This document shows, one piece after another, positions 1 through 56,270 of a stretch of DNA of 56,270 nucleotides; within the stretch, counting starts at the first letter, position 1, and each line of letters begins with the position of its first letter. Source of the stretch: Planctomycetota bacterium (lineage in GTDB: Bacteria; Planctomycetota; Phycisphaerae; UBA1845); the NCBI GenBank assembly GCA_024276605.1, contig JAJRWX010000088.1:1-56270 (forward strand). The letters run 5' to 3'. The translations under genes were made by a program, and so were the position numbers. Under the pieces are notes generated by a model. That model ran no database searches, was not told the DNA's origin, and saw only the letters and a program-made list of their open reading frames with translations.

Positions 1-642
1 CCCCGTTGCGTAGCCAACGATTTCATATTCGTGTAAGTGTCCTTCTTTTTGGGCATTGGTGAATGATTTGAACAGGTTATGCGATCCGACCACCAACAAC
101 AGGCGACTGATGCGGTGCCTGGCCCACCAGGCACATAATCGAATCAACGTGCCTGTTACTAGAAATGTACACAGAGAAAAACCTGTGGCGCGACGACTTA
201 CCGTGGCGTAAAGAAGAACATAGATGATAGCGTAGGCGGCAATGGGAAGCGCGGTACACGTCAGCAACATGCGCGTCATGATGCGCGAACGGCTTTGTGT
301 TGTTTCACGTTCGTACAGTCCAAACACCATGCTCGAAGCCGTCAACATGCAGGAGAAAATCAAACATGCTTGCCAGAGCGGAATATGAGGCGTGTGAAGT
401 TCCGCTGGAGGAGGGAAGATATTATAGGCGACCGCCAAGGCGGTCGAAATTGTCGTAGCATCGATAACCAGCCACATCCACAGCGGCATGGCAGTGAGCA
501 TTCCCCCGATTCGGTGGACCACATGCTCCCACAAAGACCCCAAGGCCACACGTCTTGGTGTACATCGTTCTTGCGTAAGTCGATCATACGCAGTGGAAGC
601 AACGGTTGACGAGCCAGTACTGGCCGCTAGCTGGGCGCACAT
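1..642 (-). CDS. Sugar-phosphate transferase N-terminal part (partial)
   Basis: The reading frame enters from the left edge and starts at an ATG at 642 preceded by GAGGGA; 214 codons are visible and the C-terminus is missing. Four membrane segments lie at about residues 55-77, 90-108, 125-146 and 154-172. After them comes RLLLVVGSHNLFKSF (180-194) and then YEIVGYATG (206-214), which resembles the start of the nucleotide-binding-like (CoA_binding_3) domain found after the membrane helices of polyprenyl glycosylphosphotransferases. Such enzymes load the first sugar phosphate onto undecaprenyl phosphate for exopolysaccharide synthesis. The catalytic bacterial-transferase domain would lie outside the window, so the call rests on architecture only. 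An in-frame ATG at 741 is an alternative start but lacks a good ribosome binding site. Confidence 0.55.
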   Translation of the reverse strand, partial: MCAQLAASTGSSTVASTAYDRLTQERCTPRRVALGSLWEHVVHRIGGMLTAMPLWMWLVIDATTISTALAVAYNIFPPPAELHTPHIPLWQACLIFSCMLTASSMVFGLYERETTQSRSRIMTRMLLTCTALPIAAYAIIYVLLYATVSRRATGFSLCTFLVTGTLIRLCAWWARHRISRLLLVVGSHNLFKSFTNAQKEGHLHEYEIVGYATG

Positions 643-944
643 AAGTCCCTCGCAATAAAAACACACTATTCGACAGACCCATCGGATACCCCCCAAACTG
701 ACGTGAGTTACGGGGAAGGCTGCGACGCAAGTGGCTGCCATAGTTAACGCCCGATAATTACAATTCGGCGATATAGTGGTAAATATGCGTTTTTTTTTGG
801 ACCAGTCACACGCACAATAGCCCGATATCCAATAATAGTGGAACAAAAGTGCCCGCGCAAGTATTGGTTCATATACGTGCCACAGACCGATGCACCGGCT
901 TCGTCACCGCCACAAAGCGCAGCGTTGGCTATAGGGATGGAATC
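643..944. other. Divergent intergenic region
   Basis: This spacer of about 300 bases separates the leftward transferase gene from the rightward lipoprotein gene and should hold both promoters. It contains an AT-rich stretch with a T-run near 790-797. I see no convincing promoter pair, RNA gene or repeat in it. Confidence 0.4.
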
Positions 945-1697
945 GTGAGAAATCTAATCTTTCATTGTCTGCTGTTATCGATGATTGTTGTCGTAATGGT
1001 CGGGGGTTGCCATCGACCAACACAGGATCCATGGACGCCTCACCCACGTGTCGATTGGGTGGACCTGACCATTCATCCCATCTCTTATGACGAGAACAGC
1101 TACCGCATTCTCAGCAAGCAAACGACGAAAGGGTTGTTCCCGGCTATGATTGCTGTAACGCGTGTGGCCATAGAGCAGCCCACGCCCGAGGAGCCTACGC
1201 CACAACCGTTGCTGGTACGCGATCCCCGCAATGAGTTTTTACGGTGGAATCAAACGTTCGATAACCAGATGGCCATTAGTGAAGTCTTTCCGTTAGCCCA
1301 AAGAGACTTAGGTGGTGCCGCCACCACACCGCAACAAATTGTACGTGCGATTACAGCGCTTCATGCGCGGATAGGTCTCGTGTATGCCTTCAATGAGATT
1401 GGTCAAAACGAAACGGAAATGATTGGTACTTTTGTCGATACGAAGGAGAATAGAATTCTGGCTACCCTGCATGCGCGTGCCGAATCAATCCCGCTGGAGA
1501 AAAATGATCCAAAGGCGAAAAACCCCGATCTTTGGGAAGTTGATTCCCGTGCATTGGTACGCGAGCGTTTTGCCAATCTCGCGCACGCTTGTATTCGTGA
1601 AATGATTCTGCGCGACGAGCCGGCAGAAGTGGAAGCCTCCGTTGGTTGGAAACCCCTTCCCCCCACGCTTCCGCCCGTATGGCCGCCGCGCGAGTAG
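945..1697 (+). CDS. Hypothetical lipoprotein
   Basis: I place the start at the GTG at 945, which has GGGATGG a few bases upstream and gives a proper lipoprotein signal: a hydrophobic stretch ending in VMVGGC. Translation from the ATG at 849 is open but would put 32 polar residues before the signal. The mature protein of about 230 residues is soluble and proline-rich (several PxPEEP-like stretches), with no cysteines that suggest a cofactor. I do not recognise the family. It is followed 45 bases later by the VanZ-like gene on the same strand, so the two may be co-transcribed. An outer-envelope or periplasmic structural role is possible, but nothing in the sequence proves it. Confidence 0.6.
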   Translation: MRNLIFHCLLLSMIVVVMVGGCHRPTQDPWTPHPRVDWVDLTIHPISYDENSYRILSKQTTKGLFPAMIAVTRVAIEQPTPEEPTPQPLLVRDPRNEFLRWNQTFDNQMAISEVFPLAQRDLGGAATTPQQIVRAITALHARIGLVYAFNEIGQNETEMIGTFVDTKENRILATLHARAESIPLEKNDPKAKNPDLWEVDSRALVRERFANLAHACIREMILRDEPAEVEASVGWKPLPPTLPPVWPPRE

Positions 1698-1742
1698 ACC
1701 GCTACATAATCAAAGAGCTTGCTGTAGGAATCATATCGCGCC

Positions 1743-3314
1743 ATGTCGAAGCATTCACGATCCACGGCTTTTACGCTTATTTCAAGCCGCTACGTGGAAA
1801 TTCTCACGCTTGTAAGCCTGCTGTTTATTATTCAGACGGGTTTGCTACCGTTTGATTTTCTCAGTCCGGATAATGGCGCTGGAGATAGAGGATTTTTCAC
1901 CACCGCCGTCAATCAATTCACATATCCTGATATCCTTAGCAACATATTTTTGTATGTCCCATTGGGATTCTGTTTACACTGGCGATTTTTTCGTCTGCAA
2001 AGACGTTGTGTCATCCGGTGGTTACTGGCGCTAGGTGGAGGTTTGGTGACCAGCGGCGTCATCGAATGGCTACAATCCTATTCCCCGGCCCGCGTTTCAT
2101 CCATGATTGACTTGGTTAGCAATATGATTGGATGCGCGTTAGGTGGTGTACTATTTACCGGCATTCAACAATACTTGCCGCGTTTCGTAGCCGCCGTCAT
2201 GGCAGAACTTCATACCTGGCGACTCCAAACGACTGTCAAAGCTTATATGCTCATTCTCATATTTTTTGCTACTATGCCGTTTTCATTCACCCTCAACCCG
2301 GGACTTCTCAAACGACAGGCCGGTATGGTAAATCTCATACCCTTTGCCAGTGTAACCGGCGATAGCCAAGATGCTGAGCAGGCGCTGGTACGTCATGACC
2401 ATCGAGCATACGCCTTCGCCCAATGGCGACGACTTGAAAGATGGGGGCGTTGGATTGTCGAAGCGCTGTCTTTCGCCGTGTTTGCGCAACTATTGATCGT
2501 ACTTCTGCGAAATGACTACGGATTTACCGTACGCGCCTCAGTGGCTCTGGCCGGTTGGTATTGTGTGCTATTGGCCGTGGTACTTAGTCTCATACAGTTT
2601 CCCATTATTAGCAGACATGTTGATACCACGGACATACTTTTCCGCTGCGCCGGCGGGTTAACGGTGGCTATGATGACTTGGTGGACGCGAAGATCCGTCG
2701 GTCTGCTTGTTATCAGGCAGACCATAACCGGTATGCGGCCCCGGCTGCGCATCGGTCTGTATCTTACGATGGCGTACATCGTATACTCCGGTATCATACC
2801 GTTTATTTTTCTACAAAAAAATGGGTCAGCTTTCGCCCAATCATCTTCGACAAATCCCCTCATGCCTTTCCTGGGATACTTTTATACACGCTTCGATGTG
2901 GCGGCTGATGATATACTAGAAAAAATCGCTACCTACACTGTGCTAGCTATAATGCTTGTGCTCAGCACGCGATGGTACCGACGTGGTAGTCTTAGCTGGC
3001 GTGCATTCAAAGTGGCTAAATTCGGTGTGTGTTTATCCATTCCCATAGAAATGGTTCAGATTTTCATACCTATCCGCGTAGCGACAATCACAGACCCACT
3101 ACTCGCCATAGCTGGGTGTGTGTCTGGTGTGCTCATTCTCGATGTAATAGCCAATGCACTCAGGCATTCCAGTACACCGACACAAGTATCCGTCAGTCAG
3201 CAACCAAGCCTATCACCGGTCGACGAACTCATTCAAACACTCATGCAACCCGACCCCAACGCACCGAAAGAACCATCTCCAAAGCGCACCACAATAAAAA
3301 TGTCAAAAATATAA
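1743..3314 (+). CDS. VanZ-like membrane protein with duplicated domain
   Basis: A 523-residue polytopic membrane protein. Two regions look like VanZ domains. The first (about residues 18-145) has YPDILSNIFLYVPLG followed by IEWLQ and a DLVSNMIG helix. The second (about 330-470) has DDILEKIATYTVLA followed by IEMVQ and DPLLAIAG. The E-x-x-Q pair within a helix, then an Asp that begins the next helix, is the usual VanZ pattern. The middle region (about 190-290) has further helices. VanZ proteins are linked to teicoplanin resistance in Gram-positive bacteria, but elsewhere, including planctomycetes, they often accompany exosortase or exopolysaccharide genes, which suits the surface-protein and sugar-transferase genes nearby. 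The C-terminus is a polar tail. The molecular activity is unknown. Confidence 0.75.
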   Translation: MSKHSRSTAFTLISSRYVEILTLVSLLFIIQTGLLPFDFLSPDNGAGDRGFFTTAVNQFTYPDILSNIFLYVPLGFCLHWRFFRLQRRCVIRWLLALGGGLVTSGVIEWLQSYSPARVSSMIDLVSNMIGCALGGVLFTGIQQYLPRFVAAVMAELHTWRLQTTVKAYMLILIFFATMPFSFTLNPGLLKRQAGMVNLIPFASVTGDSQDAEQALVRHDHRAYAFAQWRRLERWGRWIVEALSFAVFAQLLIVLLRNDYGFTVRASVALAGWYCVLLAVVLSLIQFPIISRHVDTTDILFRCAGGLTVAMMTWWTRRSVGLLVIRQTITGMRPRLRIGLYLTMAYIVYSGIIPFIFLQKNGSAFAQSSSTNPLMPFLGYFYTRFDVAADDILEKIATYTVLAIMLVLSTRWYRRGSLSWRAFKVAKFGVCLSIPIEMVQIFIPIRVATITDPLLAIAGCVSGVLILDVIANALRHSSTPTQVSVSQQPSLSPVDELIQTLMQPDPNAPKEPSPKRTTIKMSKI

Positions 3315-3343
3315 TCGCCTTATCGTGGCACGAATGGCTGGGA

Positions 3344-4657
3344 TTAACGCTCACGTCGTCGAAGCACAAAAATGCCACCCGTAAGCAGTCCGAGCATTAA
3401 CACCAATAACCCCCCGCTGGATAGATTGGGTGCGGCTTGGTTTTGTGAGAAATATAAAATAGCCTTTTTGAATTCGTCAAATGAAGGTTTGGGTGTCGCC
3501 ATTGTGTCGCTGTGTACTAATCCAGTAGGGCCGAATATTTCCATTTGATTGTCGGCGAAGCATGGTGGTAGACCCTCAGCCAATAAAGCGTCTCCCAGAT
3601 ATTGTATCCCAGCTTGTGAATGGTCGTTTAGCGTCCATAGGCAAAAAGTGCGGAAGCTATCTCTTCGTGCGTCCAGCGCATCAACCAATGCCTGAATCAC
3701 GGCCCGCTGATTTTCAAGGCCGGCTTGAGGGCCTAACGTTTGAGGCATGTCGTTCCATCCCGTTGCCTGCCCGAATTCCTGTATGCAAATCAACTTGCCT
3801 TGGGATACGCCAATCAGATCATCCAATAACGCGCCAATGGATGTCGATAGCGATGCTCGGAAAAGGTCCAACGGGGATCCTGCGAGTTGGCATGTTGGAT
3901 CGGATTCAGTGAAATAAGCGTATGAATTGAATGATGCGACATCCAGTAAGGGCATCAGCTCGACAAGGCTGGCATCGTTGGCCCCCGCGAACACAACGGT
4001 GCAGGCAAGGTCAGGCGCTAGCGTATGTACATGGCTGATTGCGGCCTGAATGAAGTTCGTAAATGACGAAGCCTGTGTAGGCTCATTCTCATAATACCCC
4101 CCTGATTCGTTTGACAATCCCAGCAAATAGACGCCACGTGGCAGCATGATAGGGACGATGGCATCTAACAGGTTGGCAAAGGCACCGGTTATTTGCGGGT
4201 CACCCCAGGCAACGCCCATGGTGCGTAATTCAGCAATAAACGGAGGTAAAGATTCAGCCCCGAAACTATCCAGGACAGTGATATTACAAAATTGGTGCGT
4301 GATGCCGGAGGCTAATCGTGCGTCTAACGCATCTATGAGAGATTGGGTGTCGTAATTGCCCGGCGTGGGTTCCAACGATGCCCAGTCCAATAAGTGCCTG
4401 GCATGAGTCATCCCCACAGCGACGAGTTCAGCATGGCGCGCTGCTACCGCTTGTGTTACGTCGGCAGGAAAGGCTTCGAAGGCTTCTTGCGCGTAAAGGT
4501 GAATCTTGTTATCGCCAAGCAGTGGCAGCTCCTCCGGTCCGATGGTGGGCGCACCCGAGCAAGATAAAGGTGTGAGACTAATACCAGTGATAGTAAAGAT
4601 TACCATTAAGTGTCTATGGTTTGACACGCTATGCAAAGTCGTGGGTATCCGATTCAT
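3344..4657 (-). CDS. Secreted glycosidase-like (TIM-barrel) protein with C-terminal anchor
   Basis: The start at the ATG at 4657 gives a 437-residue protein with an N-terminal signal region; longer in-frame starts overlap the upstream gene. The fold looks like a clan GH-A glycoside hydrolase. DWASLEPTPGNYD resembles the WxxxEPxxGxY stretch of many family members. LSNES offers an Asn-Glu pair where the acid/base is expected. CIQEFG supplies a Glu where the nucleophile is expected, and FCLWTLNDHS matches the last barrel strand. At the C-terminus a hydrophobic helix is followed by RRRER, which is the layout of a sorting or anchor signal, though no PEP motif precedes it. The substrate cannot be read from the sequence. 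It converges with the VanZ-like gene, and only about 30 bases separate them. Confidence 0.6.
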   Translation of the reverse strand: MNRIPTTLHSVSNHRHLMVIFTITGISLTPLSCSGAPTIGPEELPLLGDNKIHLYAQEAFEAFPADVTQAVAARHAELVAVGMTHARHLLDWASLEPTPGNYDTQSLIDALDARLASGITHQFCNITVLDSFGAESLPPFIAELRTMGVAWGDPQITGAFANLLDAIVPIMLPRGVYLLGLSNESGGYYENEPTQASSFTNFIQAAISHVHTLAPDLACTVVFAGANDASLVELMPLLDVASFNSYAYFTESDPTCQLAGSPLDLFRASLSTSIGALLDDLIGVSQGKLICIQEFGQATGWNDMPQTLGPQAGLENQRAVIQALVDALDARRDSFRTFCLWTLNDHSQAGIQYLGDALLAEGLPPCFADNQMEIFGPTGLVHSDTMATPKPSFDEFKKAILYFSQNQAAPNLSSGGLLVLMLGLLTGGIFVLRRRER

Positions 4658-4704
4658 AAGACCATCGTTGGGTGTTAAACGATAAGCGGCTAGCTGGTAT
4701 TGAT

Positions 4705-5985
4705 CTAGTTCGACGTCGCTTTGCGCCGCTTGCGCATGGCTATTTCCGGGGCTTCGAGTATGCAAGTCCACATGATTTTGACTGACATCCACAACAGTTT
4801 ACCCGCGCTACGCACTAGCCCGGGTTTCTGCTGTCCGACGTTGGGATAGCCTTTATCGTCAGGTTTTACGCTGGCCCAGTTATGAAAGAGCTTGCCCCAC
4901 GAACTGTTGAGCGCTTCTTGGACTCGTTTACGGCCTTTCACGGGATACCAGAACCAATCGTGATAAAACACGCTGGCGATATATGCCCAAGGGGCTAACC
5001 ACGTTTTCAGCGACCACTCCACCATACCCTTCATCCAACCCCAATAAATAAGATGCTGCATCCGGGAGGCAAAGGTCATTTGCTTAAACGGACCGTCAAA
5101 GTGCCAGTTCTCTGACGCTACTTCCGCATCACCTACCACGTCAATCTCTTTGACATCACCACAACCCAGACCCAGTTCGTGGGCCAGGCGAATAAACTTC
5201 ACGTCGCTAAGTGGATCGAACCCCATCAGTTTGGCAGCCATCGCGTCAATAGCTACCTGATCAGATGAGGCGAGCAATACATTCTTGACGTAAGGAATCA
5301 TGCAACGAGGACCAGGCCCATCACCGGCGAAGCTGCCATCCATAACCGCAAAAACGCCCGTGTGGATTTTCTGCTGAATCATCAACAAATCGACCAGCGT
5401 TTCGTGAATGACCGGATGCGTCCAATGACGATGTTCGTTGAGCAAGCCGCCGAAGGCATTTTTCATCGAGCCTGTCATGGTCGTAAAGACATGCGTCTTA
5501 ACCGTGGGTAAGTGAATGATGTTCTCACCGATGAATCGTTTGGGGATATTAAAACCCTTGGGATAAACTTCATTGAGGCAAAGGAATTTTTCAGCTACTT
5601 CGCCCACCGCATCGCGCACATTGACCCACTCGATGCCGTCTTCATAAAGATGTACGTTACGAAGCTCATGGGCGCGAATCACGTCAACCTGCTTATTCTC
5701 TCGTTCACCCAGATAGGCATCGATCACCACCGTTCGATTATGGCAAGCATGGATCAGGTTAGGATCATACCCGTCACGTTTCATCGCGCGGATAACACCA
5801 TCGAGCTGCCAGGGCGTGGTCGAACTAGCCGGGTAGAAAAAATGCCAGGATATATTGACTTTAAGCGCCGTATCGACGTCCTTAGCCAACGTATCTTGAT
5901 ACCCTGCAAGATTCATGAGCCGATGATAGTCTTCCAGCACCGTCTCCGGAGAGGTGCGGACCATGGCAACTTTTGATTGACTCAT
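4705..5985 (-). CDS. DUF362 domain-containing protein
   Basis: A cytoplasmic-looking protein of 426 residues from the ATG at 5985 (MSQSKVAMVRT); an upstream TTG at 6018 is also open. The body matches the DUF362 layout: an N-terminal VAMVRT strand, a LKVNISW segment, IHLPTVKTHVFTTMTGSMKNAFGG in the middle (quoted here only to its key residues: KTH and the GxMKNxFGG turn) and VKNVLLASSDQVAIDAMAA near the C-terminus. DUF362 proteins often carry a 4Fe-4S ferredoxin module; none is visible here because there is no cysteine cluster. The family is not well understood biochemically. The gene lies 47 bases upstream of the glycosidase-like gene and runs in the same direction, so co-transcription is plausible. 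Confidence 0.75.
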   Translation of the reverse strand: MSQSKVAMVRTSPETVLEDYHRLMNLAGYQDTLAKDVDTALKVNISWHFFYPASSTTPWQLDGVIRAMKRDGYDPNLIHACHNRTVVIDAYLGERENKQVDVIRAHELRNVHLYEDGIEWVNVRDAVGEVAEKFLCLNEVYPKGFNIPKRFIGENIIHLPTVKTHVFTTMTGSMKNAFGGLLNEHRHWTHPVIHETLVDLLMIQQKIHTGVFAVMDGSFAGDGPGPRCMIPYVKNVLLASSDQVAIDAMAAKLMGFDPLSDVKFIRLAHELGLGCGDVKEIDVVGDAEVASENWHFDGPFKQMTFASRMQHLIYWGWMKGMVEWSLKTWLAPWAYIASVFYHDWFWYPVKGRKRVQEALNSSWGKLFHNWASVKPDDKGYPNVGQQKPGLVRSAGKLLWMSVKIMWTCILEAPEIAMRKRRKATSN

Positions 5986-6076
5986 CTCGTGTTTTACCGC
6001 CCGATATACATAACCCAAACCATTATAGAACCATACGTGTAGATCGGCTATTCACCGTGTTAAGCTTCGTCCGTTC

Positions 6077-6245
6077 CTAGTGCTGTGTTACAGTTTAATG
6101 TTCGGGTTCATCACGGGTGGCATGGGCAAGGTTTTTTTTGCCCGTGGCGGTGTCCGGAACAACACGGGCAAGTCCCGACTCCGATGTACATCGGAGTCGG
6201 GACTTGCCCATGCCACCCGAATTCTTAGCTGTGACTAAGCACTAG
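6077..6245. repeat. MITE-like palindromic element
   Basis: The outer ends CTAGTGCTGTGTTACAG (6077-6093) and CTGTGACTAAGCACTAG (6229-6245) are imperfect inverted repeats. Inside them GGGTGGCATGGGCAAG (about 6115-6130) is mirrored by CTTGCCCATGCCACCC (6203-6218). The core 6166-6209 is a perfect 44-base palindrome with no loop. There is no open reading frame. The inner box GGTGGCATGG recurs near 8106, 15769 and, as its complement, 20273, so this is one member of a dispersed family. No clear target-site duplication is seen. Confidence 0.7.
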
Positions 6246-6389
6246 TGTTTGGTTATCGAATGCCCGATGATTACTCCATGCCATCAAGGAAAAGGCCGGG
6301 CAGCGCCAACAAACGCTGCTCCGGCCAATGCGTGATACTCGAAAAGTTTATACGGCGATAGACTTTAGATCACAAACCATCCGTACGCA

Positions 6390-7103
6390 TTACTTTTTAT
6401 ATTTCACCGAGCACCCATACTGCTTCGTCTTGGCCACAGCCACGGCTGATCCCTTCAGCAGTGACGTCACGGCTTCCTCTACATAATTTCGGGGATGGTC
6501 GCTTGATCCCATCGGATCATCATCAATCGCACCGGTATAGGCTAAGTTACCTTTTTGATCAATCACGAACATGTGCGGCGTAGACTTGGCGTCATACATA
6601 TGACCAACCATGCCGGAGGCGTCCATTAACACCGGGTAGGTGATATCGTTCTTTTTCATCCAAGCCCGAGCGCCTTCAATTTTTTATTCACTATAATAGC
6701 TGGAGTCGATACCCAACCAGGCTACGGGTTGACCAGCGAACTTGGCAAACGTCTTCTGCATGGTTTTCTTTGTGCCTTGATGGCGAACCACAAACGGACA
6801 AGTATGGTTTGTCCATTCAAGCACGACAACCTTGCCTTTCAAGTCTGATAGTTTGTATGTCTTGCCGTCGGTTCCGGTAAGTGCGAAATCCGGAGCCGGA
6901 TGACCGAGCGATGCCTGTGTCGCTTTGCCATGTCCGTGTCCGGCGTGCTCGTGACCCGCCTGCTCACTAGGTTGATGAGCGGCAGTTGATTCAGCTTGGC
7001 CTTTCTTGCTGGCATGTTTGTCACAGACACCATAAGCCGTCCAGGCGGGGACTGCTACAACCAGCAGCGCGACAATCAACCAACTCTTACGTACATTCAT
7101 CAT
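6390..7103 (-). pseudogene. Redoxin (PRX_like1-type) lipoprotein-like gene with in-frame TAA
   Basis: One reading frame spans the region from the ATG at 7103 (GGAGAG upstream) to 6390 but is cut by a TAA at 6684-6686. Before the stop lie a signal peptide, a His-rich linker and a redoxin domain with GHPAPDFALTGTDG and EWTNHTCPFVVRHQ, the WxNxxCPFV site typical of the PRX_like1 branch. After the stop the same frame continues as KIEGARAW, then YPVLMDASG, STPHMFVIDQKG, GAIDDDP and a final KQYGCSVKY, all expected in the family. The product would be about 237 residues. The second half has no ribosome binding site. Either the gene is dead, or the A-run after the stop hides a sequencing error. TAA is not a selenocysteine codon. 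Confidence 0.75.
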
Positions 7104-7347
7104 CTGATCTCTCCATAACAATCATGGCCCTATTTCGCACCGACGACTACCTGCCGACGGCGACCCCCAAACATCCGTCATACGTGGCGCCATTCACGCC
7201 ACGCACCAATCGGGTATTATCCTGAAGACTCGGCTCCGATGCTAGTGGTTGATTACCTTTAATCCGATTTGACCAGTGTGGCTTTCGTGAAATCATGCTA
7301 AAACGTGTAGAGGAAAGCAATTACGTCAATGGGCAAAGATTGATGAT

Positions 7348-8034
7348 ATGACTCAAACACGAAAAAATGCAGTCGTATTGCTATCCGGAGGATTAGATTC
7401 AGCCACCGTCGCAGCGATTGCCCGCGAAAAAGGCTTTGACTTATGCGCCCTATCGTTTGACTACGGCCAACGGCATGCTATCGAACATGAAGCAGCTAAG
7501 CGCGTGGCGCGAAGCCTGGGCGCAGCCGAACATATCTTTCAAAAAATAGACTTGCGATCATTCGGTGGATCTGCTTTAACCGACAACATCGACGTACCTA
7601 AATCCGAAGATGTGTCACAGATTTCACCCGGCATTCCCATCACGTATGTCCCCGCACGCAATACTATCTTCTTGTCATTCGCCTTAGCCTATGCCGAAGT
7701 GATCGGCTCGATGGATATATTCATTGGTGTCAACGCCGTGGACTACTCAGGCTATCCCGACTGCCGACCGGACTTCATTGCAGCGTTTGAACAATTAGCC
7801 AGGTTAGCTACAAAAGCAGGCGTTGACGGCGCATCATGTACCATTCACGCACCGCTCATCCACATGACCAAAGGCGATATTATCCGAGAGGGTATGCGCT
7901 TGCAGGTCGACTATAGCCTAACGCACAGTTGTTACGACCCAGCGCCGGATGGAAAAGCCTGTAGAAAGTGTGATAGTTGTTTATTACGCGCAAGAGGTTT
8001 CGAGCAGGTCGGCATCCCCGATCCCATACGATAG
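7348..8034 (+). CDS. queC: 7-cyano-7-deazaguanine synthase QueC
   Basis: QueC converts 7-carboxy-7-deazaguanine, ammonia and ATP to preQ0 in queuosine biosynthesis. The 228-residue protein is of normal length. The ATP pyrophosphatase loop SGGLDS is at residues 13-18, followed by [10 protein letters not shown], and YVPARNTIF and [14 protein letters not shown] lie in the middle. The zinc site near the C-terminus has four cysteines (SCYDP, then ACRKC and SCLL). No other queuosine gene is in the window and no preQ1 riboswitch is visible upstream. It converges on the membrane glycosyltransferase gene at 8158. Confidence 0.96.
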
Positions 8035-8084
8035 TATGACCTCCCGAACTTCTCATAATCCATCATCCATGTTGCACAGGAACT

Positions 8085-8135
8085 CCGACACCCATGACAT
8101 AAATGGGTGGCATGGTCAAGCGCAGCGCGACCATG
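8085..8135. repeat. Short GGTGGCATGG repeat copy
   Basis: The spacer between two convergent genes contains TGGGTGGCATGGTCAAGC (about 8104-8121), the same box as in the palindromic element at 6077-6245. It is followed by GCGCAGCGCG and CCATG, which can pair with part of the box. It seems to be a truncated member of that repeat family and may also act as a bidirectional transcription stop. Confidence 0.45.
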
Positions 8136-8157
8136 TGCGTCCCAGCGTAACGCGCGA

Positions 8158-9858
8158 TTACATTTCATCGAGACGATAAGACATGCCCTTCCGCCACATG
8201 AGTGTATATTGCCCGTACTGTGCGACCGAATCGAATGTCGCTGTAATGAATCGATCCAATAGATCAGCACCGGCACCTTTCACAGCCGCCGCGTTGCGGT
8301 CTCTGATGGTGTCGAGCTTGTGCTTGTTCCATCCAAAGTTCCACAGTACCACACAGCGCACCTGATGTGATTCAATGGCATCAATCATCTCACGCTGCAC
8401 GTCGAGTCGATCGGTCACACCCGGATGCAGTTCGTCATATCGACATGCGTTACGCCGCCTCGACAGATAGTAGAATCGCATGTTGCCAATCACCGTGGCA
8501 TCATGACGCGCCAAGCCAACGTAGATTCGTTCGTCCGGGGCAACATTGTTGTGGATAAAATCAACGATGGATTGATACGCATTGTAATCATCGCCGGATA
8601 CGCGAATGCCACGGGCACCGGCAATCGCCAGTTGTTGGCTGTCCGGCCAGTTTTTAATCACTTGTGCCAATTGCATCACCGGCGTAATCATCAAGCCGAT
8701 CGTGTACACGCCTAAACAGGCGATCAACCCGGCGCGAACCATGCGACGCTTGGTGCGCATTCCGTCACTCGCGTGCCAGGCCATCGCCCCCAAACACAAA
8801 GAGGCTATAGCCATCGAATAGAGGTGTGTATTCTGTTGCACATGGGCAGCCGACCAGAACAGAAAGAGAAACACGAGCCATATAGCCACCACCGCACGTG
8901 TCTTATGCGCCACCCTGCGACTCGTCATCAACATCACGCACAAGCCGACGATGAAAACAAGCTGCGGCATCTGACAGAGAATCCAACTCCTTAGATGTCC
9001 CAGCCCATCGCGGAGTTTGTACACGTTGCTCAGATCAACGACCCACGACTGAAAGACCGCCCAGTTCGGCACAATGCTCGGATACGCTTCGCGCCGTACC
9101 CCTCGAAAGTCGGTAGCCGGAAACACTATCAGATTGTGCCAGGCGTCTGTCGGGGCGCTCCACGCAAGAAACATCATAACGGGCAGGGCAACCGTCAAAC
9201 TCGCAGCGACTAGATCAAGCATCGCTAGGAGTGAGTATCTATCAGATTTGGATGTGAGCTTGCGCGTTGTCAACCACATCACAAAAAGTGCTACCACGAC
9301 CGAAAGAGTGACATACGCAGCCACATCATGTTTGAACCATGCAGCCAGGCCCAGCATGGCGCCAGCCATCAACAGACATCGCCGATTCTTATGCTGTAAG
9401 TACGCGACGACACGTTCGAGAGCGATCAGGATAAGTAGCAAGATGGGGTTATAAGAAGTCAATTCCGGCGATGTCGACCACAAGCTGCCGACGAACACGC
9501 TGGCAACCAGGATAGCTACAAGGCGCGGCACCTCCAGCCGTCGCACAAGTCGAAATAACATCCCAGCTACCAGACCATGCAGCACGACAGCGGCAATGCC
9601 CTGCACCAAGACGTGTCGTCCAAACAGCCAAAACAATCCAGCCGTGAAATAAAACTGTCCAGGCGCGTACATGGTCCAGAAGTCACGGTAGGGCACGTCC
9701 CCATCGAGAACACGGCTGGCGCCCATGATGCTAACACCAAAGGGCAACCCCCAGAAAAGCCCCGGTGAAAGAACAACGATAGATACAAGTGTGATAATCG
9801 CAGTCCATAGATGGTCGCGTGAGGTAAGGCCGACGCTGGTTGGGTTGATGGCATTCAT
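8158..9858 (-). CDS. GT-C type membrane glycosyltransferase (ArnT/GT39-like)
   Basis: A 566-residue protein with about ten predicted membrane helices, starting at the ATG at 9858. After the first helix comes SRVLDGDVPYRDFWTMYAPG, which is the first periplasmic loop of GT-C enzymes: an acidic residue and an aromatic DFW, then a YxPG turn. These enzymes use lipid-linked sugars and transfer them outside the membrane. The soluble C-terminal part (from about residue 430) contains IVDFIHNNVAPDERIYVG and ends in LMWRK, as in related planctomycete proteins. The acceptor is unknown. It lies downstream of tRNA-Gln on the same strand, but a terminator separates them. Confidence 0.7.
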   Translation of the reverse strand: MNAINPTSVGLTSRDHLWTAIITLVSIVVLSPGLFWGLPFGVSIMGASRVLDGDVPYRDFWTMYAPGQFYFTAGLFWLFGRHVLVQGIAAVVLHGLVAGMLFRLVRRLEVPRLVAILVASVFVGSLWSTSPELTSYNPILLLILIALERVVAYLQHKNRRCLLMAGAMLGLAAWFKHDVAAYVTLSVVVALFVMWLTTRKLTSKSDRYSLLAMLDLVAASLTVALPVMMFLAWSAPTDAWHNLIVFPATDFRGVRREAYPSIVPNWAVFQSWVVDLSNVYKLRDGLGHLRSWILCQMPQLVFIVGLCVMLMTSRRVAHKTRAVVAIWLVFLFLFWSAAHVQQNTHLYSMAIASLCLGAMAWHASDGMRTKRRMVRAGLIACLGVYTIGLMITPVMQLAQVIKNWPDSQQLAIAGARGIRVSGDDYNAYQSIVDFIHNNVAPDERIYVGLARHDATVIGNMRFYYLSRRRNACRYDELHPGVTDRLDVQREMIDAIESHQVRCVVLWNFGWNKHKLDTIRDRNAAAVKGAGADLLDRFITATFDSVAQYGQYTLMWRKGMSYRLDEM

Positions 9859-9931
9859 GGTTCAAACGACCTCGCTATGTGGTCTCACCAGCCACTGAAA
9901 TGTTATATCTTCAGGTTTTGGGTGTGCCTGT

Positions 9932-9965
9932 AAAAAAAGCCTCAAACCTATCGAAAGTTGAGGCT
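9932..9965 (-). terminator. Rho-independent terminator after tRNA-Gln
   Basis: Read on the minus strand, AGCCTCAA and TTGAGGCT form a stem around a 12-base loop, followed by seven T residues. It lies 85 bases downstream of tRNA-Gln and just upstream of the glycosyltransferase start, so it probably ends the tRNA transcript. Confidence 0.8.
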
Positions 9966-10028
9966 ATGAGATGGCCTTAATTTACTCGTTTTCCGTCATC
10001 ACTTTACCACAAGGCTTTACCAATCTAC

Positions 10029-10049
10029 TTGAAAAACCGCGTTTTTCAA
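10029..10049. terminator. Hairpin directly after tRNA-Gln
   Basis: TTGAAAAAC and GTTTTTCAA form a perfect 9-bp stem with a CGC loop, beginning one base after the discriminator base of the tRNA. It could be a processing signal or a weak terminator. The T content is in the stem and not in a following run. Confidence 0.45.
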
Positions 10050-10122
10050 CTGGGCTGCCAAGACTCGAACTTGGAACCTTCTGATCCAGAGTCAGACGTG
10101 CTACCGATTGCACCACAGCCCA
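10050..10122 (-). tRNA. trnQ: tRNA-Gln (CTG anticodon)
   Basis: The 73-base gene folds completely: acceptor TGGGCTG with CAGCCCA, D stem GTGC/GCAC, anticodon stem TCTGA/TCAGA with loop CTCTGGA, variable AGGTT, and T stem CCAAG/CTTGG with loop TTCGAGT. The anticodon is CTG. U1-A72 and discriminator G are typical of tRNA-Gln. The CCA end is not encoded. Confidence 0.95.
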
Positions 10123-10190
10123 TAAGTGCCAGCCATTGGAAACGCCACATAAGTTGTTGTCAAGACAGCTGATAAGTCCGGTTCTTTCCG

Positions 10191-10583
10191 TTAACTCAAA
10201 GAGGACGTCGTTGAGCCGGCGGTAACCAAAAAACTGGTAATGAGGTTGCCAACGCGAAGGATGACCAGAGGTAGTCCGGCTTTTCCATGCCAAGGGCTTG
10301 GCTGACCTTTACGCTTTTTCATACCGGAAACAACTTGACCAATATACAACACCACGACACCCACACTGATGATGATATGAAAGATCAACAAACCACCCGG
10401 CGATTCCACGGCCTGCTCAATCGCATGTCGCGTCAGCTCGATGTAGAGCAGCAAGCCCATATCGATCGTAAAAGCAGAGACCATCAACGGAATATGAATC
10501 TTACGATGACGGCGACTGACATAACCCACAATCAACAAAGTGCAAGCAAAAATGCTGATGATTGATAGCCACGAAAATGTCAT
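10191..10583 (-). CDS. Small membrane protein (DUF420-like)
   Basis: I chose the ATG at 10583 because AAGGAAA lies seven bases upstream. The 130-residue product has four helices. A KIHIPLM turn between the first two helices and paired His residues (RHAIE and FHIIIS) in later helices recall DUF420 / YozB-type proteins, which are often found near cytochrome oxidase assembly genes. No such genes are next to it here. The tail is a short polar Ser/Thr stretch. The function is unknown and the family assignment is tentative. Confidence 0.55.
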   Translation of the reverse strand: MTFSWLSIISIFACTLLIVGYVSRRHRKIHIPLMVSAFTIDMGLLLYIELTRHAIEQAVESPGGLLIFHIIISVGVVVLYIGQVVSGMKKRKGQPSPWHGKAGLPLVILRVGNLITSFLVTAGSTTSSLS

Positions 10584-10619
10584 GCTATTTCCTTTTATAA
10601 TAAAGTTTCTCACGCCTGT

Positions 10620-11030
10620 GTGGCGTGTTGTTGTTTAGGTCAACAGCGAAATCCGGTGTCGACCAAGACGCATTGTAAAGCATCATCGAAAATAATGGCG
10701 TAGTCCAGACGCCGTTTCACATTATCGGTCCTTATTGGCTGTTGTAACTAGCTCATCTAACTTGGATCATTGGACGCACCACGAGCATGAGGCGATATGC
10801 CCACCTGACCCAAATTTCCCTGTCTATTAGGCTTAGAACCTATACAACTAACGACGATACATCCTGAGTTGTTAATAGATTTTACGTCAATTGTGGATCG
10901 CTGTTTCGAGATCATCTCTCGCAACAAGTTAGGATTCGGCCCGCGAGACGAGCTGCGCTAAATCCAAAGTTGATAAGTGACAAAAACCATGCCAAAGTCA
11001 TGCCACAATCTTACGCTAACTGCTAAGGGC
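10620..11030. other. Gene-free spacer
   Basis: About 400 bases between divergent genes. I see no RNA fold, repeat or convincing promoter. It probably holds the promoters of the two flanking genes. Confidence 0.3.
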
Positions 11031-12554
11031 ATGATGTCTGAGCATAAAAACGAATATTTTGCAGCCGTCATCATCATGATCGTGGCAGGGTTCGCTATTG
11101 GTTTTATGCCACTACCGCAGGATCCCGATCTCTGGTTCCACCTGGCCAGTGGAGAATACATCCTAACGCACGGGCACGTCCCACAGACCGACCCCTTCAG
11201 CTTCACACGTGGCGGCGAGTTCTGGATGCCTCATTCGTGGCTGTTTGACGTGCTGGCGGCCCTCAGCTGGCATCATCTCGGCCCTCGCAGCACGGAAGCG
11301 ATCATGGGCCTGTGTTTTATGGCTACGCTGATCCTGTGCTTTTATTTACTCTCACGTCGATCCGTATCCCCCGTGACGGCGCTGGGTGTGTGCTTTTTCC
11401 TGGCCATCGCTTCGGGTAATACCCGTGGCGTCAGACCGCAAGTCATTTCGTTACTACTCACTGCCGTAATGTTGGCACTATTAGCCAGGCACCAGGCTAG
11501 ACCATCATGGCGAATCGTCTGGATGTTGCCCCTTTTATTTCTGACGTGGGCACAAATGCACGGTGGATGCGTGATGGGATTGATTGTGTTATCGGTGGTG
11601 ATTTTCGGACGACTATTGGACTATGTCAGTCAAAAATCTCCTTCCCCGAAACCGGAGTTAAAGCCTCTTGTCATTGCGCTGTTGATATCATCTATACTGA
11701 TACTCATCACCCCACATGCCATCTCGCACTACGAGTATGTCCGCCTGACGATGGGATTAGATTTTCTAAAATCATCCGTCGTAGAGTGGCAACCACCCCA
11801 TGCCTGGCCCCTCGCGGTACCGGATGTTTACTTTTTCATGCTCATTGGCGCCGTCCTCGTCGTACTATCACGCTATAAGTCCAAAGTCAGTTGGGCTGAT
11901 CTTAGTGTGTGTGGTGCGTTAATCCTACTGGCTGGTACGGCGACACGACATATACCGCTCGCTTGCATAGGAAGCGTTCCACTTTTTGCTTCGGCTCTTA
12001 GTGCACGCACCGATTCTCGTGTCGTGACCTTTACACAACCGCGGCGTGCGATGCTTGTTCCCGCGTGTTTCGTCGTTGTGTTACTGGTCAGTTTATGGCG
12101 CTATCCCAACGATATATGGTCGCGCTACACCCAGGCTGAACCGATCATCGGCGCTCGTGCGCTGGCCAATATGGAAAAGCCGCTGCGTGTATTTACCACT
12201 TATAATACAGGCCCATATGTACTCTGGACCAAGCCGGGCACGCTACAAATCTTTGTGGACTCTCGCGCAGACTTATACGGGGATAAGCTGTTACGCCAAG
12301 CTGAGCGTGCCCGAGCCGGTCACCATTGGCAAGAGGTCTTTGCGCGTTGGTCGGTGCAAGCCGCTGTCGTCGAAAAAACCGACCCCATCGCGCACGAACT
12401 TCTCAAGGCCGACGACTGGAAGCTCCTAGCCGAGGATCATCAGGAACTAACGTTTATCCTCCGTGGGATGAAGCCCTCGAGTATGGTCTCTGCCATCGAT
12501 GATCGTCGTGACGAACTTCTCACCCCAGTGAACATGGATTCTGCTAGGCGCTAA
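11031..12554 (+). CDS. GT-C type membrane glycosyltransferase-like protein
   Basis: About ten membrane helices. I start at the ATG at 11031, which has TAAGGG just upstream; in-frame GTG 10977 and ATG 10989 are alternatives. The first outer loop reads PQDPDLWFHLASGEYIL, then VPQTDPFSFT and HSWLFDVL, which is the typical D-x-x-W and DP-x-S pattern of a large planctomycete and actinobacterial family of GT-C-like proteins. The C-terminal domain has VFTTYNTGPYVLW and IFVDSRADLYGD, also usual for the group. Its sugar donor and acceptor are unknown. It is a different subfamily from the protein at 8158-9858. Confidence 0.65.
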   Translation: MMSEHKNEYFAAVIIMIVAGFAIGFMPLPQDPDLWFHLASGEYILTHGHVPQTDPFSFTRGGEFWMPHSWLFDVLAALSWHHLGPRSTEAIMGLCFMATLILCFYLLSRRSVSPVTALGVCFFLAIASGNTRGVRPQVISLLLTAVMLALLARHQARPSWRIVWMLPLLFLTWAQMHGGCVMGLIVLSVVIFGRLLDYVSQKSPSPKPELKPLVIALLISSILILITPHAISHYEYVRLTMGLDFLKSSVVEWQPPHAWPLAVPDVYFFMLIGAVLVVLSRYKSKVSWADLSVCGALILLAGTATRHIPLACIGSVPLFASALSARTDSRVVTFTQPRRAMLVPACFVVVLLVSLWRYPNDIWSRYTQAEPIIGARALANMEKPLRVFTTYNTGPYVLWTKPGTLQIFVDSRADLYGDKLLRQAERARAGHHWQEVFARWSVQAAVVEKTDPIAHELLKADDWKLLAEDHQELTFILRGMKPSSMVSAIDDRRDELLTPVNMDSARR

Positions 12555-12739
12555 AAAAGTTTTCTAACGCTATCGAGCCTGATGCTTTAGCTTGCGCGGT
12601 GTTACGATGCTATATGAGGTGCATGGAGAATATGCCATTTCTATGACACTTATCCGATAACCATGGCTATGTCGGTGTAAAGCACAACCGGATGATCGCA
12701 GCACCGTCGATGCCAACTCGTCAGATGACGCTAAGGCGC

Positions 12740-12780
12740 AAAAAAAGCGACCAAGGATATATCATCCAAAGTCGCTTTTG
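12740..12780 (-). terminator. Rho-independent terminator
   Basis: On the minus strand GCGACTTTGGAT pairs imperfectly with ATCCTTGGTCGC, and seven T residues follow. It lies 22 bases after the stop codon of the small gene at 12803-12991, which it should terminate. Confidence 0.8.
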
Positions 12781-12802
12781 GTTTCAACAATGACGAAGAA
12801 TC

Positions 12803-12991
12803 TTAACCGTCGCCCAAACCCACGTTGGTACTCAAAAAATCGAACGTCTCACCTTGAATGAATTGGGCGGTCCCATCAATAGTGGCATCGCGCATAGCAC
12901 GAAAGACTGTATCCGAAAATGGAAAACAGCTACCAACATAAAGAACCGGCAATACCAGAGCGACCATAATCGTCCGCTTGATCCGTTGCAT
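12803..12991 (-). CDS. Small secreted or lipoprotein-like protein
   Basis: A 62-residue product with a strong ribosome binding site (TAGGAGA, eight bases before the ATG) and its own terminator, so I treat it as a real gene. The N-terminus is a signal-type helix ending in YVGSC, which could be a lipobox. The mature part of about 40 residues (FRAMRDATIDGTAQFIQG) has no recognisable domain. Comparable tiny exported proteins are frequent in planctomycete genomes, but their role is unknown. Confidence 0.65.
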   Translation of the reverse strand: MQRIKRTIMVALVLPVLYVGSCFPFSDTVFRAMRDATIDGTAQFIQGETFDFLSTNVGLGDG

Positions 12992-13827
12992 GAAATTATC
13001 TCCTAACGATGTACTCAGTCCTCAATCTCGGCCGAACCACCTTATTGCCGGGGATCATAACCAACCAGCCCCAGCCTGTCATGGTCCATTTGGTGAAAAA
13101 AACTCACCAGACCACCAGAAAAACCCACACTTACACTGGTTAATTTCGACTGTAGACCTGCATTTTCTTGAGCGCATTCTCGTTTAATGCGTGCCGTAAC
13201 CGTCCATACGGTCTTTCCGAAAAACCCGGATACGACAGTATGCTGCAAGCTGTGAAATATGCCATTTGCTCCGATTTTTGGGGTCAATCCTACCCACAAT
13301 CCCCCCCTGAAATATTCCTGCTGACCCATTTCCGAACAGCGTTAACTCAACCGGCCTCGTAAGTCCAAGCATCATCTTGGCTGATCAATAATGTCGTTAT
13401 GGCGGGTGACGCACAAGATTGAGGATGTTTGTCTATTTTCAGTTAGCCGTAACGCGCATATCCTATCTCTGTAAAGCCGGTATTCAGCCAATGGGGCTTA
13501 TGGTGAAGCTCAATGCTGTTGACTTAATGCGGTGGATTGTAGCGCAGGCTTCTAGCCTGCTTTATGATCGCGGACTGAGCAGGCAAGATGCCTGCGGTAC
13601 AAACCTAAGTCCACAGCATTGATGGTGAGGCTAATCCACCAGGACTGGGCTTTTTGGAATTTAGTGCGGTGATTCACACATGGTGCGGCTATACGCCTCA
13701 TCCGAAGAGCAGGCTTCAGCTTGTTCGGATGTCGGGGTTTTATAGTCGTAAAATGTGTAGAAACATGGCACATGGTCATAGCAAGGGTTTTAGGAAGCGC
13801 TCATACCAGCGCTAGAGAAAGGACATC
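12992..13827. other. Long gene-free region with one dispersed repeat
   Basis: More than 800 bases without a supported gene. A hairpin GGTGA/TCACC lies near 13091-13107. The clear structure is the inverted-repeat element at 13510-13622, listed separately. The peroxiredoxin promoter should lie in the last 200 bases. Confidence 0.5.
13510..13622. repeat. Inverted-repeat element with paired GCAGGC hairpins
   Basis: The ends TCAATGCTGTTGACTTA (13510-13526) and TAAGTCCACAGCATTGA (13606-13622) are inverted repeats with one mismatch in 17. Inside are two separate hairpins, GCAGGCTTCTAGCCTGC and GCAGGCAAGATGCCTGC. There is no coding capacity, so this is a non-autonomous repeat. Confidence 0.7.
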
Positions 13828-14439
13828 ATGGACATTAGTATCGGAAACGCGGCCCCGGATTTTTCAGCCATGGCCGTTGTCGACAAGCAGTTTAAGCAAG
13901 TGAGTCTCTCGGATTATCGTGGCCAATACGTCGTACTCTTCTTTTGGCCGTTGGATTTTACGTTTGTTTGTCCGACGGAAATCGTGGCCTTTAATGACAG
14001 TGTGAGTGCGTTCAAAGAGCGCGGGGCGGCTATCCTGGGCGTATCGGTTGATAGCCAATTCACCCACCTTGCCTGGCAGAATACGCCTCGCGCAGAAGGC
14101 GGATTAGGCGATATTGCCTTCCCCATGATTTCCGACCTCACGCACAACATCAGCCGATCTTTTGGTGTGCTTTGTGAGGAGAAAGGCGTAGCCTTCCGCG
14201 GCCTGTTTCTGATGGATAAAGAAGGCAACGTTCGGCATATGCTCATCAACGACTTACCGCTTGGTCGTAGCGTAGATGAGGCCTTGCGTATGGTCGATGC
14301 CTTGAAGTTTTTCGAAGAAAACGGCGAAGTATGCCCGGCAAACTGGCGCCCGGGTGCGGATACTATTAAAGCGGGTGTTGATAGTTCCAAAACATTTTTC
14401 AAAAACTGGGCGGAAAAGGAACACGCTGTTTCGAGTTAA
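13828..14439 (+). CDS. 2-Cys peroxiredoxin (AhpC/Prx1 type)
   Basis: A thiol peroxidase that reduces hydrogen peroxide and organic hydroperoxides. The 203 residues match the typical 2-Cys class. The peroxidatic Cys48 is in FTFVCPTE, the GGLGD loop is at 91-95, and the resolving Cys169 is in [10 protein letters not shown]. The C-terminal helix with a final FFKNWAEK replaces the YF tail associated with easy over-oxidation in eukaryotes. AAAGGA lies six bases before the ATG. No reductase gene (AhpF, AhpD) is adjacent, so it is probably reduced by thioredoxin. It has its own terminator. Confidence 0.93.
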
Positions 14440-14456
14440 GTAGTCATAGAGTAAAT

Positions 14457-14496
14457 CCGGCGTCCTTGCCGACATGAGGGTAGGGACGCCGGTTTT
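14457..14496 (+). terminator. Rho-independent terminator of the peroxiredoxin gene
   Basis: CCGGCGTCC and GGACGCCGG form a nine-base-pair stem followed by TTTT. It lies 17 bases after the peroxiredoxin stop codon and just before the next gene. Confidence 0.8.
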
Positions 14497-14533
14497 CAAT
14501 CAGCGCGCAAGCGCGAACCTGCAAGGACAAGCC

Positions 14534-15709
14534 ATGAAAAGCAAGGGATTGCTTCCACACCTGACTCTGGTTGTCGTGATGTTGACGGTCGTGTCCGTGA
14601 CGAGAGCGGAATACACCATTTCCCTCGAAAACGCCGCAGATAATAGTACTTCAGCCATGGTTGCCCCCGGTGACACGATCAGCATAAATGTCGTGCTCAC
14701 CGGTGATTCGACGCACATTTCCAACGATTTCGTCATTAACTTTTCGCAGGCCGGTTTGCAATACACGGCCTACGAGTGGTTTGGATCATTCATCACAGGG
14801 GCAGCTAACGGCGACGACCGTAGCATGCCCGACATAGCTGCTTTACCCGTGACCATCGCTCGTGATACAGCCGGGGACGCCAACTCTGCCATCGACATTC
14901 AGTTCACCAATTTCCTTTCCATTGGGCAGTTCCGCGTGGGCACACTAGTACGGATCGACTTGACTGTCCCGGCTGATTTCCCCGATAGCGCAATCGACAT
15001 AGACCCTTTCGGCAGGGCTTTCGGGGAAGGGTTTACGACGACGGTCCCCACATCCGGCGGTACATTCATCCTCACGGTTGGAACAGGCGGCAGTACTGGT
15101 GGCACCGGTGACACAGGAAGTACTGGTGGCACCGATGTTACTGGCGGCACCAACGGTACAGGTGGCACCGGCGATACAGGGACGGTAGTTACCACGGACA
15201 CCGATGGTGACGGGGTGACGGACAACATCGATGCCTTTCCCAATGATCCGACGGAAACCGTAGATACGGACGGTGATGGGGTGGGCAATGTAGCGGATAC
15301 CGACGACGATAACGACGGTACACTGGATGTAAACGATGTATTCCCGCTTAACCCGGCTGAGGTTAGTGATACGGATGGCGATGGTGTAGGGGATGTCGGC
15401 GACGCCTTCCCCAACAACCCCAATGAATCGCTAGATACTGACGGCGACGGCATTGGTAACGAGGCTGACCCCGATGATGATGGTGATGGCGTGCTTGATA
15501 GTCAGGATGCCTTTCCATTGGACCGTTTGGAATCCGTCGATAGTGATGGCGACGGCATCGGTGATAATGCGGATGTCGATTCCGGTAATGCTAATTCCGG
15601 CCCACGGGTCGGTGGATTCTGCGGCGTGGGTATGATCACCACCACTTGGTTAATACTTCTCGGCCTGGCTGGCATGCGTTCTCACCACCGTCGGGTGCCA
15701 TACATCTAA
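14534..15709 (+). CDS. Secreted protein with thrombospondin type 3 calcium repeats and C-terminal anchor
   Basis: The start at 14534 has AAGGA upstream and gives a signal peptide ending near TRA. Residues of about 26-185 form a beta-rich domain (cohesin-like appearance: VAPGDTISINVVLTG) that is clearly related to the protein at 18147-18779. A Thr/Gly linker of about 35 residues follows, then five Asp-rich units of the DTDGDGxxDxxDxFPxxP type, the calcium-binding thrombospondin type 3 pattern. The end has GGFCGVG, a hydrophobic helix and RSHHRR, the layout of a tripartite sorting signal but not of the PEP kind. The role is probably adhesion or cell-surface structure. Confidence 0.8.
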   Translation: MKSKGLLPHLTLVVVMLTVVSVTRAEYTISLENAADNSTSAMVAPGDTISINVVLTGDSTHISNDFVINFSQAGLQYTAYEWFGSFITGAANGDDRSMPDIAALPVTIARDTAGDANSAIDIQFTNFLSIGQFRVGTLVRIDLTVPADFPDSAIDIDPFGRAFGEGFTTTVPTSGGTFILTVGTGGSTGGTGDTGSTGGTDVTGGTNGTGGTGDTGTVVTTDTDGDGVTDNIDAFPNDPTETVDTDGDGVGNVADTDDDNDGTLDVNDVFPLNPAEVSDTDGDGVGDVGDAFPNNPNESLDTDGDGIGNEADPDDDGDGVLDSQDAFPLDRLESVDSDGDGIGDNADVDSGNANSGPRVGGFCGVGMITTTWLILLGLAGMRSHHRRVPYI

Positions 15710-15765
15710 TCCGAGCCGAAAGCGCGAGCGCCCGGTGTCTTCGGGTGCAAGACAAAATTGGCGGA

Positions 15766-15962
15766 TGGGTGGCATGGACTAACGCCGCGGAATCGGGCTA
15801 TCGAATGTCCAAAGGATGCTGCTCGCGGCGTTTGCCCGTGCAGGCGCAACCGATGAAAAGCACGGGCAAGCGTCGCTCCATACGCCTTTTTCATCCGTGA
15901 TCCCTTCAACGCGACGCTTGTCCATGCCACCCAACTCAAGCCCGCCTAAACTGTCTTGCACT
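15766..15962 (-). repeat. 197-bp dispersed repeat, copy 1 (inverted)
   Basis: In reverse complement, 15766-15876 matches 20172-20282 over 111 bases with about 8 differences, and 15877-15962 matches 19759-19846. The unit contains TGGGTGGCATGGAC-type boxes and several GCGACGCTTG / ACGGGCAA pairs able to form hairpins. Copy 1 is contiguous; copy 2 is split by an insertion. There is no coding capacity. Confidence 0.85.
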
Positions 15963-16589
15963 CGGTGTCTTCGGATCCCCACCCGCGCGGTGAATGTTCC
16001 GGGTGATTCGGTGCGTGTATAGCATGTTGAAGACACGGGTCGCCAGTGCTCGCCGCTCGGTTCGATTCGGTCGATTCTGTGCTATCATCCCAAAGTCCCA
16101 TAGTATTTTTGCTGATTTTTTTTATACAATCATGTCATACGGACGCCTGTAGAGGTCGGAATATTCTCGATAAACATCCGATAAAAATCCTCTTGATAAC
16201 CACCAATCTTCGATAATTGGCTGAATGTTGCGACATCACCCGATGAAGCATCGTTATCGCACCACGTACCCAAAATTTTACTTAAGTCTGGGGTAAAAAA
16301 TGAAGGAAAAGATGGGTTAAAGCTTGACTATTCACCTCCTCTCCGATTTAATAGACGTGTTGTGATGTACCGGCTTGGCTTGGCTTTTATAGCGTGTTGA
16401 GTTGGTGGGGGGCTTTGGCCTCGGGGCATCACAACGAAGAGTGTCATAGGGGTTAGTCACACACATGTATGGAGTGTGGTTAGCGTGGTGGCGTAAGCAA
16501 CCGAGGGGGCGTCCAGAAGTTTTTTGGTCGGTCTATCTGACAATGCTCTATCGCTGAACGTTTTAGGGATTACGAGGAGGTACAGGGGT
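15963..16589. other. Gene-free region upstream of the dockerin-protein gene
   Basis: About 600 bases with AT-rich tracts around 16100-16130 and 16300-16350. Besides the promoter candidate at 16324-16352 I see no gene or RNA fold. Confidence 0.4.
16324..16352 (+). promoter_or_regulatory. Sigma70-like promoter candidate
   Basis: TTGACT (16324-16329) and TTTAAT (16347-16352) are separated by 17 bases, each one mismatch from the consensus. It faces the gene at 16590 and would give a leader of roughly 230 bases. Confidence 0.4.
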
Positions 16590-18020
16590 ATGTTTGCACG
16601 AGGTATCGCGCTAACAGCAGTACTTAGCTTTGCGTCCGTTGTACATGCAGGGGCCACGGTCCAATTGGTGCCCACGCCGAACAAGGCCACGTACGACGTC
16701 GACGAAGTCGTCTCGGTAGCCATCAACATCTTGCAGGATGCCGCAGGCACGGATCATTTACTTCGCCAACTGCAACTCAATCTCGATGACACCGATCCGG
16801 CACTGGGTGTGACCGCCGCGTTTGACTTGAGCGGTCTTAGCGGGTGTTTATCCGGTACTAACAGCAGTTGCTATTACGTGGACTCATCGCTTACGAGCGG
16901 CCCGGCTGGTATTGCGTTCGCCTATATTTCAGCGAGCGATTTGACGCAGCCCAATCCCATACTGGCGTCTAATTTGTCATTGCAACACAACATGGTCGGC
17001 GGCGCAACACCCACAGCCGTGACGGTGGGCACATTGACGGTGACTATGCCTGCAACGGCTGGTATGTATACGCTGGACGTACTTAACAGTAACGAATCCA
17101 AAGTATGTGTTAATCGATCACGGCCAGGTTTGTCGTCCAGTTCCATGTGTACGGGCACGGGTCAAGGAACCTGCGCCTCAGCCGACGAAACATGTATGGC
17201 CCCGGGAAATGCAGCCACGCTGGTCTATGGTTTTGGTCTATCATCGGGGTCTACTGACGACACCACGCCTGTCACCATCTGGCGAGCGATTAACGGCGAG
17301 TTGACAGGTGGTTCCATTGTGTTTGATGTCGCCGTGCCTCCCGCCTGCACGCAACCCATTCCGCAGTCGTGGACGTCCATCGGACAGCATGGTCCGGGAT
17401 GTACGTTCAATCCTGCTTGTGGTGGGGCTGAGTATGGCCAGGATATGCCTGCGGTGAGTGATTATTCAGAACCACGTTCTACCGGTATCAACAAGATCGT
17501 CGTCGTGTACGACGTGGACGTTGATGTCAGTAGTGCGACGGTTTCAGCTATCGGGTGTGACGCCAACGGTGCTGCACAGGATACATCGGGTATCTCCATG
17601 ACGGTGGTTGCTGGAGCGAATCCCAACGAAGCCGTACTGTCGTTTATCCCATCGCTTCCCGGTAACAACCCGCAAATTGGTGAGATTCCGGTCAAGTATG
17701 ACATCACCGTGTCCGGCATTGATTGTGTCGCTGGTGGGCAGCCTATCGCTGACGAAACCCGCACGGCATGGGCCATCTTCGGTGATGCCAACCCAACGCC
17801 CATTACCGTCAACAACGGCGACTTGGGTTTTGTGCGTAGCGCTCGAGATATTATTCTCGCTCGACCTGCTGGTATGCAAGTGGTGGATCCAAACGGTGCT
17901 ACGGGTATGTTCGAGATTCGTGCTGATATTAACAACGACAATACGGTCAGTAACGGTGACCTTGGTTTGGTCCGTGTGGCCCGTGATTCGATTACTCAGC
18001 CAACGGGACTGTGTCCGTAG
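16590..18020 (+). CDS. Secreted protein with dockerin-like C-terminus
   Basis: The ATG at 16590 follows GAGGAGGTACAGGGGT and gives a signal peptide ending near VHAGA. The product has about 476 residues. The N-terminal 170 residues (TVQLVPTPNKATYDVDEVV, then LRQLQLNLDDTDPAL) look like a secreted beta-sandwich similar to part of the protein at 18928-19611. Two Cys-rich loops follow. The C-terminus contains two EF-hand-like dockerin units, NGDLGFVRSARDIILA and NNDNTVSNGDLGLVRVARDS. Dockerin-like tails in planctomycetes occur on exported proteins; a cohesin partner is not obvious in the window. The gene is first in a run of three exoprotein genes. Confidence 0.75.
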   Translation: MFARGIALTAVLSFASVVHAGATVQLVPTPNKATYDVDEVVSVAINILQDAAGTDHLLRQLQLNLDDTDPALGVTAAFDLSGLSGCLSGTNSSCYYVDSSLTSGPAGIAFAYISASDLTQPNPILASNLSLQHNMVGGATPTAVTVGTLTVTMPATAGMYTLDVLNSNESKVCVNRSRPGLSSSSMCTGTGQGTCASADETCMAPGNAATLVYGFGLSSGSTDDTTPVTIWRAINGELTGGSIVFDVAVPPACTQPIPQSWTSIGQHGPGCTFNPACGGAEYGQDMPAVSDYSEPRSTGINKIVVVYDVDVDVSSATVSAIGCDANGAAQDTSGISMTVVAGANPNEAVLSFIPSLPGNNPQIGEIPVKYDITVSGIDCVAGGQPIADETRTAWAIFGDANPTPITVNNGDLGFVRSARDIILARPAGMQVVDPNGATGMFEIRADINNDNTVSNGDLGLVRVARDSITQPTGLCP

Positions 18021-18146
18021 GCTATGGAAATAAGTGTTTAGGTGCTCAGTCGGCTACGTTCGACTGAATATAGTGATTTTTAGGGATTGAAAAGGATAAA
18101 AGCTCTCCGGATAAAGGGCGTGTATTTTCGTGAAAGGGTTATTGCA

Positions 18147-18779
18147 ATGGGAAAGATGATGAGATTAAGTGGTTTGTTGGTTCTTGGCGCTGTGTTTGCG
18201 TTTGCAAATCAGGCACAGGCTGGCTATGTGGTTTCAGTAGAAGGCCCCGGTGGCAGCAGCACGGCTGACGTGCGACCTGGCGACAGCATTAGCTTGGATG
18301 TTGTTCTAACTGGTAACAGCGTTCATATTGCGAATGAATTTGCAGTGACTTTCTCACGTGGCGGTCTTATTCTGACTAACTTTGCTTTCGGTTCCCCCTA
18401 CATCACAGATGGTGGGGATGACACTAGCGTTCCGCAGCTTACCGATTTACCGGTCACGCTTGCAGACGACACTTTTGGGCTGCCTGGAAGTGATGTGGAT
18501 GCTAAGTTCTCAAACTTCTTAGGCACCGGCAATTTCGGTACTGGCTCGGTCCTGTCGTTCGATTTGGACATCCCTGTCGGATACGCGGAAGGTGTTGTTG
18601 ACATCAGTGTTGGGAATACGTCAGGAAGTGGCAATCCTTCATTCCTCGGAACTTTTGTTGATGAACCAATTGATGGTATCAACGGTTTTGCGCTAAACGT
18701 CGTTCCTGAGCCGGCTACGCTTGCTTTGTTGGGTGTTGGTGGATTGGTGGCTGTGATGCGTCGTCGTCGCAAGGCCTAG
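18147..18779 (+). CDS. PEP-CTERM protein
   Basis: From the ATG at 18147 (AAAGGG upstream) the 210-residue protein has a signal peptide ending at AQAG, a beta-rich domain, and the tripartite tail VPEPATLALLGVGGLVAV-MRRRRKA. VPEP is recognised by an exosortase (EpsH/XrtA family), which removes the tail and links the protein to the cell surface or exopolysaccharide. The domain is paralogous to the N-terminus of the gene at 14534-15709 (RPGDSISLDVVLTG against APGDTISINVVLTG), but the anchor is different. No exosortase gene is in the window. Confidence 0.88.
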   Translation: MGKMMRLSGLLVLGAVFAFANQAQAGYVVSVEGPGGSSTADVRPGDSISLDVVLTGNSVHIANEFAVTFSRGGLILTNFAFGSPYITDGGDDTSVPQLTDLPVTLADDTFGLPGSDVDAKFSNFLGTGNFGTGSVLSFDLDIPVGYAEGVVDISVGNTSGSGNPSFLGTFVDEPIDGINGFALNVVPEPATLALLGVGGLVAVMRRRRKA

Positions 18780-18927
18780 TTAGTGGTTAGTTTCCCTTCG
18801 ACTGCGTATGAGCGAATGCGTGGTCAGTGGTGGCCAATGGGCTACCGACGAGCGTTTGTCCTTAGGGGTAGCGCGTCGTGATAAGGAGTTTGGTTCCAGG
18901 ATGGAAACTGATACTGGGGAAAAGATT

Positions 18928-19611
18928 ATGGCGAAATTAGGACTTATAACCTTGTTAATGGCGACGGCGTCCGTCGCACAGGCCACGGCTGGTGTTCAGC
19001 TAGATTTTGTGGTCAACTCCGGCTCGCTGCTGGCAACCGCCGGCAATATGCCGCCGTTTACCGGCGGTGAAAACCTCAGTGTTGAGGTGCGTGTTTCGGA
19101 GCCGCCTTCGGATGCTTCGTCGTTTATAAGATACGCCCAACTTGACTTTACAAATACCAATGCTGCGCTCAATGTGAGTAACTTTCAGTGGGACTTCTCT
19201 GAGACCGCTTCGGCGGGTAATGGCGGCTTATGGGCCGTTTCGGATAACACACCATTGCCTCAGGCTGTCTTCCTGTTGACCAGTGAGAACCAGAGCGTCC
19301 AGTGGGAGATTCCTGATCCTACCGCTGGTGGTTCCGGCGTACTGCTGGCTACCTTTGATGTGCAGTTACCCGTCACTCAGGGATCCTATGATCTCAATGT
19401 ACTATTGGGTGATCCCAACAATAGTGCGGTTGGCGGTGTGATTACGACAGGATTTACTTCCGGTGATTTACTCACGCGGACCTTAAACAACAATGGCTTA
19501 GATGGTGGCGCTTTGACATTTACCGTCGTACCTGAGCCGGCTACTTTGGTGTTGTTTGGTCTTGCGGGCACCGTGACGGTGATACGTCGTCGCAGACGGC
19601 ATTTGCATTAG
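18928..19611 (+). CDS. PEP-CTERM protein
   Basis: The ATG at 18928 follows GGGGAAAAG; earlier in-frame starts would put a hydrophilic 40 residues before the signal. The 227-residue protein has a signal peptide ending near AQATAG, a beta-sandwich domain (NLSVEVRVSEPPSD, RYAQLDFTNTNAAL) like the first domain of the protein at 16590, and a C-terminus with VPEPATLVLFGLAGTVTVI and a final RRRRRHLH. It is the last gene in the exoprotein run and is followed by a strong terminator. Substrate or partner is unknown. Confidence 0.88.
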   Translation: MAKLGLITLLMATASVAQATAGVQLDFVVNSGSLLATAGNMPPFTGGENLSVEVRVSEPPSDASSFIRYAQLDFTNTNAALNVSNFQWDFSETASAGNGGLWAVSDNTPLPQAVFLLTSENQSVQWEIPDPTAGGSGVLLATFDVQLPVTQGSYDLNVLLGDPNNSAVGGVITTGFTSGDLLTRTLNNNGLDGGALTFTVVPEPATLVLFGLAGTVTVIRRRRRHLH

Positions 19612-19655
19612 TTAAAAAGAAGGGCACACACAACCCTTTCAATTCCGGATATTAG

Positions 19656-19695
19656 CGCCGGGTGCGGAATGATTCCGTATCCCGGCGTTTTTTTT
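19656..19695 (+). terminator. Rho-independent terminator of exoprotein cluster
   Basis: CGCCGGG (19656-19662) pairs with CCCGGCG (19681-19687), and eight T residues follow. It ends transcription after the last PEP-CTERM gene. Confidence 0.85.
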
Positions 19696-19758
19696 CGGAC
19701 ATGTGCAGCTTACTTTCCATCCCATTCACCGTCATACCTGCGCATGCGGGTATTCAGA

Positions 19759-20282
19759 AGTGCAAGACAGATTAGGCGGGCTTGCGTACAGTGGTATGGA
19801 CAAGCATCGCGTTGAAAGGGATTGCGGAGGAAAAGAGGCGTATGGAGGGGTGTATGACGGAATCGGCGGCAGTTGTTGCAGGCTGAAGGCCTGCGCTGAA
19901 ATAGCCGGTGGCAAGTCCGCCTCAGGCGGACGCCGCCACCGGATTGCTCCAACACCAAGACGCTCGACCCTGAAAGGGTCGTCTATTCTGTCGGGAGTGT
20001 GTGACGTGGCGTTTCTGCGACCCCTGCAGGGTCGAATGGTACGGGTGGTGGCCTTACCGTGGGCGGCGTCCGCCTGCGGCGGACTTGCCCACGGCTACTA
20101 TCGGTCAGCCTTTCGGGCTGTATTCAGGTACGACGCTGAAGTTGCCGAAAGTGTCACGGACCCCGCATGGCGCGACGCTTGCCCGTGCTTTTCCTCGGTT
20201 ACGTCTGCACGGGCAAACGCCGCGAGCAGCATCCATTGGACATTCGACAGCCCGATTCAGCGGCGTTTGTCTATGCCACCCA
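19759..20282 (+). repeat. 197-bp dispersed repeat, copy 2, split by a 325-bp hairpin-rich insertion
   Basis: 19759-19846 and 20172-20282 together equal the element at 15766-15962 in opposite orientation. The intervening 19847-20171 carries its own hairpins: GTCCGCC-TCA-GGCGGAC, ACCCTGAAAGGGT, CGACCC-CTGCA-GGGTCG and GTCCGCC-TGC-GGCGGAC. No open reading frame resembles a transposase. The insertion looks like a REP-type cassette mobilised in trans. Confidence 0.8.
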
Positions 20283-20469
20283 CTCACCAATTTTTTCTGC
20301 ATCCCAAGTCCATGGTGCGCTTTGAGGGGTGTCAGGTACGCTTGCCATACGAAAAGCGAAGATCGCACGATAAATAACTATAGCGTCTAACAGTCAAAGG
20401 TAGCGTGGATACACCGAGAACCTCCGTGAATCACGTACTACGGGAAGCTACAGTGGCATAGCGCTTGCG

Positions 20470-20988
20470 CTAGGTGAGCACATCGTCGAAACGAAGGGCA
20501 AGATAGGAGAGAATATCACGTACTGATACAATACCGCAAAGTTTTTCATTTCGCATGACCGGGATATGTCGATAACCGCCGACCATCATGTGGTTGAGTG
20601 CGAGGGCGATCGGGTCATCGCAGCTAAGCGTAACGGGGTTGCTCGTCATGTGCTGTCCGATGTCGTCGTGGCATAGTTTGTCCCATTGTCCGGCGAGCTT
20701 GCGCAGGGCGTCTCGCTCAGTGAAAATGCCCACGACTACACCATTGTCAACCACGACAGCGCAGTGGTGGCCACCCTCATTCCAACGACGGATGGTATCG
20801 CCAACCGTCCAATCCATCGGTGCTTCGATATAATCTTTGGTTGAGATGGATTCGAGATGGTTCTTGAGAAGAGCGCGTTCGATGTCCGACTCTGCTTCAG
20901 AACCGGTGAAATCGGATAGATCTACTTTGCAGCGAATACAGGCGTCTACGCCATCAATATTATCGCAATTGCAGAACGGACATTGCAT
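20470..20988 (-). CDS. Zinc-ribbon and CBS-domain protein
   Basis: The 172-residue protein starts with a zinc ribbon, CPFC at residues 3-6 and CIRC at 17-20. Two CBS domains follow (about 45-105 and 110-170), with GIFTERDALRK and RHIPVMRNEKLCGIVSVRDIL. CBS pairs bind adenosine nucleotides and usually regulate an attached or partner protein. The gene is 95 bases downstream of korB on the same strand with GAGGATCT before the ATG. The resemblance of its CBS halves to the protein at 24052-24519 suggests both sense energy charge for the oxidoreductase operon. Confidence 0.85.
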   Translation of the reverse strand: MQCPFCNCDNIDGVDACIRCKVDLSDFTGSEAESDIERALLKNHLESISTKDYIEAPMDWTVGDTIRRWNEGGHHCAVVVDNGVVVGIFTERDALRKLAGQWDKLCHDDIGQHMTSNPVTLSCDDPIALALNHMMVGGYRHIPVMRNEKLCGIVSVRDILSYLALRFDDVLT

Positions 20989-21083
20989 AGCTTAGATCCT
21001 CGATTAGCGTCCCATTCGACGCTTGTCAGTTCCATCAAAAACCCTGTACGACCCTGCGGTTGGAACTCAAGAAAAACAGTCGT

Positions 21084-22106
21084 TCATTTGACGTCCCATG
21101 TATCGCCGCCGTTGAACAGGCGCTCTAGCGAGGCGTCTGCATCACTTTTTTTGGCATCATCGATTTGTTGAACCAACATGCCCTCATAGGTCGGCCTTTC
21201 GACACAACGAAAAACACCCATCGGCTCAGGGAATTCAGGGTGGTGCATACGTGATAACAGATAGGCCAAGCTCGGCTCGGCGAGTTTTTCATCGTGGAAC
21301 AACAAGTCGTCTTCCGTGACATCGCCGCCCAACTCGACAATTTCAGGATTCATACCGTTCAGGCGGATACCCTTTTTCGTGTCCCCGCCAAACACCAGTG
21401 GTTTGTTGTCTTCGAGGTATAGCGTGGTGTCGTTTTTGGTGTCTTTGCCGGTCGCATACAGGAAAGAGCCGTCGTTAAAGATGTTGCAATTCTGGTAGAT
21501 CTCTACGAACGAGATACCCTTATGTCTTGCAGCGCGTTCGAGAACGTAAGCTAAATGCTTGACGTTGACATCGATGGTTCGTGCTACAAAAGTAGCTTCG
21601 GCACCAATGGCTACGGATAGCGGATACAGTGGATAGTCCACCGAACCAAAGGGCGATGATTTGGTTCTCTTGCCAAATGGTGAAGTGGGGGAATATTGCC
21701 CTTTGGTTAAACCATAGATGCGGTTGTTAAACAGAAGGATATTGATGTTCAGGTTACGCCGTATGGCATGGAGGAAATGGTTGCCGCCGATGCTCAAAGC
21801 GTCGCCATCCCCGGTGACTACCCAAACATCCAACTCGGGATTGGCCACCTTCACGCCGGTGGCTACCGCCGGGGCACGACCGTGGATGGAGTGGAAGCCG
21901 TAGGTATTCATGTAATAGGGGAATCGGCTGGAACAACCGATACCGGAAACAAAAACGGTATTTTCTCGGGAAACACCCAATGTCGAAAGAACCTTTTTGA
22001 CCTGGGAGAGTATCGCATAGTCCCCACACCCCGGGCACCAACGAACGTCCTGATCGCTTCCGAAATCTTTCGCCTTCAACTGAACAGTGGCAGTATCAGC
22101 ACACAT
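21084..22106 (-). CDS. korB: 2-oxoacid:ferredoxin oxidoreductase beta subunit
   Basis: The thiamine-diphosphate-binding subunit of a 2-oxoacid (probably 2-oxoglutarate) oxidoreductase that makes acyl-CoA and reduced ferredoxin. The 340 residues include WCPGCGDYAIL (iron-sulfur and TPP region), GIGCSSRFPYYM, the TPP motif VVTGDGDALSIGGNH and NNRIYGLTKGQYSPTS. The ATG has AGGAAAG nine bases upstream. It begins 14 bases after korA, so the two are co-translated in effect. The choice of 2-oxoglutarate over other 2-oxoacids comes from the KorAB-like fusion type and is an inference. Confidence 0.92.
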   Translation of the reverse strand: MCADTATVQLKAKDFGSDQDVRWCPGCGDYAILSQVKKVLSTLGVSRENTVFVSGIGCSSRFPYYMNTYGFHSIHGRAPAVATGVKVANPELDVWVVTGDGDALSIGGNHFLHAIRRNLNINILLFNNRIYGLTKGQYSPTSPFGKRTKSSPFGSVDYPLYPLSVAIGAEATFVARTIDVNVKHLAYVLERAARHKGISFVEIYQNCNIFNDGSFLYATGKDTKNDTTLYLEDNKPLVFGGDTKKGIRLNGMNPEIVELGGDVTEDDLLFHDEKLAEPSLAYLLSRMHHPEFPEPMGVFRCVERPTYEGMLVQQIDDAKKSDADASLERLFNGGDTWDVK

Positions 22107-22120
22107 AAATCAACACTTTC

Positions 22121-23995
22121 CTAACGAGGCTTATTCCCCAATATCTCTTCGATCTTGTTTTCGATCTCACAAATCATAAACGGTTTCCCCTGAATCTTGT
22201 TGAAGCCGATCGCGTCAACAAGGAAATGAGCACGAATAAGCATGAGTAGCTGCCCCATGTTTAGTTCAGGGATGAGTACTTTCTTGAACCGGCTGAGCAC
22301 TTCGCCGGTATTTTTCGGCATAGGGTCCAAATGCCGTAAGTGGGCACTGGAGACGGACAACCCCTTAGCCTGGGCATTTTCCACGGCTGCCGTGATCGCG
22401 CCGTAGGTGCCGCCCCAACCTAACAGTAGTAACTCGCCTGTGGTTTCGCCGAATACCTCTAGAGGTGGAATGGACTCTGCAATTTTATCAATTTTTTCGC
22501 GACGGGTGCGAATCATATGCTCGTGGTTTTTCGGATCGTAGCAGACGTCGCCGATGATGTCCGATTTCTCCAATCCGCCGATACGATGCTGCAAGCCGGT
22601 GGTCCCAGGTATGGCCCAGGGACGGGCAAGTTTCGCATCTCGTTGATAAGGATGAAAATCGTTTCCTGCCTGCGGGTGCGTGGCAGTAAGCTTTGGCAAC
22701 GATGATACATCAGGTATCTTCCAAGGCTCAGCGCCGTTGGCCAGATAGCCGTCGCTAAGCACCATAACGGGGGTCATGTAATCCACTGCGATGCGAAAAG
22801 CTTCGATGGCGATATCAAAACAATCACCCGGGCTTTGGGGTGCGAGTACGCACATCGGCGCTTCCCCATTGCGTCCCCAGATAGCTTGCCCTAAATCCGC
22901 TTGTTCGGTTTTCGTAGGCAATCCCGTGCTAGGCCCACCGCGCTGCACATTAATGATCACCATTGGAAGCTCTGTCATGATACCCAAACCGATAGCTTCA
23001 CTTTTTAATGCTAATCCTGGACCGCTGGTACCTGTAGCGGCAAAAGCACCAGCAAAGGCCGCGCCGACGACGGATGCCATGGCTGCAATCTCGTCCTCCG
23101 CTTGAAAGGTGCGCACATCATAATTTTTATGGCGGGCTAATTCGTGGAGAATATCGCTGGCTGGTGTGATGGGATAAGTGCCGTAAAAGAGCGATTTATT
23201 AGCCAGCTTGGCCGCGGCAATAAGACCAAGGGCCATCGCCTCGTTGCCGGTGAGCTTACGGTAGCGACCTGCCTCAATCTTGGCTGGTGCGACAGTGTAT
23301 TGGACCGTGAAAATTTCGGTCGTTTCGCCGTAGTAATATCCAGCTTTGAGGGTTTTGGTGTTAGCTTCCGCTACGGCTGGCTTAGTGCCGAACTTGGCAC
23401 TAATCCAATCGAGGGTTGGTTCCATCGGTCGCCCATACAACCAATAGACCACGCCTAACGCGAAGAAGTTTTTGCATCGACCAACGGTTCGACCTGTCAG
23501 GCCCGAATCTTTGCACGCCTCCGTATTGAGCTTGTCAATCGGAATTCGGAACACGTGGTATTTATCAAGTTCACCAGTCTCAAGCGGGTTGTTTTCGTAT
23601 CCCGCCTTAGCAAGATTTCCCCCCGTGAAGGCATCCTCGTTGACGATCAATGTGCCGTCGGCATTGAGGTCTTCTATATTGGTTTTTAACGCGGCGGGAT
23701 TCATGGCTACCAGCACATCGACCTGGTCGCCGGGTGTGCGCAATTTCTTGCTACCAAATGCCAATTGAAAACCACTGACACCGGCGAGGGTGCCAACCGG
23801 CGCTCTAATTTCAGAAGGAAAATCAGGTAGCGTGCTGACATCGTTACCAAAAATGGCGGATGTATTGGTTAGCTGGGTCCCCGCGAGCTGCATTCCGTCG
23901 CCCGAATCGCCGCAAAAACGTACGATTGTGGATTCAAGCCCGACAACCTTAACCTGCCTTTGACCGGCATTCTTCGTTTGGGTCGAAACGACCAT
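22121..23995 (-). CDS. korA: 2-oxoacid:ferredoxin oxidoreductase, fused gamma-alpha subunit
   Basis: About 624 residues from the ATG at 23995 (a TTG at 24046 is an alternative). Residues of about 20-210 are the gamma domain (RFCGDSGDGMQLAG, then DVLVAMNPAAL). Residues of about 235-600 are the alpha domain, with YPITPASDI, the AEDEIAA helix, ATGTSGPGLALKSE, and the GPSTGLPTKTEQADL loop. The gamma-alpha order is the common KorA arrangement. It pairs with korB downstream and with a CBS-domain protein 56 bases upstream. No ferredoxin (delta) subunit is present, so a free ferredoxin is the likely acceptor. Confidence 0.93.
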   Translation of the reverse strand: MVVSTQTKNAGQRQVKVVGLESTIVRFCGDSGDGMQLAGTQLTNTSAIFGNDVSTLPDFPSEIRAPVGTLAGVSGFQLAFGSKKLRTPGDQVDVLVAMNPAALKTNIEDLNADGTLIVNEDAFTGGNLAKAGYENNPLETGELDKYHVFRIPIDKLNTEACKDSGLTGRTVGRCKNFFALGVVYWLYGRPMEPTLDWISAKFGTKPAVAEANTKTLKAGYYYGETTEIFTVQYTVAPAKIEAGRYRKLTGNEAMALGLIAAAKLANKSLFYGTYPITPASDILHELARHKNYDVRTFQAEDEIAAMASVVGAAFAGAFAATGTSGPGLALKSEAIGLGIMTELPMVIINVQRGGPSTGLPTKTEQADLGQAIWGRNGEAPMCVLAPQSPGDCFDIAIEAFRIAVDYMTPVMVLSDGYLANGAEPWKIPDVSSLPKLTATHPQAGNDFHPYQRDAKLARPWAIPGTTGLQHRIGGLEKSDIIGDVCYDPKNHEHMIRTRREKIDKIAESIPPLEVFGETTGELLLLGWGGTYGAITAAVENAQAKGLSVSSAHLRHLDPMPKNTGEVLSRFKKVLIPELNMGQLLMLIRAHFLVDAIGFNKIQGKPFMICEIENKIEEILGNKPR

Positions 23996-24051
23996 AACTT
24001 TACGACACTCCCCGCCCGTGCGACGCAACGGTCGCTTATCGAGCAAAACTT

Positions 24052-24519
24052 TTACGCCCCTTCCCGGTTCACTTGAAGTCGACCCGGTTCCGGAGGCAGA
24101 TTGAATACTGCCGCCGGAAAATGTTCTACAACATATTCAACGATTCTTTTGACGGAAATAACCGTTATCAAAATGCCGGCGGTATCGACCACCGGAATAT
24201 GTCGAAATCCGCCATCCACGAACGTACGGATGACGTCACCAATGGTTGCATCGCAAGCCACCACTGTCGCCGGTGATGTCATCACGTCGGCTACGGGTAT
24301 TTGCGGTGACACCTGTTTTGCTAGAACCCTGCGTAGCACATCCCGTTCCGTGAATATGCCAATCGGTCGCTGATTTTCAGTGACCACGACGCAACCTATA
24401 TTATGATCTTGGAGTAAAGAGATAGCCTCAGCGACACTGGCGCGAGGATCAATATCAATAGGGGCTTTGGTACCCAGGCAGGCAATCGTTTCTGAAACTA
24501 GATTTTCACGCAGGCTCAT
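24052..24519 (-). CDS. CBS-domain protein
   Basis: A 155-residue protein made of two CBS domains: GIFTERDVLRRVL in the first and RHIPVVDTAGILITVISVKRIV in the second. The ATG at 24519 has GGTGAG upstream; a TTG at 24534 is an alternative. It is the first gene of the korAB operon. CBS pairs bind AMP, ATP or related nucleotides. A regulator of the oxidoreductase is a reasonable reading, but there is no direct evidence. Confidence 0.85.
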   Translation of the reverse strand: MSLRENLVSETIACLGTKAPIDIDPRASVAEAISLLQDHNIGCVVVTENQRPIGIFTERDVLRRVLAKQVSPQIPVADVMTSPATVVACDATIGDVIRTFVDGGFRHIPVVDTAGILITVISVKRIVEYVVEHFPAAVFNLPPEPGRLQVNREGA

Positions 24520-25251
24520 CGCCAACTCACCCAATAAGCAAAAGGTCAGGTAGTCTATTAAACTATACGGCTGAAAACAACCCAGTTGCCAAGGAAAAAT
24601 AAGGTTTTTTCAGATAGTTTTTTCCGCCGTCATCACGCGTCCACAGGCTGCCAAAAAGATCAATGAATATGCCCGAAGTTTCGAGGCCTTCTCACGTATA
24701 AGCCAACCCCTGATTTTAGGAGAAATCGGCTTGGCTTGACCGAGGATGATTCGTCAACCATTGATCCTTCGGTTCATCGGCGACGCGCCGTATCGCCAAG
24801 AGCATTCAATGCCATAGAAACCATTTCTGCAGGACCGATCATGTGATCACGCGCTGTATCGATCGGGTAATCCTGCTAGATCATACCTGTCTTTGGGCCA
24901 TCCCGGCTCCCTACCGCCATTCACCGACCATAGTGTCCATCATTACCGGACTGGCTAGGCCATCATGGTTCGCGCGGAGACTTACCCCGGGGGTGTCCGT
25001 CTATCACTAACATGCCGAAATGTCTTGCAAGGTAGATACCTTGTACAGGTCTTGTGAACACTTCGAGCCAAAATTGCGTAGCGAGCGCCGGTGACCCATG
25101 TCTTCATAACACCAAATATACAGCCATCATATAGAGCTTTCATGGCCTGTGTGTGGATTCTAAGGCACCGGGCTTACGGCTCACAGATTAGTTGGGTGAG
25201 CTTTCTATTACAGGCAATGGGAATCAGCCTGGACACCTTCATACTCGTCTA
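24520..25251. other. Gene-free region
   Basis: About 730 bases between the korAB operon and pyrB. Reading frames here are short and without ribosome binding sites. I see no RNA fold or repeat that I would defend. The promoter for the korAB operon must lie near 24530-24650, where the sequence is AT-rich. Confidence 0.4.
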
Positions 25252-26364
25252 TCAATACGTATGATAAGCGTGGTAATGGTCGCGGATGGCTATGTCTACG
25301 TTGAAGATGGAGGCGATTAGTGCGGCCCGCATCCACATGCCGTTGCGCACCTGGTCCCAGTATTTGGCATAGGGGGTGGCATCCAACTTTTGGTCCAGCT
25401 CTTCCCGCCGGGGTAGGGGATGGAGGATGGCTAAGTCTTTTTTGAACATGCCGGTCATGTCAGCCGTGAGTGAAAACTTGTCGTAATCGATGGAAGACTT
25501 CTCCGTGTCCGTATCCCATTCATCCTGTAAGCGCGTCATATATACGGCATCCAGTTCCCCTATATGGGTACGCAGATCATTAGCTAACTCATACTGTGTA
25601 TCGTTACGATTTAAGTATTCGAGAATGTCATCTGAAATTTGCAAACTAGGCGGGGAGATGAACTTGAGTTTTACACCCGAGTACTTACAAAGCAGATAGC
25701 TAAGTGAGCGAACGGTTCGGCCACGCTTGAGGTCGCCCACAAAAGCAATGGTTTTTCCGTCGAAAACATTATCTTTGAAACGGCGTTCAACCTTGGCTGT
25801 TTGCTGTGCGAACGATCTGGACAGGGTGTATATATCGAGCAGCGCTTGCGTCGGGTGTTGATCTTTTCCCGATCCGCCGTTGATGACCGGAATCGTGCGA
25901 GGCATATCGTTGAGCATGTGTGCGACGTGTTCTGCAAACCCTTCGCCGGGATGTCGCATGATGATAAGATCGAAGTATTGACTAAGCACGCGAATGGTGT
26001 CGTCCTCAGACTCGCCTTTCACTTCAGATGATGTCGAACGATCACGCACATCGTTAAAGGGCATGCCAAGTACCTGGCAGGCGGCTGTAAACGATAGAAA
26101 AGTACGCGTCGAGGGCTGAATGAAATAGAGCATAGCCCGTCGGTGACTCAGTAGGGTGATAAGAAACTGCGTCCCCTGCCGGGTCGTGGCTATCTCACGA
26201 ATCATATCCGCCAGCGTGCACAGTTGTTCGATGGCATCTCGCTCGAACTGCTGAGCCAGGACGACGTGAAAAGCTTTGTCATTGCGGTTTAGCGCCGTAA
26301 CTCGACGAGCCGCACCACTAGGGGCAGGTTGATCCACTTCCGCGTCTACTTCCGCTGTGGGCAT
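25252..26364 (-). CDS. pyrB: Aspartate carbamoyltransferase catalytic subunit
   Basis: It condenses carbamoyl phosphate and aspartate in pyrimidine biosynthesis. The ATG at 26364 has TGAGGT five bases upstream, giving 370 residues, longer than the usual 305-310 owing to a polar N-terminal extension and insertions. The carbamoyl-phosphate loop is QPSTRTFLSF (83-92, usually EPSTRT). The second signature is KDQHPTQALLDIYT, and HPLPR is near residue 309. The loop after FNDV contains SSEVKGES, replacing the usual SSxxKGE. No pyrI regulatory gene is adjacent. Confidence 0.93.
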   Translation of the reverse strand: MPTAEVDAEVDQPAPSGAARRVTALNRNDKAFHVVLAQQFERDAIEQLCTLADMIREIATTRQGTQFLITLLSHRRAMLYFIQPSTRTFLSFTAACQVLGMPFNDVRDRSTSSEVKGESEDDTIRVLSQYFDLIIMRHPGEGFAEHVAHMLNDMPRTIPVINGGSGKDQHPTQALLDIYTLSRSFAQQTAKVERRFKDNVFDGKTIAFVGDLKRGRTVRSLSYLLCKYSGVKLKFISPPSLQISDDILEYLNRNDTQYELANDLRTHIGELDAVYMTRLQDEWDTDTEKSSIDYDKFSLTADMTGMFKKDLAILHPLPRREELDQKLDATPYAKYWDQVRNGMWMRAALIASIFNVDIAIRDHYHAYHTY

Positions 26365-26475
26365 GTTGACCTCATTAAGATTCGACGTCCGCAGCCCGAG
26401 TACCACTATAGCCTCTGTCGGCTCGACGCTTCCATGCAGACCGATTTTGTAACACAAAAGGGCTGATTCTGTCAA

Positions 26476-26773
26476 TTGCCAGGGTCATAAATTATAGGTT
26501 CCAATAGGCCGGGGCATGGGGTATGTTACACGTTAGGATGGTGGAATTGTCTCCGAGCTTTTTGTAGAGCGTTTCGGTTCCGATGTACAATAAGGGATCG
26601 GGACGGTTTTGATTGAGTGTCCGTAGCTCAGGCCGTCGGATCTAATTCTCGGAGTACCGTTCGTACCGGAAGTATGACAGGCCTATTCTAAACCGCTCCG
26701 TGTGATCGGCGATGAGTTTGTCGGACGGTTCGCGTGTATGGGTACGGTAAGTGAAAAAAAGGGGTGAATTCCT
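26476..26773. other. Divergent intergenic region
   Basis: About 300 bases between pyrB and the selenoprotein gene. It should hold the promoter of the latter, but I see no clear promoter boxes. AAAAAGGGGTG near 26755-26766 is the ribosome binding site for the ATG at 26774. Confidence 0.4.
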
Positions 26774-27298
26774 ATGACACGTAGCATATTTGGATTACTC
26801 GGTGTCGCGCTCTTCATGGCGGCGGGATGTCAGATGCCGGAACAACGGCTACAGCAGCAGATGGTTGGCCAAGCCGCGCCGGACTTCGAGCTAAATGCAC
26901 TCGATGGTAAGAAAGTACGATTGAGTTCGTTTCGAGGTAAGCCGGTGTTTCTGACGTTTTGGGGGCATGGCTGAGGGCCTTGTCGTGAGGAGGCTCCTCA
27001 CCTGAGTAAACTGGTTGATGCCTATTCAAAGGACGGGCTTGTTGTACTAGCTGTTAATTTCTGGGATGAGCCGACGTCGTTACTTAAGCGATATGTAAAA
27101 AAGGAAAAGCTCAAGCAACGCGTCTTGACGCAAGGTAGCAGCGTAGCGGAGGCTTACCGCGTCACCATGGCTCCGACCGGATTTTGGATTAATGCCAAGG
27201 GGGTTATCGTCGATACCGAGGTCGGGTGGGGTGGACCGGCTAGCTTGAACGAGAGAACAAAAATGCTAGTTCGAACGAATAAAGAACCCGGTGTGTAG
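26774..27298 (+). CDS. Predicted selenoprotein: TlpA-like thioredoxin lipoprotein (UGPC)
   Basis: The frame has one in-frame TGA at 26972-26974, and it falls exactly at the first position of the thioredoxin motif: FWGHG-TGA-GPCREE, where relatives have WCGPC. Read as selenocysteine it gives a 174-residue protein with U67, C70, Asp35-Phe36 in the QAAPDFEL redoxin start, and the cis-Pro at 134 in MAPTGFWIN. Everything before and after the TGA is typical TlpA. The signal peptide ends in FMAAGC (C19 is the lipid anchor). A SECIS-like hairpin follows at once (listed separately). It probably reduces disulfides or peroxides outside the cytoplasm. Selenocysteine genes (selA-selD) are not in the window. 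An ordinary nonsense mutation is the alternative. Confidence 0.8.
26985..27001 (+). promoter_or_regulatory. Candidate bacterial SECIS hairpin
   Basis: GTGAGGA and TCCTCAC form a perfect 7-bp stem with a GGC loop. The loop begins 18 bases after the TGA, within the 16-37 base window of bacterial SECIS elements, and its first bases are G, as expected for SelB binding. The element lies inside the coding sequence, as bacterial SECIS elements do. Confidence 0.7.
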
Positions 27299-27502
27299 TC
27301 ACATCACATCAAGATGAGTGGTATAAACCTCGAAACGCATCGGAATCCATGTAACCCACACGATCATCATTTCGGATTGAGGTCGCCTGCAGGCAAGTTT
27401 CGCATAGTGCATCCCCGATAAGGAATATGCCGGGAGCGCCGTCGCGTGACGAGATGATTACTTATTGCTCTTGGGTGTTGTCTAACGTGCATAGAGTAAG
27501 CG

Positions 27503-29896
27503 GTGACGCTAACCAGTTATACTACCGATCACGATACATTGTTGAAACTGCTTCAGCGCGGTGACAACTATCAGTTCCTTTCCCTGGCAACCGGTTATCT
27601 AAGCGCCAGCCCCGAAGACGCTCAAATCGCGCTGTTAGCCATTCGTGAATATCTTAATCTAGGATTGATCGGTCCTGCGCGTGAGCTGATGGCGTTGAAT
27701 GCAGCGTCAGGGACGGATGCGCAGGCTGAATTGGATGAAATAGCCGGGACGCTTACGAATCTGCCTGATAGTCAGGTTCCCTGGTCGCAGCGGCGAGATA
27801 TGTTTGAGCACAATTTAGCTGTGTGGCGTGAGCGCGGCATTGATGTAAGTGAGATCGTCGATGGATGGTGTGAACGTCAAAACGATTTTCAGTGGTATCG
27901 AGATCGTCACGGCGCAGATCATGTTCGCATGCGTATGGATGATACCAGCTGGGCTTGGATTCCATTTTTCGGTCATCACCAACTCGTCAGCGATGCCCAG
28001 AGTTTGCCCGAAGATATTGGCACGTTTTGTCCCGGACCTTATTTGTTTGACGGTTTGGACCTTGGTCATTTTTTGGGCCGAGTATACGACAAAACGGTGG
28101 ATACCTTTCTTGGTTATAGCTGTCCGCTATATGTCGTTGAGCCGGACGCCGCGCTGTTGGCACTGGTTTTTCATATGCAGGACATGAGTAAGATGTTAGC
28201 TGATCCCCGCGTGTTTATGTTTACCGGAGCCAATGGTCATGAAGCGCTGCGCGAATTGTGGGAGAGCAATCATAACCTACCCCTGCCCAGTCAGGTGTAT
28301 ACCCTAAGCCAGTTTCGGCCACGACTTCATCCTACCGTGTTGGAGATTACCCAAGAGGTTGTCTCGGACCGTGAACAAGCGGTAAGAGACTCGTTGGCTG
28401 ATCTTAATGCTCGCTATGATACGTGTGACCTCGCCTATTGGTCGAAGCGGTTTGAGCAAGCCTTGTGTGGTGACGGTGAGCCGTTGCGCATCTTGGCCGG
28501 GGTTAGTGTGCATACGACATTTTTACAGTATTCCATGCGCGATACGCAGCGTGCGATAGAAAGTTTAGGGCATCGTTGCCTGCTGCTTCAGGAACAATCC
28601 AATCATGAGACCATCGGACCGTTGACTTATCATCAGGCGATTCGTGAATTTTCTCCGGACGTGTTTTTGAGTTTGGATCATATCCGACCGGAGTTTGCCG
28701 GCATTGTTCCCCGTGGCTTACCCGTGCTCACCTGGGATCAGGATCAATTGCCTCATGTGTTCACCGATGAGAACATGCGTCGCGTAGCCAAGCATGATTT
28801 TCTGGTAGGCTATTCCAAAGATCGTTGGGTTAGTGCCGGTTGTAATCCGCTGCAGTTTCTCAATGCCCGTGTGCCGACTTGTCCGGATCAGTTTCATGGT
28901 CGACCGTTGCGTGAGGATGAAACGAAAAAATATACGTGCGATCTGTCGTATGTGAGTCATGCTTCGCAGACGCCGCAGCAGTTTCACGATGAAGAGCGTC
29001 GTCAATATGAAGACCGGGCGGTGCGCTCATTGTTGGATGGTATCTATGAATGTGCGCCGGATATCTTGGCAACCTATCCGCCCATGCACAGTGAAGCACC
29101 GTATGAGATTTTGGCGCAGGCGCAGCGTAACAGCGGAATTACCATTTGTGATGCCGCCTTGCAGCAACGATTGTTGAGTTGGTATTTGTGGCGCTTGCGG
29201 GACCGCATCTATCGACACGAAGCACTTGATTGGGCAGCGTCATGGGCGCGAAAGCACAACCGTGACTTTCGCATCTACGGTCGTGGTTGGGATGTTCATC
29301 CTACGCTCGCTCCGTTTGCGGCTGGGCCTGCGGAAAACGGTCGAGAGTTGTTGTGCATTTATCGTGCATCCAAAATCAACTTACAGCTCATGCCCGCAGG
29401 ATTTATTCACCAGCGTGCATTGGACGGCCTGGCAGCGGGGGGGTTCTTTCTGGCAAGATTAGCGCCGCATGATTTGAAAGGAGGGACGTTACGCAGTTTG
29501 TGTGAATGTATACGTACGCTTGGTATCGATTCCACGGAGAAGTTATACGGCACACAGGATGCCACGCTACGCCAATGGTTGGAGGCGTACTTTGATTTGC
29601 CGGGTGGCGCGCTACCTAAGGTTCCCGTACCATTATCGACACTGCTTCATCGGAGCGAAGTGGCTTATCCCGATGAAGTGTTCCCTCGGTTTCGTGAGAT
29701 TGTTTTTGACTCACCGGACTCATTTTCTCAGGTAGCTGATCGATTTATCGCTGACGCTGATGCCCGTGCTCAATTTACTACATCATTTCGTGAGGTTGTG
29801 GTAGATCGCTTTAGCTACCGATCGAGTATATCTACCTTTCTTAGCGCTATGGGTATATATATGCGATCAGCCCTTAAAGATTCGTCTCAGCGTTAG
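27503..29896 (+). CDS. CgeB-like glycosyltransferase
   Basis: A 797-residue soluble protein, starting at a GTG at 27503. The N-terminal 300 residues are not assigned. From about residue 330 there is a GT-B-like pair of domains, starting ILAGVSVHTTFLQYSM. The second contains RIYGRGW, YRASKINLQL, and HQRALDGLAAGGFFLAR, the pattern of the Glyco_trans_1_2 (CgeB) family in which a His-Gln-Arg is followed by a Gly-Gly turn. Members make or modify surface glycans and are often near flagellin or exopolysaccharide loci. The substrate is unknown. It converges with the subtilase gene, with about 10 bases between the stops. Confidence 0.65.
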   Translation: MTLTSYTTDHDTLLKLLQRGDNYQFLSLATGYLSASPEDAQIALLAIREYLNLGLIGPARELMALNAASGTDAQAELDEIAGTLTNLPDSQVPWSQRRDMFEHNLAVWRERGIDVSEIVDGWCERQNDFQWYRDRHGADHVRMRMDDTSWAWIPFFGHHQLVSDAQSLPEDIGTFCPGPYLFDGLDLGHFLGRVYDKTVDTFLGYSCPLYVVEPDAALLALVFHMQDMSKMLADPRVFMFTGANGHEALRELWESNHNLPLPSQVYTLSQFRPRLHPTVLEITQEVVSDREQAVRDSLADLNARYDTCDLAYWSKRFEQALCGDGEPLRILAGVSVHTTFLQYSMRDTQRAIESLGHRCLLLQEQSNHETIGPLTYHQAIREFSPDVFLSLDHIRPEFAGIVPRGLPVLTWDQDQLPHVFTDENMRRVAKHDFLVGYSKDRWVSAGCNPLQFLNARVPTCPDQFHGRPLREDETKKYTCDLSYVSHASQTPQQFHDEERRQYEDRAVRSLLDGIYECAPDILATYPPMHSEAPYEILAQAQRNSGITICDAALQQRLLSWYLWRLRDRIYRHEALDWAASWARKHNRDFRIYGRGWDVHPTLAPFAAGPAENGRELLCIYRASKINLQLMPAGFIHQRALDGLAAGGFFLARLAPHDLKGGTLRSLCECIRTLGIDSTEKLYGTQDATLRQWLEAYFDLPGGALPKVPVPLSTLLHRSEVAYPDEVFPRFREIVFDSPDSFSQVADRFIADADARAQFTTSFREVVVDRFSYRSSISTFLSAMGIYMRSALKDSSQR

Positions 29897-29907
29897 CGGG
29901 ATATGCG

Positions 29908-32880
29908 TTATTGGGTTGGGATCGAGTTCCGCGAGTAACGAAGTTGTGGGCAGGGTTGCGGTTCCGCAAAAGGGTAGCCGAGAAGTTGAAAAGCGTTCAC
30001 AGCCGACAAAATATCAGATGCGGTAATGATGGTATTGGGTACTTGGCCATAAAGGTCTACCCGTAATAATTCCGGTGCGAATGAATCCTGACGAAAGGCT
30101 GACACGATGGCCTGAATGTCATTGGTGTTGATGATTTCGTCGGGGGCGCTCCAAGTAACCCCATTGAAGGATGATACACTGTCCCCCCAAACGTTGGTGG
30201 TTGTGACCGTGGTGGGGTTGGAGAATGTCGATGGCACCACTGGATCACACCCAATACCCATGGCTCGAACCATATAAGATGTTGATGGGGCGATGGCATC
30301 ATCACCTACTATGATAACATCGCTATTGACAGACCAATTGCGAATTTCCGGCGTACATTGTAGTCGCGATACGCCGGTGATCGGATCAGGCGGGCCTACC
30401 CACTTAGTGATTCCGACAGCGCCAGGTATGGTGGTGCTTTGGTCGATGGTTATTTGAAAGGCTACATCCAAGCCGGTGTTGCCGGTGAGGAAGGAGATGT
30501 AGCGGTTCATGGTTACCAGGCCGGCGTTCGCATCGGGTGGTGACGTAGGCAGGCAGCACTCGTCGGGGAAATTGTCACCGTTGGTGTCAAGCAATACGCC
30601 GGTCGATAAATCACACACATCTGGTATGCCGTTGCTGTTGCAGTCTCCGTTGTTGCCTGAAGTTATATCGCAGATGTCGATGGTACTATTGCTATTGCAG
30701 TCTTGACAGAAAGTGTCACTTGGTAGGCAGTTCATCTGGTCGCACTCGTCGGGGATAGTGTTGCCATCACAGTCAGGCTCGCACTCGTCCGGGATCAGAT
30801 TCCCGTTGCAATCGAGGCTGGTGCCGTTGGCTACATCGGTCTGGTCATTGATACCGTTGCCGTTGCAATCCCCCGTGATGTTGCCATTGATGACCAGTGC
30901 AAACCCCTGCGTTCCCTGGTTAACCTCCGTGCCGTGTATTAAAATAGTATATAGACCTATATCGGGTGTGTTGAAGATCGCACGTTCCACGTTATTTTTT
31001 GTGTCAAAGCTTCCACCTGTTAGCGACTCACCATTAGCCATTACATTCCCTCTAAATGAAGTTCCATCGGGTGCGATGATCTCCAAGTCGAGGTTGTTTA
31101 TGACCGGGTTGGCGGCGTCGATTGATGCCGGTGGCTCAGTCCATACCAGGGTGATACGCAGCGGATCAATATTTCCAAGAACTGTTGCGACGTGCGTGTA
31201 TTGCTCTCCGGTCAAAAGGCCGTTCGCATTGCGCACATCCACCACGTCCAACACAGCGGTATCACCAGGCAAAAATAAACTGTTATCAAGTAGTAAACGT
31301 CCCCATCCCTCCTGATTATTAGGGTAGCCAGCTACACCTGTCATATCAACGGCACCGTTAATAAGCGTCGCTTTGATTAATGCACCGGATGGAATCAATG
31401 GGTTGTTTTCGGGGATGCCGGTCGGGTAGTAACCTTCGACGTAATACTGACGTGCCAGAACACCGGCCCCGGCAATGACCGGGCAGGCCATCGACGTACC
31501 GGACAAAGTAGTTATGTTGCAAGACGAGAAAGAGCTAGCTGATAACGTACCGCACCCCGGTGCGAAAATTTCAGGTTTGCGTCGTCCATCTGAGGTTGGT
31601 CCGATACCGCCGGTACAATGTTGGTTCTGCGATGGCGTGTCAAAAGTGCCGCCGACAGCGAGTACGTTCTTGGCGTTTTCCGGTGATTTAAGCGAGGCAA
31701 GGTTTGTAGCTGCGAATATCACTAAGCTCTCTTCAAAATCGTATGAAAACTGATCGATTTGTCGTGCCCACGTTGTGTAGGATGTGGTGCTGTCATCCCC
31801 CCAACTATTACTGTGCACGCGTGCTCCGTCGCTGTGGGCGTCGGACAGCCTGGTGTATAAGGTGCTGGGGTTAAAAAACACATGATCCGCATCGGAAAAA
31901 CTGATTTTTGCTTCGTAGGCCAATCCATCGTATTGATTCGCTACGCCGATCGGCGGGCTATCGCCTGCCAGTGTACCGGCTACGTGTGTCCCGTGGATGT
32001 CAGGTGAGCCTGGGTTTCTAAAGGCAATAATTTTTCGGTGTAATGGTCCGATGGGAGGTGTATCGTCGAAAGCGCAGTGAGTTTCTTCTATGGTACCATC
32101 TATTAATCCGGCGATTTGCCCCGCACCGGTAAGACCGGCATCCCATATAGGGGTTACGTTTGGTAGATTGCTCTGTGCGATCCATTCGTTGGTGTCGTTT
32201 CGTAGAATACCTTCCGGTGCTTCTTCGATGTATTGCACACCAGCTATAGAGGCTATGCGTGCTATGGCTGCCGGTTCTATGGTCGCGTCGATGACCCCCT
32301 GCCTGCCGACGGTCGACGAAGTCAACACATTCAACCCCATCCTTCGCATGGTAGGTAAGACATTGGCAAGGGGTTCGCCGTCAAAAAGTGTAATGACAAC
32401 TTGCATCAGGCCTGCCCTATTTAGTTCGAGGCGATGCGGTGTGGAAAAAACGCGTTGACCTAGTTGGGCATCCATTTTCCATTGGGGTTGATAAGGGGCG
32501 ATCCACCGGACTGCACCCATCGCAGCCAATTTCGCCGCGTCTACATGATCGAGCTTCACCACATACGCATGTTTGGGTAGATAGGCTCCTATATCCACGC
32601 CGGCGTGTTGTAGTGCCTGTCGAGTGGATTTGGTGATGGGGGCATCCAGTTGGATGACAAATCGGATACCCTGCTGAGCGAGTGTCAAATCTATGTCACG
32701 AACGCCCACGCGCATATTTGTATCGATATGCCCCGAGCGCAAGTCAAGCGAGTACGTTCGGTTGGGTATGGGAAGCTTGGCTGGTTGTTTGGCTACAGCA
32801 GCGTGTGTGACACAAATAGCGGCTAGTGCGAACGCTACGGTACGATAGTTGCGCAAATAATACATACAGGTATAATTCAA
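29908..32880 (-). CDS. Secreted subtilisin-like serine protease
   Basis: A peptidase S8 protein of 990 residues with signal peptide, propeptide-like region and catalytic domain. The catalytic triad is Asp261 (GLIDGT), His296 (IHGTHVAGT) and Ser463 (LSGTSMACP), with Asn393 in AATN as oxyanion residue. A P-domain-like beta region follows. Four Cys- and Asn-rich units of the DCNGNGIxDxxD / IPDECD kind come next, and a dockerin-like tail (NTNDIQAIVSAF, ITASDILSAVNAF) is at the end. The TTG start is chosen because AGGGG lies five bases before it; the ATG at 32865 has no such site. It should act at the surface or outside. Confidence 0.9.
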   Translation of the reverse strand: MNYTCMYYLRNYRTVAFALAAICVTHAAVAKQPAKLPIPNRTYSLDLRSGHIDTNMRVGVRDIDLTLAQQGIRFVIQLDAPITKSTRQALQHAGVDIGAYLPKHAYVVKLDHVDAAKLAAMGAVRWIAPYQPQWKMDAQLGQRVFSTPHRLELNRAGLMQVVITLFDGEPLANVLPTMRRMGLNVLTSSTVGRQGVIDATIEPAAIARIASIAGVQYIEEAPEGILRNDTNEWIAQSNLPNVTPIWDAGLTGAGQIAGLIDGTIEETHCAFDDTPPIGPLHRKIIAFRNPGSPDIHGTHVAGTLAGDSPPIGVANQYDGLAYEAKISFSDADHVFFNPSTLYTRLSDAHSDGARVHSNSWGDDSTTSYTTWARQIDQFSYDFEESLVIFAATNLASLKSPENAKNVLAVGGTFDTPSQNQHCTGGIGPTSDGRRKPEIFAPGCGTLSASSFSSCNITTLSGTSMACPVIAGAGVLARQYYVEGYYPTGIPENNPLIPSGALIKATLINGAVDMTGVAGYPNNQEGWGRLLLDNSLFLPGDTAVLDVVDVRNANGLLTGEQYTHVATVLGNIDPLRITLVWTEPPASIDAANPVINNLDLEIIAPDGTSFRGNVMANGESLTGGSFDTKNNVERAIFNTPDIGLYTILIHGTEVNQGTQGFALVINGNITGDCNGNGINDQTDVANGTSLDCNGNLIPDECEPDCDGNTIPDECDQMNCLPSDTFCQDCNSNSTIDICDITSGNNGDCNSNGIPDVCDLSTGVLLDTNGDNFPDECCLPTSPPDANAGLVTMNRYISFLTGNTGLDVAFQITIDQSTTIPGAVGITKWVGPPDPITGVSRLQCTPEIRNWSVNSDVIIVGDDAIAPSTSYMVRAMGIGCDPVVPSTFSNPTTVTTTNVWGDSVSSFNGVTWSAPDEIINTNDIQAIVSAFRQDSFAPELLRVDLYGQVPNTIITASDILSAVNAFQLLGYPFAEPQPCPQLRYSRNSIPTQ

Positions 32881-33454
32881 GGCATCCCCTCTGCGAAGGC
32901 TCGTGAATCACTAAAGTCCAAATAGCAATATAACCGCGTAATGGAGGATGATCATGTCACGGATGGATATAATCTTCACATCCCAGCGACATCAATAGCG
33001 AACACTCCCCCCACGCGTCATGATTATATACGCAAATTAAGCTGTTGGCGATACGTATTTTGCGTGTCCGGCCCGTAAATTATTACTTTTATCGGCCTCA
33101 ATTACCCCAAGGTTGTAGTTCACCGATCTACGGCCATTGCCCGGCCATGAGCTGGATGTTCGTTTGCGCAAGCAAGACGGCCAATCCCAGCGGCGAGCGC
33201 AAGCGACCCGTGTCTTCAAAACTGGACCATACCACTCAAGGGATTCCCAATAGCCACCTTCGATCCATCCATGCCTCTGTTATGATGCCTGAGCGTTGCC
33301 CTCCATACAATCGTACGACTGGCGACAGCCGCGTACGTTAGCACAAAGCCTCTTCTTGTTTCTCTTGAAGTGGGGAGTACGTGTGGGTAAGATGGCGACT
33401 CGATAATTGACATTAGGAAATGTCGCATCAGATTATTTTTGAAAGGTAAACAAC
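32881..33454. other. Divergent intergenic region
   Basis: About 570 bases between the subtilase and the DUF4920 gene. Short reading frames on both strands have no ribosome binding sites. TTGACA at 33407-33412 is followed 18 bases later by GATTAT, but it is too close to the start to be convincing. Otherwise I see nothing. Confidence 0.35.
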
Positions 33455-34024
33455 ATGATTCGTTCAATCAAAATGATCGCGCTCGCGTTTTCATTGGCTT
33501 TTGTGCTCACGGGATGTGCGAACAAGAACTGTGGCCCCTCGTTAGCAGGTTGCAAAAAACCATGTAGTAAAGGTGGGTGTGGGGATACGAGTAAATGGAC
33601 TGCTTTCGGCCAGAAGATGAAGCTGACCAGTGGCCAACCCGTATGTATGAGTGAGGTTCTTGCCGACAAGGCGAAGTTCGCTGGTAAGTTCATGCGTGTC
33701 TGTGGTAAGGTGGACTCGGTCTGTGCTAAGAGAGGTTGTTGGATTCGCCTGACCGGCCCATCGGCAAGCGAGACGCTCTTCGTCAAATTCACCTGCCCGA
33801 TTGATGGTCACTTGGTGCCTATGGAGGCCAAGGGGCGACGCGCTATCGTCGAAGGTACGCTGGAACTGAAGGAAATTTCCCAAGACGAGGCTAGACACTA
33901 TGCCGAAGATGCGGGCAAATCAAAGGAAGACATCGCCAAGATTGTGGGACCGCAGAAAATCATCAAGCTCAATGCACCGGCAGCGATCATCGACTTGACC
34001 AAGAAGGTCGCATCGACCAACTAA
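33455..34024 (+). CDS. DUF4920 lipoprotein
   Basis: A 189-residue lipoprotein: signal peptide with lipobox LTGC, and a Cys-rich segment just after it (NCGPS, GCKKPCSKGGCG). The rest is the DUF4920 domain: an FGQKMKL start, GKFMRVCGKVDSVCAKRGCWIRL in the middle (VxGxVxxVCxKxGCW is the family hallmark), and HYAEDAGKSKEDIAKI near the end. The ribosome binding site is GAAAGG. The domain is OB-fold-like and its biochemical role is unknown. Two Cys and the GCW turn hint at redox or metal binding. Confidence 0.85.
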   Translation: MIRSIKMIALAFSLAFVLTGCANKNCGPSLAGCKKPCSKGGCGDTSKWTAFGQKMKLTSGQPVCMSEVLADKAKFAGKFMRVCGKVDSVCAKRGCWIRLTGPSASETLFVKFTCPIDGHLVPMEAKGRRAIVEGTLELKEISQDEARHYAEDAGKSKEDIAKIVGPQKIIKLNAPAAIIDLTKKVASTN

Positions 34025-34073
34025 CGTCGATACGTGTAGGACATGGACGGACACTTAAAAGGGGCGGATCGAC

Positions 34074-35231
34074 GTGCGCGAATTTATCTCAGGGAATCAA
34101 GCGATTGTGCGGGGCGCGATACGCGCGGGCTGTAACTTCGTAGCTGGTTACCCGATCACACCGGCGAGTTCCATTCTTACGGAGGTGATGGGTGCTTTTG
34201 CCCAGGGCACAGGAGTAGTCGTGCAGACCGAAGACGAGATAGCTGCCATCGGTCAGTGTATCGGTGCCGCGATGGCCGGCGCCAAGGCTATGACAGCTAC
34301 ATCCGGCCCCGGTATCAGCCTGTACAGTGAAAACATCGGGCTGGCGCAGATGGGCGAGGCGCCGCTGGTGATTGTGGATTGTCAGCGGATGGGACCGGCA
34401 ACCGGCGGAGCGACGGCGACCGGCGACGGCGATGTCATGTTCGCGCGGCACGTGACCTCCGGCAGCTATCCCATTCCCGTCTTAGCCGCGACCGATGCGA
34501 CGACCGCTTACCGCCTGACTTATGAAGCGTTCAATATCGCTGAGCGCTTACGCACGCCGGTGATCCTATTATCCTCCAAGGCTATTGCACTCACGCGACA
34601 AACGGTTGACTTGGAAGCAGTGAAGCTTTCCAAACTTGTGGAGCGACATGCCGCGGCATCGGACACGGCATTTCAACCTTATCATGTGGATCAACCGGGC
34701 GGCGTTCCCGACTTCGCCCCCATCGGCGGATCGCAGCGCGTGCGGTTCACCGGATCGGTCCATGACGAAGACGGTGGGCTCACTATCGACCGCGTAAAAA
34801 TCGATGCCAAGCTTCGGCGCCTCAACACCAAAATCCTCGGGGTTCAGCACTCCCTTGAACTTGTAGACGAAGACCTCGACGACTCCGCCGATACGCTTAT
34901 CGTTTCTTACGGACTCGCGGACGGTGCCGTGCGCGAAGCTGTCACACAAGCGCGCGATCTTGGCGCCGCCGTAAGTCATCTTACGCTCTATAGCCTATGG
35001 CCCGTTCCCGGCGATGCCCTTCGCCGGGCGGCGACGTCATCGATTCAGCGCGTCATTGTGCCGGAGTTAAACCTGGGGTTGTACGTTGAAGAAATTCGTA
35101 AAATCCTTCCCGGCATTGAGGTGTTGTCGATTCAGCGGATCGACGGTGGACTGATCAAGCCACAACGCATCGTCGACGCCATGATGGCAAACCATCGCGG
35201 TGGGGCATCAAACGAAAGGTCGTCGACATGA
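34074..35231 (+). CDS. 2-oxoacid:acceptor oxidoreductase alpha subunit (second set)
   Basis: Starts at a GTG with AAAGGGG upstream. The 385 residues contain AGYPITPASSILTE, QTEDEIAAIGQCIGAAMAGAKA, ATSGPGISLYSENIGLAQ and the C-terminal SYGLADGAVREAV domain. The start is at the alpha domain; no gamma domain precedes it, unlike the korA product at 22121. It overlaps the beta gene by four bases (ATGA). By eye this pair is G+C-richer than its neighbours. The substrate (2-oxoisovalerate, pyruvate or indolepyruvate) cannot be read from the sequence. Confidence 0.88.
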   Translation: MREFISGNQAIVRGAIRAGCNFVAGYPITPASSILTEVMGAFAQGTGVVVQTEDEIAAIGQCIGAAMAGAKAMTATSGPGISLYSENIGLAQMGEAPLVIVDCQRMGPATGGATATGDGDVMFARHVTSGSYPIPVLAATDATTAYRLTYEAFNIAERLRTPVILLSSKAIALTRQTVDLEAVKLSKLVERHAAASDTAFQPYHVDQPGGVPDFAPIGGSQRVRFTGSVHDEDGGLTIDRVKIDAKLRRLNTKILGVQHSLELVDEDLDDSADTLIVSYGLADGAVREAVTQARDLGAAVSHLTLYSLWPVPGDALRRAATSSIQRVIVPELNLGLYVEEIRKILPGIEVLSIQRIDGGLIKPQRIVDAMMANHRGGASNERSST

Positions 35232-36547
35232 CTACATTAGCCGTCAAGAAAAACGACATGGCGTTTTGTCCCGGATGCTCGCACGGTATGGTCTTAGAGC
35301 ACCTAAGTGCAGCATTAGACCGGATGAAGCTTACGCCGACGGACGTTTGCATCGTCTCCGACATCGGTTGCATTGGCATCTCAGATCGGTATCTCGATAG
35401 CCACACGTTTCACGGCTTGCATGGCCGATCGATCACCTACGCGGAAGGCATCAAACGTGCCCGACCGGATTTAACCGTCGTCGTGCTCATCGGCGATGGC
35501 GGGTGTGGCATCGGCACTGCCCATCTGGTGCATAGCGCGCGGCGCGGCGCCGACATTACCGTCATTGTGTGTAACAACTTCAACTTCGGCATGACCGGCG
35601 GTCAGCATTCGGCTACGACACCGGTGTGCGCTCAGACCCCCACCACCCCAAACGGTGCGACCGACTATCCGTTCGACGTGTGCCAAACTGTCGGCGCCAA
35701 CGGTGCATCTTACGTGGGCCGCTTCACCGCGTTCGACAAAGACCTACCCCAGCGCTTGGAGACGGCTATTCGTACGCCCGGGTTTTCATTGCTCGACACG
35801 TGGGAACTCTGCGTCGCATATTATACGGAGCGTAACCCACTCAACCGCAAGACACTGTCGGAGTTGTCTGACTCGATGGAGCTACCGTTAGGAGAACTTT
35901 ACAACCGACCGCGACCGCCACATCCCGCCGAACCGGCATCGCGCAGCGCCATATCCAAGACGACTGAGCCATCGAATAACCGCGCCCCGATCACTTTGTC
36001 ATGGCCGCGCCGCACGGAGTTCTGCGTCGCCGGGTCAGCCGGTCAGCGCATTCTCTCAGCCGTCGGCGTCATCGGTAAACTCGCGGTAGCAGGCGGATTA
36101 CACGCCGCCCAGTCGGACGATTTCCCCATTACCGTTAGCCGAGGGCACTCGGTTTCGAATCTCATTCTCTCAGACAAGCCGATTTTCTATACCGGCGTGG
36201 ATAATCCGGAGCTACTGCTGGTGCTCACCGAGGACGGCGTCCGCCGCGTCAAGTTATGGGAAAGGCTTTCGCCTCATGCGCTCGTGTTGGCAGAGACCTC
36301 CCTGAATCTTCCGGATACGCCCGCGCAAATCGAACGAATCAACTGCAAAACCGCCGAAAAGCTCGTCGGTAAACCCTCAGCTGCACTAGCGCTATTGAGC
36401 TACGCAATCGTGCGCGGTCAGTGGCTTGATGAAAATCGTTTCCGTGCCATCGCCGAGGCAGGCATCCGCGGTAAGTATCGAGAAGACAACCTAAAAGCCA
36501 TTGACGCGGGCATAAATCTCGCCCACACCGGCTTTGAGAGCGCGTAA
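35228..36547 (+). CDS. 2-oxoacid:acceptor oxidoreductase, fused beta-gamma subunit
   Basis: 439 residues in two parts. The beta part (1-240) begins MAFCPGCSHGMVLEHL, has SDIGCIGISDRYL, the TPP motif LIGDGGCGIG, and NNFNFGMTGGQHSATTP. The gamma part (from about 260) begins FCVAGSAGQRILSAVGVIGK, with a SRGHSVSNLILS loop and DNPELLLVL, i.e. the Rossmann-like gamma subunit. In the usual fusion, seen at 22121, gamma is joined to alpha. Here it is attached to beta. Cys residues that bind Fe-S are limited to the CPGC of beta. Confidence 0.85.
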   Translation: MTTLAVKKNDMAFCPGCSHGMVLEHLSAALDRMKLTPTDVCIVSDIGCIGISDRYLDSHTFHGLHGRSITYAEGIKRARPDLTVVVLIGDGGCGIGTAHLVHSARRGADITVIVCNNFNFGMTGGQHSATTPVCAQTPTTPNGATDYPFDVCQTVGANGASYVGRFTAFDKDLPQRLETAIRTPGFSLLDTWELCVAYYTERNPLNRKTLSELSDSMELPLGELYNRPRPPHPAEPASRSAISKTTEPSNNRAPITLSWPRRTEFCVAGSAGQRILSAVGVIGKLAVAGGLHAAQSDDFPITVSRGHSVSNLILSDKPIFYTGVDNPELLLVLTEDGVRRVKLWERLSPHALVLAETSLNLPDTPAQIERINCKTAEKLVGKPSAALALLSYAIVRGQWLDENRFRAIAEAGIRGKYREDNLKAIDAGINLAHTGFESA

Positions 36548-36566
36548 TTCAGGATGCACACATTTT

Positions 36567-36606
36567 AATGATTGCGGCTTGGTGCGTTTGGAGATGGGGT
36601 GTATGT
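36567..36606 (+). repeat. Direct repeat flanking the channel/nuclease cassette (left copy)
   Basis: 40 bases starting AATGATTGCGGCTTGGTG match 38618-38657 with three differences. The two copies flank an AT-richer two-gene segment. They may be the remains of an insertion or a duplicated attachment-like site. Confidence 0.7.
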
Positions 36607-36922
36607 TTCCCGATTACACTAATTTGATTCAAGCGGATCCAACTTTGCTGCTGAAAATCGCTCCAATTAACCAATCACATTGCCAACGGCTTGCGATGTA
36701 AGACGGTTGTGCCGACTGCGACAATTATCACAATTGTTACGGCCATTCACAAGGGTGAGATTGTAGGGATGGTGCCACTTGCGTCGGACTGATTGGGGGT
36801 TGCCTATGAAGAAAGCTTCAATCGTTTCACTACCAACTGTTTGGTCGATGCAGGACGCGCAGACAGGTGTCGAGAGATGGTATATAAATGTTCCTTGATA
36901 TGATGCAACTTGATACGAGGGT
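36607..36922. other. Gene-free spacer upstream of the channel gene
   Basis: About 300 bases after the left direct repeat. It has no reading frame I would defend, and should contain the cassette promoter. No clear -35/-10 pair is visible. Confidence 0.3.
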
Positions 36923-37687
36923 ATGCACGTGAGTCAGCCAAGTAGCACCTTAGTAGGAAAAGGAGAACAAACACTCGGAGTCTGGCAGTATTTTATGCTG
37001 CTGCTGAGTATTGCCTCCCTCGCCCTGCTTGCTGTCCAAACTTTTTTAGAAACCACTGGTAAAGAAACAAAGGCACTTGGAACCACTGACAATATTATAT
37101 GTCTCGTTTTCTTCGGAGATTTTATTTGGCAGCTCATCCATACCAAACCACGGCGTGCATATTTGAAATGGGGTTGGCTTGATCTAGTTTCCTCTATCCC
37201 TTTAATTCCGGCGTTTCGCGTTGCCCGATTGGCACGTATTGTGAGAATCATCCGTGTACTTCGCGGCGCGCGAGCGGCCAAAAACATCTTAACTATTCTT
37301 TTCATCCATCGTGCACGAAACACTTTTGCTGCGGTGGTATTTGGATCATTTATTCTCCTACTATTCTCTGCACTGGCTATCGTCATCGTGGAACCAACAA
37401 TGGCTCCAGAGGACGCTTTCTGGTGGTGTCTGTTCACACTTATCTCTGGTGAGTATGGAGATTATTATCCTTCATCGACTGAAGGTCGTATCATTACAGC
37501 TTTACTTATGACGGCAGGTGTTGCACTATTTGGAACATTTACAGCATCTGTGGCTTCCTTTTTTCTGGAAGAAGATCAGATTGAAGATGAACGACGAGAC
37601 GCTGACATCCTACATGAGATTAGCAAGTTGACTAAGGAAGTTTCTGAACTAAGAAAGCAGATGAAGGGAGACAATATACGTGGCTAG
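36923..37687 (+). CDS. Ion-transporter (voltage-gated potassium-channel-like) protein
   Basis: 254 residues with a six-helix channel layout. S1 is at about 20-40. S4 is AFRVARLARIVRIIRVLRG (about 97-115), with Arg every third or fourth residue as in voltage sensors. S5 is at about 135-155, the pore loop follows, and S6 is at 190-212. The pore reads FTLISGEYGDYYP (171-183). Related bacterial channels have TxxTVGYGD there, so Gly-Glu replaces Val-Gly in the filter. The C-terminal tail 216-250 is a charged coiled-coil-like helix. The gene overlaps the nuclease-like gene by eight bases. The start could be the ATG at 36923 or the GTG at 36929. Confidence 0.8.
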   Translation: MHVSQPSSTLVGKGEQTLGVWQYFMLLLSIASLALLAVQTFLETTGKETKALGTTDNIICLVFFGDFIWQLIHTKPRRAYLKWGWLDLVSSIPLIPAFRVARLARIVRIIRVLRGARAAKNILTILFIHRARNTFAAVVFGSFILLLFSALAIVIVEPTMAPEDAFWWCLFTLISGEYGDYYPSSTEGRIITALLMTAGVALFGTFTASVASFFLEEDQIEDERRDADILHEISKLTKEVSELRKQMKGDNIRG

Positions 37688-38516
37688 TATACCAAAAAAA
37701 ATAGTAGATCGGTTTGTAAAGCAGGTAACGCGATTTCAAAAAGTACTAACAATTGCAAAGAATCGAGATGTGAACGAGTCTGATACAGTAGCTGTACTGA
37801 CTGATATATTCAGTGATGTATTTGGTTTTGACAAGTATATTGAAGTGACTAGTGAAGTCGCAATTCGTGGCACGTATTGCGATCTTGCTCTTAAAGTGGA
37901 TGACAAAGTACAGTTTTTGATCGAAGCAAAAGCTGTTGGAATTTCGCTCAAAGAAAATCACATGAAACAAGCTTGTGATTACGGGGCTAATCACGGCGTG
38001 CAATGGGTTGTCCTTACGAATGCAATCGAATGGCGAATTTACCGCATCAAATTTGAACAACCTATAAACTATGATCTTGTTTGTACATTCGATTTTCTTG
38101 ATCTTAATCCCCGAACGCAAAAAGATCAGGAGTTTCTTTTCCTTCTAACGAAGGAAGCACTTGGCAAAAATGCACGTGAGGATTTCTATGAGAGAGTACA
38201 GAGTGTAAATCGTTACGTAGTTGGTAGCTTGATATTGTCTGAACCAGTCATGTCTGTAGTTCGAAGAGAACTCAAGAAACTAGCAGACGGAATCAGGATT
38301 GATATAGATGAAGTAGAACATCTAGTGAGAACTGAGGTTCTCAAGCGTGAAATCCTAGATGGTGAGGAAGCAGGTCTTGCTCGTGCAAGGGTCAGCAAAT
38401 TCTACCGCAAGAGTGCTTCTTCAAGCCGCAAGACAAAAAAGAAGGAGCCTCAACCTGCTGCTAAACCCTTAGCTACTGAGGAGTCCGTGACGGACAGACT
38501 TCTCCGCGAAGAATAA
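37680..38516 (+). CDS. HsdR_N-like PD-(D/E)xK domain protein
   Basis: A 278-residue protein starting at a GTG with GGGAG upstream, inside the end of the channel gene. Residues 30-130 match the type I restriction-enzyme N-terminal domain (HSDR_N_2). Glu33 is in DVNESDTVAVL, Asp68 in YCDLAL, and Glu82-Ala-Lys84 in FLIEAKA. The QACDYGANHGVQWVVLTN stretch gives a Gln-type motif. These are the expected catalytic residues for a PD-(D/E)xK nuclease. There is no helicase domain. The second half (140-278) is helical and charged, with a Lys-rich tail. Free-standing HsdR_N proteins are common and mostly uncharacterised. Confidence 0.85.
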   Translation: MASIPKKIVDRFVKQVTRFQKVLTIAKNRDVNESDTVAVLTDIFSDVFGFDKYIEVTSEVAIRGTYCDLALKVDDKVQFLIEAKAVGISLKENHMKQACDYGANHGVQWVVLTNAIEWRIYRIKFEQPINYDLVCTFDFLDLNPRTQKDQEFLFLLTKEALGKNAREDFYERVQSVNRYVVGSLILSEPVMSVVRRELKKLADGIRIDIDEVEHLVRTEVLKREILDGEEAGLARARVSKFYRKSASSSRKTKKKEPQPAAKPLATEESVTDRLLREE

Positions 38517-38617
38517 TAACCAATGACAAACATGCTTATATCAGTTGGACTTTCATGGCCTAAACATCAATGAGATAAATCTTGTCATACGTGGAGAATT
38601 CGGGGGCTACCCAATTC

Positions 38618-38657
38618 AATGATTGCGGCTTGGTGTGTTTGGGGATGTGGTGTATGT
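38618..38657 (+). repeat. Direct repeat flanking the channel/nuclease cassette (right copy)
   Basis: See the left copy at 36567-36606: 37 of 40 bases are identical. It lies about 100 bases after the nuclease-like gene and before the P-type ATPase gene. Confidence 0.7.
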
Positions 38658-38722
38658 CCGCCGAATAGACAATCGAATAGACCTAATACACCAGGAGCGC
38701 TTTACGCGTCGTCAACGGATCA

Positions 38723-40903
38723 CTAACAAGATTGGTGACCTGGAGAATTGTTTTTGTCACCGCTTCTTAGCAATCGTAATCCGTTGAATGTCACCACGAG
38801 CGATGCGCCTGTGTCGGCTGCGATGGCCATCCAGAGGTTGGCCAGGCCTACAACGGCTAGCGCTGCGAAGAGGGCTTTGACCGCCAGGGACAAGGTGATG
38901 TTCTGTGTGATGATGCCGCGCGTACGGCGACTATGCCCAATCAGCCAGGGTAGTTTTCGCAGGTCGTCCGTCATCAGGCCGATGTCGGCTGTCTCTAATG
39001 ATGCGTCCGTACCACCGCCACCCATGGCGATGCCGATGTGCGCGGCTGCCAGCGCCGGGGCATCGTTGATCCCGTCTCCGACCATGACGACGCGCTTCCC
39101 TCGCGCCTTATAATCCTCGATGGCTTGGACCTTGTCGGCGGGTAGCAATTCGGCTTGGTATTCGGTCACGCCGCACGCCTGTGCCACAGCCTTGGCCGTG
39201 CCTTCATTGTCACCGGTTAGCATCACGATGGTCGAGACACCGCATGCCTGTAATGCCTCGACGCTTTCGCGTGCCTCCTCGCGTGGGGAATCCGCTAGAA
39301 GAAACACACCCAACGGCTGATCATCTGAACTCAAGGCGACCACGGTATGGTGACAATCTTCGTGCTCAAGCATGGCCTGGTGGACTTCATCCGTACACTT
39401 TTTTTCTTCTTCAAGAAAACGATGGTTGCCGATCAGATAAGTCTTCCCTTCGACTTGCGCTTTCGCCCCCTTACCGGATATGGCTGTGTAGTTGTCACAT
39501 GGTGGAGGTGTAACGCCCTGATCCTGCGCATAGGCGACGATCGCTTGGGCAATCCAATGTTCGCTACGTTGCTCAACAGCGGAGGCTAGTTCAAGCAGGC
39601 GAGAAACGGACGTGCTGTTGATCGGTATGACCTTCTCCACGATCGGGTGGCCTCGGGTTAGCGTGCCGGTTTTGTCCAGTGCCACGACGTCGGCCTTACC
39701 GATCGTCTCCAGATACTCACCGCCTTTGATGAGCACGCCCCTGCGCGCAGCAGACGTGAGTCCGCTTACTATCGTGACCGGCGTTGATATGACCAGCGCG
39801 CACGGGCACGCGATAACCAGCAAGACGAGCGATCGGTACAACCAGGTGCCCCAGTCGCCTCCTAACACGAGGGGAGGAAGGACGCACACCAGGATCGCAC
39901 CAACAATGACAGCCGGCGTATAGTATAGAGCGAATCGATCGATGAATCGTTCCGATGGAGAACTCCGGCCCTGCGCCTGTTCCACCAAACGGATCACCCC
40001 GGCTAACACCGTATCTGAGGCCGGTTTGCTCACCTCAACAACGACGGCGCCTTTCTGATTGATCGTACCGGCGAATACTTCGTCACCGATAGCCTTGCTC
40101 ACCGGGACGGACTCTCCGGTGATAGGGGCCTGGTTAGCCGACGTACTTCCCTCCACAACGTGCCCGTCGAGCGGAAACTTTTCGCCTGGTTTGACGACAA
40201 CTCGACTCCCGACTTCAACCGCGTCGGTGTCGATGTCAGTCTCGGTCCCATCGGCATGTTGCAAGCGCGCGGTGAGGGGGGATAATTCCATCAGTGATTG
40301 GATGGCTCTGCGGGCGCGGCCTACGCTCCAGCTTTCCAGCCAATTGGAGAGCATGAAGAGAAAGGCCACCGTCGCACCCTCGAACCATTCGCCAAGACCG
40401 ATCGCGCCGGCGACGGCGATGGTCATGAGTACGTTCATATCAAGGCGCATGTGTCGTGCGGCTGTCCATGCTTTGGGGGCAATCAGCCACCATGCCACAG
40501 AAATGGCACCTGAATAGGCAATGGCGGATGGCCAGGTCGTATGATGAAAGGCCGTAGCGGGCACCCATGTCAATGCCAGACCAACCGCCGTGGCTATGCC
40601 TGCCACAATGGTCAGCTTGAACGCTTTTCGCTCACCACCGTCTTGGTTATTGAGTGGGGTGCCCCGATCGGATGCCGGGGTTGCCTCCATACCGGTGGTC
40701 TGCACGATCGATATGATGTGCTCGGAATCAGTGATAGATGAATCGAAGCTGACCGTCATGGCGCCGCGCATCAGGTTAAACGACAGGTTGAGAATACCAG
40801 TCTTTCCTTTGAAGGCGCGAGTCAGTTCTTTGATCTCATCGGGGCAGTCCAAGCCTGCCACAAGGAGGTCGATGGTCTGCGATTCGCTTTGTGCTTGTTT
40901 CAC
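38723..40903 (-). CDS. Heavy-metal translocating P1B-type ATPase (Zn/Cd/Pb type)
   Basis: Exports divalent heavy metals with ATP. The GTG at 40903 has AGGAT eight bases upstream; the ATG at 40990 has no site. The N-terminal HMA domain is degenerate, with LDCPDE and no CxxC. Membrane and catalytic motifs are complete: TGESVPV (phosphatase), ACPCALVISTPV (metal site helix 6), DKTGTLT, GDGINDAPAL, and ADTGASLVVTFNGLRLL at the C-terminal helices, where the Asp is typical of Zn/Cd/Pb pumps. It is adjacent to the broken CzcA-type fragment, so the region may once have been a metal-resistance locus. Confidence 0.92.
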   Translation of the reverse strand: MKQAQSESQTIDLLVAGLDCPDEIKELTRAFKGKTGILNLSFNLMRGAMTVSFDSSITDSEHIISIVQTTGMEATPASDRGTPLNNQDGGERKAFKLTIVAGIATAVGLALTWVPATAFHHTTWPSAIAYSGAISVAWWLIAPKAWTAARHMRLDMNVLMTIAVAGAIGLGEWFEGATVAFLFMLSNWLESWSVGRARRAIQSLMELSPLTARLQHADGTETDIDTDAVEVGSRVVVKPGEKFPLDGHVVEGSTSANQAPITGESVPVSKAIGDEVFAGTINQKGAVVVEVSKPASDTVLAGVIRLVEQAQGRSSPSERFIDRFALYYTPAVIVGAILVCVLPPLVLGGDWGTWLYRSLVLLVIACPCALVISTPVTIVSGLTSAARRGVLIKGGEYLETIGKADVVALDKTGTLTRGHPIVEKVIPINSTSVSRLLELASAVEQRSEHWIAQAIVAYAQDQGVTPPPCDNYTAISGKGAKAQVEGKTYLIGNHRFLEEEKKCTDEVHQAMLEHEDCHHTVVALSSDDQPLGVFLLADSPREEARESVEALQACGVSTIVMLTGDNEGTAKAVAQACGVTEYQAELLPADKVQAIEDYKARGKRVVMVGDGINDAPALAAAHIGIAMGGGGTDASLETADIGLMTDDLRKLPWLIGHSRRTRGIITQNITLSLAVKALFAALAVVGLANLWMAIAADTGASLVVTFNGLRLLRSGDKNNSPGHQSC

Positions 40904-40949
40904 GATTTTGATCCTAAAACTACACGTGTTTCGAAGGCTATGACTACCC

Positions 40950-41145
40950 TCATACGAGAGGATACTTCGTTTCCTTGTTGCTAAACACATCGTAAGGCAA
41001 CGATATAACGAACATCGTCAATATCGTCGTCAAAGCGATACCTCCAATGACGCAGATCGAAGGTGGGGACGCTGCAAATCGACACTGATGCCGGTGGAGA
41101 TGACCATGAGTAATACAGCGGAAGAGGCGTTCCGTCGTCACCATG
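40950..41145 (-). pseudogene. Fragment of CzcA/CusA-type RND metal efflux pump
   Basis: Read on the minus strand, two frames together give the end of a heavy-metal RND pump: SSAVLLMVISTGISVDLQRP in one frame and SICVIGGIALTTILTMFV in another. The family has ALSTGxGAEVQRPLATVVIGGxxxSTLLTLxVLP. The frameshift lies at the QRP junction. The rest of the gene of about 3 kb is missing. It is a decayed remnant. Confidence 0.75.
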
Positions 41146-41146
41146 A

Positions 41147-41265
41147 AGGAATACGGCTCATCGTTTTCTTGTGCTACGGGGCGTGTAGATATTCCGGTCT
41201 ATTCCAGGCGTTGGTTGGCAGGTAACGCAGTTGAGGATCAACTCTCGTCGATGTCGAGCTTGATC
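41147..41265 (-). pseudogene. Internally deleted copy of the heptaheme cytochrome gene
   Basis: Three separated blocks of this stretch match the gene at 42196-43044. AGGTAACGCAGTTGAGGATC matches 42499-42518 with one mismatch. ATATTCCGGTCTATTCCAGGC matches around 42410-42430. GGCTCATCGTTTTCTTGTGC matches 42209-42228 with one mismatch. The order is kept but the DNA between the blocks is gone. It is a relic of a duplication. Confidence 0.75.
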
Positions 41266-41438
41266 AAGTCTACCACATAGAGGTTACGATCTTGCAGCGG
41301 CAACTCCTTAGGCGCAGAGGATTAACGACCCCTTTCGCATACGGATGCATTTCGTTTTTTCAAGGTACGATTGTATGAATCCGACGTAGCACTCGGGATG
41401 AGAACTACCGCGTATGATCCGTCAACCTGATGCGGTTG
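41266..41438. other. Spacer without a gene
   Basis: Next to the relics. A minus-strand stretch can be read as LPLQDRNLYVVDLIKLDID without a start codon, possibly another gene relic. I cannot assign it. Confidence 0.3.
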
Positions 41439-41636
41439 TCAGGCTGCTACTTGTTCAAACGAGAAGTGCGGAATATCTGCCCTATCCTTTGCGTGCTCAA
41501 CAGTAATTGAACAGATATTACCGTCCTTATCTAGTTCAAGGAGCGTGTTTTCATCCAGGTCTTTCGTCTCGGTAATCTTTGCCGCTCGGAACTCAATATA
41601 CAGCGTGTCCGTGTCTTGGAAGTATTTTATTTTCAT
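41439..41636 (-). CDS. DUF2283 protein
   Basis: A 65-residue protein, MKIKYFQDTDTLYIEF then TETKDLDENTLLELDKDGNICSI, which is the DUF2283 pattern (YxxxxDxLYI then a conserved DxxG). It starts inside the stop of the preceding gene (ATGA overlap, 41633-41636). DUF2283 proteins are frequent next to small proteins of the kind encoded upstream and look like an antitoxin-type partner. No toxic activity has been shown to my knowledge. Confidence 0.85.
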   Translation of the reverse strand: MKIKYFQDTDTLYIEFRAAKITETKDLDENTLLELDKDGNICSITVEHAKDRADIPHFSFEQVAA

Positions 41637-41887
41637 GGCTTAAAACTCCGATCAAAGAAGGCGTTGTGCACGGTCTGCCCGTCCGGCAGTAGTACCACAC
41701 GAAGATACCGTCCCTTCATCTCCTCAACACGCGCCCAACGGCGAATACGACCGTCCTGCTGAACAGCTTCTTTCTCCGGGTTTTCAACAACCTGTTGAAT
41801 CCACTGCATCCGTATCATCGCCCGGTCAGGCCGCCGCTGCATTTCCTCAAAGTACTTGGTGAACTTCACTTCTTTATCTTTCGGCAC
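41633..41887 (-). CDS. Small partner of DUF2283 (DUF4258-like)
   Basis: 84 residues: KYFEEMQRRPDRAMI, WIQQVVENPEKE, GRIRRWARVEEMKGRYLRVV and GQTVHNAFFDRSF. This layout (a helix, Arg-rich strand, LRVVL strand, His near the end) is the small BECR-like DUF4258 type that precedes DUF2283 genes. The start is a GTG. The coupled pair may be a toxin-antitoxin-like module. That function is an inference from context. Confidence 0.7.
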   Translation of the reverse strand: MPKDKEVKFTKYFEEMQRRPDRAMIRMQWIQQVVENPEKEAVQQDGRIRRWARVEEMKGRYLRVVLLPDGQTVHNAFFDRSFKP

Positions 41888-42195
41888 ACCCTACCCAAGT
41901 CGTGAGCATCATCTTCCTATTCTTGCTTGCGCCTCTACGCGAACCGATTACTGTCGTGTGTAAACGAGTGTTCCGGCGTTGAGCATGATCAGCACCCTCA
42001 CGATGAAGTCACACTCGGAATGGGTGAACACTGCAATCTTTTGGCTTGCACACTGAAGCCGTGATCGGAATCTCCTATGTCTTCCGATGTCATCAGTACT
42101 CATATTCGTCACGATTGTCAATGTAGATTGGCTCAAACTACGCATTTCACACTTCAAATACGATGTTTAACGCTCGATTTACGACACACGACACG
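41888..42195. other. Gene-free spacer
   Basis: About 300 bases. A minus-strand frame of 69 residues is present (41948-42157), but I see no ribosome binding site and no homology. Confidence 0.3.
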
Positions 42196-43044
42196 TCAAC
42201 GCGATGGAATATGGCTCATGGTTTTCTTGTGCCATGGCGCGTCTTTCATGTCGTTCCAAGCCGAGATTTCGTGGCATACGTAGCATTGTTTGACGCTATC
42301 CGGTTTCTTGCCAAGCATCTTCGCACACATCGACATGAACATGGGCATGAAATGACTGGGTGGTGCCTTATGGCATTGCGCGCAGTCCGTCGAACTGGAA
42401 GGTGGGTGAATGTATTCCGGTATGTTCCAGGCGTTGGTGGCGTGGCAGTTGGCACAGCCGTCGCCGAAATAAGCGACATGAGGATCCTCGTTACCGTGGC
42501 AGGTGACGCAGTTGAGGATCAACTCGTCGCGCGTAACGCGCGGATGAGGAAGCGATTCTTCTCCGGCGTGTGCCATCCATATCTGCAATTGCTGCCGAAC
42601 CTGTTCACGCTCACCAAACCGATCACCGTCGTTTAGTTGTCGCAAACCAAGGCGAGACAATGTGGTGTGGTCCATCAAGGTGGGTCGATGTCCGCGCCCC
42701 CGATGTTCAAGATGACATGCCTTGCAGGTAGCGACGTTGGCATGAAACGCGGTCGGTTGACTTTGAAGTAGTGACACGTTGTTCGCATGACAACTGATGC
42801 AATTCTCAGGTTCGACGCCGCTAACCGATGTGTGACACGCGGCACAATTGTCTTCGAGCGAGGCATGCGCAGCGGAAAGCAGGCCGGGATTTGTCATTCG
42901 TTGCCATGTGACCGGTTGTTTGAAGGCGGATTCGGAAGGTGTCAACATCCAGACAAAAGCGAAACCGATCGGGCTTGCCATCAGCAGAATGCGGCTGGTA
43001 GACCATATCTTCTTGGTGTTGGTTTTTTTCCGGGTACGCCCCAT
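42196..43044 (-). CDS. Membrane-anchored heptaheme c-type cytochrome
   Basis: The start is the ATG at 43044, whose A is the last base of the stop codon of the upstream gene (TAATG). The 282-residue protein has an N-terminal membrane helix (about 18-35), then seven CXXCH sites: CAACH, CISCH, CKACH, CVTCH, CANCH, CAQCH and CYVCH. It should be an electron carrier on the outside of the membrane. Extra His residues (HLEHRGRGHRP, and HFMPMF with Met) may be distal ligands. It ends the operon that contains the FNR and the DUF547 fusion. Confidence 0.9.
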   Translation of the reverse strand: MGRTRKKTNTKKIWSTSRILLMASPIGFAFVWMLTPSESAFKQPVTWQRMTNPGLLSAAHASLEDNCAACHTSVSGVEPENCISCHANNVSLLQSQPTAFHANVATCKACHLEHRGRGHRPTLMDHTTLSRLGLRQLNDGDRFGEREQVRQQLQIWMAHAGEESLPHPRVTRDELILNCVTCHGNEDPHVAYFGDGCANCHATNAWNIPEYIHPPSSSTDCAQCHKAPPSHFMPMFMSMCAKMLGKKPDSVKQCYVCHEISAWNDMKDAPWHKKTMSHIPSR

Positions 43045-44681
43045 TAGTTGTCCCCATCCGCCAGGGCGATATCGTTCAAGCCCCAATCGTGTTCAAAGTA
43101 TGCTATCTTGATTCTACTGCGCGCCCCATCTATCCATTGTTGAATTTCTTCAGGCACATAACGTTGCACGTATGCCAATAGGGCGTCATCACTGCCGTCG
43201 CCGAACAGGTTTCGATCGGCGCTCCATATCCACGATATCGTGATAGTCTTGCGTTCTCGATCGATGACCAATCCTTTCTTCGGATTAGCCAGGAGTTTTC
43301 GAATCATTTCGTCTAGTTGTTCGTCGATCCGTTCACTGGTGAATATATCGCTGGTACGGTCGGGGCAGCTAACGGCTGCACAGCTCACGGCAAATACAAT
43401 GCGCGGATCATCAAACTTCTTGAGTAGGATTTCTTTTTCGATTTGACGCAATGCGTATTGTGATTGACCGACTTGAATACCCGGGATACCCCACGGGTTG
43501 CCGGTACTGATTTTGGCATCGGTGATTGAGGTGACCGGATAATTTTCTGCCACTAGTTTCATAGCCCCGAGATTATAGACGTTAATCCAGAAGGCCTTTT
43601 CTCGATCGCCGCCCTCAAGCTGATCCGGGTCAACTCGTTTCAGTGCGGCCAATGACTGCTCGAAGTCCGACTCCGGTTGACCAACCTCACTGGCGAGTCC
43701 GGCATAATCGAACACTGTGGTCGGTATACCGTGAATGACGACCGGCGACCGCCAGTGTCGCTTGAACATCTGTCCGAAATACCGTGAAAAATCATCCACC
43801 GCAGCCGCAGATTCGATGGTTTGGTCTTGATCGTTGAGCGGGGAAAAGCGCGAGGGGGAGGTGTTGGCGTACATAGCGGGACGATCGTAATAGGACGTGC
43901 TGGACGCCGGAAACCATCTCAGCCCGAAGTGGATAGCCGCCCAAACGTGTAGGACCATCAGCACGTACAGGATGCAGGAGATGATGATGTGGAACTTCAG
44001 CCATTTGCCGAACCACTTCTTGAACGTCTCGTGCATCTTGATCGCATATTCCAGGTCGGCGATCGATTCCGACAAGCGGAGCACGGTAGCCGGGTTGGTC
44101 ATGGTCGTGGCCGATGCGTCAACCGTCTCCGTGGCAACGTCACGAACAAAAAAGCTCGTGGCGATACGCCCCATCAGCCCGGTAAACGGTCGCAGTATTT
44201 GGGCTTGTTGGGGATCATTGGCCAGTTGAGATGCGGCTTGCTCATAGGCTTTTTGAAGACCTGTCAATATCACTTTCTTCTGACGAATCTCCGTGGAAAA
44301 CTGTTTCATCACGTAGAGACCAACAAAGCCACTAACCACGACGATGAGTGTCATCATGGTCAACACGATACCCATCGGGCTTTCAAATTTGTGCCCGGTA
44401 TGCAGTAGCACCAGGATTGGACCGATGATGCCGGCGTAAACATGCCATGCCAGCAGCGTCCGCATTGAGACGTATTTGGTCACCCATTTCTTCAACCGCT
44501 TAATGCGCTTCACGACCAGGTAGGCCAACGGCACCAGCATGAGCAGTCCGCCGCTTATGCCAAACACGCCGCCCCACAAGCTACCGGCGAAGCGCGGCGA
44601 ACGGTGAACGAGGAATCCGAGCCATACGATCAGCATCAGGATCGTCAGACCGGTGGCTAGGACGCGTTCCCGCTCTTTCAT
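43044..44681 (-). CDS. Ferric-reductase-like membrane domain fused to DUF547
   Basis: 545 residues. The N-terminal 270 residues contain several helices with paired His residues in the pattern of a transmembrane b-type cytochrome: AWHVYAGIIG and LLHTGHKF in one pair, KFHIIIS and VLHVWAAIHFG in the other. A cytoplasmic or periplasmic helical insertion lies between. From about residue 330 the DUF547 domain appears: FWINVYNLGAMKLV, NPWGIPGIQVG, DPRIVFAVSCAAVSCPD and, near the end, ISWIWSADRNLFG. DUF547 has no known biochemical role. The stop overlaps the next gene (TAATG) and the start is 4 bases after the FNR stop, so the operon is tight. Confidence 0.8.
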   Translation of the reverse strand: MKERERVLATGLTILMLIVWLGFLVHRSPRFAGSLWGGVFGISGGLLMLVPLAYLVVKRIKRLKKWVTKYVSMRTLLAWHVYAGIIGPILVLLHTGHKFESPMGIVLTMMTLIVVVSGFVGLYVMKQFSTEIRQKKVILTGLQKAYEQAASQLANDPQQAQILRPFTGLMGRIATSFFVRDVATETVDASATTMTNPATVLRLSESIADLEYAIKMHETFKKWFGKWLKFHIIISCILYVLMVLHVWAAIHFGLRWFPASSTSYYDRPAMYANTSPSRFSPLNDQDQTIESAAAVDDFSRYFGQMFKRHWRSPVVIHGIPTTVFDYAGLASEVGQPESDFEQSLAALKRVDPDQLEGGDREKAFWINVYNLGAMKLVAENYPVTSITDAKISTGNPWGIPGIQVGQSQYALRQIEKEILLKKFDDPRIVFAVSCAAVSCPDRTSDIFTSERIDEQLDEMIRKLLANPKKGLVIDRERKTITISWIWSADRNLFGDGSDDALLAYVQRYVPEEIQQWIDGARSRIKIAYFEHDWGLNDIALADGDN

Positions 44682-44685
44682 CGGA

Positions 44686-46812
44686 TCACGCCTCCACCGT
44701 CACATCGCCCGTTGGCTTGGCTTGACATGCGAGTATGATGCCGGCTTCTTTGGCGTCAGGTTCAAGGCCGTCTTCGACGTCCATCGTCACTTTGCCGGTA
44801 AGCAATTTTACCGTACACACGCCGCACATCCCAACCCGGCACGAGTTTTCGATATCGACGTCGACTCTCTCGGCTGCTTCGAGGATCGTCTCGTCGGGCA
44901 AAAATGGTGTAGATTTGCCGGAGGTCTGAAAGGTAGCGGTGGCAGCCGTCTTTTCCGTTGTAGCGGTACTCGCCTCTTCTCGCTGTGCCGTTCTGGCTTT
45001 GGGTTTCTGTTGCGAGCCGAAGTTCTCGGTGTGGATTTTATCCGAAGGTACGCCCATTTCGGCTAGTATTTTCTTCGTGCCTTCCATCATGCTCGGCGCC
45101 CCACAAAGGTGAATCCATTTCGAGGCGATATCCGGCACCTCTTTGGAAAGCAGTTCCTTGGTCAATCGTCCGCGATGATAGCCGTCGACCTCCTCTTGAA
45201 TCCGGCTCATGGCGATGACCAAGTGCAGGTTTGGGTGCCGCTCTTTAAGTCGCTGGAGTTCGGATTCAAAGATGAAATGTTCGGGGTCTCGACAGGCTGC
45301 GACGAAGTAGATGTCGCCGGGCCATCCCATATCAGTCAGGGCGCGTGTGATGCTCATCATCGGCGTGATACCCACACCGCCCGAAATGAGCACAACACTC
45401 TCCGCTTCTTGGCCGGTGAAGATAAATTTTCCACTGGGGGCCTGAATCTCAAGTGTGTCCCCCTCCTTGACCGTGTCGTGAAGATAGCGTGATCCATCAC
45501 CTTGTTCTTCGCGCTTGACGGTGATCTCGCAGTAATATCCCTGCGTCGGAGAAGATGATATCGTGTAGCTTCGCCGAATCGGTTTCTCACCGATGGGCAT
45601 GGTGACGGTGAGGAACTGGCCGGGATAATAGCTGAACGGAATGGAACCTCCGTGGCATGCGACGAGTCGGAATGTCTTGACGTCCGCCGTTTCCTGATAA
45701 ATGCGGGCGACTCTCAGACGGCACAGCTTTTTCTTGACGACACGTAGCAACCCCTGCGAAATGTCGGGGCGGCCTGACGCCTCATCCTCGGTTGCGCAGT
45801 CCTCGGCTGATTCGTCGCAACAATCGCCCGTGGCAGCCGCCGGCGTTTTTTTCGCAGGCGATGCGGTAGGACTGGAAGGTGCTACTTTCGGATTGGGCTT
45901 TGGGGGGGCTGCCACGGCTGGCATCGCAGGCGCAGCGGCTGGCGCGTCCATGGTTGTGAGTCTTTCCAGCAGTGCGGCAGCCCGGCGCATTTTGAAAAAA
46001 TACATCCAGATCGCGGAAGCCACGAAGACGGCCAGTAGGACCATGATGCTAGTGTGAAAGGCGGTCATGCCGAAGAATCGAAATCCGGGTTCGTCATTGG
46101 CCAGCGGCAGTAGATTGAGATCGCGTTGGAACCACTCAAGTGCGATATTGCGGGGTGCTTTCCCCTCGGCTATGGCTCGGTGGGCTGCCAGGCCCGTCTC
46201 AAACTGGGACAATCCTTTGCGTACTGTGGTGGTGGCCTGCTCCATCGCACGAAAATCATCGCTCGGCGCGACCCTGGCAAGTTCGCCAACGCCTTGCGAC
46301 AAGAGGGCGGCACCCTCGACCATGCGCTTGTGAGCTTTCTTCTCAAGCTCGGCACGTCTCTGGGGTGTCATATTGGGAAGCGTCATCAATTCCGGATAAA
46401 GCTCTTCCGGCGCTTTGGACCGTTTGCCCATGCCGCCACCCATACCCTTCCCCATACCACCGCCCATGCCTTTGCCCTTCCCCTTCCCCATACCGCCCCC
46501 CATCATGCCACCGCCCATACCTTTGCTTCCACCATTCTTCTGGACGGAAATGTTGGACTGCGACGGGGAGTTGGCATCCGGAGCTTGGCCTGGATGGTGT
46601 TTCTTGTGGTCTTGGGGAGATACTTGTCCGAAGGCCATATGGGGAAGCCAAACCAGTCCAATACATAGCGTCAGCAGAACAACCATGCCGGTGGAGTGGG
46701 CCATTGGTCCAAGATACCCTCGAACTGTCTTCACTTGGCGACGGTATACGCGGCTTCCATCACGGGCAGACAAGAAGTGAGACGAGCAGTATCTGAATAA
46801 TATCACTTTCAT
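44686..46812 (-). CDS. Membrane-anchored FNR with 2Fe-2S domain
   Basis: 708 residues. An N-terminal signal-like helix (about 40-62) is followed by a Met/Gly/Lys-rich stretch with MGGGM units (about 95-130), then a helical region, a membrane helix near 253-272, an Ala/Pro linker, an FAD-binding domain (RRSYTISSSPTQGYYCEITVK), an NAD-binding domain (SGGVGITPMMSI), and a 2Fe-2S ferredoxin (CRVGMCGVC and a final C near 695). The order FAD-NAD-2Fe2S is that of phthalate-dioxygenase-reductase-type enzymes. It should pass electrons from NAD(P)H to the b-type neighbour. The ATG at 46812 follows the upstream stop by 19 bases; the ATG at 46704 would give a cleaner signal peptide. Confidence 0.82.
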   Translation of the reverse strand: MKVILFRYCSSHFLSARDGSRVYRRQVKTVRGYLGPMAHSTGMVVLLTLCIGLVWLPHMAFGQVSPQDHKKHHPGQAPDANSPSQSNISVQKNGGSKGMGGGMMGGGMGKGKGKGMGGGMGKGMGGGMGKRSKAPEELYPELMTLPNMTPQRRAELEKKAHKRMVEGAALLSQGVGELARVAPSDDFRAMEQATTTVRKGLSQFETGLAAHRAIAEGKAPRNIALEWFQRDLNLLPLANDEPGFRFFGMTAFHTSIMVLLAVFVASAIWMYFFKMRRAAALLERLTTMDAPAAAPAMPAVAAPPKPNPKVAPSSPTASPAKKTPAAATGDCCDESAEDCATEDEASGRPDISQGLLRVVKKKLCRLRVARIYQETADVKTFRLVACHGGSIPFSYYPGQFLTVTMPIGEKPIRRSYTISSSPTQGYYCEITVKREEQGDGSRYLHDTVKEGDTLEIQAPSGKFIFTGQEAESVVLISGGVGITPMMSITRALTDMGWPGDIYFVAACRDPEHFIFESELQRLKERHPNLHLVIAMSRIQEEVDGYHRGRLTKELLSKEVPDIASKWIHLCGAPSMMEGTKKILAEMGVPSDKIHTENFGSQQKPKARTAQREEASTATTEKTAATATFQTSGKSTPFLPDETILEAAERVDVDIENSCRVGMCGVCTVKLLTGKVTMDVEDGLEPDAKEAGIILACQAKPTGDVTVEA

Positions 46813-46831
46813 GGATTTTGTCTCGTATTCG

Positions 46832-47695
46832 TTACTGATCCGAATTGGTTATAGTCGATGTAGGGCTACCTTTCCCGCTCGCGCTCTGCTCTTCTCCGTG
46901 TTGGCCAACGAGTTTTTTTCGCTGCTCGTCTGTTAGCACTTTGGCTGCATCGCCGATCGCACGAATGAAAGCAATCCGTTGATCTCCCTGCAGCTTGGCG
47001 ATCTTCCGAACTTGGGCATCGATCTTGGTTGCATTGGGCTTATCGGAGCCGGTGAGTATCCATAGTTCCTGCTCGGCCTCTTCGATCTGTCGGGTTAATG
47101 TAGCCTGCTTTAGGAGGGTTTGTTCCTTGTATTGATTGAGTTTCGTTTGTTGTGTCTGGGAGAGCGTGATGTGTTCACCGTGATCGAGGAAGAAACCTGT
47201 TGAGCCGATGTGATAAATGTGTGACGCACCGGGAAAGCCGGGCAGTGCTGATGGCATGGCCATGCTTGCTCTCTTGGGCATGCGGCCCATCATCCCCATG
47301 CCCTTGCCTCCCATCATGCCTTTCCTCATCTTTTTGCCCTTGGCGGACATCTTACCCTTCCCCATTTTTTTGCCCGACATCATGCCCATCTTCTTGCCGC
47401 GCTTCATTCCCCCCATGCCGGACATCCCCTTCATGCTGCCCTTAGCCATCATCCCTTCTTTTTTCGGTGTGGCTTTGCCTTGGTGATTTTCTTTCAGTGC
47501 AGCTTCCAACTTCGCAACCTTGGCGCGCAACGCCGCCAACTCTTGATTCAACGACTTAGGAGCCGTCGAAGATGCGTGAGCCTGATTATTTTTCTGCTTC
47601 CCATCGTCCCCCGACCACGCCGTCTGCGGTTGAGCAAGAACGACGAAGCTCCCAAGAAGAAGCGCGCGCGTGATGGTTGAAACGTGTTTCATCAT
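46832..47695 (-). CDS. Spy/CpxP-like periplasmic protein with Met-rich centre
   Basis: The ATG at 47695 has AGGAG five bases upstream; an ATG at 47692 is alternative. A signal peptide is followed by a short coiled coil (LNQELAALRAKVAKLEAAL), then a Lys/Gly/Met-rich stretch of about 60 residues (repeats such as GKKMGKGKM). The C-terminal half is helical, with ITLSQTQQTKLNQYKEQ, LTRQIEEAEQELW and LTDEQRKKLVGQ, the LTxxQ pattern of Spy/CpxP. Such proteins bind misfolded proteins or metals in the periplasm. The Met content suggests copper or other soft metals, as in the FNR next to it. Confidence 0.75.
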   Translation of the reverse strand: MMKHVSTITRALLLGSFVVLAQPQTAWSGDDGKQKNNQAHASSTAPKSLNQELAALRAKVAKLEAALKENHQGKATPKKEGMMAKGSMKGMSGMGGMKRGKKMGMMSGKKMGKGKMSAKGKKMRKGMMGGKGMGMMGRMPKRASMAMPSALPGFPGASHIYHIGSTGFFLDHGEHITLSQTQQTKLNQYKEQTLLKQATLTRQIEEAEQELWILTGSDKPNATKIDAQVRKIAKLQGDQRIAFIRAIGDAAKVLTDEQRKKLVGQHGEEQSASGKGSPTSTITNSDQ

Positions 47696-48053
47696 TTTTC
47701 TCCTGTGTTTGTATGGCGGGGCTTCGCGCTCACTCAATGAAGGTGTTAGCGCGTCGCAAACCCTATGCCTTTACGGCTGGCCTTTTGCTAGCAACCAACC
47801 TGCTTCCAACTGTCCTACCACGTACTCATGTTAGTCCATCGTCCATTTGGACCTGTTATGTTTTCTGCATCAGTTGCAGATTTAGTTTTCCGGATTATGC
47901 GGTTACAGTTTGTCAGCTCAGTTCAGCGTACTCGCTGGAGGCTGGGTTGCCCACCTGTGAATGAATGGTGCAAGCGAACGCCCAGCGAAACGCAAAAACA
48001 GTTCGCTTTCCACGTCAAATCCAAGGTGGCCGGACATAACCACCTATGTTTGA
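47696..48053. other. Gene-free region with operon promoter
   Basis: About 360 bases between cytochrome b and the Spy-like gene. The promoter for the Spy-FNR-DUF547-cytochrome operon must lie here. I see no convincing boxes and no gene. Confidence 0.4.
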
Positions 48054-49784
48054 TCATTCCTGGGATTGAAGGAACGCGACAAGCGCTGCCCGTTCTTCAT
48101 CCCACAATTCGAAGTTCTTCATTGAGGTTCCGGGTATCACCGCTTCCGGCTCACGAAGAAACGCGTCCAGGTATGCGGTCTTGAGTCGCGTACCCACGTG
48201 GGTCAGATCTGGTCCGATGCGGTTACCCTCCGACTCGACCACATGACATCCCAAGCACTGATAATTGGCGAACAGCCGCTTTCCTTCAGCGATTTGCTCG
48301 GGTGTCCCTTTTGGCTCGGTAGGAACGGGCACAAAACGATCTACATCCGTCTGTGTGGCTAGATACGACGCCAGCGCACGTGCTTCTCCGTTTGACAGGC
48401 GAAAGTCCGGCATTCTTAGTAGCGGGCGGACACCGTCGGCCTGATAGCGAATCGGATGTGGTGCTACGAGATAATCCCGCATCCAATCTTCTTGGAGTTT
48501 ACTACCAGCATAGCTCAGGTCCGGGGGTAAGCCGGGGATTATTTCATTCCGTTCCGGCCCGTGACAAGCGTCACACCTCATTGTGACGTAGAGCCGTTCA
48601 CCATTGCGAACCAAGTCGTCAGAACTTTCCGAAACGACCTCTGCCGACTCTTTCGTGGGTGAGAATGGCACCGTTTGTAAATCGGCCATCCGACCTTCTT
48701 CTTCTTGGACGGCTGCGAAGCCCGCGAAAGTCATCCCTAGTACTGTGATCGCACAAACTACCCCGAGCATCAGGGCGACGGGTCGTGATCGAAGCCGACG
48801 TTCGTTATTGCGATCCAACCACGGCCAGGTAAGAAGCAACACGGCGGAGAGGCCCGGGATGACTGCCGTGCCCAGGATCTGCCATTTTCCTTGAAAGATG
48901 CGAAGCAAGTGCTGAAGACCAAGGAAGTACCAATCCGGACGCGGTACATATGTCGAATTGGTCGGATCAGCTTTGGCCTCCAACGGTGCGCCGATCCAGA
49001 CGGCCATCACACACACGATTACTAACGCGACGAGAATGGCTACGGTATCTTTCATGGCCTGATACGGGAAGAATGAATACGCGGGTTGGCCCGCTGCGCC
49101 AGTCCGGGTCCATGGCGGTGTGATACCGTGACGTCTTACGAGGTAGAGATGAACGATCAACAGTATGGCTAACGCCGCAGGCAGGAGAATAACATGAGCA
49201 GAGTAGAAACGCGTGAGCGTAAAGGGACCGACATCCGCACTACCGCGGATGATCTGCAGGAGGTACGGACCAACGACTGGCAGCGATCCGGGGATCTCGG
49301 TAGCCACTTTCGTGCCGAAATAGGCCTTCAAATCCCACGGGAGCAGATACCCCGTCAAGCCAAATCCAAGGAGTACAAACAGCAGCAGTACGCCGGCAAC
49401 CCAGGTCCATCGCCTCGGTGATCGGTAAGCAGCGAACAGGAACACTCTGCCGAGATGCAGAGCAGCTACAACAATGGATGCCGAAGCCGCCCAATGATGT
49501 ACGCCGCGGATGAGTGCGCCGAAAACCACACGATCCTGAATGTAACGAACGCTTTCCCATGCCGTCGTCGTTGAAGCTGCGTAATTCAAGGACAGGAGAA
49601 CGCCCGTAACTATCTGAAGCGCAATCAGGGCGAGCAGCGTCGAGCCGAATACATGCGGCCAACCAACTCCTTTGGGCAGCCGCTCGTCGAACAGATCACG
49701 TATGGTATGTGGAAGCCGCAACCATGGCCGGATCGAGGCCTTGCCTACAGCCGTGTCGGTGGTCGAGTTAGGCTCGTGGCTCAC
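48054..49784 (-). CDS. Cytochrome b fused to diheme cytochrome c
   Basis: 576 residues. The N-terminal 340 residues are cytochrome b of a bc complex: GVHHWAASASIVVAALHLGR and FYSAHVILLPAALAILLIVH (shortened) hold the His ligands, and PDWYFLGLQHLLR is the Qo motif (PDWY where mitochondria have PEWY). A further helix precedes a C-terminal periplasmic part with CDACH and CLGCH, each followed by a Met that can serve as ligand (RMPDF and GTSMKNF). It accepts electrons from quinol and passes them on through its own hemes. The ATGA overlap with the Rieske gene shows that the two are one complex. Confidence 0.92.
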   Translation of the reverse strand: MSHEPNSTTDTAVGKASIRPWLRLPHTIRDLFDERLPKGVGWPHVFGSTLLALIALQIVTGVLLSLNYAASTTTAWESVRYIQDRVVFGALIRGVHHWAASASIVVAALHLGRVFLFAAYRSPRRWTWVAGVLLLFVLLGFGLTGYLLPWDLKAYFGTKVATEIPGSLPVVGPYLLQIIRGSADVGPFTLTRFYSAHVILLPAALAILLIVHLYLVRRHGITPPWTRTGAAGQPAYSFFPYQAMKDTVAILVALVIVCVMAVWIGAPLEAKADPTNSTYVPRPDWYFLGLQHLLRIFQGKWQILGTAVIPGLSAVLLLTWPWLDRNNERRLRSRPVALMLGVVCAITVLGMTFAGFAAVQEEEGRMADLQTVPFSPTKESAEVVSESSDDLVRNGERLYVTMRCDACHGPERNEIIPGLPPDLSYAGSKLQEDWMRDYLVAPHPIRYQADGVRPLLRMPDFRLSNGEARALASYLATQTDVDRFVPVPTEPKGTPEQIAEGKRLFANYQCLGCHVVESEGNRIGPDLTHVGTRLKTAYLDAFLREPEAVIPGTSMKNFELWDEERAALVAFLQSQE

Positions 49785-50251
49785 GTGATCTGTATCTCCA
49801 GGTTTCCATCACGGACACGCGTTTGAAATCTGCGTAGCGGCTCCGGCGGCGGCCCATCCACTACGCGACCGGACATGTCGTACTTGCCTCCGTGGCACGG
49901 ACACTCGAACAGGCTTGTAGTACCATTGAAGGCGACGTTGCAGCCCATGTGGGTGCACACGGGTGACAGGACGATAAGCTCATTCTCACTGTGTCCCACG
50001 AAAGCGACCCGGCGCGTCCGTTCCACGGAATAGCCAGCTTCATCGTCGTACTCGAATGTCATCCGTTGCGGGATTCCGGCCACAAACTTTGAGGCCTTAC
50101 CGATCGCGACCCATTGGTTGGATCGTCGTTTTAGTAGCGGCGACAACAAGTATCCGACTGCGGGCGTGGCCATGACCATCGCAACCAGGGCGTTCAAAGC
50201 CACCACCACGCGCGCAAGGAATGTCCTTCTGGACGGTTCCGACTTTATCAT
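49781..50251 (-). CDS. Rieske 2Fe-2S protein
   Basis: 156 residues. An N-terminal twin-arginine-like SRRTFLAR precedes the membrane anchor (about 12-35). The cluster ligands are in CTHMGCN and CPCHGGKYD. The sequence FDEDG-like loop is not clear, but SGRVVDGPPPEPL follows the second box as in most bc-type Rieske proteins. It forms a complex with the cytochrome b-c fusion, whose gene it overlaps by four bases. Confidence 0.95.
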   Translation of the reverse strand: MIKSEPSRRTFLARVVVALNALVAMVMATPAVGYLLSPLLKRRSNQWVAIGKASKFVAGIPQRMTFEYDDEAGYSVERTRRVAFVGHSENELIVLSPVCTHMGCNVAFNGTTSLFECPCHGGKYDMSGRVVDGPPPEPLRRFQTRVRDGNLEIQIT

Positions 50252-50356
50252 CAGATACGGTCCCCAATCTTTGCCATGCGCCGGTAAAACGCAGGCCTTA
50301 AAGTTGAATGCCCGAACAATACGAGTTGGGTCAAGCGACTGTAGTCGTTCCTGTCA

Positions 50357-51109
50357 TCAATGATCGTGATCGCTGTGGCCGTGACCGCCGTGCTTGCGTC
50401 CACTCTTTCCATGCTCCATGTGCATCTTGCCGGGGGCGTACTTCTCCGTAAACCGGAGCGTCTGCTCACCCTTACCAGGGAGGTTCTTCATGTTGATGGT
50501 GAATCTCGCGCCGCCTGCTTTCAAACCCATCAGCTCCGCTGTGGCTACAAGAAAGTCCTGCGGCATGTATTTCATACCACATTTGTCGCACTTGCCCGCT
50601 GCTTTGCCATTCTTATCGGGATGCATCGGGCACACCCAGAGCGTATCTTTGGGCACATCCTGCTTGACAAGATTCATGCCGCACTTAGTACACTTGCCGG
50701 GTTGATCGGCTATTTGGTCGGTGTGCATGGGGCAGACATATCCGTTTGGCATGCCGTGTACGAAGTTCAACGTGGTCGTCCCACGTTGTCGGTCGCGGAA
50801 ATCCACGGTACCTGTCGCCTCCACGAGACCCTTTTTCCAATGCTTAACATGGATCGGATTCTGCGCGCTGTCGTATAGGTATAGACGAACCTGGTCCGGC
50901 ATGAATACGGTCTCGACATGAAATTCTTTTGACATAGTGACCACGCCACCATGCCCCTCAGCACGCTCATGCGAGTGGCCGCTCTCCTCACCGTGTTCTT
51001 GCGCCCCATGCTCGTGTTTACTGTGGTCATGCTGTCCAAACGAGGGGTTGATGCCCAATCCAAAGGCCACCGCGCACGACAACATCATCGCCTTCACAAT
51101 ACTCTTCAT
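50357..51109 (-). CDS. Secreted heavy-metal-binding-domain protein
   Basis: The ATG at 51109 has AGGAG upstream. After a signal peptide ending near FGQHDH there is a His-rich stretch (HDHSKHEHGAQEHGEESGHS). A beta-domain follows (residues of about 65-130). Two heavy-metal-binding units are next: YVCPMHTD..PGKCTKCGMNL and WVCPMHPD..AGKCDKCGMKY. The C-terminus is again His-rich (GRKHGGHGHSDHDH). This is a metal chaperone or store outside the cytoplasm. It is upstream of the Rieske gene, with 105 bases between, on the same strand. Confidence 0.88.
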   Translation of the reverse strand: MKSIVKAMMLSCAVAFGLGINPSFGQHDHSKHEHGAQEHGEESGHSHERAEGHGGVVTMSKEFHVETVFMPDQVRLYLYDSAQNPIHVKHWKKGLVEATGTVDFRDRQRGTTTLNFVHGMPNGYVCPMHTDQIADQPGKCTKCGMNLVKQDVPKDTLWVCPMHPDKNGKAAGKCDKCGMKYMPQDFLVATAELMGLKAGGARFTINMKNLPGKGEQTLRFTEKYAPGKMHMEHGKSGRKHGGHGHSDHDH

Positions 51110-51938
51110 CTTTGATTTCTCCTGAGTGAGTTTGGACCGCACGAGGCGGAAGCCGATCTTCGGAGCCTGCGGCCCAGCCCGAACCGCCGACCGTGCCACC
51201 CGGCTCACGATGAGTCGAGGTTTCAGCTACGGTCGATTATATTAGGTTAGATGCGGTGGGATCCACTTTTCTTCCGGTTTGCAGAAAACCTTTTCGTCAG
51301 TATGGTCGCTCCGGACCCTAACTGCCAGAGCGATACGCCATATCCTGCCAAGAAACAAGGGCCAACTAGTGTTCTTACCGTGGTCAGATAGCGTCTCGAC
51401 CCGGCTATAACCACCCCTGATAACCGAGAACGTCAGTTATCCCACACGAGAGGGTCAGATTTAAGTGGTCGTCAGGTGGACATGATCACCGCCTAATTTT
51501 GATCCACCCGGAATGTAGTGGTGTAAGTATCCGAGTCGCACAACCGTAGTCATAAAGCGATTCGCGAAGTATATCGAGGCTTGTCTGTGTTGTTCCGGAG
51601 GCACTACGAGCAGAATAGCCTTGCTACCCTCGTTGAACCCGAATCATAAGCTGTGACACTGAAGTAATCAGTGGAGTCAGTCTTGTGGTTGTTGAGCTGT
51701 CGAATGAGCGGAATCTCATTCTGGCTGACTGTTAGAAAAAGAGCGCAAGCGATCGGTGGATAGGACGCGCACTCTCGTTAGGCTGAGGCTGCATCCGACC
51801 GCTTCGCTTGCGCTCCCGTCTTGACTCCTCGACCGAGCCGTCCGACTTCACGCAAGCCGGTAATCTCGTCTCGGTCGTTCTACGTTCTGTATTGGCTATC
51901 AAGTACTTCCAGTACCGTGAGAACCCAAGTTAGTTCGC
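51110..51938. other. Long gene-free region
   Basis: About 830 bases. A 12-base inverted repeat, GAGCGCAAGCGA (51741-51752) and TCGCTTGCGCTC (51804-51815), is the only structure. No reading frame has a ribosome binding site or homology. It should hold the promoter of the 51109 gene near 51120-51300. Confidence 0.4.
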
Positions 51939-52436
51939 CTAGGCGATTCTTCGGTTCGCATGTTCCGACATGGGCGGTGCCCGTGCGATGCGATGCTGTG
52001 AGGAAGTTGAATCCAAGCCTAATTGTATGCTCAACCTGTCAATCTCCTGGATGGAGCCAGCGTCAATGACTTGTCGATCAGACCGTATAACGAAGAACTT
52101 GTCCTCTCCGACAACTCCGAATAGCCGATAAATCAAGCTGCCGTTGTCACAGATGGTTACGAGATCACGACCCTGGAACACGATGTGTGGTCCGTCGCAT
52201 ATATCGCAAAGATGATCCGGCGAACGAATATCGAACCCGCAAATCGTTTTATCTCCGACGCGGCGATGCTCTGCTAGCAGGCTCCGAAGAAGCTCGGTGG
52301 CCGGGCCGTGCGATGGTTCAGGCCCACGCCTAATCGCCAGGATGTTAAAGTCAGCCAGCAGCTCATGAAACGGTTGTTCGTGGCCATCCCCGTTTGAGAT
52401 TAAAAAGTCCGGAAGAAGTCGTCGTCGTTGTATCAT
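51939..52436 (-). CDS. Redoxin-fold protein, paralogue A
   Basis: 165 residues with GGAGGT before the ATG. The start RRRLLPDFLI is followed by a LLADFNILAIRRG strand, HGPATELLRSLL helix and FFVIRSDRQVIDAG at the end, in the order of a thioredoxin-like domain. It is clearly related to the protein at 52869-53363 (RLLPDF, HGPATELL, VIGSDGRVIDS). The position after the first strand, where a peroxidatic Cys would stand, has Arg-Gly. A CDIC pair lies in the middle. I cannot assign a function. Confidence 0.7.
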   Translation of the reverse strand: MIQRRRLLPDFLISNGDGHEQPFHELLADFNILAIRRGPEPSHGPATELLRSLLAEHRRVGDKTICGFDIRSPDHLCDICDGPHIVFQGRDLVTICDNGSLIYRLFGVVGEDKFFVIRSDRQVIDAGSIQEIDRLSIQLGLDSTSSQHRIARAPPMSEHANRRIA

Positions 52437-52868
52437 GTGAATTACCTCCGTTAAGGTAGTCGCCGTATCATCAAACCATTTGTTTAGATGCTCCTCCCCC
52501 CGCGTTTCTTCCGGGCATAATCGTCAACTTTTGTATGTTGTTTAGTTTTGTTGGTGCGGAACGGGTGGATGATGCACAATGGGATAATCGGATGCCGGTA
52601 ACAATAGAAGTTGTCAGGCGTGTCACATCAATCCTCAATGATGTTCGGCGGTTGGGACTGATTCACATGGTTCGAACAAACAGGGGCCGTGACCGGAAAA
52701 GCCGGCTTCCGGGGAGCCGATAACAAACGCTTGCTCGATTTCCAATCCTTTGGATGCCGGCGGATGTCGGATTCTCCCCAGAAGCCCGCGGTTTTTTGCC
52801 GGAGGCAAAGCCCGATCGTTGTCGCAAGTGGAGTGTGTGCTTGGCGTTTCTCGTTAGGCAGTCGGTCC
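52437..52868. other. Spacer between the redoxin-fold paralogues
   Basis: About 430 bases with no supported gene. A small hairpin CCGGAAAAGCCGG is near 52692-52704. The region may hold a separate promoter for paralogue A. Confidence 0.35.
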
Positions 52869-53363
52869 CTAACTCCCCGCGTGTCTAGCACTCAGCTCCT
52901 TAGATTGCGATTTGGCCATGCCATCGGTACAAAGAGCCACGTCGAGACTAAGCTGACGCGCAAGTCGAGCGGCGTCGTTCGTCGGTGCAGAGTCAATCAC
53001 GCGGCCATCGGATCCTATGACAAAGAAATATCCCTCGTGTCCAACGCCGTACAAGTGCCGGATTGCGCCGGTCGCATCACATAGCGTAATGGTATGCGTC
53101 TGCACGTCCACGAGATGACAAGCATCGTGCTGCGCGCAACGAGCATCCGACCAGTGGACGTCGATACCACGGACGTCCAAGCGGTTTACGCCGTGATTTT
53201 TGGCCACCATCGTCATGAGCAACTCGGTGGCCGGTCCATGTGTGGTCTTATCGCAATGTGTCAAGGTAAGCACGGTGAAATCACCGAGAATGTCGCGCAA
53301 TGAGTGCGGCGATCCCCGATCGTCCAAGAAAACAAAATCGGGTAACAGTCGTGATCGTTTCAT
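52869..53363 (-). CDS. Redoxin-fold protein, paralogue B
   Basis: The ATG at 53363 has AAGGAG upstream; the frame extends further to 53390 without a start site of quality. 164 residues: RLLPDFVFLDD, DFTVLTLTHCDKTTHGPATELL, YFFVIGSDGRVIDSAP. It has a Cys (THC) at the place expected for a peroxidatic or catalytic Cys of the redoxin fold, unlike paralogue A. It lies 506 bases upstream of A in the same direction. Expression with the cytochrome cluster is possible but not shown. Confidence 0.7.
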   Translation of the reverse strand: MKRSRLLPDFVFLDDRGSPHSLRDILGDFTVLTLTHCDKTTHGPATELLMTMVAKNHGVNRLDVRGIDVHWSDARCAQHDACHLVDVQTHTITLCDATGAIRHLYGVGHEGYFFVIGSDGRVIDSAPTNDAARLARQLSLDVALCTDGMAKSQSKELSARHAGS

Positions 53364-53559
53364 AAATTGTAGGCTCCTTAACGTGACCACTTGATACCCT
53401 TGATGGCCATAATGATTGGATGCACGATGTTAGAGATATCTTCCGTATGTGATGTATTTTTTTTAACTATGATGTCGGGTGTGTTTCGTTCGCGGATAGT
53501 TGTCGCGAAAAACGAAGAGTTTATGGGAAGAACGGCGCGGCGCCAGGCATCTAACTCTG

Positions 53560-53895
53560 ATGGATATGAGTGGACAGCTAGGCCGCCGCGTTCGCCAGGT
53601 GTTGATCGATATCGGTCACGTTGGGGGAAACGCCGAGTGGGAGTTGTATCCACCACGAAGACCGTCATTCTTGTCGCATGAGATGAACGAAGTTGTAAAC
53701 AAAAGCAGTTTGGTTCCAGCGGATCTCCATAAGGTGCTTGCAGTCGCTTTGCTTGAAGAATTCGGAAAAAATAAGATCAGCGTTCCGCTTGTCGAACTGG
53801 TGGACGCCGGGGTATCGGGCGAAGTCCCCAAGGTCCGTTGCCTCGGCGTATTGGCCGGTTGGGAGATGATGTGTATGTGCCCAGGCATACGCTAA
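53560..53895 (+). CDS. Possible small hypothetical protein
   Basis: A plus-strand frame of 111 residues between two minus-strand genes. The C-terminal half (LHKVLAVALLEEFGKN, VPLVELVDAGVSGEV) looks protein-like, but there is no ribosome binding site before the possible starts (53560, 53566, 53683) and I know no relative. Treat it as doubtful. Confidence 0.3.
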   Translation: MDMSGQLGRRVRQVLIDIGHVGGNAEWELYPPRRPSFLSHEMNEVVNKSSLVPADLHKVLAVALLEEFGKNKISVPLVELVDAGVSGEVPKVRCLGVLAGWEMMCMCPGIR

Positions 53896-53923
53896 AAACT
53901 TGAGAAGTAACTTAACGATCCTG

Positions 53924-53951
53924 CGACGGGCCTCCTGGCGGAGACCCGTCG
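53924..53951. terminator. Strong hairpin after the giant cytochrome
   Basis: CGACGGG pairs with CCCGTCG, with an inner CTCC/GGAG stem. It lies 30 bases after the stop of the minus-strand cytochrome gene and after the possible small plus-strand frame. There is no T-run on the minus strand, so the terminator call is not certain. Confidence 0.5.
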
Positions 53952-53981
53952 GTAGGATACATGATGATCGTCCGTGTGACC

Positions 53982-56270
53982 CTACGGTGGTGTGACGTGG
54001 CAGACGCTACAATCCACGATCGGGTTCGGCGCACGATTGTAATTCTTTGGCAAGTGGTTCTTGCCGTGGCACGTCAGGAGACAGTTTCCTTGAGTCCCGG
54101 CTCCGTTGAGGTAGAACGATGTGCTGGCATCGTTGTTGTTGACAAACTGAATGTCATAGCCGTTGTTTGCTGAGAAATTGAAATTGATCAGCCCCGGCTC
54201 GTTCGCGTCAGCACCCCCATGCACATCGTGACAGATGATACAAGGTGCGTCCGTGCTCTGGACATGCTTCCTGTGACGACCGTCGAATGCGTTTGTCTGT
54301 ATAACTGTTTCGTCCTCATTGTGGCACAGCCAGCAGGCCGCATAATCACCGTCTCCTGCGGTCCATGGGTTGTTGTCAGCCATGACATAATTACGCCGTA
54401 GAATCGAAACATATTGCGAGCCGTGCTGATCGTGACAGTGCGTACAGCTAGCTGGACCAAGTTGCGTCGCGTGTGTCGAACCCGCAAACGTCGACTTGTT
54501 GTACCCCGTTCCCGCAGAAGTTGCCGGGAACGTTACACCTGCCGGCGGTGCACCGTCGTGACAAACCACGCAGAAGTCGGCCTTGGTACCGGCCCACGCG
54601 GTAAGACTACCCGCGTCAGGATCGGCTAGCAGATTTGTCGCGCTGGCTATATGCGGGTTATGACAGTGCGTACACTCCACCTTCGATCCATCGGTCTGCT
54701 CCAACGAACTCACATTATGATGCGTCGAGAGATTGAACGCGGCCATGACATCAGTCCCAGCCGGACCGTCAGCATCGTGGCACGTATAGCACATGCCTTC
54801 TTCCTCGCGTAGCGCGTCACCGGCGATCGGCGTCTGTGAGGCATCCGCCGGAGCCAGCATCTTCTGCTTGGCTGAACCGTGACCGGAACTATGACAACCA
54901 AACGTCTCCCCGTCGCCGTAGCAGCTCATCGGCGTCATCCGATGCGACGACAGTGTCCACGCCGTGCCATCGATCGGTGCTGGCGTCATTCCGTCCGTGA
55001 ATGGCGTTGCCCCGCCCGCTGCATCCGTGTCATGACATGCCATACAGAATACATCCAACTTCGCCGCTTCGACCGAACTGGTCTTCGGATCACCCGCCAG
55101 CGCTACGACAGCTGCCGGGTTCGTCGGGTCGTCGACGTTCTTGAGTCGTACCTGACCCTGTTGGTGCTGACTCATATCGTGACATACCACACAATCAGCG
55201 TCGTCAAGCACGCTCTGCAAGTGATGGCTCGCCAACGCGAACTCCCCAATCACAGGACGACGCGGTCCTTGCGCCACCTGATGGCAATCCTGACACGAGG
55301 CGTTCGTAGGCAGGAATCCGTCCTTGTGTGGGTGACAGGTCGTGCAATCAGCGGCATCGTTGTGAGCGATACCAGATCCGTCTTGCAAGTGGTAAGTTGT
55401 AGCCGTGTGGCAAACCTGACAAATGCCATCATTAACTGCCGGGTCACCGTCATCGAAGCTGTTCGGTCCGGTCAGTGCCGAGAACACCACAGGCTTGTCT
55501 ATTGCCAACGTCTCGTTACGCACGACGTTGTTCACCAGGAACAGGTTGGCGTTGGCCGGGTCATGTAATTCGTGACATTGCAAGCAAGTCGGCTCCCAAG
55601 CGGCGCCTGTCGTGTGAATGATGGGATGGTCTACGCCGCTATGACAGTTGGTGCAGAATGTCTCCACTTCCGCCGGATTACCGGTTAACGGTAATGGTGT
55701 CACGGGGTTGTTGGGATCGGTCCATAGACGCACGGTACCCAACTGGTGTTGCGTCATTTCGTGACAAGTCGTGCAGTCCGTATCCGTCATGATCGCACCG
55801 GCTAGATGGTGACCGCCGCTACCGTCTGCGTTAACGACCGGCTGACGACCGCCCAGCGGAATCCCATCACCATTATCCTGCGGGTTACTATGACATGTGA
55901 TGCAGCTCGGAGCCGCCGTCGGCAGGAATCCACTGCCGTGCGGGTGGCACGTCGTGCAGTTCTCGCCATTGTTGTGTGGCGTTCCCGTACCATCTTGTAG
56001 ATGGAAGTTGGTGGCCGTATGGCAAACCTGGCAGATACCGTCGTTAACCGTCGGGTCACCGTCATCGAAGCTGTTCGGTCCGGTCAGTGCCGAGAACACC
56101 ACCGGCTTGTCCACCGCCAGCGTCTCGTTGCGGACGATGTTGTTCACCAGGAACAGGTTGGCGTTGGCCGGATCATGCAATTCGTGACATTGCAAGCAAG
56201 TCGGCTCCCAAGCGGCGCCTGTCGTGTGAATGATGGGATGGTCTACGCCGCTATGACAGTTGGTGCAGAA
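53982..56270 (-). CDS. Giant multiheme c-type cytochrome (partial)
   Basis: 762 residues are visible and the frame leaves the window at the right, so the N-terminus is missing (an internal Met at 56195 is not the start). The visible part has 20 CXXCH sites, plus CLLTCH (three residues between) and a possible CX8CH (CYGDGETFGCH). A unit of about 204 residues, containing CLQCHELHDPANANLFLVNN, CQVCH, CTTCH and others, is repeated, with DNA repeats 612 bases apart. Such proteins conduct electrons over long distances on the outside. The heme sites are dense (about one per 38 residues), as in the Geobacter and Shewanella outer-surface cytochromes. Confidence 0.93.
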   Translation of the reverse strand, partial: FCTNCHSGVDHPIIHTTGAAWEPTCLQCHELHDPANANLFLVNNIVRNETLAVDKPVVFSALTGPNSFDDGDPTVNDGICQVCHTATNFHLQDGTGTPHNNGENCTTCHPHGSGFLPTAAPSCITCHSNPQDNGDGIPLGGRQPVVNADGSGGHHLAGAIMTDTDCTTCHEMTQHQLGTVRLWTDPNNPVTPLPLTGNPAEVETFCTNCHSGVDHPIIHTTGAAWEPTCLQCHELHDPANANLFLVNNVVRNETLAIDKPVVFSALTGPNSFDDGDPAVNDGICQVCHTATTYHLQDGSGIAHNDAADCTTCHPHKDGFLPTNASCQDCHQVAQGPRRPVIGEFALASHHLQSVLDDADCVVCHDMSQHQQGQVRLKNVDDPTNPAAVVALAGDPKTSSVEAAKLDVFCMACHDTDAAGGATPFTDGMTPAPIDGTAWTLSSHRMTPMSCYGDGETFGCHSSGHGSAKQKMLAPADASQTPIAGDALREEEGMCYTCHDADGPAGTDVMAAFNLSTHHNVSSLEQTDGSKVECTHCHNPHIASATNLLADPDAGSLTAWAGTKADFCVVCHDGAPPAGVTFPATSAGTGYNKSTFAGSTHATQLGPASCTHCHDQHGSQYVSILRRNYVMADNNPWTAGDGDYAACWLCHNEDETVIQTNAFDGRHRKHVQSTDAPCIICHDVHGGADANEPGLINFNFSANNGYDIQFVNNNDASTSFYLNGAGTQGNCLLTCHGKNHLPKNYNRAPNPIVDCSVCHVTPP

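Follow-up and report, generated by a model that had tools for sequence, protein, structure and literature searches.

In phage lambda, the rexAB genes lie directly downstream of cI and encode a DNA-binding protein, RexA, and a membrane protein, RexB, which damages the membrane when activated (PMC12894663). As found in lambda and in prophage 1 of P. putida, RexAB comprises two genes, one for a soluble nucleic-acid-type protein and one for a membrane protein, typically placed just after the CI repressor gene (PMC12894663). Zorya, Kiwa and SNIPE likewise couple membrane-embedded sensing to DNA-acting effectors (PMC12904381, PMC11890865). The planctomycete gene pair described here shares with these last three systems the layout of a membrane part and a DNA-acting part, but its components are different. 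RexB has been described as a small four-helix membrane protein and RexA binds DNA, whereas our pair encodes an Ion_trans channel and an HsdR-N-like protein, neither of which matches RexAB in sequence; RexA homology and a four-helix RexB are both missing. The membrane part is a MotAB-type motor in Zorya (ZorAB) and another kind of membrane protein in Kiwa (KwaA), and a six-helix voltage-sensor channel occurs in none of the three. In the window, by which we mean the whole 56,270-nucleotide stretch of DNA analysed, no PADLOC model for Zorya was matched, the membrane partner being an Ion_trans protein rather than a ZorA/ZorB motor, and no KwaA or KwaB model matched the pair or any other window gene. 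The open-access literature yielded no described system that combines a voltage-sensor channel with a nuclease of the PHROG 17239 type, although recent or subscription reports may exist.

The pair and its flanking repeats occupy the following positions in the window; DEXK is our short name for the PD-(D/E)xK protein of the pair and for its homologues.

36546-36619, forward strand: upstream copy of an imperfect direct repeat, 78% identical to the downstream copy
36923-37687, forward strand: channel gene, 254 amino acids, ATG start; Ion_trans protein with six helices and a C-terminal coiled-coil-like helix
37226-37282, forward strand: S4 voltage sensor, arginine at each third residue (R102, R105, R108, R111, R114, R117, R120)
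37436-37462, forward strand: selectivity filter TLISGEYGD (residues 172-180), in which Glu177 replaces the first Gly of the relatives' TTVGYGD
37680-37687, forward strand: 8-base overlap of the two genes, GTGGCTAG; the same overlap is present in the sister species (locus L031, 10001-10008)
37680-38516, forward strand: DEXK gene, 278 amino acids, GTG start; PHROG 17239, with an HsdR N-terminal-like nuclease lobe and a helical C-terminal half
37881-37931, forward strand: DEXK catalytic core, D68 (37881-37883), E82 (37923-37925) and K84 (37929-37931)
38597-38670, forward strand: downstream copy of the imperfect direct repeat, 78% identity over 74 nt

The original prediction described a six-helix voltage-sensor channel overlapping by 8 bases a gene for a protein with a full PD-(D/E)xK core and an extra helical half, set in an AT-richer stretch between direct repeats. 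Each element was borne out: the coordinates agree with the domain matches to Ion_trans (PF00520, E 1.4e-15) and HSDR_N_2 (E 2.2e-7), the core is conserved and the C-terminal half is modelled as helical (see below), and GC content is 0.446 in the channel gene and 0.412 in the DEXK gene against 0.524 in the whole window. A search of the window's own genome recovered only these two full-length copies of the flanking repeat, and the repeats were not found around the sister-species pair. A further 74-base stretch 5′ of the channel gene (36623-36696) has a 78% match elsewhere in the genome (G000:C2:26059-26132). Promoter and terminator scans at the pair scored no better than shuffled sequence.

The channel has the six helices, S4 arginine repeat and P-loop common to prokaryotic voltage-gated channels of the Kv, NaChBac and CNG types. 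Its AlphaFold2 model places S1 at residues 20-41, S2 at 47-73, S3 at 77-91, S4 at 96-115 and S5 at 130-156, followed by a pore helix (162-175) and an unbroken S6/C-terminal helix (186-253), and Foldseek searches with this model returned bacterial CNG and Kv channels. S4 arginines R102, R105 and R108 are invariant across 13 aligned channels. What sets the window channel apart is its genetic coupling to a nuclease and its filter, which reads SGEYGD rather than the TVGYGD of a K+-selective pore; the Glu177 change is common to the window and sister-species proteins, whereas other channels of the window type carry TTVGYGD. The nearest non-orthologous relatives, at 35-40% identity, are channels of prophages and viral contigs.

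DEXK belongs by its D...ExK core and fold to the PD-(D/E)xK/HsdR-N superfamily. The three core residues, together with Q97 and Y101 of a QxxxY motif, are invariant in 57 relatives, which leads us to infer nuclease activity. In a model with pLDDT 89, residues from about 12 to 170 match the nuclease lobes of BpuSI (Z 11.8), DrdV (11.5) and HsdR (11.2). DEXK shares this lobe with HsdR and the type IIG enzymes; at only 278 residues, however, it lacks their helicase, methyltransferase and specificity domains and has a helical C-terminal half of its own. Residues 1-256 align to positions 1-256 of the 259-position PHROG 17239 profile (E 3.5e-85), and all 21 members of that phage family that were scanned matched. 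PHROG lists neither a function nor a channel partner for the family. We rejected the idea that DEXK is a type I restriction enzyme or its remnant, as it has no helicase domains and no hsdM or hsdS nearby and is conserved as a stand-alone family. A toxin-antitoxin pair was likewise rejected, neither family fitting such a system.

The two genes recur together. In a survey of 114 genomes of the host's order, in which DEXK was sought by profile search and channels by Ion_trans, we found 16 strong DEXK genes and 24 full-length six-helix channels, the latter in 23 genomes. Eight genomes hold both, and in seven of these (G000, the window's genome; G414, the sister species; G423, G424, G396, G483 and G469) the genes are adjacent, against about 0.007 cases expected by chance in a calculation that assumes random gene placement; two of the seven, G423 and G424, were originally located via a channel search. 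A phylum-wide DEXK sample added two pairs (L038 and L052; genomes G011, convergent, and G029, DEXK then channel). Three more pairs came from viral contigs: in L177 DEXK precedes a channel gene that overlaps it, in L263 the two genes converge with 8 bp between them, and in L326 DEXK is followed by a channel, with an Abi_2 gene alongside and an integrase nearby. In L099 (G424:C115, 2672-3454), a DEDDh/RNase_T exonuclease gene stands between DEXK and channel in a tandem of three genes separated by 48 and 13 bases. In L253 (5766-6526, G469), DEXK is split over two frames, through either recent pseudogene formation or sequencing error. Beyond Planctomycetota the survey covered phages, plasmids and viral contigs; most of the surveyed genomes are drafts, and some of the contigs classed as viral may in fact be bacterial.

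Thus the pair is neither unique to the window nor unlinked in relatives, either of which would have told against the original prediction: the sister species carries it at another site, in addition to the adjacency across the order. Linkage recurs in the order, the phylum and viral contigs; gene order and orientation vary even within the order, as does the channel subfamily found beside one nuclease clade. This recurrence, with selection acting on both genes, led us to reject chance proximity or an annotation artefact, a reading that nothing we found favours and that we regard as scarcely credible.

The partnership is nevertheless not obligate, since most viral DEXKs and phage channels occur singly. 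A profile search placed a channel beside DEXK in just 1 of 79 viral-contig DEXK loci, and most phage channels lack DEXK. The window channel as a single query matched nothing in the viral contigs, whereas a channel profile found 80 loci.

A quick-type tree of 106 DEXK proteins, containing several long branches, shows how the partnership has changed. Labelling tips by the presence of an adjacent channel requires eight changes, at least six of them forced by well-supported branches. One clade with support of 99 (L099, L246, L064, L253, L243 and L245) has a channel beside every DEXK except that of L245, whose locus ends at a contig edge. These channels come from different groups: zinc-ribbon Kv (L099, L064), plain Kv (L253), the window type (L246, convergent, 41% identity) and NaChBac-like with a TGDDW filter (L243), in both tandem and convergent arrangements. 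That a nuclease should exchange its neighbouring voltage-sensor channel for a different one, as this tree suggests, is difficult to account for unless the two are functionally linked.

In the sister species the pair is intact, its channel being 78% and its DEXK 83% identical in protein sequence to those of the window. Values of dN/dS between the two species (0.15 for the channel, 0.07 for DEXK) point to purifying selection, so that both genes have been kept functional. The sister-species pair sits between TrhO-like and TruA blocks, which lie apart both in the window's genome and in that of a congener, G415. Neither orthologue was found in G415, the pair is also absent from most of the family, and a scan of the genome contigs with the single DEXK sequence matched only the sister species. 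A clean empty site was not found: in G415 (L072/L092, G415:C47), the oxidoreductase gene that precedes the pair in the window survives only as a 3′ remnant. Dispersed repeats of about 50 bases, seen at 7068-7175 and 10857-10945 of L031, recur dozens of times in all three genomes of the genus, and one copy directly follows the sister-species pair.

The neighbours of the window pair are metabolic genes, namely 2-oxoacid:ferredoxin oxidoreductase subunits and a P-type ATPase. Such surroundings would suit ordinary physiology, in which a channel for K+ or other cations that serves osmotic or voltage homeostasis happens to accompany a DNA-maintenance nuclease and neither has an anti-phage role. We consider this improbable, given the patchy presence of the pair, its different position in the sister species, its low GC content and the occurrence of its relatives on phages and plasmids. 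Proximity to known defence genes, which the original prediction had suggested testing, was not seen in the window: across its 35 ORFs, PADLOC matched only QueC-like and subtilase models, no known defence gene flanks the pair and no restriction-modification gene was detected at E 1e-5. For several other pairs, too, PADLOC named no system for channel or DEXK, and the exceptions elsewhere are the Abi_2 gene beside one viral-contig pair and the DEDDh exonuclease inside another pair.

A more telling context is provided by phages. No phage repressor adjoins the window pair, but many relatives do lie next to one of the CI type. In the 79 viral-contig DEXK loci fetched, the 63 upstream neighbours include 17 HTH_3 and 16 Peptidase_S24 proteins, and a repressor-type gene lies 5′ of DEXK in about one quarter of loci; the 61 downstream neighbours include five tyrosine integrases and four serine recombinases. 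Thermus phage Riverbug has the order LexA-like regulator, DEXK, two-helix protein, integrase. Of 49 genes that come next after a stand-alone phage DEXK, 22 specify a membrane or exported protein, compared with 17% of short ORFs on the same contigs (p 7e-6, with crude ORF calling). In L103-L181, this 3′ gene often specifies a small lipoprotein or a one- or two-helix protein, as in L104 (4347-4550; 67 residues, a helix and a coiled coil); these small proteins are perhaps alternative membrane partners. A DEXK 45% identical to that of the window is present on several Leptospira plasmids (L032, L033, Leptospira weilii), near HigB and DUF433/PIN-like genes of the toxin-antitoxin type.

Channels occupy the same phage territory. 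Dulem virus 33, Lactobacillus phage PLE2 and an Enterococcus phage share the order repressor, channel, integrase, and JNU_P5 has a repressor followed by a channel. Neighbours of viral channels (n=125) include 28 HTH_3 proteins, 14 ImmA-like M78 proteins, 21 tyrosine integrases and 3 Abi_2 proteins, and two relatives of the window channel (L261, L262) share an operon with S24-type repressors. Six-helix voltage-sensor channels are frequent between temperate-phage repressor and integrase genes (L183, L184, L185, L186 and L258-L337), mostly without DEXK. Two channels of the window type (L263, 4944-6673; L264, 4971-5735) lie instead beside apparent tape-measure genes. A KQT-like channel gene has been recorded in an Oenococcus prophage, with no function given (PMC9867325). 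The open-access literature held nothing directly on point about prophage channels in exclusion, though recent or subscription reports may exist, and the role of channels carried beside temperate-phage repressors appears to be undescribed.

This shared slot also invites another explanation, that the repressor-integrase interval is a cargo hotspot in which two independent exclusion genes are co-inherited without functional coupling. Each family is indeed found singly at that position, and per-genome co-occurrence of the two in the order survey is just moderately enriched (Fisher p 0.004). On two Firmicutes-type prophage contigs, the slot exactly holds a channel and an HsdR_N protein of about 350 residues, from a family related to yet distinct from DEXK, in opposite orders: cI, M78, a 354-residue HsdR_N protein, channel and integrase in L309 (3866-5732), and cI, channel, a 351-residue HsdR_N protein and serine recombinase in L328 (4896-6979). 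However, neither a phage repressor nor an integrase was seen in the flanks read around chromosomal planctomycete pairs, whose genes still remain adjacent despite changes of order and orientation; moreover, one channel subfamily gives way to another without loss of the channel as such, and the 8-base overlap is preserved in the sister species. We therefore judge uncoupled cargo to be rather unlikely.

We propose instead that the pair is a phage-derived, chromosome-resident and membrane-coupled two-gene exclusion module, in which the nuclease would act on incoming phage or other foreign DNA and the channel would be its membrane partner. Reasoning from sequence and predicted structure, we put the probability of this reading at roughly 0.48, just short of even. 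The repressor-side position, scattered occurrence and intact catalytic core suggest that the pair keeps out other phages or foreign DNA, and the lysogeny regions of phages are its likely source. In the proposed mechanism, a tetrameric voltage-sensor channel would contact DEXK, report or respond to the disturbance of the membrane as DNA enters, and hold or activate the nuclease there, where DEXK, as an HsdR-N-type enzyme, would cut the entering DNA; the channel might also contribute an ion leak of its own.

The division between sensor and effector could follow either Zorya and Kiwa or RexAB. In the latter arrangement, DEXK would mainly sense phage DNA or intermediates of replication, and the role of effector would fall to the channel, which would open, collapse the membrane potential and abort infection. 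The position of lambda rexAB just downstream of cI (PMC12894663) and the phage channels that fill the same slot without DEXK are consistent with this division, as is Glu177, which suggests altered selectivity in the window channel. Nonetheless, an invariant nuclease core would be superfluous in a pure sensor, and DEXK frequently occurs without any channel. We give the RexAB-like arrangement about half the weight of the favoured reading, making it a minority possibility. The nuclease is preferred as executioner because its core is invariant, it is often found without a channel, and a membrane or exported protein often lies next to its stand-alone copies.

A more specific and more speculative version of the exclusion module, which we would not expect to be correct in full, is a voltage-controlled nuclease immunity. 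Here, the S4 channel would read the depolarization at phage DNA entry and switch on a membrane-tethered PD-(D/E)xK nuclease, as a lysogenic-conversion module of temperate phages that has been exapted on bacterial chromosomes. We know of no immune system that relies on such a channel.

The locus was originally predicted to be a new defence or stress module. An anti-phage unit is now far better supported, by relatives in lysogeny and immunity regions, and the stress alternative did not gain in the same way; the defence reading has moved from a guess to a well-supported hypothesis, albeit one drawn from comparative genomics. More broadly, the pair links two unexplained facts, the presence of six-helix voltage-gated channels beside the repressors of many temperate phages and that of the widespread PHROG 17239 proteins in the same place. 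Its recurrence offers both families a testable function, the exclusion of other phages. If this proposal is true, voltage-gated channels would enter the repertoire of bacterial immunity.
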